A stretch of DNA of 30,199 nucleotides from a virus: positions 1 to 30,199 of IMG/VR virus record IMGVR_UViG_3300032308_001277. One strand, written 5' to 3'. How positions within the stretch are numbered: position 1 is the first letter of the stretch; each line of letters opens with the position of its first letter. The notes under the pieces are model-generated. The model searched no databases. It saw only the letters and a program-made list of their open reading frames with translations, and was not told where the DNA came from. This document shows positions 1 to 30,199 of this stretch, piece by piece. Position numbers and translations under genes: made by a program.

Positions 1-123
1 AACTCGGAGAATCTAAGAGGTCATGAGTCTGATTTGAATCTTATAGATGAGGCAGGGTTTATAGATGATCTGGAATACGTTCTCAAAGATATTCTAATGC
101 CACAGACATTGACTACAGGAGGG
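1..123. repeat. Direct terminal repeat, left copy (identical to the right end)
   Basis: The first 123 bases are identical to the last 123 bases of the window (30077-30199), and base 124 continues the terminase reading frame that the right end leaves open. The repeat lies wholly inside the large terminase gene. The simplest reading is that the sequence is a closed circle or a circularly permuted phage genome, with the overlap left by the assembler. A true terminal repeat is possible but less likely, because it would sit inside a coding region. Confidence 0.95.
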
Positions 124-1008
124 AGAACGATTGTAAGTAGTACACCTCCTAGAACTCCTGCTCATTATTACAATAGACTATGTACGGAAGCACAGTTGGG
201 GAGGTTCTATTCTCTATTTACTATCTATGATAATACTAGCATAGATCAAGAAACCATAGAAGAATATTGCCAAGAAGCAGGTGGAGTGAACTCGACCACA
301 TGGAAAAGGGAATATCTTTGCCAGTTTGTTGTCGATGAACAGATTGTTGTTATCCCAGAGTGGAATGAAAGCTACATAGGAGAACTAGAACTGGATGCAT
401 GGAGAATGTATTATCATAATTATACAGTGATGGATATAGGCGGACGACATAAAACGGCGGTTCTCTATGGCTATTATGACTTTAGGAAGTCTGCTCTTCA
501 GATAGTAGATGAGTCGGTCTTTACAGGACAGGATACTACAACAGATCTTATTGCTAAAACTATACAATACAAGGAGTCGGTCTTATTTGATTCTATGGTA
601 GAACCGAAGAGGATTGCAGACAATAACAATGTGATCCTATTACAGGATATGAGTCTTATGCATGGTGTTCACTTTGCACCAACCAATAAGGATACTCTTA
701 TGGCAATGGTAAATGAAGTAAGAGTCTTTATATCACAGGGAAGATTGCGAGTGGCTAGTATATGCAGAGAATTGATAGGATGTCTTACAAGTGCAATTTG
801 GAACAAACAGAGAACACAGTTTGACATATCGGATTTGTATGGTCACTTTGATGCACTAGCAGCCTTGATCTATATGATTAGAAATCTGGATCAGTATTCT
901 AACCCTGTTCCATTCACAGGAACAGCAACACCATATACTCATCATATTAATTATCAGCAAGAGCAAGCAGAAAGAAGCAATTATAAGAAATTATTTGGGA
1001 GAAGATAA
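1..1008 (+). CDS. terL: Large terminase subunit, C-terminal part (gene continues from 29693 across the ends)
   Basis: This is the packaging motor ATPase and headful nuclease; the gene begins at TTG 29693 and the joined protein is 463 residues, a normal TerL length. In joined numbering this part starts at residue 129. It carries the Walker B motif LNLIDEAG (Asp144, Glu145) and, downstream, an RNase H-like nuclease domain: VMDIGGRH (Asp273), a central ADNNN stretch and the C-terminal GHFDALAALIY motif typical of phage terminases. The stop overlaps the next start as TAATG. The 5' end is cut only by the arbitrary window boundary; the gene looks intact. Family assignment is firm, exact packaging mode is inference. 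Confidence 0.93.
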   Translation, partial: NSENLRGHESDLNLIDEAGFIDDLEYVLKDILMPQTLTTGGRTIVSSTPPRTPAHYYNRLCTEAQLGRFYSLFTIYDNTSIDQETIEEYCQEAGGVNSTTWKREYLCQFVVDEQIVVIPEWNESYIGELELDAWRMYYHNYTVMDIGGRHKTAVLYGYYDFRKSALQIVDESVFTGQDTTTDLIAKTIQYKESVLFDSMVEPKRIADNNNVILLQDMSLMHGVHFAPTNKDTLMAMVNEVRVFISQGRLRVASICRELIGCLTSAIWNKQRTQFDISDLYGHFDALAALIYMIRNLDQYSNPVPFTGTATPYTHHINYQQEQAERSNYKKLFGRR

Positions 1009-1292
1009 TGAGAAAAGAATACCCATTGCATGAATCACGTAGAATTGAAAACGGATGGGACATTGATCTTATATGGTGTCCATCACAGATTTATAAAACA
1101 TTTATGTTTAATGACAAAGAATACAAAATCTATCTTAGATGGAGATTTGATGATCCTTGGGAAATACGTATTGATGGGAAATGGTTGGGTATGTTAATAG
1201 TTAAAGAATACATAGCAGAAGAATATCAGGAATTGATGAATTTTATTGATAACAATATAGAAGAAATAATAAAAGAATACGAGGCTAAATAA
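1008..1292 (+). CDS. Unknown 94-residue protein between terminase and portal
   Basis: No family is recognised. The protein is soluble and rich in Trp, Tyr, Ile and Glu, with a repeated pattern of aromatic residues (NGWDIDLIWCP, YLRWRFDDPWEIRIDG) that suggests a small beta-sheet domain, then a charged helical tail. It starts at the ATG overlapping the terL stop (TAATG), so it is translationally coupled to terL. Its coding sequence is visibly more AT-rich than terL and the portal gene around it, which fits a later insertion into the packaging operon. Confidence 0.75.
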   Translation: MRKEYPLHESRRIENGWDIDLIWCPSQIYKTFMFNDKEYKIYLRWRFDDPWEIRIDGKWLGMLIVKEYIAEEYQELMNFIDNNIEEIIKEYEAK

Positions 1293-1293
1293 A

Positions 1294-3285
1294 GTGTTAA
1301 CTAAAACAAAACTAGAAAGTGGGGCAACTTATTATGCCAATCTACCAGTAGATGAGATTGGTGGGGAACTACAAAAAAAGGTAGATGACTACTATCAATA
1401 CGTAAGACTTAATGGGATGTTGGATCTTTGGAGGAAGTCTTACAGGCAATACTTCAGAGCAGGATTCCATCTAGGGGATACGGTCAGAGGTGGGGAGTCA
1501 GGAGAATACTCTTTCTTGTATGTCAATCACTTTAGATCCATCTTACAAGCTATCCTATCTATCACAGTCTCACAAAGACCGACATTCGATGCAAGGGCAG
1601 TAAACAACGATTACTCAAGTCAAGCACAAACTAAACTTGCACAGGGTCTACTTGATTATTACATGAGAGAAAAACGACTGGAGAGGTATGTAGCAGATGC
1701 AGTCGAGTTTGCTATTTGGAGTGGTGAAGGATACTTAGCTCTTAATTGGGATGTAGCACTTGGAAGAGAATATGGCGTAGGACAGAACAATGAACCAGTC
1801 AGGGAAGGGGACATTAAATTTACGTCATGCTCTGGAATTGATATCATTAGACATCCGTATCTCAGAAAGTTTGAAGATAGAAATTGGCTTATTGTAAGAG
1901 AGTTTGTAAACAAATATGAATTGGCAAAAAAGTATCCAGATTTTGCAGACGATATAATCAACTCAGAAATGTTTAGTCAAAATCTTAAGAATGACTTTCT
2001 AGATTTCTACAAAATTACAGACTCGGATCTAATCCCATTCTATAGATTCTACCACGACAAGACACAATCTGTTCCCAATGGGAGATACTCAGAATTTATC
2101 GAAGGTGGAACCGTGATCTTCGATAGTGATCTTCCTTATCCTGAGATACCAGTTTATGCTCTTCATCCCGGGTCAATCTATGCGAGTCCTTTTGGGTATA
2201 CAGTTTCTTTCGATATGCTTCCTATTCAGAGAGCTATAGACGGTCTTGCATCTACAATTCAAACTAATCAAGAAGCCTTTGGAGTACAGAATGTTCTAGT
2301 TCCAAAAGGATCTAACCTTGATGTAGAAGAATTAGTGGGAGGTCTTAACATAGTTCAGTATGACGCAAAGATGGGAAAGCCAGAACCAATGAATTTGACT
2401 GCAACACCTGTAGAGATTTTCAATCGTTACAAAGAATTAATCAATGAGATGGAAAGCATCTCAGGTATTAACTCGGTGGTAAGAGGAAACCCAGAGGCTA
2501 GTCTGAAGAGTGGAGCTGCATTGGCTTTAGTCGCATCACAGGCAATCCAGTTCTTACAATTAACACAACAGAGATACGTGCAACTATTAGAAGACTCGGG
2601 AACTGCTATCATCAATATGCTCAAATCCTATGCAGCAGTTCCAAGAGTGGCAACCATTGTAGGAAAAATGAATACTCCATATATGAAGGAATTCAAGGGA
2701 GAGGACCTCGAGAATGTTCAACGGGTTATTGTAGATATGGGCAATCCTTTGAGTAAGACCACAGCAGGGAAAATACAAATTGCAGATACTCTTCTTCAGT
2801 ATGGATTTATTAAGAACAGTGACATGTATTTCTCTGTATTGCAAAATGGAAGATTAGACTCGATCCTTGATCCAGTCCAAAGACAATTGATGCTAATAGC
2901 ACAAGAAAATGAACAGATGTCAGACGGTATAGATCCTCCTGTCCTTGTGACTGACAATCATCCTATGCACATACAAGAACACAAACAATTACTGGATAGT
3001 CCAGAAGCCAGAAACAATGTCGAATTGGTATCTATTGTCTTACAACATATGCAAGAACACATCCAACAATTACAGACTGGAGATCCTAATCTATTTGCTA
3101 TTCTAGGTATCCAATCTCTTCCTCCTACTCCTCCACAGGGTCAACCATCAATAGATCAAGTGACACAGGGAGCAAGCGTAAACCCATTGGAACAGACCAC
3201 AGGAGCTTTACCAAATATGCCTACAAACCCGATGACAGGAGAAAAATATCAGACAGCTAGTGGAGAATCTGCGGTGCCAATATGA
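1294..3285 (+). CDS. Portal protein, resembling the P22 type
   Basis: A 663-residue protein directly after terL and before the scaffold, the place and size of a podovirus portal, the dodecameric ring through which DNA is packaged and ejected. The N-terminal third (YRQYFRAGF, LYVNHFRSILQAILS, TVSQRPTFDARAVN) and the Trp-rich wing (EFAIWSGEGYLALNW) follow the pattern of P22-like portals. The C-terminal 80 residues are Gln/Pro-rich and probably disordered or barrel-like. It begins with GTG, nine bases after GAGG at 1281-1284, and ends overlapping the next gene by ATGA. Confidence rests on size, position and pattern rather than a single catalytic motif. Confidence 0.88.
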   Translation: MLTKTKLESGATYYANLPVDEIGGELQKKVDDYYQYVRLNGMLDLWRKSYRQYFRAGFHLGDTVRGGESGEYSFLYVNHFRSILQAILSITVSQRPTFDARAVNNDYSSQAQTKLAQGLLDYYMREKRLERYVADAVEFAIWSGEGYLALNWDVALGREYGVGQNNEPVREGDIKFTSCSGIDIIRHPYLRKFEDRNWLIVREFVNKYELAKKYPDFADDIINSEMFSQNLKNDFLDFYKITDSDLIPFYRFYHDKTQSVPNGRYSEFIEGGTVIFDSDLPYPEIPVYALHPGSIYASPFGYTVSFDMLPIQRAIDGLASTIQTNQEAFGVQNVLVPKGSNLDVEELVGGLNIVQYDAKMGKPEPMNLTATPVEIFNRYKELINEMESISGINSVVRGNPEASLKSGAALALVASQAIQFLQLTQQRYVQLLEDSGTAIINMLKSYAAVPRVATIVGKMNTPYMKEFKGEDLENVQRVIVDMGNPLSKTTAGKIQIADTLLQYGFIKNSDMYFSVLQNGRLDSILDPVQRQLMLIAQENEQMSDGIDPPVLVTDNHPMHIQEHKQLLDSPEARNNVELVSIVLQHMQEHIQQLQTGDPNLFAILGIQSLPPTPPQGQPSIDQVTQGASVNPLEQTTGALPNMPTNPMTGEKYQTASGESAVPI

Positions 3286-3509
3286 GAGATAAAGATAAAC
3301 TATTTGAATTGTATAAAATATTTTTGCCAATATATTATAATAAATATGTTACAGAAACTAGAGATGGATATGAAGAAGCTATCAAAGACTCTTTAAAAAA
3401 TGCACAATATGCTTATGATACATTTTATATAAAAAATACAATTAGTGGAGCTAGTGCAGATATATTGCCAAGAAGTGGAAATACGATTAAAGTTAGCATT
3501 ACAAGATAG
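3282..3509 (+). CDS. Unknown 75-residue protein between portal and scaffold
   Basis: No family is recognised. The N-terminal half is a Tyr/Lys/Leu-rich amphipathic helical region (LFELYKIFLPIYYNKY), the rest helical then Ser/Gly-rich. The start overlaps the portal stop as ATGA, so it is read by coupling. Its codons are strongly AT-biased compared with the portal and scaffold genes on each side, like the 1008-1292 gene, suggesting a separately acquired small gene. Confidence 0.7.
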   Translation: MRDKDKLFELYKIFLPIYYNKYVTETRDGYEEAIKDSLKNAQYAYDTFYIKNTISGASADILPRSGNTIKVSITR

Positions 3510-3518
3510 GAGAATAAT

Positions 3519-4430
3519 ATGGAAGAGACAATAGAATCAAGTGAAATAGAAAGTAGTTCAGAACCAATCGAGTCGACAGAAGAAGTTGCAACACAAGAAC
3601 CAATTGCAATGCCAAAACTAAGAGAAGCCAAAGTCGATGTCGATGGTCATGTATTGCAGATTAATGAGAAGCAATTGAAAGCTTTGTGGGGATTGCCAGA
3701 CAATGAAGACTTGTCCGACAAGGAATTTAAGTCTTTAGTCTCGGCATATAAAGCACAGAAGACGGCAGACCAAAGATCATTGCAGGCATCTAAACAAGAA
3801 AAGTTAGTAAAAGAGATTGCAGAGTTAATCCAGAAAAATCCTTTCGAGTTACTCCAAAGGGCAGGCTATGATCCTAGAGAACTAGCAGAACAGTATCTCG
3901 CACAAGCAATAGAGGAAGACATGCTTCCTGAGAGTGAGAAAGAACTCAAGAGAGTAAGACAGGAACGAGATGAACTGGAACGACAATACAGAGAAGAGAT
4001 GACTCGTAGAGAACAGGAGCAATTAGATCAAGAGCTTGTTCAGGTTCAACAGGTAATCACTTCTCAAATTATTGAGTCACTTGAAAACAGTACTCTTCCT
4101 AAGTCAGCAGACGTGGTAAGGCGTATTGCAAACTATATGCTCATTGCAGAGCAGAGAGGATTAGTAATTCATCCGAAACAAGTCATTCCTTTAGTGGAAG
4201 AGGATTTCAGGAATTTGAATTCTCATATCTTAAAGTCTATGGATTCTACCAATCGGATCAATTATATTGGCGAAGATATTCTTAAACAAATCAGACAAGA
4301 GGATCTTGCCAGACTAAAAAAACCTACTAGCAATTCTGTTCAAGCACAACCAAGATCATCTAGGGAGACATCCAAGAAAATCACTAAAGACGAATGGAGA
4401 AAACAATTAGCAGAAAGAATTAAATCATAG
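3519..4430 (+). CDS. Scaffolding protein (capsid assembly)
   Basis: A 303-residue, highly charged, Glu/Gln/Lys-rich and almost wholly helical protein sitting between portal and major capsid genes, the standard place for scaffold. The acidic Ser/Glu N-terminus (residues 1-30) is followed by long coiled-coil-prone stretches around residues 85-190 and a basic C-terminus (KKITKDEWRKQLAERIKS), which in scaffolds binds coat protein. A strong AGGAG lies just before the ATG. A terminator follows at 4449, so this gene ends the packaging transcript. The role is inferred from composition and gene order. Confidence 0.8.
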   Translation: MEETIESSEIESSSEPIESTEEVATQEPIAMPKLREAKVDVDGHVLQINEKQLKALWGLPDNEDLSDKEFKSLVSAYKAQKTADQRSLQASKQEKLVKEIAELIQKNPFELLQRAGYDPRELAEQYLAQAIEEDMLPESEKELKRVRQERDELERQYREEMTRREQEQLDQELVQVQQVITSQIIESLENSTLPKSADVVRRIANYMLIAEQRGLVIHPKQVIPLVEEDFRNLNSHILKSMDSTNRINYIGEDILKQIRQEDLARLKKPTSNSVQAQPRSSRETSKKITKDEWRKQLAERIKS

Positions 4431-4448
4431 TTGGTATTTCTCAATTTC

Positions 4449-4471
4449 TGGGTAGCAATACCCATTTTTTT
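4449..4471 (+). terminator. Intrinsic terminator between scaffold and capsid genes
   Basis: A perfect 6-base-pair stem TGGGTA/TACCCA (4449-4454 with 4459-4464) closed by a GCAA tetraloop (GNRA type) is followed directly by seven T residues (4465-4471). This is a textbook rho-independent terminator, 19 bases after the scaffold stop, and it separates the packaging operon from the capsid transcription unit. Confidence 0.85.
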
Positions 4472-4480
4472 AAAAATGAC

Positions 4481-4508
4481 TTGACAACTTTTTAATAATG
4501 GTCATAAA
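4481..4508 (+). promoter_or_regulatory. Candidate promoter for the major capsid gene
   Basis: A perfect -35 hexamer TTGACA (4481-4486) lies ten bases after the upstream terminator. The best -10 is CATAAA (4503-4508, 16-base spacer, four of six matches); TAAAAA with an 18-base spacer is an alternative, and a separate TATAAA occurs at 4555-4560. A promoter here is expected because the terminator would otherwise cut off the capsid gene. The -10 assignment is uncertain. Confidence 0.5.
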
Positions 4509-4580
4509 AAGAATATTGGTCTCCATAGATCTCCTATAAGCGAAAACTTACACGCTATAAATACAACAAGGGTCAACCTG

Positions 4581-4649
4581 ATTCGATATACCGAGACAAG
4601 CAAAGTCTTAATAAAATTGCATTATTAAATTTATCGAGGTATTCGAATG
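4581..4649 (+). promoter_or_regulatory. Leader hairpin that could sequester the capsid gene start
   Basis: ATTCGATATACC (4581-4592) is complementary to GGTATTCGAAT (4638-4648) with one bulged base, enclosing about 45 bases. The 3' arm contains part of the capsid Shine-Dalgarno GAGG (4636-4639) and the first two bases of the ATG at 4647. If formed, this long-range hairpin would hide the start site and could regulate the timing or level of capsid translation. The rest of the 216-base gap holds the terminator, the promoter candidate and no reading frame of note. Confidence 0.45.
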
Positions 4650-6206
4650 AGTGCAAACACACTAGCCACGCTTAACGGTTTCTATAAACAAATCTACGGT
4701 GACTCTTTAGTCAATCTAATCCCAGAGTCAGCAAAATTTATCAAAGAAGTTCCCTTTGAAAGACGAAAAAAACTAGGGGATTATTACAATGTGCCTGTTG
4801 TATTGCAAGCTGAACAAGGTTTCACTTACAACGATGGAGACGGAACAGCTTTTGCATTAAATGGTGCTCTAGCAATGGGAACAAAAAATGCTCAAGTTCG
4901 TGGAGCTGAAAAAGTATTACAATCTCAGATTTCCTACAAAGCAGCAGCGGCAGCTACTTCTAACAAAGAAGCTTTTGCAGATGCTACAAGCACATTATTT
5001 GAGAACATGGTTGAGTCTATGAGCAATAGATTAGAGCTAAGTTCATTCTACGGTCAGTCAGACATTGCAGAAGGAAGAGGAAGTGTAGCTAGTGCATCAA
5101 CTACAGGAGCGGGAGCATCTTTTGGGGTGGCTACTTATACAAGAGCTACAACTACTGCAACAGTGACTACAACTGCTCCTCATGGTTTGGTAGCAGGGCA
5201 AAAAGTATACTTTACCGATGATGCAGGGAATTCTGTAGTACCAACCACGGGTCTAGTTTTATCAGGGCCAACAGCAACAACTTTTACATTAACTGTTAAC
5301 ACTGGAACTAACGCATCTGCACAAGCTTGTACGATTGCTCCTTTTGTTAGGACTGGATCTGCAACAGATTCTTTTTGGTTTTATGTGGATAGAAATCAGT
5401 GGTCAACAGGATTATGGGCAGGTAAAGTAGGAGCTGAATTACAGATTTTTTACGATGATAATACTACTCTTATTTCTTCTGGAGCAAACTCAGTATTGAC
5501 TGTTGCAGCAATTGATCCACAATACAAAAGAATTCGTATTACAAGCACATCTACTGGTACCACAGCTATCGAAACAGCAGCAGGCACAAAAGCTAATTTT
5601 GATACTGGTTTTAGAGTGTATTTCAACGGAACATATACTGGATCTGCATACAAAGATTTTGTTGGAATTGATAAAATTATCACTACTTCAGGAACTCTTT
5701 TTGGTATTGATAACACTGTTTACTCTCTCTTCAAAGGAAATGAGTATACTGCAAGTGGTGCTTTATCTCTTAACAGTATCATAGCAGCTACTGAAAATGC
5801 AGTGGCTCAAGGTCTTATGGAAGATGTTTGTGCTTATGTTCCAATTTCATCTTGGAATACATTGGCATCAACCGAAGCAGGTTTGAGACGATATGACTCT
5901 TCGTACAAAAACAGTATCGCAGAAAATGGAGTACAAAAACTTGCGTTTTACGGTGCAAATGGAAAAATCGAGATTGAACCACATCCAATCCTGAAAGCAG
6001 GCGAAGTATTTATAATTCCTAAAAAGGAATTTATCAGAGTAGGATCAACAGACGTAACTTTCCAAACGCCTGGTATGGATGCAACCGAGATTTTCCTCCA
6101 ATTGCCAAGCAATGCAGGATATGAAGTGAGAGCATATGCAGATCAAGCCTTATTATGTATGGCTCCTGCTAAATGTACCAAAGTTACTGGTTTTACAGTA
6201 GCATAA
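4647..6206 (+). CDS. Major capsid protein with inserted domain
   Basis: A 519-residue protein after the scaffold, with its own promoter candidate and leader, as expected for the most abundant virion protein. The N-terminus (FKQIYG-like, VPFERRKKLGDYYNVPV) and C-terminus (FIIPKKEFIRVGSTDVTF, AGYEVRAYADQALL) fit phage coat proteins with the HK97 fold. Residues about 145-350 look like an insertion: Thr/Ser/Gly-rich beta-strands including APHGLVAGQKVYFTD, a motif found in surface beta domains of phage virion proteins. The length exceeds a minimal HK97-fold coat by roughly this insertion. Identification by context, size and pattern; fold is inferred. Confidence 0.88.
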   Translation: MSANTLATLNGFYKQIYGDSLVNLIPESAKFIKEVPFERRKKLGDYYNVPVVLQAEQGFTYNDGDGTAFALNGALAMGTKNAQVRGAEKVLQSQISYKAAAAATSNKEAFADATSTLFENMVESMSNRLELSSFYGQSDIAEGRGSVASASTTGAGASFGVATYTRATTTATVTTTAPHGLVAGQKVYFTDDAGNSVVPTTGLVLSGPTATTFTLTVNTGTNASAQACTIAPFVRTGSATDSFWFYVDRNQWSTGLWAGKVGAELQIFYDDNTTLISSGANSVLTVAAIDPQYKRIRITSTSTGTTAIETAAGTKANFDTGFRVYFNGTYTGSAYKDFVGIDKIITTSGTLFGIDNTVYSLFKGNEYTASGALSLNSIIAATENAVAQGLMEDVCAYVPISSWNTLASTEAGLRRYDSSYKNSIAENGVQKLAFYGANGKIEIEPHPILKAGEVFIIPKKEFIRVGSTDVTFQTPGMDATEIFLQLPSNAGYEVRAYADQALLCMAPAKCTKVTGFTVA

Positions 6207-6218
6207 GACAACCAAACT

Positions 6219-6240
6219 GAGAGGAGATAATACTCCTCTC
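6219..6240. other. Strong hairpin just after the capsid gene
   Basis: GAGAGGAG (6219-6226) and CTCCTCTC (6233-6240) form a perfect 8-base-pair stem with an ATAATA loop, starting 13 bases after the capsid stop. No T-run follows, so it is not a classical terminator. It may protect the 3' end of the capsid mRNA or act as a partial terminator that lowers expression of the tail genes. Confidence 0.7.
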
Positions 6241-6265
6241 CTTGCAATACTACAAGGAGAAAAGA

Positions 6266-6334
6266 ATGTACGGTAAAAAATCAGGCTCTAAGATGCCAGT
6301 TAAGAAGCCAATGTCCAAAAAGAAAGGAAAGTAA
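6266..6334 (+). CDS. 22-residue lysine-rich mini-protein after capsid gene
   Basis: A very short frame with 9 Lys in 22 residues (MYGKKSGS... MSKKKGK). It has a near-ideal AAGGAG (6254-6259) seven bases before its ATG and ends with TAA directly abutting the next ATG, so translation is well supported despite its size. A function in binding packaged DNA or decorating the head interior is only a guess from its charge and position after the coat gene. Confidence 0.6.
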   Translation: MYGKKSGSKMPVKKPMSKKKGK

Positions 6335-7420
6335 ATGTCGGTTACAGTTAATGTAAACGGAGTAGCAATATCATATCCTCAAACAGGCGATTCAGAATGG
6401 GGAGATGAGGCTACAGACTTTGCAATACAGACAGGATCTGCATTGGGAAAGCTTGGATTATCAACAGGAACATCTGTAGATATTACAAGTACTCTTGATG
6501 TCACAGGAGCAACAACTCTTGACTCAACTTTGACTGTTGCAGGTACTACTACTCTAAACGGAAATACAAATTTAGGAAATGCAAATAGTGATACAATTGC
6601 AGTTACTGGAATACTAAATGTAGACTCTGGAACTTTGTATGTCAATCCTACCGATAACAAAGTAGGCATTAACGATTCTACTCCATCTGAAGCATTGGAT
6701 GTGACTGGAAATGCATTGATTAGTGGAACTCTTGGAGTGACAGGAAATGCTACATTTACAGGTGATGTAATAACATCAATAGTAAAGGCTTCAGGTAGCG
6801 GAGGATTGACTATTGATAGTAATGGCGGAACAGATGTTGCATTATTTGGAGCAGGAGGTGGGTCAGGAACAACTCTCTATGGTGGTCTAAACGGTACTAC
6901 AGCAACCTTTAGTGGTGTCATATATGCAGATGATGACACAACAGCCAATACTCCAGTAATATCATTTACAGGAGATACAAATACAGGTATAGGTCGTAGT
7001 GCAGCAGATACTTTAGATTTTGTAACAGGAGGAGTATCACGAGCTAGAATATCATCTGTTGGTTTACAATCTTCTGTTGTTCCAGATTTATCAGGAAGTA
7101 ATACAACTCTATTTCCTGAATACAAGTGTAGAGCATGGGTAAATTTTGGTTATGTGGGATCTTCTATGGTAACGAGAGGAAGCGGGAATATCAGTAGTGT
7201 TGCAAGAACTGGTACAGGAGAATATACCGTTAATATAGATATAGATATGCCTGATATAAATTATGCCGTATTGCTTGGGCAACAAAGAACAGCATCTTCT
7301 AGTGATGTGGGAATGCAAGGTAATAATTCAAATTTAGTTGGGAGTACAAAATTAACGACTTATAATACAGTAGGTGCTCCTACGGATTTTGAATCGATTA
7401 TGGTAGGTATATTCAGATGA
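6335..7420 (+). CDS. Tail fibre / receptor-binding protein
   Basis: A 361-residue virion protein. The N-terminal part (SYPQTGDSEWGDEATDFA) is of the kind that anchors fibres to phage tails. Residues about 48-150 are Thr/Gly/Leu repeats of the form LDVTGATTL, LTVAGTTTL, ALDVTGNALI, LGVTGNATF, typical of a trimeric beta-helical stalk. A glycine-rich stretch (FGAGGGSG) links to a C-terminal domain from about residue 255 (CRAWVNFGYVGS, NYAVLLGQQRT) that probably touches the receptor. The two following genes look like its chaperone. At 361 residues it is short for a fibre; no depolymerase motif is seen. Confidence 0.82.
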   Translation: MSVTVNVNGVAISYPQTGDSEWGDEATDFAIQTGSALGKLGLSTGTSVDITSTLDVTGATTLDSTLTVAGTTTLNGNTNLGNANSDTIAVTGILNVDSGTLYVNPTDNKVGINDSTPSEALDVTGNALISGTLGVTGNATFTGDVITSIVKASGSGGLTIDSNGGTDVALFGAGGGSGTTLYGGLNGTTATFSGVIYADDDTTANTPVISFTGDTNTGIGRSAADTLDFVTGGVSRARISSVGLQSSVVPDLSGSNTTLFPEYKCRAWVNFGYVGSSMVTRGSGNISSVARTGTGEYTVNIDIDMPDINYAVLLGQQRTASSSDVGMQGNNSNLVGSTKLTTYNTVGAPTDFESIMVGIFR

Positions 7421-7626
7421 AATTAATTGTGTATACACAATCAAACAATCAAGTAGCAGTTATGATTCCATGTAGTGTAAGATTAACATTTGTAGAAATA
7501 GGAATTAAAGATGTTCCAAAAAATATTCCTTTTTGGATTGTTAATGAAAGTGAATTTCCTAACACTCCTCAAGAAACATGGAAACTTGAAAATATGGGTC
7601 AACCAGATGGAATAGGTACTGCATGA
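7417..7626 (+). CDS. Tail-fibre-assembly-like protein, N-terminal-type module
   Basis: A 69-residue protein overlapping the fibre stop by four bases. The pattern of hydrophobic and Pro residues (VAVMIPCSV, KDVPKNIPFWIV, SEFPNTPQETW, QPDGIG) matches the small fold seen at the start of phage tail-fibre-assembly and related accessory proteins. Together with the next gene it resembles a chaperone that helps trimerise the fibre. Family call is by eye. Confidence 0.55.
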   Translation: MKLIVYTQSNNQVAVMIPCSVRLTFVEIGIKDVPKNIPFWIVNESEFPNTPQETWKLENMGQPDGIGTA

Positions 7627-7847
7627 TAATTACTAACCAAGAAAAACTATCTAAAATACAAAAAGATTTATGTGAATCAAAAGCAAAAGAATTAATTTCT
7701 AAAAGTGATTGGTCTGTACTACCAGATGTAAACTTACAAAACAAATCAGAGTTTGAAAGATATCGTTCTACGTTAAGAAATCTTATTTTAGATCCAATAG
7801 AAGACCCTATCTTTCCTGTAGAACCAACACCAATATGGAGTAATTAA
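7623..7847 (+). CDS. Tail fibre assembly chaperone-like protein
   Basis: A 74-residue protein starting in an ATGA overlap. It contains the sequence pattern K-SDWSVLPDV-L-NKSEFERYRSTLRNL, which closely follows the conserved region of phage tail-assembly chaperones (SDWtqLpDv...W..YR..LR). Position after the fibre gene agrees. In many phages this region is the C-terminal part of a larger assembly protein, so this gene and its upstream neighbour may be a split version of one chaperone. Confidence 0.7.
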   Translation: MIITNQEKLSKIQKDLCESKAKELISKSDWSVLPDVNLQNKSEFERYRSTLRNLILDPIEDPIFPVEPTPIWSN

Positions 7848-7848
7848 A

Positions 7849-8004
7849 ATGGGACAAAAGAAAGGTTTGTATGACAACATACATGCAAAGAGAAAAAGAA
7901 TAGAGGCAGGTTCAGGAGAAAGAATGAGATCAACTAAGAATCCAAATTCTCCTAGTGCCAAAGACTTTAAACAAGCATCTAAAACAGCAAAGAAAAAAAA
8001 GTAG
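7849..8004 (+). CDS. 51-residue basic phage protein (KRKRIEAGSGERMR motif)
   Basis: A small, strongly basic protein starting two bases after the previous stop. Its core, KGLYDNIHAKRKRIEAGSGE followed by RMRSTKNPNSPSAKDF, is a pattern I recognise from small uncharacterised proteins of many aquatic phages, near virion genes; the function is not known to me. Its Lys-rich tail (TAKKKK) suggests nucleic-acid contact. It is followed by an equally extreme acidic protein, which may be its partner. Confidence 0.75.
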   Translation: MGQKKGLYDNIHAKRKRIEAGSGERMRSTKNPNSPSAKDFKQASKTAKKKK

Positions 8005-8013
8005 GAGATTAAA

Positions 8014-8313
8014 ATGCCTGGAATAATGAAGCAAGCTAAATTAAAAGCTATCATGGATATTATATCACAGATGGACGATTTAGAGATGGATCGTATGATT
8101 CCTAAAGAGATGGAACAAGAAAAGATGTATGACATGGAAGAAAAGCCAGTCAAGAAAGGCATTACGATCATGAAGCTAGAATCCTCCAAAAAACCTAAAA
8201 TGGAAATGGAAGAAGAAGAAGGCGAAGAGATGGAAGAAGAGGATGATGAGGAAATTGATCCACTCTCCTCACTTGCCAGACTCAAAGAGAGACTCAAAAA
8301 AGGCAGAATGTAA
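8014..8313 (+). CDS. Small acidic protein of the virion cluster
   Basis: A 99-residue protein with Met/Lys/Asp-rich N-terminal helices and a strikingly acidic stretch around residues 68-85 (EMEEEEGEEMEEEDDEE), then a basic C-terminus (RLKERLKKGRM). An AGGAG precedes the ATG. No family recognised. Lying between a basic mini-protein and the head-tail adaptor, it could be a DNA-mimic-like assembly factor or a scaffold helper; both are inference. Confidence 0.7.
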   Translation: MPGIMKQAKLKAIMDIISQMDDLEMDRMIPKEMEQEKMYDMEEKPVKKGITIMKLESSKKPKMEMEEEEGEEMEEEDDEEIDPLSSLARLKERLKKGRM

Positions 8314-8317
8314 TTAA

Positions 8318-9199
8318 ATGGATTTTACGTCAACAGGTCTAATATCACAGATTAAGAGACGTGCCTTAATTCCAACTTCTCAGAATCTATTTAGCAATTC
8401 AGATTTTATTGAAATGCTCAATGAAGAATTGCAAAATAGAATCGTAACATACATAATGTCAGTCAGGGAAGACTATCTCTTGAAATACGATGACATTCTA
8501 CAAGATGGTTCAACCAAAGAGTTCACTATTCCATATAATGCCATAGGAAACAAATTAAATTCAGTATCATTATACGATAGTAGCAATACAAACAATTTTA
8601 ACATAAGTCATGTTCCAAGGCTTGCACTCTCTCAAATCAATGAGATGGCAGGATACTACTTAGAGGGAAACAAAATCAAAGTTACCCCACAGGCTTTCAA
8701 CAGTGGGTATCTTAGAATATATTATTATAGAAGACCATCGGACATAGTTCCATTAACATCGGTCGGTTTAATTAGTTCTATTGTCACTAATACTTCAATC
8801 ACTTGTGCTTCTCTTCCTAACACAATCACAACCGGAACAGAGATTGATATAGTAAGCAATGATTCTCCATTCCAAACAATCAAGTCAGTCACAGCAGGGA
8901 CAGTGGCAGGTAGTGTAATTAATCTTTCAAATACTAGCGACATAGAGACTGGATTCTATGTATGTCTTAGAGATCAATCTCCTTATGCTCAGATAGTTCA
9001 AGACGTTATACCTTTATTAATCCAAGCAGTAGTTGTTCGTATCATGGAATACATGGGAGACAACAATGGATTACAGGCATCACTTTTGACTTATGCACAG
9101 ATGGAGTCAGACAATAGAAATCTAATATCTCCAAGAGTTGATGGACAACCTAAAAAAATAGTATCATCCAAGAGATTGCAAAGGCATCTAGTATGGTGA
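8318..9199 (+). CDS. Head-tail adaptor / tail-tube-A-like protein
   Basis: A 293-residue protein directly before the large tail gene, matching the adaptor-then-hub order of podoviruses. The N-terminal helices (ISQIKRRALIPTSQNLFSNSDFIEMLNEEL), the middle strand region (KIKVTPQAFNSGYLRIYYYRRPSDIV) and a C-terminal helical bundle (VQDVIPLLIQAVVVRIMEYMG) fit connector proteins that bind the portal. Residues about 147-205 form a Thr/Ser-rich beta insertion (ITTGTEIDIVSNDSPFQTI). Called from order, size and pattern. Confidence 0.72.
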   Translation: MDFTSTGLISQIKRRALIPTSQNLFSNSDFIEMLNEELQNRIVTYIMSVREDYLLKYDDILQDGSTKEFTIPYNAIGNKLNSVSLYDSSNTNNFNISHVPRLALSQINEMAGYYLEGNKIKVTPQAFNSGYLRIYYYRRPSDIVPLTSVGLISSIVTNTSITCASLPNTITTGTEIDIVSNDSPFQTIKSVTAGTVAGSVINLSNTSDIETGFYVCLRDQSPYAQIVQDVIPLLIQAVVVRIMEYMGDNNGLQASLLTYAQMESDNRNLISPRVDGQPKKIVSSKRLQRHLVW

Positions 9200-9203
9200 C
9201 TCT

Positions 9204-11672
9204 ATGCAAGTTTTAAATTTAAAAATAGCAGGTCTTTACACCAATCCTAACCAGTTTTCAGAGATACCAGAAGGAGCATTGATCCAAGCAGACAATATAC
9301 AAATAGACAAAGGATCAGTAGCAGAACCAAGAAGGGGACAAGCAAAATATGGACAGATGCCATCTTCTTATACTGGAGTTATTGATGCACTATTTGAGTA
9401 TGATGATAAACTTTTAGCTAGTTATAATAATAAAATTGCGTATGACAATGGTAGTGGAACATTCACAGCATACAGTGGAACATACTCGGCACAAACTGGA
9501 TATAGAATAAAATCAACAAAAGCAAATAAGAATTTCTATTTCACCACTACTCAAAATATTAAGAAGATTTCAGTCTTAACAGATGAACCAATCTCGGCAG
9601 GTGTTCCAAGGGCATTGGATGCAGTTTTATCTACTACAGGATCAAGTGGATTTTTATTTCATGATCAGGGAGTAGCATATAGGTTTGTTTGGGGATATAG
9701 AGACAGTAACGACAATTTACTGTTAGGATCTCCAAGTGGTAGAAATATAATTACATATACTACAGGTTCATCTGGATCATCCAGAGATATTAGTATTACA
9801 TTATATATTCCAGATAATATTTTAGAAGGATATTTCTATCAGGCTTATAGATCTGCTAATGTGGATGCTACAATAGAACCGTCAGACGATTTGCAGTTAG
9901 TATATGAAGGTATAATAACACAAGCACAAATCAACGCAGGATCAGTCACGTTTACCGATATTACTCCTGAAACTCTTAGAGGAGCAGCACTCTATACCAA
10001 TCCAACGCAAGAAGGAATTTTACAGGCTAATGATGAACCTCCTTGTGCTATTGATATTTGTACTTTTAAGAATATGACTTTCTATGGAAATACAAAAGGA
10101 AAGCAAAATATATTTATTACACTAATAGCAGTAGGGTCTCCTCCATCCTCTCCTAGTACTACTAAATTAGTGTATGACGATACAATAACTATCAATGGAA
10201 TTACATACACAGCTAAGGCGACAGAAAACTCAGGGAGTGGTCACTTTGCAATACCAAGCAGTGGAACCGATGCAAGTAGAATAGCAGACACAGCAAAAAG
10301 TCTTGTTAAGATTATCAATCTTAGACAAGCTAATGTAAGTGCTTATTATATTTCTAACTTTGGTGACTTGCCAGGTAAGATACAAATTATAGCCAATGAC
10401 TATTCTTTACCACAATTTGCAGTCATATCATCCAAGGCTCAATGTTGGAACCCTGTATTGCCATCAAGTGGAACAGACAATTCATCTACTAACGATGTAA
10501 ACCCAAATAGAATTTATTTTAGTAAAACGCAACAACCCGAAGCAGTTCCAATACTTAATTATCTTGATGCAGGAGTAGCAACAGATCCAGTGATAAGAAT
10601 TATTCCATTAAGGGATTCTGTTTTTGTTCTTAAAGCTAATGCAATTTTCAGAATTATAGGTGAAGATCCTACTTCTCTCCGTATCTCATTATTTGATAAT
10701 ACTGTTTCCCTTATTGCTACAGAATCAGCAGTCGAAATGAATAATTCTATATATTGCTATACAGATCAAGGGATGTGTGCAGTTAGTGACAATGGAATAC
10801 AAATCATATCCAGACAGATAGAAGATCAAATCCAACAAGCAGAAATATTAACCAATTTCCAAACTCTCTCTTTTGGTGTGAGTTATGAAGTAGATAGGAA
10901 ATATATATTATATTGTAAGAAAATAGAAACAGATACTTATCCGACTCATGCTTATGTTTTCAACTTCTTCACCAATGCATGGACTAAATATATTAATAAT
11001 CGTTCATGTGGTATCACATTCGATAACAGACTGTACATGGGTGGAGTAGATGGATATATCTATAAAGAGAGAAAACAATTAAACTCTTCAGACTATGTAG
11101 ATAATGTTTACAATGTAACTATCAATAGTATTGCAGGCAATGTAATTACTTTACAAGATGCTACCGATGTAGCAGTTAATATGGTACTTGCAAAAGGAAA
11201 TATATACTCAGTTATAACTGTTAAAAATGGAAACAATATTACAGTAGAATCAGGCGTAGGATTTACTTCAGGTGCAGCCTTTGTCTATGAAGCAATAGAA
11301 TCTATAATTGTATGGAGTCAGAACAGTATTCAGAACCCAGGTATCTTAAAACATTTCAGAGAAGTAACAATGTTATTTAGAACAGCAGATTTTTCATCCA
11401 TTGAACTTGGATTCTCTTCAAACTTTGATCCTAATCCAGAGTATACAGAAGTTTCTCCTTTGAGATCCGATCAATGGGGGTCTTTTGCGTGGGGGTCAAT
11501 TCCTTGGGGATTTGGTTCTGGATTGGCTTATCCAATACGGACATATATTCCATTGCTTAAAAGACGTGCTTCATGGATATTCTTTAAAGTAAGATCCAAG
11601 AAAGCACAATCATATTTTGCAATACAGGGTCTTAGTGTGCAATATGAGAACATGTCCGAGAGGTTCAAATAG
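9204..11672 (+). CDS. Large tail protein (tail-tube-B / hub-like)
   Basis: At 822 residues this is the largest protein in the genome. It opens with a region (LYTNPNQFSEIPEGALIQADNIQIDKGS) typical of proteins that close the short tail in podoviruses such as T7 gp12-like and P22 gp10-like proteins, and is beta-rich throughout, with repeated aromatic strands (FEYDDKLLASYNNKIAYDNG, YRFVWGYRDSNDNLL) suggesting a propeller. The C-terminal part (LRSDQWGSFAWGSIPWG, FKVRSKKAQSYFAIQGLSV) is also typical of this group. No enzymatic motif seen. Functional class likely, exact homologue uncertain. Confidence 0.75.
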   Translation: MQVLNLKIAGLYTNPNQFSEIPEGALIQADNIQIDKGSVAEPRRGQAKYGQMPSSYTGVIDALFEYDDKLLASYNNKIAYDNGSGTFTAYSGTYSAQTGYRIKSTKANKNFYFTTTQNIKKISVLTDEPISAGVPRALDAVLSTTGSSGFLFHDQGVAYRFVWGYRDSNDNLLLGSPSGRNIITYTTGSSGSSRDISITLYIPDNILEGYFYQAYRSANVDATIEPSDDLQLVYEGIITQAQINAGSVTFTDITPETLRGAALYTNPTQEGILQANDEPPCAIDICTFKNMTFYGNTKGKQNIFITLIAVGSPPSSPSTTKLVYDDTITINGITYTAKATENSGSGHFAIPSSGTDASRIADTAKSLVKIINLRQANVSAYYISNFGDLPGKIQIIANDYSLPQFAVISSKAQCWNPVLPSSGTDNSSTNDVNPNRIYFSKTQQPEAVPILNYLDAGVATDPVIRIIPLRDSVFVLKANAIFRIIGEDPTSLRISLFDNTVSLIATESAVEMNNSIYCYTDQGMCAVSDNGIQIISRQIEDQIQQAEILTNFQTLSFGVSYEVDRKYILYCKKIETDTYPTHAYVFNFFTNAWTKYINNRSCGITFDNRLYMGGVDGYIYKERKQLNSSDYVDNVYNVTINSIAGNVITLQDATDVAVNMVLAKGNIYSVITVKNGNNITVESGVGFTSGAAFVYEAIESIIVWSQNSIQNPGILKHFREVTMLFRTADFSSIELGFSSNFDPNPEYTEVSPLRSDQWGSFAWGSIPWGFGSGLAYPIRTYIPLLKRRASWIFFKVRSKKAQSYFAIQGLSVQYENMSERFK

Positions 11673-12086
11673 ATGGCTTCTCTCCCAACACTCACAAGGA
11701 TACAAAAAGAAGATCTCGGACAAGATGCTCCTGATTGGATCAATGGAATTCTCTCAGTCATGAATCAATTTATGGAAGAAATTTATCAGTCTTACAATAG
11801 AAATCTTACAATCCCTGAAAACGTAGCAGGACAGATTAAGACTTTGGATGTTGTCACTACTAGTACTTATACAAGTGGCAATTTTGCAGAAATTAGATTT
11901 TCTTCTGAACTAAAAAGAAGGATGAACATCCTATTAATTGGTCAAGTAGTACAGAGTGATGATCCAACAACAAAATACAATTATTGTTTTCCTTCATGGG
12001 AAGATAGTAACGGAACTATTGTAGTCAGATTTATATCTGGACTAGCAAACAGCAAAAAATACAAAATAACATTCTTAGGAATATAA
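11673..12086 (+). CDS. Small tail-associated structural protein
   Basis: A 137-residue protein starting immediately at the end of the large tail gene. It has a helical N-terminus (residues 10-45, with a QKEDLGQDAPDWINGILSVMNQFM stretch) and a beta-sandwich-like C-terminal half (NYCFPSWEDSNGTIVVRFISGL, KYKITFLGI). It looks like a small virion component, perhaps a fibre-anchoring or tail-tip piece, but no family is firmly recognised; position between tail hub and ejection genes is the main clue. Confidence 0.65.
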   Translation: MASLPTLTRIQKEDLGQDAPDWINGILSVMNQFMEEIYQSYNRNLTIPENVAGQIKTLDVVTTSTYTSGNFAEIRFSSELKRRMNILLIGQVVQSDDPTTKYNYCFPSWEDSNGTIVVRFISGLANSKKYKITFLGI

Positions 12087-12087
12087 T

Positions 12088-13443
12088 ATGGCAATAATAA
12101 GACCAGAAGAACAGAATGAAACTCAAAACGTAGCACAGGCACCAACACTAGGAAGAATGTCCGGGTCAATCTCTCAGGGTGGAGGGACTGGACAAAAAAG
12201 AAACGTATCTCAGAGAGGTAGTGGCTTTACAAATCTACAACAATATGTCACAGCAAACGAAAACAATGCCAATCCAGAAATAGTAAGACAGAGAACACAA
12301 CAAGCAGGTACTGGGCTACAACAAGCACAAACTGGATTTGAAAACGTAGCAAAACAAGCACAAACTGGATTGCAGGGTATACAGGGAGTAAATACTTTTG
12401 TTGGAAATGTTCTAAGAGATCCAACAGCAGCAGCAGCCAATCAAGAAACTTTAAAAAGATTTCAAGCACTCAGAACTGGACAAGAAGCAATTGCAAATCC
12501 AACAGATGTATTGCAACCATTCACTCAGGCAAGATCTGGATTTGAATCACAGAGAGGAGATATTGCAAGCGGTCTTACAAGAGATGTGACAGGATCAGGA
12601 TTGCAAGACTATATAAGATCACAAAGAGCAAATCCATCACTTGCAACACAGGGAGAGAATGTCCTAGATAGATTCCTTACAGAGTCAACTACAGCAGGTA
12701 AGACAGCAATTCAACAGGCACAAGAAAGAGCAGGTCAAATCCAATCTACTCAAATCCCAGGTATCTCAGGAGAAGTCGAGGCACTAAGGCAACAAGTAGA
12801 ACCATTGCAATTTAGAACACAACAGGGAATACAAAGTGGAATCAATCCATTAGTAAGAGAACAGGAAAATTTTATCACAGGTCTTAATAAAAACTATGTA
12901 GCACAGCAATTAGGTTTGAATGTTGATGATGCAAAATATATATCCGACCAAGTAAACAAGTCAAAAGAAAATCAATTAAATTTACAAAATTCAATAAATA
13001 CAAATAATAATGCAATAAATAATTTAAATACAGCTATAAGCAACGAACAATCAACAATTGATAGTTTAAATGATCAAATAAAAGAACAGGAAGAACTCAG
13101 GAAAACAGCAGGAGCAAGAGGTTTTAATCCAGATAGATTAAAATTTCTTGAGCAATCTAAAATTCAAACTCAAAATCAAATTGATAGACTAGCAAGTGAA
13201 GTGCAAGCTAGAAACACATCAAATCAAAATTTTAATTTTGATCTTGCATCTCAAAAAAATTGGTATGACCAGTATTTTAAAAGAAATGAAGACACATTAA
13301 GAAAACTAAATGAATACAATCAAAACAGAACAAGACAAGAATTATTAAAAGCATACGATCCCAATAGACTTGCAAGAGTGCAAGCTTTACAAAGTTTATC
13401 GGGTCAAGATCTAAGTTCATTATTATCACAAGGAGTGTCATAA
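12088..13443 (+). CDS. Putative DNA-ejection (internal virion) protein 1
   Basis: A 451-residue Gln/Asn/Thr-rich helical protein, first of four in a row after the tail genes, the position of P22- and T7-type ejection proteins. The N-terminus is Gly/Ser/Gln-rich and likely disordered; residues 75-100 carry an 11-residue coiled-coil repeat (QAQTGFENVAK, QAQTGLQGIQG); residues about 285-400 form long Asn/Gln-rich coiled coils. From about base 12940 to 13340 codons become markedly AT-rich relative to the start of the gene, suggesting a segment of different origin. Role inferred from context and composition. Confidence 0.65.
   Translation: MAIIRPEEQNETQNVAQAPTLGRMSGSISQGGGTGQKRNVSQRGSGFTNLQQYVTANENNANPEIVRQRTQQAGTGLQQAQTGFENVAKQAQTGLQGIQGVNTFVGNVLRDPTAAAANQETLKRFQALRTGQEAIANPTDVLQPFTQARSGFESQRGDIASGLTRDVTGSGLQDYIRSQRANPSLATQGENVLDRFLTESTTAGKTAIQQAQERAGQIQSTQIPGISGEVEALRQQVEPLQFRTQQGIQSGINPLVREQENFITGLNKNYVAQQLGLNVDDAKYISDQVNKSKENQLNLQNSINTNNNAINNLNTAISNEQSTIDSLNDQIKEQEELRKTAGARGFNPDRLKFLEQSKIQTQNQIDRLASEVQARNTSNQNFNFDLASQKNWYDQYFKRNEDTLRKLNEYNQNRTRQELLKAYDPNRLARVQALQSLSGQDLSSLLSQGVS
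12320..12371 (+). repeat. Tandem 33-base repeat within ejection protein gene
   Basis: A 19-base sequence, AACAAGCACAAACTGGATT, occurs at 12320-12338 and again at 12353-12371, a 33-base period equal to 11 residues, the hendecad period of right-handed coiled coils. It looks like a recent internal duplication of a coiled-coil unit. Confidence 0.85.
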
Positions 13444-13444
13444 T

Positions 13445-14458
13445 ATGCCAGTTACAACAGCAGCCATTATTGGAGGATCAACACTAGCAGGGGGGCTACT
13501 AGGAAATGTCCTAGCAGGTCAGCAAGCAGGAGCTTTGTCAGGAGCTAACAGACTACAACAATTGTCTGCATTGGCTCAATTAGCAAATCGTCCTCCTGAA
13601 ATTGGAAATATTACTTTTCAACAGTACGCAGAACCGATAGACTACGAATTAGCAGGCACTCTCACTCCTGAACAGTTACAACAAACTGAACTCAGAAACA
13701 TCCTAAGAAATGAACAAGCGAGACAAGCACAACTAGATGTATTAGGAGAATACCAAGATTTATCCCAGACTGGATTGACGGCAGTAGACAGGGCAGCCTT
13801 GACCGATATACAAAATCAGATTGCAACACAGGAAAGAGGACAAAGAGAAGCTATTCTTCAGAACATGGCACAAAGAGGATTGGCAGGATCAGGGACAGAA
13901 CTTGCAGCCAATCTCTTAGCAGGTCAATCGGCAGCACAGAGAGCGAGTCAGATGGGTATGGATCAGGCAGCACAAGCACAACAAGCACGATTGCAAGCTC
14001 TTTCTAATGTAGCACGAATGGGGCAAGGGCTAGAAGAGACAGACTTCCAACGAGCAGCACGAGAAGCAGAAGCCAGTGATGTGATTAATCAATTTAATAC
14101 TCGAAATAAAATTGTTGCAGAAGCAGAAAATTTAGCTAATAAACAAGATGTGATGAATCTTACAACTCAACAAAGAAATAGGCTTAGAGAAGCAAATACT
14201 GATCTTATCAACCAAGCACTAACAGAAAATGTGATTAATAAACCACTTGCCCAATATGGATTGCAATCAAGATACACTTCAGGAGTGGCAGGTGGTCTGC
14301 AAGACGTAGCAGGGTCAAGAGAGAGACAGGCTACCAATAGATACAATACTCAATCTCAGATGTTGGGAGCAGGTCTGCAAACAGGTGGAACATTGGCAGG
14401 GGCTTATATGAATAAACCTGCAACTAAAGAAGTCAAAGAACGGAGCATAGGAGAATAG
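13445..14458 (+). CDS. Putative DNA-ejection protein 2
   Basis: A 337-residue Ala/Gln/Leu-rich protein. It starts with a glycine-zipper-like hydrophobic segment (AAIIGGSTLAGGLLGNVLAG, residues 5-25) able to enter a membrane, continues with long helices rich in Gln and Arg (QNQIATQERGQREAILQNMA, QRGLAGSGTELAANLLAGQSA) and ends with another Gly/Ala segment (LGAGLQTGGTLAGAYM). Such membrane-active helical proteins are injected with the DNA by podoviruses to span the cell envelope. No lytic transglycosylase motif seen. Confidence 0.68.
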   Translation: MPVTTAAIIGGSTLAGGLLGNVLAGQQAGALSGANRLQQLSALAQLANRPPEIGNITFQQYAEPIDYELAGTLTPEQLQQTELRNILRNEQARQAQLDVLGEYQDLSQTGLTAVDRAALTDIQNQIATQERGQREAILQNMAQRGLAGSGTELAANLLAGQSAAQRASQMGMDQAAQAQQARLQALSNVARMGQGLEETDFQRAAREAEASDVINQFNTRNKIVAEAENLANKQDVMNLTTQQRNRLREANTDLINQALTENVINKPLAQYGLQSRYTSGVAGGLQDVAGSRERQATNRYNTQSQMLGAGLQTGGTLAGAYMNKPATKEVKERSIGE

Positions 14459-14459
14459 T

Positions 14460-15524
14460 ATGCCATTAGATTTTAGTTTTTTTCAAGACTCAAAAAAAAG
14501 ACCACAAAGTAATAGTTTTCTTGATTCTTTGCAATACCCAAGTATAGGCAGGGATCAACCTTCATTTAATCCAGAAGATGTATTTTTATTGCCAGAAGAT
14601 GTAAATAATTTCAAAAAACCTAGGAATATAAAAAATCCAATTACATCTACTCCACCAATGGCACAATCAAGAACGCTTACAATGACTCCTCCTTCTATGC
14701 CTACTCCAAGACCATCAATGCCAATAAACATGCCATCAATGGAAGAACCAGAACAGGACAGCACTAACTTTCTCGGATCTCTCCTTGCTCAAGGTGTGGC
14801 AAGTTTAGGAGCAGGCATACAAGGTGGGGACATTGCACAGGTAGGAAGATCATTCGAGGCAGGTAGACAGAGAGCGGAGCAAGATAGGAAAGCCAAAGCT
14901 TTGGTTGATCCTAAAAGCGAAGAGAGTAAACGAAGAAGAATGGTATTTCAAAAAGCACTTGGATTTTCTATTCCAGAAGAATATAGTGCTACCGATCTTA
15001 ATGACCCTGTAGTGTTGCAAAGTATTAGAGATAAGAAGATGCAAGCAATGGCTCCAAAGGGTGGAACTGGAATTGGAGGTGGTGTTCGTGGTGGTGGTGT
15101 AAGACAGGAGAAGCCAGAAAAGGAAAGAAAATTATCACAAGATGAAAGAGCATTATTAAATAATTCAGCTTTAGCATATAAAGCATTATTTGATATGGAA
15201 GATGCTATAAAAAGAGATGTTTCTAAAACTTCTTATTTTGGTGATAATGATTATACTTATGCAGCTAATAGATTTGTTGAAGGAATAGGAAGGATGCAAT
15301 CAGGTGGAGCCATTGGAACAGAAGAAGCTGAGAATTTTAAAAAACTTATTCCAGGAAGATTTGATAAAGAAGAAACTGCTAAAAATAAAATTAAAGATAT
15401 GAAAGCTGAATTAGAAGCTAGATTAAAATCTATAAATTTTGATCCAAAAGAAGTTTTAAAATCTAGAACATATACAGAAGATATATCTTCTCCAAATAAA
15501 GTTAAATTTAGTGAGGAACAATAA
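14460..15524 (+). CDS. Putative internal virion / ejection protein 3
   Basis: A 354-residue protein with a Pro/Met-rich, probably disordered N-terminus (residues 55-95: TPPSMPTPRPSMPINMPSM), a short glycine segment (GSLLAQGVASLGAGIQGGD), a central Gly-rich linker near residue 200 (GGTGIGGGVRGGGVRQE) and a helical C-terminal domain (residues 225-350). The ends of the gene (14460-14640 and 15120-15524) are much more AT-rich than its middle. No family recognised; placed among ejection proteins by location and composition. Confidence 0.6.
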   Translation: MPLDFSFFQDSKKRPQSNSFLDSLQYPSIGRDQPSFNPEDVFLLPEDVNNFKKPRNIKNPITSTPPMAQSRTLTMTPPSMPTPRPSMPINMPSMEEPEQDSTNFLGSLLAQGVASLGAGIQGGDIAQVGRSFEAGRQRAEQDRKAKALVDPKSEESKRRRMVFQKALGFSIPEEYSATDLNDPVVLQSIRDKKMQAMAPKGGTGIGGGVRGGGVRQEKPEKERKLSQDERALLNNSALAYKALFDMEDAIKRDVSKTSYFGDNDYTYAANRFVEGIGRMQSGGAIGTEEAENFKKLIPGRFDKEETAKNKIKDMKAELEARLKSINFDPKEVLKSRTYTEDISSPNKVKFSEEQ

Positions 15525-17378
15525 ATGCCAGATATTACATTAGAAAATGGTATTGTAGTAGAAGGATTCCCAGATAATCCTACTTCAGAAGATTTAGCTA
15601 AACTTGATAGAATAAAAAAGAAATATCAAACAGTATCTCAACCTACTCCTACCACTCTATCCGAAAGACCAAGATCCGCACTACAATCTGCAATGATTGG
15701 TATGTCACAAGGTGCAACCTTTGGACTTGGAGACGAAGCAATAGCCAGACTAGAATCAATCCGATCAGGCAGACCATACGAAGATGTATTACAAGAAGCC
15801 AGAGGAATGTATAAACAGGCATCTGAACAGAATCCTGCATCGTATCTCACAGGAGAAATAGGGGCAGGCGTAGCAACTCCAATAGGACCATCGGCAAGTT
15901 TAGTTAAAATGGGTAGATCAGGTCTTGCGGCACCAGTAACCAGTTTAGGCAAGCTCACAGGCATAGGAGCAGGGACAGGAGCATTGTCAGGATTAGGATA
16001 CTCGGAGGGTAAAGACATCGGTGAAGTAGCAAGGGATGTTGGGATCGGTGGGCTATTGGGCGGAGGATTGCCAGTATTAGGAAAAGGTATTGCAATTGGA
16101 GCTCAAAAAGCAAAAGTATTAGCAGACGAAGCAATCAAAACAGGTCTTACAGGATTGACAGGTAAAACCAGAGCATTTTTAGATCAATTGGACAAGAACC
16201 CTGAACAAGTAAAGCGTATTGAAGAAAAGTTTGCAGGAGATATAAAAACAGATGTTATACCTGAAATATATCAAAAGATAGAATCATTCGTAGAAAAAAA
16301 TCCATTCAAAATAAAAGCACAAGCAAATAGTGCTAAATCAGTATCAGTGATACCTGAAGGTGTCAGAATTCAAAAAAAACCTGCTTTAAATATTCTTGAT
16401 AGTACTATAAAAAGATTAGAAAAAGACAAGGCTACAGATACAGCGATAGAGGCAGTAAATAAATTAAAATCATATAAACAAAGAATAATAGAAGATTTAG
16501 GCGATCCTGAATTTAAGGAAATAATAACTAAACCAGGTATGCCATCTATAGGAATTCCAGATGAAACAATTAGAGTACCGATACCTTCCAAAGATATACC
16601 AGGAAGAGATTTAAAAGAATTTTTACAAAACATTGCGGAAGATGTTAAAAAATATGGTGGCTATGGCAATCCATTGGCTAATTCTAAAGTAGGGGATACT
16701 TTAAAAAATGTAAGACGGTCATTTGATAAGCAATTGAAAGATGAAGTGCCAGAATATGCAAATATTATGAAAGGTGTAGAAGCAGACACAATTAAATCAA
16801 TAAGACTTACAAAACAATTTATGAATAAAGAGGGAATTGATTCTTCTAAAATAAATAAATTTATAGAAAGATCATCCTCAAAACCAGAGCTACTTAAAAC
16901 TGATTTACCGACAAAAAAGGCTATAAATATATTAGAAGAAGGATCACAAGATTTAAGCACACTCGGTCAAGATTTATCTGATATATATATGAAAAGAGGA
17001 ATTGAAGCTAGAGGGAATCAAGGATCTAATCTTACAAATCCAGTAGTAGCAGCAATGACATCTTTAGGTTTGGGATTGGGAGGGGCTGCTGGCGGTTTTG
17101 GTGGGGCAGGTCTTGGAGGAACTGCAGGTGGTTTCCTTGGAGGAATAGCAGCTAGACAATTAGAGCAAAGAGGCGGAAAAATATCAGAATCTGCAATGCG
17201 TTTAAGTAAAGGATTTAGAACACCAACAGCAATACCAGAAGCTACTCAAAGAGGATTCCAAGCACAACAAGGAGCACAAAGAGGTTTACTGGATCAGTTC
17301 TTGACAGAAAATAAAAATGAAGTAGAAAGAAAAAAAAGAATGGAACCTAATTTTCTTGAAAATAGAGTGAAACCATGA
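15525..17378 (+). CDS. Putative DNA-ejection protein 4 (large internal virion protein)
   Basis: A 617-residue protein starting directly at the previous stop. Residues 55-125 contain GMSQGATFGLGDEAIARLES and QNPASYLTGEIGAGVATPIG, a pattern seen in large internal virion proteins of many phages. Glycine-zipper hydrophobic segments occur near residues 145-190 and 510-550 (GLGGAAGGFGGAGLGGTAGG), flanking long charged helices. The middle (about 16200-17050) is more AT-rich than both ends. It likely forms part of the DNA-ejection channel; no peptidoglycan-cleaving motif is visible. Confidence 0.68.
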   Translation: MPDITLENGIVVEGFPDNPTSEDLAKLDRIKKKYQTVSQPTPTTLSERPRSALQSAMIGMSQGATFGLGDEAIARLESIRSGRPYEDVLQEARGMYKQASEQNPASYLTGEIGAGVATPIGPSASLVKMGRSGLAAPVTSLGKLTGIGAGTGALSGLGYSEGKDIGEVARDVGIGGLLGGGLPVLGKGIAIGAQKAKVLADEAIKTGLTGLTGKTRAFLDQLDKNPEQVKRIEEKFAGDIKTDVIPEIYQKIESFVEKNPFKIKAQANSAKSVSVIPEGVRIQKKPALNILDSTIKRLEKDKATDTAIEAVNKLKSYKQRIIEDLGDPEFKEIITKPGMPSIGIPDETIRVPIPSKDIPGRDLKEFLQNIAEDVKKYGGYGNPLANSKVGDTLKNVRRSFDKQLKDEVPEYANIMKGVEADTIKSIRLTKQFMNKEGIDSSKINKFIERSSSKPELLKTDLPTKKAINILEEGSQDLSTLGQDLSDIYMKRGIEARGNQGSNLTNPVVAAMTSLGLGLGGAAGGFGGAGLGGTAGGFLGGIAARQLEQRGGKISESAMRLSKGFRTPTAIPEATQRGFQAQQGAQRGLLDQFLTENKNEVERKKRMEPNFLENRVKP

Positions 17379-17578
17379 GATTTAGTTTCGACTTTAAAGA
17401 CATTATAACATACGGTTCATTTATCGTATCACTAACAGTGGCATACTATACACACGAAGTAAGACTTGTAAAACTGGAATCTGAAACCCAACAAGACAGG
17501 CAGGTAGTACAGGAAATCAAGTTAGAACTCAGAGAGATCAAGGCAGATATAAAGGAATTATTGAAACATACTAAATGA
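17375..17578 (+). CDS. Small membrane protein with coiled coil, lysis cassette (holin-related?)
   Basis: A 67-residue protein starting in an ATGA overlap. One membrane segment (residues 10-25, IITYGSFIVSLTVAYY) is followed by a heptad-patterned charged helix (residues 30-65, VKLESETQQDRQVVQEIKLE then LREIKADIKELLK). This layout is common for accessory holins or antiholins encoded just before an endolysin. Which of this and the next gene is the pore former cannot be told from sequence. Confidence 0.65.
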   Translation: MRFSFDFKDIITYGSFIVSLTVAYYTHEVRLVKLESETQQDRQVVQEIKLELREIKADIKELLKHTK

Positions 17579-17799
17579 AAATTAAATTCAAAGTAAAATC
17601 ATATTATCAACCAACACCAAAGAAGATGAGAAAGATTGGTGACGCTCTTCTAGGGGCAAGTCAATTCCTTACAGGTTATTCTATTGTCATGGACGAAAAA
17701 TGGTTAGCCTTTACCTGTATTACAATTGGTACTATTGGAAAGTTTATGACTAACTTTTTTGTCGAAGAACAAGAACCACATGATAAAGGCTTTACTTGA
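17575..17799 (+). CDS. Probable holin
   Basis: A 74-residue protein with a basic N-terminus (MKIKFKVKSYYQPTPKKMRK), two hydrophobic segments (about residues 23-38 and 43-62, the second with GTIGKFMTNFF) and a charged C-terminus. It sits immediately before the endolysin, overlapping it by TTGA. Endolysin lacks a signal peptide, so a holin is required, and this two-segment protein is the best candidate. Confidence 0.68.
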   Translation: MKIKFKVKSYYQPTPKKMRKIGDALLGASQFLTGYSIVMDEKWLAFTCITIGTIGKFMTNFFVEEQEPHDKGFT

Positions 17800-18395
17800 A
17801 AAAGATTCTTGACATACAACAGAATGACCAAATAGATAATAAGCTACTTGGAAGAATAAAACCAAGTGGTCAATGTGGTTACACGTCGGCAGCTATGCTT
17901 CTCTCATCAGTGTATGACAAGGCTAAGACAGATGAATTTATAGTTGAATTAATACTTACAATGGATAAGCCATTTATCGATAATAAGTCGGACGTCCGGA
18001 ACGGTGCTTTTCTTGCTAAGTATCCAGACTATCTCAATGCGATACTCAAAAAAAATAATATTCCAAAAAAAGCAAAATTCCTTCCTCACTCAGGAACCAA
18101 TGAAGACATTATAAATGCCATAGACAAGGGATCTCCTGTGATGTGTTCTACAATGATCACAAAAGACGGTCATTATATTTTAATTATTGGCTATGATAAT
18201 GAAAGGAAATCTTGGATTGTAAATGATCCTTTCGGAAGATACTCTTTTGCTGATTCGAAATACGCAATAATTGGAAAGAACTCAGGGCATAAAGTGGAGT
18301 ATCCATATACTTTATTAGGAAATGCAATGGTCGCATCTAGTAGGATTGCATCGGGTGGATCAAAGTCTGGATACCGACTACTATGGTTAGAATAG
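17796..18395 (+). CDS. Endolysin, C39-like (papain-fold) peptidase
   Basis: A 199-residue protein with the signature of peptidase C39-like domains: SGQCGYTSAAM with nucleophile Cys27, DGHYILIIGYD with His126, and WIVNDPFGRY with Asp144. It would cut peptide cross-links in the cell wall. It has no signal peptide and lies between the holin candidate and the spanin, so a role in lysis is well supported. Translation starts at TTG within a TTGA overlap. The C-terminal segment after residue 150 may bind wall or complete the fold. An alternative role as a bacteriocin-type processing peptidase is unlikely in this context. Confidence 0.85.
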   Translation: MKKILDIQQNDQIDNKLLGRIKPSGQCGYTSAAMLLSSVYDKAKTDEFIVELILTMDKPFIDNKSDVRNGAFLAKYPDYLNAILKKNNIPKKAKFLPHSGTNEDIINAIDKGSPVMCSTMITKDGHYILIIGYDNERKSWIVNDPFGRYSFADSKYAIIGKNSGHKVEYPYTLLGNAMVASSRIASGGSKSGYRLLWLE

Positions 18396-18745
18396 TATTA
18401 TTAATCTTATTACTTGGATGTGCTACAGATAACCAGATCAATAAGCCAATAGATACAAAAGAAGCAATAAAAGACTTACAATCGATTGAGATATCTACTA
18501 TTAAAGATTCTGCTATCAGAGAGAGAGTGGTCAGAGTATTACAGGATTGTGGGGAATACGGGAAAGAAGCTTACAAGAGTGCTACTGCTTTACAGAGTCG
18601 AGTATCCGAACTAGAAAAGCAATTAGCAGAACTAGAAGAAGAAATAAAGCCATATAGGTATTTTAAGCGATTCCTTTTAGTTACTATAATTGCAGTTCTA
18701 ATATTTTTTGGAATTAAATTTTATTTAAAGTTAAAACCAATCTAA
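18383..18745 (+). CDS. Unimolecular spanin (u-spanin)
   Basis: A 120-residue protein with a short lipoprotein signal ending in the lipobox LLGC (Cys13, residue +2 Ala, so sorted to the outer membrane), a periplasmic stretch with a coiled coil at about residues 68-89 (ALQSRVSELEKQLAELEEEI), and a C-terminal membrane helix at about 97-115 (FLLVTIIAVLIFFGIKFYL). Lipid anchor plus C-terminal inner-membrane helix in one chain is the topology of phage T1 gp11, which fuses inner and outer membranes at lysis. This implies a Gram-negative host. It overlaps the endolysin by 13 bases. Confidence 0.8.
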   Translation: MVRIVLLILLLGCATDNQINKPIDTKEAIKDLQSIEISTIKDSAIRERVVRVLQDCGEYGKEAYKSATALQSRVSELEKQLAELEEEIKPYRYFKRFLLVTIIAVLIFFGIKFYLKLKPI

Positions 18746-18936
18746 TAATTTTTAGCATGTTTTATAAATTGAGCAGGTTTTACTTGCAATCTATCTTGCC
18801 ATTCCAATCTAATCAATTCCAGATCTTCAGAGTTAACCGTGCCATCTGCTAGTGTTCTAAGTTTTCTCTCTTTCATGAGTCTCCTTATCGTTGATTGGTC
18901 GCAATTCAAATATCGTGATGCATCTTGTATTTTCAT
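18742..18936 (-). CDS. Small helix-turn-helix DNA-binding protein (excisionase / MerR-like)
   Basis: A 64-residue leftward gene with a strong AAGGAGAT site four bases before its ATG. Residues 1-28 (KIQDASRYLNCDQSTIRRLMKERKLR) form a typical helix-turn-helix of the kind seen in excisionases and MerR-like regulators; a helical tail follows. It converges on the spanin gene, the two stop codons overlapping. As one of only two leftward genes it may regulate the divergent control region; a recombination directionality role is possible but no integrase is visible. Confidence 0.75.
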   Translation of the reverse strand: MKIQDASRYLNCDQSTIRRLMKERKLRTLADGTVNSEDLELIRLEWQDRLQVKPAQFIKHAKNY

Positions 18937-18947
18937 TCTTATCTCCT

Positions 18948-18985
18948 TAAAATAAAATGAGTCGTTCGGAAAAATCGAACAACTC
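18948..18985 (-). terminator. Leftward terminator / attenuator between the two leftward genes
   Basis: Read leftward, GAGTTGTTCG (18985-18976) pairs with CGAACGACTC (18968-18959) over ten positions with one U-G wobble, loop ATTTTTC, followed by ATTTTATTTT (18957-18948). The wobble is a C-A mismatch on the other strand, so the structure favours the leftward RNA. It lies between the membrane gene and the ribosome site of the HTH gene and could attenuate the latter. Confidence 0.7.
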
Positions 18986-18999
18986 AGGTGTAATCAATT

Positions 19000-19500
19000 C
19001 TAATCTAGTTTAATGTCGTGCCAACTATTTTTGTATGTCTCGTTTATATTTTTTATCTCTCTATCATATTGCTGTACAGCCAATTCAGTTAGATATACTA
19101 TTATTGCAATCGGTAACACAGACATTATTAATGCCTGGCTAAATGCGAGTAGTGTTCCGGGGTCATCAATCGGTTGTTTGCATGCACCTGCACATACAAG
19201 AAATGAATTAGTATTTGCAGTCGTAGATATTAAAAAAGCTAGTATCACGCTACCCCACATCAATGCATAAGTTCTCATCAAGTGAAATACGATAATGGCT
19301 ATGTCTAGTGCAAGTGATATTCCCAGAGCATAGATTGTAAGAGTAGTCTCGGATTGAATAAGATCTATTCTAGTTTGTAATAGATAATACTTAATAGCTG
19401 AGTAGTTTGATATTATCCCTACAGTCCCGAAAAAGATTGCTATACTTAATTTGAGTCTTTTAGTCTCGAAGAATTGAAAGAATTTTGATTGATTTTTCAT
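19000..19500 (-). CDS. Four-helix membrane protein, leftward module
   Basis: With the start placed at the ATG complementary to 19498-19500 (AGGAG 11 bases upstream), the protein has 166 residues; an upstream in-frame ATG at 19566 lacks a site and lies in the A-tract region. Hydrophobic segments fall at about residues 18-35, 54-74, 77-95 and 117-139. A Cys pair (FLVCAGACKQP, Cys103 and Cys107) sits in the third loop and a charged C-terminal tail follows. No family is recognised. In this position, between lysis genes and the early region, a superinfection-exclusion or lysogenic-conversion role is a reasonable guess. Confidence 0.7.
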   Translation of the reverse strand: MKNQSKFFQFFETKRLKLSIAIFFGTVGIISNYSAIKYYLLQTRIDLIQSETTLTIYALGISLALDIAIIVFHLMRTYALMWGSVILAFLISTTANTNSFLVCAGACKQPIDDPGTLLAFSQALIMSVLPIAIIVYLTELAVQQYDREIKNINETYKNSWHDIKLD

Positions 19501-19565
19501 GGTTGTTATGTCTCCTTTTGTGTTTATCGAATTTTTGGGAAAAAACTTAAATGAAATAAAAATCA

Positions 19566-19592
19566 TTTTTTTTCTTTTTTTTTCTTTTTTTT
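19566..19592. other. Phased T-tracts in the divergent control region
   Basis: The run T8-C-T9-C-T8-G places three A/T-tracts with a period of 9-10 bases, one per helical turn, directly before the rightward promoter. Such phasing gives rigid or curved DNA and can act as an UP-like element or protein-binding site. On the leftward side it lies upstream of the membrane gene. Confidence 0.65.
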
Positions 19593-19622
19593 GTTTACTT
19601 TTTTAGATGGGTAAACGATAAT
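19593..19622 (+). promoter_or_regulatory. Rightward early promoter overlapped by an inverted-repeat operator
   Basis: A -35 TTTACT (19594-19599), 17-base spacer and -10 GATAAT (19617-19622) form a good sigma70-type promoter upstream of the early genes. A perfect inverted repeat GTTTAC (19593-19598) and GTAAAC (19611-19616) spans from the -35 to the base before the -10, as expected for an operator. The whole gap 19501-19655 otherwise holds the leftward leader and the T-tracts. Confidence 0.65.
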
Positions 19623-19655
19623 AAATATATAAGAGATCAAAGGAGATCAAAAACC

Positions 19656-19865
19656 ATGAAAGAAATCAACGAATTAAAAAACCTAGAAAATGAAATCAAG
19701 AACTGGTTATTTAATCATAAACTTTATATAGATCATACCGAAAAATTGATGAATATGCCAAAATATGGAAAATACATAATTAAATGGGAAGATGCTTATG
19801 CTAAAGCAAAAAAAACAAATCCTAATTTAAACTACGATTTTGGGGATATGATCTCATTTTACTAG
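19656..19865 (+). CDS. Unknown 69-residue protein, first rightward early gene
   Basis: No family recognised. The protein is helical and charged (LKNLENEIKNWLFNHKLYI, KWEDAYAKAKKTNPNLNYDF) with no membrane segment. It has an AGGAG ten bases before ATG and is the first gene after the promoter at 19593, so it should be expressed earliest. First early genes of phages often encode host-takeover or anti-defence proteins, but nothing in the sequence proves this. Confidence 0.7.
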   Translation: MKEINELKNLENEIKNWLFNHKLYIDHTEKLMNMPKYGKYIIKWEDAYAKAKKTNPNLNYDFGDMISFY

Positions 19866-19874
19866 CCTGATGAT

Positions 19875-19908
19875 GGGGAGCTTGCTACTCCCCGAAACTC
19901 TTCGGAGT
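19875..19908 (+). promoter_or_regulatory. Two stacked hairpins before the second early gene
   Basis: GGGGAG/CTCCCC (19875-19880 with 19888-19893, loop CTTGCTA) is followed three bases later by ACTC/GAGT (19897-19900 with 19905-19908) closed by a TTCG tetraloop in the very stable C(UUCG)G form. No T-run follows. They lie between the first early gene and the Shine-Dalgarno of the next and could act as an RNA-stability or protein-binding element. Confidence 0.65.
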
Positions 19909-19931
19909 CGCTAGAAGCAAAGGAGATCACA

Positions 19932-20108
19932 ATGAGCAACAATACAACAATCAGAGTAAGCAAAGAGCTAATTGAAGCAGCAATCGAAAAGCACAAAAAG
20001 ATTAAAAAATTAAATCCTGAAGAGAAAGTTTTTATCCAGGGATTTATTGCCAGTCTGCTTGCAAAGTATGCAGCAGGAAACTTAGTAGAAAAGGAAGGAA
20101 AGAAATGA
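19932..20108 (+). CDS. 58-residue probable ribbon-helix-helix DNA-binding protein
   Basis: A small protein with AGGAG eight bases before ATG, ending in an ATGA overlap with the next gene. The N-terminus NNTTIRVSKELIEAAIEKH has the beta-strand then helix pattern of ribbon-helix-helix repressors, followed by a second helix (EEKVFIQGFIASLLAKYAAG). It is a plausible regulator of the nearby promoter, which has a short inverted repeat suited to such a dimer. The family call is by pattern only. Confidence 0.6.
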   Translation: MSNNTTIRVSKELIEAAIEKHKKIKKLNPEEKVFIQGFIASLLAKYAAGNLVEKEGKK

Positions 20109-20545
20109 TTTATAAAACTAAAAATAATAATTATTTAATTAGCGATAGAGGATGGGCAAGATTTATTAACTCTTCTGGAACTCATCTTAGATGGGTAGAC
20201 GATGAAGAACTTGAGTATTTAACTCGAGTTTTAGAGTTAGTTGATGAATGCCCAAAGCCTGAATCTAGTCCAGAATTGCCAAAAGTTGAAAGATATTGGC
20301 AATATATCGAGAGATCATCTCAACCAGAGCTATCTAGCAATGGTGGAGTTTATGATTGTTTGACTCGAATTGAAAAATATTCCAATTGGGATTCTTCTTA
20401 TATGAATGATTTTAAATTAGTTACTAATCATTTATATAACTCTGATTTTGAGGATCAGGGATGGAATTCTATTTATTTAAAAGATGAAATAGATGCACAA
20501 GCATTTATTTTACAATTTATGCATGGTAAGGAAGTAACAGTATGA
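20105..20545 (+). CDS. Unknown 146-residue early protein
   Basis: No family recognised. A soluble acidic protein rich in Tyr, Trp and Glu, with SDRGWARFINSSGTHLRWVDD near the start and a Pro/Glu linker (PKPESSPELPKVERYW) around residues 51-66. It overlaps both neighbours by ATGA and so is part of the same transcript as the recombination protein. Its codons are AT-rich. Confidence 0.7.
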   Translation: MIYKTKNNNYLISDRGWARFINSSGTHLRWVDDEELEYLTRVLELVDECPKPESSPELPKVERYWQYIERSSQPELSSNGGVYDCLTRIEKYSNWDSSYMNDFKLVTNHLYNSDFEDQGWNSIYLKDEIDAQAFILQFMHGKEVTV

Positions 20546-21456
20546 ACGACAATGTAATATCTAGCAACAATCCGATGGAGAACATACGCCAATCTACAGA
20601 CGTGGCAGGGGCATGTAAAGAGATAGTCACTAAAACTGCAATAAGCATCCAAGGGAAAAAATATGTCCCTGTTGAAGGCTGGATGTCAATTGCAACGGCT
20701 CATGGGTGTGTGGCTAGTATATCAAAAGTTGAGCCAGTGGAAGGAAATATTAATTTTGTGCGAGGCTATAAAGCAACTGCAGAAATTAGACGCATGACAG
20801 ATAACATGTTAATATCAACAGCCGAAGGATTTGTAGGTGAAGATGAGCCTGTTTGGTTTGGAGGAGAATCTGAAGTATACGACAAGCAGACCAAAAGAAA
20901 AATAAAGAAAATCTTACCAAAAAGACCTGATTTTGCTATTCGTGCAATGGCTCAAACAAGAGCATTATCAAGAGTATGCAGATCTGCTTTTGCCCATATT
21001 GTGGTACTCATGGATGCAGGTCTTAGTACTACACCTGCAGAAGAAATGTCTTATGACATTGAGGTTAAGCCCACAGAAAGCAGGGAAGAGATAGTTAAAT
21101 CAGAAATCAAGCCTGAACAAAAACAGCCAATAAAATCAGGCATAGAAGAGACTTTCTCAAAATTCAAAACTGCTATATCTGAATGTCTTATAACTCTCAA
21201 TCTGGATAGATTTATAAAGGCTAGCCAGACTTTTGATAAGTATATTGAGACTCTTCCAGAAGAGATCTATGAAGAATACAGTCACTACATGACTAAAACA
21301 TTGACTCAAATTACAGAGCAAATTGAGTCAGGAGATTTTGCAACTAGCGAAGCACAGAGAGATCAATTGATTAAATTGTATCCAGTTTGGAAAAATGAAA
21401 TCAGTCGAGTATATAATAATCAGCCAAAAAAGGATCAAGAGGAGAGAATATTTTGA
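20542..21456 (+). CDS. Putative phage recombination / ssDNA-annealing-type protein
   Basis: A 304-residue protein. The conserved core at residues 38-160 includes GKKYVPVEGWMSIATAHG, GYKATAEIRRM, EGFVGEDEPVWFGGE, and PDFAIRAMAQTRALSRVCRSAFAH. This pattern, a short beta domain then a helix with A-RAMAQTRA-SR, is one I recognise from a family common in phage early regions and reminiscent of the ERF/Rad52-like annealing group; the link to annealing is not certain. The C-terminal 120 residues are charged helices. Its position among early genes fits a role in replication-linked recombination. Confidence 0.55.
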   Translation: MNDNVISSNNPMENIRQSTDVAGACKEIVTKTAISIQGKKYVPVEGWMSIATAHGCVASISKVEPVEGNINFVRGYKATAEIRRMTDNMLISTAEGFVGEDEPVWFGGESEVYDKQTKRKIKKILPKRPDFAIRAMAQTRALSRVCRSAFAHIVVLMDAGLSTTPAEEMSYDIEVKPTESREEIVKSEIKPEQKQPIKSGIEETFSKFKTAISECLITLNLDRFIKASQTFDKYIETLPEEIYEEYSHYMTKTLTQITEQIESGDFATSEAQRDQLIKLYPVWKNEISRVYNNQPKKDQEERIF

Positions 21457-21821
21457 ACACTGAAATTAAAATAAACAGACAGAGATATTGGCATATCAAA
21501 GAAGAGAAGTATATTTACAGTGCATTGAGCTATGAAGGAAATCATAATTATATTAGATCTGAATGGACTGGATTGGTAGACGTAGATCTGCAACCAATCT
21601 ATGAAGATGATATAATACATGTAATTGAGACAGATAGAGAAGATTACTACGCAATTGTTAGACATGACTACAAGTCTTACAGAGTATTCGACACTTACCC
21701 AGTAAGACAACCTTACTCATCTCTTGGATTGGCATGGATTACAGCATCTATAGTCAAGTCAGTAAAAATAGTAGGTAACATCAGAGAAGAGAAATATAAA
21801 AAGTACAGGGACATGATATGA
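21453..21821 (+). CDS. YopX-like protein
   Basis: A 122-residue protein starting at TTG within a TTGA overlap. The order WTGLVDVDLQPIYEDDIIHV, then DREDYYAIVRHD, then VKSVKIVGNIREEKY follows the YopX domain pattern (GL.D..G..IyEgDIv ... igNiyE), a family widespread in phages without known biochemical function. The usual Gly in YEGD is Asp here. Part of the early operon. Confidence 0.7.
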   Translation: MNTEIKINRQRYWHIKEEKYIYSALSYEGNHNYIRSEWTGLVDVDLQPIYEDDIIHVIETDREDYYAIVRHDYKSYRVFDTYPVRQPYSSLGLAWITASIVKSVKIVGNIREEKYKKYRDMI

Positions 21822-22018
21822 AACAATATTATGGATATGCACAAGCAGGCATTAACAAAATCGGTGGAACACTAGGAAGTATCACATCTTGCGAAGTAGT
21901 TCATATTGAACTCTCAAAAGAGGATGCAAAAAACAGAGCAGTCAGACAAAAAAGTCTGATTGCTACTATAGATAGTCTATGGAATGAAAGGAATCTAAAT
22001 GGAAGAAATTATAAATAA
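21818..22018 (+). CDS. Unknown 66-residue early protein
   Basis: No family recognised. Starts in an ATGA overlap. The N-terminus is Gly/Tyr-rich (YYGYAQAGINKIGGTLGS) and the rest helical and charged (HIELSKEDAKNRAVRQK). It overlaps the next gene by 20 bases, in keeping with the dense early operon. Confidence 0.6.
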   Translation: MKQYYGYAQAGINKIGGTLGSITSCEVVHIELSKEDAKNRAVRQKSLIATIDSLWNERNLNGRNYK

Positions 22019-22364
22019 GTTCGTAGATCTCAAACCGACTCACAGATACTACTGTGATAATTGCCAAGATACTGGTAAGATTGAAACGCTAGTCTACACT
22101 GGTAAAGATATAGGATATCTTACGCATGGACAAGTGATAGTATCGTATGACAGGTTTGCTAGGATCTGTTGGAACTATCACAAGTCACTATATCCAAGCC
22201 TACCTGAGTATAATAGATTTTTAATGTCAAACAAGGAAGCTATTGAAACTTATTGCAAGTCAGCAGAGAAATACAATCCATCTGCACATTACGACATACA
22301 AAGCCTTGATCCATGTAAATGTAATCGAGGCAATTGGACAAAGGAGAAACGCAAATATGATTGA
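21999..22364 (+). CDS. Small protein with two Cys pairs, possible zinc-binding
   Basis: A 121-residue protein. YYCDNCQDTG (Cys19 and Cys22) near the start and DPCKCNRGNW near the end supply two CxxC/CxC pairs that could bind one metal ion, as in DnaJ- or rubredoxin-type knuckles. Between them lie aromatic helices (FARICWNYHKSLYPSLPEYN). Function unknown. Starts within the previous gene and overlaps the next by eight bases. Confidence 0.65.
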   Translation: MEEIINKFVDLKPTHRYYCDNCQDTGKIETLVYTGKDIGYLTHGQVIVSYDRFARICWNYHKSLYPSLPEYNRFLMSNKEAIETYCKSAEKYNPSAHYDIQSLDPCKCNRGNWTKEKRKYD

Positions 22365-22503
22365 TTTGAAATTTAAACTATTCGATTGGATCATCTGGAT
22401 AAAGCCAGTAGATAGATTGTTGTTCAGCGAACGACATGAGATTTCTTGTAAGGTATATGTGTATTGGTATATGGCTATTGTGATTAGGAGAGTTATAAGA
22501 TGA
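22357..22503 (+). CDS. 48-residue basic aromatic protein, possibly membrane-attached
   Basis: Start chosen at ATG 22357, ten bases after AAGGAG (22341-22346); in-frame upstream codons lie inside the previous gene without a site. The protein has Trp/Ile-rich stretches (LFDWIIWIKPVDRLLF, KVYVYWYMAIVIRRVIR), so it may associate with membranes. No family recognised. Confidence 0.5.
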   Translation: MIDLKFKLFDWIIWIKPVDRLLFSERHEISCKVYVYWYMAIVIRRVIR

Positions 22504-22691
22504 ACATATCACAGATAGAAAGTGAATTGATAACTTTGATTACAGTCGAGGCATACCTAGAGCGATCCTTGAAAAGTATACTAAACAAAAAAGAAAAAGA
22601 TCAGCTAAAACAAACTAGACGATCACTCAATGAGATAAGGGTAGCGATGCTTGAATTATTAGAAATTTATAAGAAGGAGGAAAAAGCATGA
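22500..22691 (+). CDS. 63-residue coiled-coil protein
   Basis: Starts in an ATGA overlap. Entirely helical, with heptad-like Leu and Ile (ISQIESELITLITVEAYLER, RRSLNEIRVAMLELLEIYKK). No family recognised; could be a small assembly or regulatory subunit. Confidence 0.65.
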   Translation: MNISQIESELITLITVEAYLERSLKSILNKKEKDQLKQTRRSLNEIRVAMLELLEIYKKEEKA

Positions 22692-22885
22692 ATCAAGATA
22701 CATTAAATAAACTTGGAGAGGCATTAATGTATTTAGAACAATCAGTAAATGATTATAAAAATTATTTAAATGATATAAAAGATTTAAAACGAAAAAGAAT
22801 TCACTATCAATATTATACAATTCGATCTGAATGCAAAGAGATAATTTATCATTGTAATTTATTGTTAGATAATGCAGAAAAATAA
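22688..22885 (+). CDS. 65-residue helical protein
   Basis: Starts in an ATGA overlap after AAGGAGG, a very strong ribosome site. Helical and basic (KLGEALMYLEQSVNDYKNYL, KDLKRKRIHYQYYT). Similar in size and helix content to the gene before it. It ends this early sub-operon; a 152-base stretch with a hairpin and a small possible frame follows. Confidence 0.65.
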   Translation: MNQDTLNKLGEALMYLEQSVNDYKNYLNDIKDLKRKRIHYQYYTIRSECKEIIYHCNLLLDNAEK

Positions 22886-22925
22886 AACTTTACAAAATAA
22901 TAAGACATAACAAACTAGCACTAAG

Positions 22926-22945
22926 CCCGATGCCCATACATCGGG
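22926..22945. other. Hairpin upstream of the antirepressor gene
   Basis: CCCGATG (22926-22932) and CATCGGG (22939-22945) form a perfect 7-base-pair stem with loop CCCATA; a G-U pair can extend it by one. No T-run follows. It lies in the 152 bases before the antirepressor and its 3' side merges into a GGGTGG that could serve as ribosome site for the small frame at 22955. Confidence 0.7.
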
Positions 22946-22954
22946 TGGATCTTT

Positions 22955-23122
22955 ATGGGAAGATTTAGCAATTGGGAACCTGCCTACAAATATCCATCCA
23001 TGTACACATATTGGGACAACCTAAACAGGAGTCCAAAATGGAACAAAATTTATTCAGCCAACCAAAACAAGACAATCAAATATCAATATTTGATTTTGAG
23101 AAACAGCAGGTTAGAACTGTAA
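22955..23122 (+). CDS. Possible 55-residue leader frame overlapping the antirepressor start
   Basis: ATG 22955 follows GGGTGG at a workable distance. The first 28 codons lie in the gap before the antirepressor and encode an unusually Trp/Tyr-rich stretch (NWEPAYKYPSMYTYWDNL); the rest runs out of frame through the start of the antirepressor gene. The aromatic content looks protein-like, and translation through the downstream start could control it. It may also be chance. Confidence 0.3.
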   Translation: MGRFSNWEPAYKYPSMYTYWDNLNRSPKWNKIYSANQNKTIKYQYLILRNSRLEL

Positions 23123-23769
23123 TTATTGACAATGATATCTGGTTTGTTGCCAGTGATGTCACTAGGATATTACAATACGTCAATGGCAAGCAGGCGATCA
23201 TAGAGCATTGCAAGGGGGTCTATAAAAAATACCCCCTTATGACATCTGGAGGAATGCAAGAATTATCAATAATAAATGAATCTGGAATTTATAAATTAGT
23301 CTTAGCATCAAAGAAACCAGAAGCAATTAAGTTTAAGGAATGGGTCACAGAGAAGATCCTTCCATCCATCCGAAAAACTGGATCCTACTCAGTCACTCCA
23401 AAGAAAGAACTCTCTATTGAGGAAATGACTTTGCTAGTCATCCAGAACATGCAATCCAAAATAGCAGATCAACAAAAACAACTAGAAGAGCAAAAACCAA
23501 AAGTTGAATTTGCGGACAAGATTAGTACAACAGAAAATGCAGTGTCCATTGGTGACTATGCCAAAGTTATTGGATGGGGTCAAAACAAATTATTCTCTCA
23601 ATTGAGAGATTTGAAAATATTAAATGACAGTAATATTCCTTACCAAAAGTTTATAGACGCAGGTTATTTTAAAGTAATTGAATGGATCTTGGAAAAGAAA
23701 AACCAAGCTAAATTTAAAACATTGATAACTGGAAAAGGGCAATTATATATTGCTGAGAGAATCAAATAG
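23038..23769 (+). CDS. ant: BRO-family antirepressor
   Basis: A 243-residue protein with an N-terminal BRO-N domain (about residues 20-120: VRTVIIDNDIWFVASDVTRIL, KKYPLMTSGGMQEL, INESGIYKLVLASKKPEAIKF, WVTEKILPSIRKTGSY) and a C-terminal ANT/KilAC-type domain (AVSIGDYAKVIGWGQNKLFSQ, GYFKVIEWI). Such proteins inactivate phage or prophage repressors or bind DNA. Start chosen at ATG 23038 because AGGAG (23027-23031) is six bases upstream; a TTG at 22972 has no site. No partner repressor is visible in this genome, so the target may be another phage's repressor or a non-classical one. Confidence 0.82.
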   Translation: MEQNLFSQPKQDNQISIFDFEKQQVRTVIIDNDIWFVASDVTRILQYVNGKQAIIEHCKGVYKKYPLMTSGGMQELSIINESGIYKLVLASKKPEAIKFKEWVTEKILPSIRKTGSYSVTPKKELSIEEMTLLVIQNMQSKIADQQKQLEEQKPKVEFADKISTTENAVSIGDYAKVIGWGQNKLFSQLRDLKILNDSNIPYQKFIDAGYFKVIEWILEKKNQAKFKTLITGKGQLYIAERIK

Positions 23770-23779
23770 AATCAATATC

Positions 23780-23813
23780 AATCTACGATGCTAAAAATTT
23801 AGAATCGTAGATT
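23780..23813. other. 34-base near-perfect palindrome before the replication gene
   Basis: AATCTACGAT (23780-23789) and ATCGTAGATT (23804-23813) form a perfect ten-pair outer stem, and CTAAA/TTTAG (23791-23795 with 23798-23802) continue it inside, broken only by one G-A mismatch. The site lies between the antirepressor stop and the ATG of the RepO-like gene, ten bases before it. It lacks a T-run, so it is more likely an operator, a cruciform or an mRNA hairpin affecting initiator expression than a terminator. Confidence 0.8.
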
Positions 23814-23823
23814 AAGAGGAAAT

Positions 23824-25194
23824 ATGACAGACTATAAAAAAATCAGACAAGATCAAAAACAAGAAGATGATCTCTATCCATTCTTAGACGAGAAGTATAC
23901 TCAGATTCCCAACGAAATTTTTGACACATGGTTCAAACTTTTAACACCTTCCCAGAATGTCCTAGTTATGGTCTTTTGGCGTTTACTCTATGGCTATAAT
24001 AGGAAAGTACATCCAATTAGTTTTAGCCTGCTCAGTGCTTATTCTGGGTTAAGTGACAGAACCTGCAAGAGAGAAGTCAAGAATCTTATTAAGTTTAGGA
24101 TCGTCAAGCTAAAATCTAGAGGAGGGATCAACAAACCCAACCAGTATGGAATCAGAAAACTAACAGAGAATGATATTTTGAACATAATCAAAATCAATTC
24201 TAAAGGAAAAAATGTCACTACACAAATAGATATATATTTCAATGATAGTAGTGACAAAATTACACCCCTTAGTAGTGACATTTTAGGTCAAATAGGGGTG
24301 ACAGAATGTCCCACATTAAATACAAATAGAAGAATAAATAAAAATTGTGAAATAAAAAGCGAGCCTACCCAAGAAACACCTCACAGAGAACAGAGAACAG
24401 AATTAGCTCACACATATATGATGGAGCCTTATTCAATTGAGAAGCTACTGGACAAATCCTACAACTTTCTACAATACGCAGGATTTGGATTTACTAAGAA
24501 CCCTAGGCATATCCTAGATAGGATCTACAAAATGCTTCCAGCCGATTATCAGGTAAAGGAGGATGCCAAGGATCCCGAGATCATTAAACAAGCCATAGAA
24601 AAGTTTGAGAGCAGTCTGGAGCCTGAAAGAGCAGCCATCTCAAAGAAGCTTTTTCAGGGAGTGGAGGCAATGGCTAAATTGTACATTATCAAAAAGTACG
24701 GTGAAGAGTTTAGGGATGTTTTGTATCCTAAGATCTTAAACGATAACTTGATCCTTTACCTGAATTGTAACCCTACTCTCAAGTACTGCTTGCAGGGGTT
24801 TAGCAACGACATTGATGGAGTCTACTCAGAGATCAATCGGATTATCAAGAAGAGACAGGAACAGGAAGAGAGGGAGAGGATCAAAGAGGAGCAAAGATAC
24901 CTGGAAAGGGAAAGGATCAAAGCAGAAGCACAGTCCAGACCACATTTTTCAGATGACGATATCCATGCTCTTGGATTGAGGACGGTTCCAGAACTCTTAC
25001 AAGCTATGCAGGACAAAGGAAGTAATATTGATCTCTTGGATAAAAAATATCAGGCTACAGATCAGACGATAACCGATACAGAGAGGGAGAGACTCGGGGA
25101 GCTACTGAGGATTAAGATGACTAATGGAAACTTGGATTTGTCAGAGGAGAATGAGTATTTGGCATTGAATAGGAAGATGAAAGGGAATGGATAA
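23824..25194 (+). CDS. RepO-like replication initiator
   Basis: A 456-residue protein. Residues about 18-110 form a winged-helix domain of the phage replication protein O type: YTQIPNEIFDTWFK, LLYGYNRKVHPISFSLLSAY, SGLSDRTCKREVKNLIKF, KPNQYGIRK. A low-complexity linker (residues 125-200) is encoded by the putative origin repeats, then a helical C-terminal part with a charged coiled coil (residues 335-365) that could contact a helicase. By analogy with lambda O it would bind iterons within its own gene and recruit host DnaB. No helicase motifs are seen. The gene overlaps thyX by eight bases. Confidence 0.78.
   Translation: MTDYKKIRQDQKQEDDLYPFLDEKYTQIPNEIFDTWFKLLTPSQNVLVMVFWRLLYGYNRKVHPISFSLLSAYSGLSDRTCKREVKNLIKFRIVKLKSRGGINKPNQYGIRKLTENDILNIIKINSKGKNVTTQIDIYFNDSSDKITPLSSDILGQIGVTECPTLNTNRRINKNCEIKSEPTQETPHREQRTELAHTYMMEPYSIEKLLDKSYNFLQYAGFGFTKNPRHILDRIYKMLPADYQVKEDAKDPEIIKQAIEKFESSLEPERAAISKKLFQGVEAMAKLYIIKKYGEEFRDVLYPKILNDNLILYLNCNPTLKYCLQGFSNDIDGVYSEINRIIKKRQEQEERERIKEEQRYLERERIKAEAQSRPHFSDDDIHALGLRTVPELLQAMQDKGSNIDLLDKKYQATDQTITDTERERLGELLRIKMTNGNLDLSEENEYLALNRKMKGNG
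24213..24360. other. Candidate replication origin: iterons plus AT-rich element inside the initiator gene
   Basis: GTAGTGACA occurs at 24248-24256 and 24272-24280, a variant GGGGTGACA at 24295-24303, and inverted copies at 24213-24221 (TGTCACTAC, exact complement) and 24307-24314 (TGTCCCAC, degenerate). The three direct copies are spaced 24 and 23 bases apart, about two helical turns. They are followed by a very AT-rich stretch (24315-24359). Iterons then an AT-rich unwinding element within the initiator gene is the design of the lambda origin. The function is inferred. Confidence 0.6.
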
Positions 25195-25867
25195 TAATAA
25201 CTCAGTCGAACTAATTGGAATCTATGGAGATGACGAACTGATTGCATGTTCTGCATGGACAAGCACATCCAGAGAATTGACAATGGAGAAAAAAAATAGA
25301 ATTAATCAATTGATTAACGATCTTTGGTCTAATGGCCATGAGACTCCATTCGAGAAGGGAGTAGTACATTTTTTGGTGAATTGCGACATTGCAAGCCATA
25401 TCCATCTTCTTAAACATCGTATGTCTAGTCTGAATGCAGAATCAGCGAGATACAAAGAATTAAAAGAGGACAAGTTTTATATTCCAAGTGACTGGAATGG
25501 AATTAGGCATGATGGACAAGTTGAATACAATCATGAATGGAGATACATACTTGAAAATTATTCTAAATTAGGAAATGATTTGTATCATAAATGCTTGGAA
25601 GACTTAACGCCAATACTCGGAAGGAAAAGAGCAAAAGAATCAGCAAGGTATTTTAAGACTTATAATAGCCAGATCCAAAGTGATGTTATGTTTAATATGA
25701 GAAGCTTTGCAAACTTTTTAAAACTTAGAAAGTCAGAGCATGCACAATTGGAAATTAATGAGATTGCTAGTAGGATGTTGGATCTTGTCAGACAGACAGG
25801 AAAGTTTGAACATACTTTGAATGCGTGGGGGTATGATAGAATAATAGACAATGGAGATATGGAATGA
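25187..25867 (+). CDS. thyX: Flavin-dependent thymidylate synthase
   Basis: A 226-residue protein of normal ThyX length, making dTMP from dUMP with methylene-tetrahydrofolate, FAD and NADPH. The signature reads KHRMSSLNAESARY (residues 76-89), matching RHRxxSxNxxSxR except for Lys in place of the first Arg. HETPFEK (51-57) corresponds to the usual HxSPFEH, again with Lys for the last residue. SEHAQLEINEIA near the C-terminus matches the AQxEI substrate-binding segment. Both changes lie at or near the FAD/dUMP site, so it may be a divergent but active branch. It is translated by overlap with the initiator gene, giving a replication unit. Confidence 0.9.
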   Translation: MDNNNSVELIGIYGDDELIACSAWTSTSRELTMEKKNRINQLINDLWSNGHETPFEKGVVHFLVNCDIASHIHLLKHRMSSLNAESARYKELKEDKFYIPSDWNGIRHDGQVEYNHEWRYILENYSKLGNDLYHKCLEDLTPILGRKRAKESARYFKTYNSQIQSDVMFNMRSFANFLKLRKSEHAQLEINEIASRMLDLVRQTGKFEHTLNAWGYDRIIDNGDME

Positions 25868-26085
25868 GTAAACAGTACTACACCAAAGCGGAAATCATAG
25901 AAAAATATCAGATCAAGAAACACTTATACCAGACTTTAGTAAATACAGGAAAATTAAAAAGAATAAAAGTTGATGAGAAAACTAATTATCATCCGATAGA
26001 TAATGTAGAAGAAGTCATGAAAGAAGTTGAGGAGAGGAAGAAATTGAGAGTAAAGAATTGGGAGAATGGGTATAGATCATGCTGA
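25864..26085 (+). CDS. Small helix-turn-helix protein
   Basis: A 73-residue protein starting in an ATGA overlap with thyX. Residues 5-45 (YYTKAEIIEKYQIKKHLYQT, VNTGKLKRIKVDEKT) match the helix-turn-helix and wing of excisionase/MerR-like DNA-binding proteins; a charged helix follows. Its fold type resembles that of the leftward gene at 18742-18936, though the sequences differ. Likely a regulator; target unknown. Confidence 0.65.
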   Translation: MSKQYYTKAEIIEKYQIKKHLYQTLVNTGKLKRIKVDEKTNYHPIDNVEEVMKEVEERKKLRVKNWENGYRSC

Positions 26086-26246
26086 AGGAAATATTGTTTA
26101 TGATGTTTGCAATTATTTTTACAATGGCGTTTGGAATATATACAATTAAGCTAGCAGTTAGGAATCACAATGGAACTCATAAGATAGAGAGAACAGTTGA
26201 ACAGATTGACCCAGAGTATGATAAGAAGTATCCAAAGAGGAATTGA
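26079..26246 (+). CDS. 55-residue single-pass membrane protein
   Basis: Starts seven bases inside the preceding gene. One membrane segment (about residues 4-25, EILFMMFAIIFTMAFGIYTI) is followed by a charged tail (VEQIDPEYDKKYPKRN). No family recognised. The first of a set of small membrane proteins in this region. Confidence 0.6.
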   Translation: MLKEILFMMFAIIFTMAFGIYTIKLAVRNHNGTHKIERTVEQIDPEYDKKYPKRN

Positions 26247-26247
26247 T

Positions 26248-26616
26248 ATGAGAATATTTAATGTAGATGGTAAAATTAATTTTGTCGATGATAACAATGT
26301 ATTTGTTGGATTTGATAAGGAAGGTATATGTTGCGAGAAATTTGGTTATACATTTACTATGTTTATTCCTGAAGACATGGATTCATTGTATTCTGATGTA
26401 AAAGAATCTATTTTGGAAGGATATAATTTTGATAAAAATTTTATTAAAGATTTGCCACATCCAAAACATTTTGAAAACGGTGGAGCTAAATGTTTTAGGT
26501 TAGAAAAAGACGAAGAGGAAGTATATCTCACTATATATAATTATCATAATGGATACTATTCTCATGGCTTTGAGTTTGTTAATGATGAAGAAATAATAGA
26601 AGAAGGAAGATTATGA
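26248..26616 (+). CDS. Unknown 122-residue acidic protein
   Basis: Start chosen at ATG 26248, seven bases after AGAGG; the in-frame ATG at 26197 lies in the previous gene without a site. The protein is acidic, aromatic and probably beta-rich (RIFNVDGKINFVDDNNVFVG, EEVYLTIYNYHNGYYSHGFE), with Cys-Cys at about residues 28-29. No family recognised. AT-rich codons. Confidence 0.65.
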   Translation: MRIFNVDGKINFVDDNNVFVGFDKEGICCEKFGYTFTMFIPEDMDSLYSDVKESILEGYNFDKNFIKDLPHPKHFENGGAKCFRLEKDEEEVYLTIYNYHNGYYSHGFEFVNDEEIIEEGRL

Positions 26617-26786
26617 AACAAGGATCTATTATTGAGTTGATATTATTTGGGGTTATCTCTTTTGCTTTTGGCTATGTATCTGGAATGATGCCTATTTTGG
26701 ATGGTATTACGTTTGGGGCTACTTATGGATTGTTGTTATTTTTATTTATTTTTCACGATTATAAAAAAAATAATAGACATGAGTAA
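26613..26786 (+). CDS. 57-residue two-pass membrane protein
   Basis: Starts in an ATGA overlap. Two hydrophobic segments (about residues 6-28, IIELILFGVISFAFGYVSGM, and 32-48, ITFGATYGLLLFLFIF) are followed by a basic tail (DYKKNNRHE). Holin-like in layout but far from the lysis cassette; function unknown. Confidence 0.6.
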   Translation: MKQGSIIELILFGVISFAFGYVSGMMPILDGITFGATYGLLLFLFIFHDYKKNNRHE

Positions 26787-26847
26787 AATGATAAGTAGTA
26801 TTAGTTTACTAAATAAAACAAGGAGAAAAAAACTATTTATTATGTCG

Positions 26848-26873
26848 AATAGGGATGGTTGCTCATCCCTATT
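26848..26873. other. Perfect 10-base-pair hairpin between early genes
   Basis: AATAGGGATG (26848-26857) pairs exactly with CATCCCTATT (26864-26873), loop GTTGCT, in the 98-base gap 26787-26884. It is followed by AATTAAATAAA rather than a T-run. It may be a partial terminator, an RNA-stability element or a site that hides the weak start of the next gene. Confidence 0.75.
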
Positions 26874-26884
26874 AATTAAATAAA

Positions 26885-27112
26885 ATGAGACAGTACTTTT
26901 CACTTTTAAAGTTTGCTAGAAAAAGATTTCTGCAATACAAGTTCGATAAATTGTCTCACAAGGATAAAGACAGAGAAATGATTATGCTCATGAGTTTTAT
27001 GTATGCCAGTGGTATTAGTAGTTATTATAAGAAGTATAGAGATGCAGTTATAAAAGTAGAAAAAGATTTGGATATTATTAATGCAATGGAAAATGAAAGG
27101 AAAGAAAAATGA
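26885..27112 (+). CDS. Unknown 75-residue basic protein
   Basis: A helical, Lys/Tyr-rich protein (KFARKRFLQYKFDKLSHKDK, YASGISSYYKKYRDAV). No family recognised. No Shine-Dalgarno is visible before its ATG, only an AT-rich stretch after the hairpin at 26848-26873, so expression may be low or structure-dependent. Overlaps the next gene by ATGA. Confidence 0.6.
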   Translation: MRQYFSLLKFARKRFLQYKFDKLSHKDKDREMIMLMSFMYASGISSYYKKYRDAVIKVEKDLDIINAMENERKEK

Positions 27113-27276
27113 ACCATCAAAATAAAACATCTTACAAGTATGATCCCGAATTTCAATCTGCACTATTTGATTTTATGGGAACAGTAGACAATGTCTATGA
27201 ATCGTTAGATCTTAAATTGTCAGACAGAGAGAAAATAAAAATAGCATTGATAAAAGAAAAAAATGCCAAGCAATAA
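27109..27276 (+). CDS. Unknown 55-residue protein
   Basis: Starts in an ATGA overlap. Soluble and helical (YKYDPEFQSALFDFMGTVDN, KLSDREKIKIALIKEKN). No family recognised. It overlaps the following nuclease gene by 14 bases, so the two may be co-regulated. Confidence 0.6.
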   Translation: MNHQNKTSYKYDPEFQSALFDFMGTVDNVYESLDLKLSDREKIKIALIKEKNAKQ

Positions 27277-27682
27277 TATTAGAAATAACATTGCTAAGAT
27301 TAAGAGATCTCAGAACTCAAGTCAAAAGTTAAAATACGAAGAACCGTTTAAAAAATTTCTTATAATCAATAACATAGATTTCATCCAGGAGTTTTGCCCG
27401 ATACCAAATAGAAAGTTTAGAGCAGATTTCTATCTCAAGAAATACAATGTGCTTATTGAGATCGAAGGTGGGATCTGGAATCAAGGCAGGCATACAAGAG
27501 GGTTTGGATATGCCAACGATGTAAGAAAATACAATGACTATATCCTAGCAGGTTACAAACTTATACGTTTTACTTCAGATGATTTTATGGCTATTACTAA
27601 ATACGATTACTATATCAAGGATTACATCAAAACAACTATCGAGAAAATTACAGGAGATACTTATGCAAATAGGACATTATAA
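27263..27682 (+). CDS. Putative PD-(D/E)XK-type endonuclease
   Basis: A 139-residue protein. FRADFYLKK (Asp55) and VLIEIEGGIWNQGRHTRG (Glu66, Glu68) match a PD-(D/E)XK nuclease core, and EGGIW..GRH..G.GY..D..KYN is a pattern of small phage endonucleases related to very-short-patch-repair and DUF559-type folds. The predicted beta strand before helix (KYNDYILAGYKLIRFTSDDF) completes the core. Candidate roles are cutting branched DNA before packaging or degrading host DNA; both are inference. Confidence 0.72.
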   Translation: MPSNNIRNNIAKIKRSQNSSQKLKYEEPFKKFLIINNIDFIQEFCPIPNRKFRADFYLKKYNVLIEIEGGIWNQGRHTRGFGYANDVRKYNDYILAGYKLIRFTSDDFMAITKYDYYIKDYIKTTIEKITGDTYANRTL

Positions 27683-27998
27683 AGACGAGAAAATAATACT
27701 CTATGTTCCAACCCATCCAGTCGCAGAACTAGAAGTCAGGGAAAACACACAAAAGAATCAGGATGCACAACCAGATTTGAAACTGTACTACAAAGAATTA
27801 GAAGTCGGTGCTTTGTGGAATAGACAGAGTCAAAAGGGACATTCATACACAACTGGACATTTTTATATCTATGATAGAAAGATACAGATAGTTATATTTA
27901 AAACTCAAAACGGGGGAGTGGTTAGGATTGCAGACAAGGTAGATAAAAAAGAACCTGCAAAACCTTTTGGGGTCTATTCTGAGGAGAGTGAGTTTTGA
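27663..27998 (+). CDS. DUF736-like protein
   Basis: Start chosen at ATG 27663, six bases after AGGAG (27652-27656); a possible start at 27579 lies inside the nuclease gene without a site. The 111-residue protein contains LEVGALWNRQSQKGHSYTTG followed by beta strands (IQIVIFKTQNGG), similar in pattern to the DUF736 family (GAlWkr.sk.Gk.Yl.G), of unknown function. C-terminus ends in charged PFGVYSEESEF. Confidence 0.55.
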   Translation: MQIGHYKDEKIILYVPTHPVAELEVRENTQKNQDAQPDLKLYYKELEVGALWNRQSQKGHSYTTGHFYIYDRKIQIVIFKTQNGGVVRIADKVDKKEPAKPFGVYSEESEF

Positions 27999-28447
27999 CT
28001 CCATTGGAATGGCTTAGGATAGTCGAGATCTTTACGGAGGACAAAGAACTCTATAAGTACTGTGATCCTGATTTTGTGATAGATGGGGACAAGGTTAGTG
28101 TTAAGATCGTAAAACGTATTCAAGACACATTGAAAACCTATCCAGACTCCTATTGTATAATCAATGAAAGGGACAATTATTTCTTTGTGTTCTTGTTTGC
28201 TCATGGAGAGTGGATCTTATATTCTTTTGGTGTGCATCCTGATTTTAGGACTCATGAGAACTTACAAAGATTTTGGGATCATCTAACCAGAGAGCATGAG
28301 GAGTTTATCTGCTATCTATACGATAATAATACTAGGGCTATCAATTGGCTAAAGAGAATGGGAATGATCCCAGAGTCTAAAGTAGTGGAAGTGAAAAAGA
28401 CTGCTATAAAATTAAGATTGACAAAACAAGAAATAGGGTTAGAATAA
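27995..28447 (+). CDS. GNAT acetyltransferase-fold protein
   Basis: A 150-residue protein starting at TTG in a TTGA overlap. The region FFVFLFAHGEWILYSFGVHP, then FRTHENLQRFWDHLTREH and FICYLYDNNTRAINWLKRMG followed by MIPE, has the strand-helix order of GNAT domains, ending in the typical N.rAi.wl.rmGf motif. It resembles phage proteins of the gp13/acyl-transferase-like group. The acetyl-CoA loop (Q/RxxGxG/A) is replaced by HPDFRTHENL, so catalysis is doubtful. Confidence 0.65.
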   Translation: MTPLEWLRIVEIFTEDKELYKYCDPDFVIDGDKVSVKIVKRIQDTLKTYPDSYCIINERDNYFFVFLFAHGEWILYSFGVHPDFRTHENLQRFWDHLTREHEEFICYLYDNNTRAINWLKRMGMIPESKVVEVKKTAIKLRLTKQEIGLE

Positions 28448-28451
28448 ATTT

Positions 28452-28646
28452 ATGATTTGGTTTTCTATGGCTTTGGTTATTATATCAACAGAATTTATTT
28501 TAGCAGTACTCTATTATTTGAGGGAGATTAGAAAACCGATAGAGATTAATATAGATGTCAATGCTATTGAGGATCGATTGAAAGCTTTGGAGGATCAAGT
28601 GTCTAATATTCGAGTGGCACAAGGGATGAGGAGGAGGGATGGATAA
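28452..28646 (+). CDS. 64-residue membrane protein with coiled coil
   Basis: One N-terminal membrane helix (residues 2-22, IWFSMALVIISTEFILAVLY) then a heptad helix (VNAIEDRLKALEDQVSNIRV) and a basic tail (GMRRRDG). Its layout repeats that of the lysis-region gene at 17375-17578. No family recognised. Overlaps the next gene by eight bases. Confidence 0.65.
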   Translation: MIWFSMALVIISTEFILAVLYYLREIRKPIEINIDVNAIEDRLKALEDQVSNIRVAQGMRRRDG

Positions 28647-28899
28647 GATACTTAACAAACCTTTCAGACTTCCAAAGGGATCAGGAAAGAAGTTTGGAGT
28701 CTATGTGAAGAACAAGGCAACAGGGAAGATCGTCAAAGTCACTTTCGGAGATCCTAACCTTTCCATCAAAAGGGATGATCCGGAAAGGAAAGCCAGTTTT
28801 AGAGCGAGGCATAATTGCGAGGATGCGAAGGACAAGACAAGTCCTAAGTATTGGTCTTGTAAGATGTGGTCAAGTAAGCCAGTGAGTAAGATTGTATAA
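28639..28899 (+). CDS. 86-residue basic protein with FGDPNLSIKRDDPERKASFRARHNC motif region
   Basis: The central part (VTFGDPNLSIKRDDPERKA, SFRARHNCEDAKDK, YWSCKMW) is a conserved module known to me from many phage proteins, sometimes attached to head-maturation or prohead-core proteins, of unknown function. Two Cys and a His suggest a metal site. It stands alone here, close before the terminase genes, which fits a packaging or head role. Translation overlaps the upstream gene by eight bases. Confidence 0.78.
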   Translation: MDKILNKPFRLPKGSGKKFGVYVKNKATGKIVKVTFGDPNLSIKRDDPERKASFRARHNCEDAKDKTSPKYWSCKMWSSKPVSKIV

Positions 28900-29165
28900 T
28901 GAATAAATTAAGAAATCATAAGCCTAATAACCAAAAATTTAATAATCATAAGTTTAATAATGAAAAATTTGATACCCATTTTTTAATAGTTAATGAAAGC
29001 GATGATCCAAGATTAGCAAGAAAGACAATCGATGATTTTTATAATAGAGTAAAAGATGATCACGAAGCAAAAATTAAAGTTTTTGTTTGTGATTCAATGA
29101 TGCCATATTTTAAAAATGTTTTTAAAGATTACAATGGTGTAAATGCTTATGAATGCAATAATTAA
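28899..29165 (+). CDS. Unknown 88-residue protein with N-terminal repeats
   Basis: Starts in a TAATG overlap. Residues 6-25 are four five-residue repeats (NHKPN, NQKFN, NHKFN, NEKFD), followed by an alpha/beta-like domain (THFLIVNESDDPRLARKTID then KIKVFVCDSMMPYFKNVF). No family recognised. Codons are very AT-rich compared with the gene just before it. Confidence 0.65.
   Translation: MNKLRNHKPNNQKFNNHKFNNEKFDTHFLIVNESDDPRLARKTIDDFYNRVKDDHEAKIKVFVCDSMMPYFKNVFKDYNGVNAYECNN
28914..28973 (+). repeat. Four tandem 15-base repeats in coding sequence
   Basis: Bases 28914-28973 comprise four imperfect 15-base units (for example AATCATAAGTTTAAT and AATGAAAAATTTGAT), keeping the reading frame. Such a minisatellite can change copy number without a frameshift and vary the protein's N-terminus. 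Confidence 0.8.
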
Positions 29166-29268
29166 AGCCTTGATATTTTGTTTTGTATTAATCATTATTG
29201 CTCTTATTATTTGTGAAATAATTTGGAGAAAATATTTTGAACCTTTGAGGAAAGGAAAATCAAAATGA
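29143..29268 (+). CDS. 41-residue single-pass membrane protein
   Basis: Starts 23 bases inside the previous gene (an alternative ATG is at 29149) and ends in an ATGA overlap with the next gene. One strongly hydrophobic segment (AIIKALIFCFVLIIIALIIC, residues 5-24) and a basic tail (WRKYFEPLRKGKSK) are seen. No family recognised; coupling on both sides supports translation. Confidence 0.55.
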   Translation: MLMNAIIKALIFCFVLIIIALIICEIIWRKYFEPLRKGKSK

Positions 29269-29696
29269 AACCCAAAGCAAACTTTGGCAAAAACAAAGGA
29301 CATGAAAATATAATTCCTCCAAAAAAAGGAGAACCAAGCAGAAATCCAAGTGGCAGACCAAAGCTACCTGAAGACATTCTCCAGATGAAACGTGCATCTA
29401 CTGAACAGTTAATCAGTGCTTATCATAAATTTGCTTTTACTGAATTAAAAGAACTAAATAACGAAAAACCCAACAATCTAATAGAACAGGGTGTAAGACA
29501 GACAATTTCAAACTTTGCAAACACAGGAGAGATTGCAGATATAAGTAAGCTATGGGATAGGGTTCTAGGTAAACCTTTGGAGTCTATTGATATAACTAGC
29601 AAAGGTGAAAGTCTTACAAACGACAAGTTGACTCCTGAAGAGAGGAGAGCTATGATCGACAGATTAAGATCCGAGATGGGAAACAACAACGCTTGA
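29265..29696 (+). CDS. DUF5681-type protein, putative small terminase subunit
   Basis: A 143-residue protein directly before terL and overlapping it by TTGA. The N-terminal KKGEPSRNPSGRPKLP is the hallmark of the DUF5681 domain, often found in small proteins next to terL that appear to act as the DNA-recognition (small terminase) subunit. The rest is helical (TEQLISAYHKFAFTELKELN, WDRVLGKPLESIDI) and ends with charged RMIDRLRSEM-like residues. The small-terminase role is inferred from position. Confidence 0.75.
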   Translation: MKPKANFGKNKGHENIIPPKKGEPSRNPSGRPKLPEDILQMKRASTEQLISAYHKFAFTELKELNNEKPNNLIEQGVRQTISNFANTGEIADISKLWDRVLGKPLESIDITSKGESLTNDKLTPEERRAMIDRLRSEMGNNNA

Positions 29697-30199
29697 ATAA
29701 TACAAGATACATAAATAATCTGATTGAGGATGGTTGGAAGAATGCAGACTTGTACTACAAACTTAAAGATCATCAAATAGATTTATATAATCAGATTACT
29801 AAGGGAAATAATAAAAAGCACGTAGTCAACTGTTCACGTAGATTTGGGAAGTCTTACACATTATGCCTTATAGCTATCGAACATGCTCTTAAAAGTAAAG
29901 TCCATGTAAGATTTGCGGCACCGACAAGTAAACAATTAAAAGAAATCATACAACCTATTATGGTAAAGATTTTATCAGATTGTCCTGAAGAATTAAAACC
30001 AGATTTCAAAAGTCAAGACAATAAATATGTATTTCAGAATGGATCTGAGATACATATAGCAGGATGCGACAATGGAAACTCGGAGAATCTAAGAGGTCAT
30101 GAGTCTGATTTGAATCTTATAGATGAGGCAGGGTTTATAGATGATCTGGAATACGTTCTCAAAGATATTCTAATGCCACAGACATTGACTACAGGAGGG
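29693..30199 (+). CDS. terL: Large terminase subunit, N-terminal part (continues at base 1)
   Basis: Starts at TTG 29693, overlapping the previous stop as TTGA, and runs off the window end; it continues without frame break at position 124 after the shared 123 bases. Residues 47-54 (CSRRFGKS) form the Walker A loop in the deviant form typical of phage terminases, followed by VRFAAPTSKQLKEII and the coupling region. The last bases encode the Walker B region also present at the left end. Full gene 463 residues, unbroken. See the left part for the nuclease domain. Confidence 0.92.
   Translation, partial: MNNTRYINNLIEDGWKNADLYYKLKDHQIDLYNQITKGNNKKHVVNCSRRFGKSYTLCLIAIEHALKSKVHVRFAAPTSKQLKEIIQPIMVKILSDCPEELKPDFKSQDNKYVFQNGSEIHIAGCDNGNSENLRGHESDLNLIDEAGFIDDLEYVLKDILMPQTLTTGG
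30077..30199. repeat. Direct terminal repeat, right copy
   Basis: Identical over all 123 bases to positions 1-123, joining the two ends of the window inside terL. Non-redundant genome length is therefore 30,076 bases. Confidence 0.95.

What the first reader, a model, noticed from the sequence alone, without database searches (positions are those of the whole stretch)
24213..24360. Lambda-like origin of replication embedded in the RepO-like gene
Three direct 9-base repeats (two GTAGTGACA, one GGGGTGACA) 23-24 bases apart, an exact inverted copy at 24213 and a degenerate inverted copy at 24307 precede a roughly 45-base stretch with very few G/C. All lie in the linker-coding part of the initiator gene. 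The inverted copies argue that the repeats act at DNA level and are not just a repeated Ser-Asp protein motif.
Basis: partly seen in the sequence, partly recalled or inferred. Interest (0 to 1): 0.75.

Follow-up and report, generated by a model that had tools for sequence, protein, structure and literature searches.

The report
Phage replication origin inside initiator gene
This phage very probably starts copying its DNA at a short row of protein-binding sites hidden inside the gene for the protein that binds them, as phage lambda does, and comparison with sister phages shows that the DNA-reading part of the protein and its binding sites are exchanged and altered together.

Summary
Observation confirmed: two GTAGTGACA, one GGGGTGACA, an exact inverted copy (24213) and a degenerate one (24307) precede an 87% A+T stretch, all inside an O-like initiator gene (23824-25194, Phage_rep_O). 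The copies are read in three codon phases, so the repeat is DNA-level. Three of the genome's four exact 9-mers lie here. The array alone is only modestly beyond chance; comparison carries the case. (1) A pure DNA search of 2.9 million viral contigs for the spaced pair found 47; at least 27 of 40 distinct ORFs at the matches are phage replication initiators. (2) A site profile from other phages' initiator genes ranks three window copies first, second and third in the genome. (3) Sister phages, mostly 82-90% identical, lose that identity upstream of 24381: they have another winged helix and other iterons (GTTACCCCAGAGGTAAC) in the same place. (4) A relative with the sisters' winged helix and iterons has a diverged C-terminus. 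(5) Where the winged helix diverged, all five iterons changed in concert while the adjacent A+T tract stayed almost unchanged. Best explanation: a lambda-type origin, with initiator DNA-binding domain and iterons moving as one cassette. New member of a known kind. Not met: a global GC-skew turning point and a recognisable lambda-P loader gene.

The parts
23824..25194 (+). O-like replication initiator gene, 456 aa: N-terminal winged helix, linker that carries the origin, conserved helical C-terminal region
   Evidence: PF04492 1.5e-9, phrog_678 9.9e-11; DBD model with HTH and wing, pLDDT 77
23884..24186 (+). DNA-binding (winged-helix) part; recognition helix S-D-R-T-C-K-R-E-V-K-N-L near residues 77-88
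   Evidence: AlphaFold2 model; best PDB fold hit is 4pql, followed closely by 5kbj and 4pt7, which I recognise as staphylococcal plasmid RepA_N initiators (E 0.002-0.007)
24213..24221 (-). iteron, exact inverted copy (TGTCACTAC on +)
   Evidence: profile from other phages ranks this site 3rd in the genome
24248..24256 (+). iteron 1 GTAGTGACA (followed by AAA and the weak dyad partner TTACACCCC)
   Evidence: profile rank 1
24272..24280 (+). iteron 2 GTAGTGACA
   Evidence: profile rank 11
24295..24303 (+). iteron 3 GGGGTGACA, read in a codon phase other than that of iterons 1 and 2
   Evidence: profile rank 2
24307..24315 (-). degenerate inverted half-site TGTCCCACA, dyad partner of iteron 3
   Evidence: profile rank 25
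24313..24357 (.). A+T-rich stretch (6 G/C in 45; 29 A, 10 T on +), presumed unwinding element
   Evidence: same position as the A+T tracts of lambda, CBP1 and the sister phages
24381..25194 (+). C-terminal region shared with the sister phages (94% and 85% aa identity in L002 and L003); nucleotide homology resumes at 24381, just past the origin

Best explanation
24213-24357 is the replication origin of this roughly 30-kb phage. The winged-helix N-terminus of the O-like initiator binds the GTAGTGACA-type iterons in the linker-coding part of its own gene and assembles an O-some-like complex, and the adjacent A+T stretch is opened there so that the replicative helicase can be loaded with the help of the C-terminal part or a partner. 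Because origin and DNA-binding domain lie side by side in one gene, they are exchanged between phages as one cassette and change together. Shown by sequence: gene, array, place, co-exchange, concerted change, recurrence of the same sites in other phages' initiator genes. Inferred: binding, unwinding, helicase loading.
For: O-like initiator gene. Repeats in three codon phases, so not a peptide repeat. DNA-only search for the window's spaced 9-mer pair in 2.9 million viral contigs: 47 contigs; at least 27 of 40 distinct ORFs at the matches are replication initiators (phrog_678), in several winged-helix families. Control with the reversed 9-mer: 27 contigs, at most a handful of 20 scanned ORFs initiator-like, with no such family matching more than 2. 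Profile from 19 other initiator genes: window sites 24244+, 24291+ and 24203- are the three best of about 60,000 positions. Sister phages are collinear with the window (mostly 82-90% nt identity) but lose homology between about 22.4-22.7 kb and 24381; there they encode a winged helix only 35% identical and other iterons, GTTACCCCAGAGGTAAC, mostly 22-23 bp apart. L091 keeps that winged helix and iterons while its C-terminus is 53% identical. L092 (DBD 78%): iteron columns 5 and 7 changed in 5/5 copies and 8 and 13 in 4/5, other columns mostly none; 0 of 100,000 permutations as concerted; the first 28 nt of the following A+T tract identical, 5 changes in 50. De novo in-gene motifs in 26 of 30 O-type initiators, lambda's ATCCCTCA recovered as control.
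Against: The array is short (4 half-sites against about 9 in the sisters) and only modestly beyond chance alone. Only one site has a good dyad partner. No global GC-skew turning point. The A+T tract is one of 12 equally AT-rich stretches. No recognisable lambda-P or DnaC-like gene found. No binding or replication data. The profile comes mostly from genes found through the window's own 9-mer, so its left half is partly circular; the dyad half and the location in initiator genes are not.
Confidence: 0.9

Rival explanations
1. The repeats are operator sites through which the initiator, or another regulator, controls transcription, and replication starts elsewhere.
For: Winged-helix proteins often autoregulate; inverted pairs resemble operators; no global skew turn here.
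Against: The sites lie about 390-490 nt inside the coding region, not at the promoter. The intergenic palindrome at 23780-23813 is a better operator candidate and has another sequence. Array plus A+T tract in the O linker matches oriLambda and recurs in most O-type genes.
Confidence: 0.05
2. The repeats are a by-product of a low-complexity or repetitive linker peptide, with no role in DNA.
For: Two of the copies are read in one frame as Ser-Ser-Asp; synonymous shuffles often give as many 8-mer matches.
Against: Copies in three codon phases and both orientations; the linker peptide is not conserved in relatives while a DNA array in the same place is; other phages read the same site as GSD, VVT or CHH; concerted change in L092.
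Confidence: 0.03
3. Chance cluster; the true origin of this phage lies elsewhere.
For: One in a hundred shuffled windows has such a 9-mer cluster, and a looser test gives p about 0.2.
Against: The three best profile sites of the genome coincide with it; same place as the iterons of the sisters and of lambda.
Confidence: 0.02

Closest known systems
Phage lambda ori in gene O (oriLambda), and the Stx-phage origins
   Same: O-family N-terminal domain, iterons in the linker-coding region at about 20-24 bp spacing, A-rich A+T tract immediately downstream (PMC7466680). Joint O/ori type specificity of lambda, phi80 and 82 hybrids is classical (Furth and Yates 1978, listed in the references of PMC6022878; content from my own knowledge).
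   Different: Different iteron sequence class (GTAGTGACA instead of ATCCCTCA), mixed orientation, fewer dyads, a 270-residue C-terminal region with no recognised relative in lambda, no recognisable P gene downstream; a ThyX gene overlaps the end of O instead.
GTTACC/GGTAAC-iteron O initiators (L002, L003, L090, L091; enterobacterial L132, L159, L161, L166)
   Same: Same in-gene place; in L002 and L003 the C-terminal region is 94% and 85% identical.
   Different: Winged helix (L002) only 35% identical to the window's and another iteron core.
RepA_N plasmid initiators (pSK41 RepA)
   Same: Initiator with N-terminal DNA-binding domain binding four boxes located centrally within rep, linker encoded by the ori (PMC5703833); the best PDB fold hits of the window's DBD are, as I recognise them, of this type (4pql, 5kbj, 4pt7).
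   Different: No RepA_N match by Pfam; fold similarity is weak (E 0.002-0.007).
Caldibacillus phage CBP1 replication protein O
   Same: The only O relative found in the annotated phage collection (31.9% identity over the DBD), with its own in-gene repeats and adjacent A+T tract.
   Different: Repeats of another type (TTGCTTAC/TGCTGACA).

Membership tests
Lambda-type (O/iteron) phage origin | Initiator of the Phage_rep_O family | tested here: met
   PF04492 1.5e-9, above the curated cut-off
Lambda-type (O/iteron) phage origin | Iterons about two helical turns apart inside the linker-coding part of the initiator gene | tested here: met
   Spacings 35 (inverted), 24 and 23 at codons 129-163
Lambda-type (O/iteron) phage origin | Iterons with interrupted dyad symmetry | tested here: inconclusive
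   Clear only at 24295-24315, weak at 24248-24268, absent at two copies
Lambda-type (O/iteron) phage origin | A+T-rich tract adjoining the iterons on the downstream side | tested here: met
   87% A+T over 45 nt, A-biased on +
Lambda-type (O/iteron) phage origin | Iterons and DNA-binding domain co-vary between types | tested here: met
Lambda-type (O/iteron) phage origin | Helicase-loader gene P (or DnaC-like) downstream | tested here: not met
   No loader family among the ORFs scanned; small ORFs were not scanned, so an unrecognised loader is possible. This is a feature of the lambda replication module rather than of the origin itself
Lambda-type (O/iteron) phage origin | Skew turning point at the origin | tested here: inconclusive
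   Only a local detrended minimum at 24551; global minimum at 14792
Lambda-type (O/iteron) phage origin | O binds the iterons and unwinds the A+T tract | not testable with these tools
   Needs purified protein
RepA_N plasmid origin | RepA_N domain | tested here: not met
   Pfam finds only Phage_rep_O

The most novel reading that the evidence does not exclude
Most phage winged-helix initiators may carry their origin in their own gene, and two iteron cores, GGTGAC(A) and GGTAAC, may recur across otherwise dissimilar initiator families (Phage_rep_O, HTH_36, DnaD-like), so that natural sets of similar domains with different iterons (L017/L056 against L132/L159/L161; L002 against L092) could be used to read out a recognition code between the winged helix and its DNA.
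Probability: 0.45. Interest if true: 0.65.

Novelty: new member of a known kind. Interest (0 to 1): 0.5.

Why it matters
It places the origin of an uncultured group of metagenome-derived phages and gives a natural experiment: sister genomes in which initiator DNA-binding domain plus iterons were exchanged as one cassette, or in which all iterons changed together with the recognition helix, while the rest of the initiator or the unwinding tract stayed the same. That makes iteron recognition by phage initiators testable by domain and iteron swaps.

Tried and rejected
GC-skew as locator: no global turning point. A+T stretch as distinctive mark: rejected, 12 equal stretches. De novo repeat statistics alone: not sufficient for the window's short array. 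Relatives of the window's own DBD in viral contigs: none. Relatives of the C-terminus in one genome per species: none; host unknown. Universal recognition-helix code (S-x-R-T/S-V-x-R for GTGAC): rejected, not consistent over families. Fixed differences between enterobacterial GTGAC and GTAAC initiators are not significantly concentrated in the recognition helix (P 0.12). Full-length structure model too weak overall (pLDDT 56). Alignment A4 too divergent for a collection scan. Rfam and tRNA: nothing in the window. Literature search by motif letters gave only unrelated papers.

Full report
OBSERVATION. The sequence is as described. The O-like ORF runs 23824-25194. TGTCACTAC 24213-24221, GTAGTGACA 24248-24256 and 24272-24280, GGGGTGACA 24295-24303 and TGTCCCACA 24307-24315 are followed by 24313-24357 with 6 G/C in 45. 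The codon phases are 2, 1, 1, 0, 0: iterons 1 and 2 are read Ser-Ser-Asp, iteron 3 is read Gly-Val-Thr, the inverted copies Asn-Val-Thr-Thr and Glu-Cys-Pro-Thr. This is a DNA repeat, not a peptide repeat.

CHANCE. The record has an exact 123-base terminal repeat, so the genome is probably a complete circle (or circularly permuted) of 30,076 bp. GTAGTGACA occurs four times in it, three of them here. Only one other 9-mer recurs three times within 120 nt, and it is a coding-frame repeat at 8134-8238; 1 of 100 shuffled windows has any such cluster. A looser 8-mer statistic does not separate this short array from synonymous or base shuffles. The array alone is therefore modest, and comparison has to carry the case.

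THE SAME SITE IN OTHER PHAGES. A pure DNA search for GTAGTGACA, 13-15 bases, GTAGTGACA in 2.9 million viral contigs found 47 contigs. Forty distinct ORFs at the matches were scanned: phrog_678 (replication initiation O-like) matches 28 of 41 including the window, with further initiator families; by Pfam they fall into Phage_rep_O, HTH_36 and DnaD-type groups. The site is typically a dyad, about GGTAGTGACA-n-TGTCACC, at 22-24 bp, read in any frame. The reversed 9-mer as control gave 27 contigs (five spacings allowed instead of three), and no initiator family matches more than 2 of the 20 ORFs scanned. A profile from 19 other initiator genes places the window's 24244+, 24291+ and 24203- sites first, second and third among about 60,000 positions. 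The left half of that profile is partly circular, because most of these genes were found by the 9-mer; the dyad half and the position inside initiators are not. A stricter pattern in one genome per species gave 11 hits, four of them in initiator-like ORFs (Omnitrophota, Rahnella, an unclassified bacterium, Bacillus).

SISTER PHAGES. Records of 30,861, 30,278 and 14,535 bp align with most of the window, mostly at 82-90% nt identity. In the first two the homology breaks at about 22,672 or 22,354 and resumes at 24,381-24,383, shortly after the A+T stretch. There they encode another winged helix (35% identity) and other iterons, five copies near GTTACCCCAGAGGTAAC, mostly 22-23 bp apart, followed by an A+T tract, while the C-terminal 270 residues are 94% and 85% identical. 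A further record, L091, has the L002-type winged helix (95%) and the same iterons but a C-terminus of 53% identity. So domain and iterons stay together and the C-terminus does not stay with them.

CONCERTED CHANGE. L092 has an L002-type domain of 78% identity. All five iterons changed in the same columns: position 5 and 7 in 5/5, 8 and 13 in 4/5, others mostly none; 0 of 100,000 permutations are as concerted. The overall change rate is not higher in iterons than in spacers (24/85 against 9/37); it is the pattern that is concerted. The first 28 nt of the following A+T tract are identical, 5 changes in 50. Amino-acid changes concentrate in the recognition-helix region (6 of 13 against 8 of 67, Fisher p 0.0085; the region was chosen after seeing the alignment). 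A second contrast: enterobacterial O domains about 70% identical carry GTGACA iterons (L017, L056) or GTTACC iterons (L132, L133, L159, L161, L166), with P/S, Q/E and T/C differences at the start of the recognition helix; the concentration there is not significant (P 0.12).

GENERALITY. In 30 O-type initiators a de novo caller finds nominally significant repeats directly after the winged helix in most (about 24-26; 60 shuffles each, many of the genes chosen by motif), and recovers lambda's ATCCCTCA as positive control. A pattern for the sisters' GTTACC/GGTAAC site found 49 contigs, and 27 of 36 ORFs scanned match phrog_678.

STRUCTURE. The DBD model (pLDDT 77) is a winged helix with helices at 47-54 and 58-70 and a two-stranded wing. 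The closest solved folds, at weak E-values, include 4pql, 5kbj and 4pt7, which I recognise as staphylococcal RepA_N plasmid initiators. In pSK41 Rep the four binding boxes lie centrally within rep and the encoded linker is dispensable (PMC5703833).

WHAT DOES NOT FIT. No global skew turning point. No recognisable loader gene. Only one good dyad. The A+T stretch is not unique.

CONCLUSION. A lambda-type origin inside the initiator gene, in a group of phages for which none is described in the annotated collection searched (one distant relative, Caldibacillus phage CBP1). The principle, and joint specificity of O and ori, are classical for lambdoid phages (PMC7466680; Furth and Yates 1978 as listed in PMC6022878). 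New, as far as I could search, are the group, the natural cassette exchange, the concerted iteron change and the observation that the same two iteron cores recur in otherwise dissimilar initiators.

Noticed in passing
1-123 and 30077-30199: Exact 123-base terminal repeat: the record is probably a complete circular or circularly permuted genome of 30,076 bp; a sister record (30,278 bp) has a 123-base repeat too.
   Followed up: partly
23780-23813: Intergenic palindrome AATCTACGATGCTAAA/TTTAGAATCGTAGATT just before the initiator gene; relatives have a hairpin of other sequence (CCGAGTAGG..CCTACTCGG) in the same place: operator, attenuator or leader element.
   Followed up: partly
22972-23769: Bro-N/KilAC antirepressor gene in the exchanged block; the first sister (G004) has a different 246-aa ORF there.
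   Followed up: no
25187-25867: ThyX-type thymidylate synthase gene overlapping the end of the initiator gene by 8 bases.
   Followed up: no
1294-3282: P22-like portal; nearest annotated phage is that of Silvanigrella aquatica (28% over 84%), a hint at the host group only.
   Followed up: no
8134-8238: ATGGAAGAA three times at spacings that are multiples of three, probably a coding repeat.
   Followed up: no
L040 9748-9833: Array of GTAGTGACAAGATGGTGAC-type repeats not inside a recognisable initiator ORF.
   Followed up: no
L132, L133, L159, L161, L166 against L017, L056: Enterobacterial O proteins about 70% identical in the DNA-binding domain carry different iteron cores (GTTACC or GTGACA), a good set for specificity work.
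   Followed up: partly
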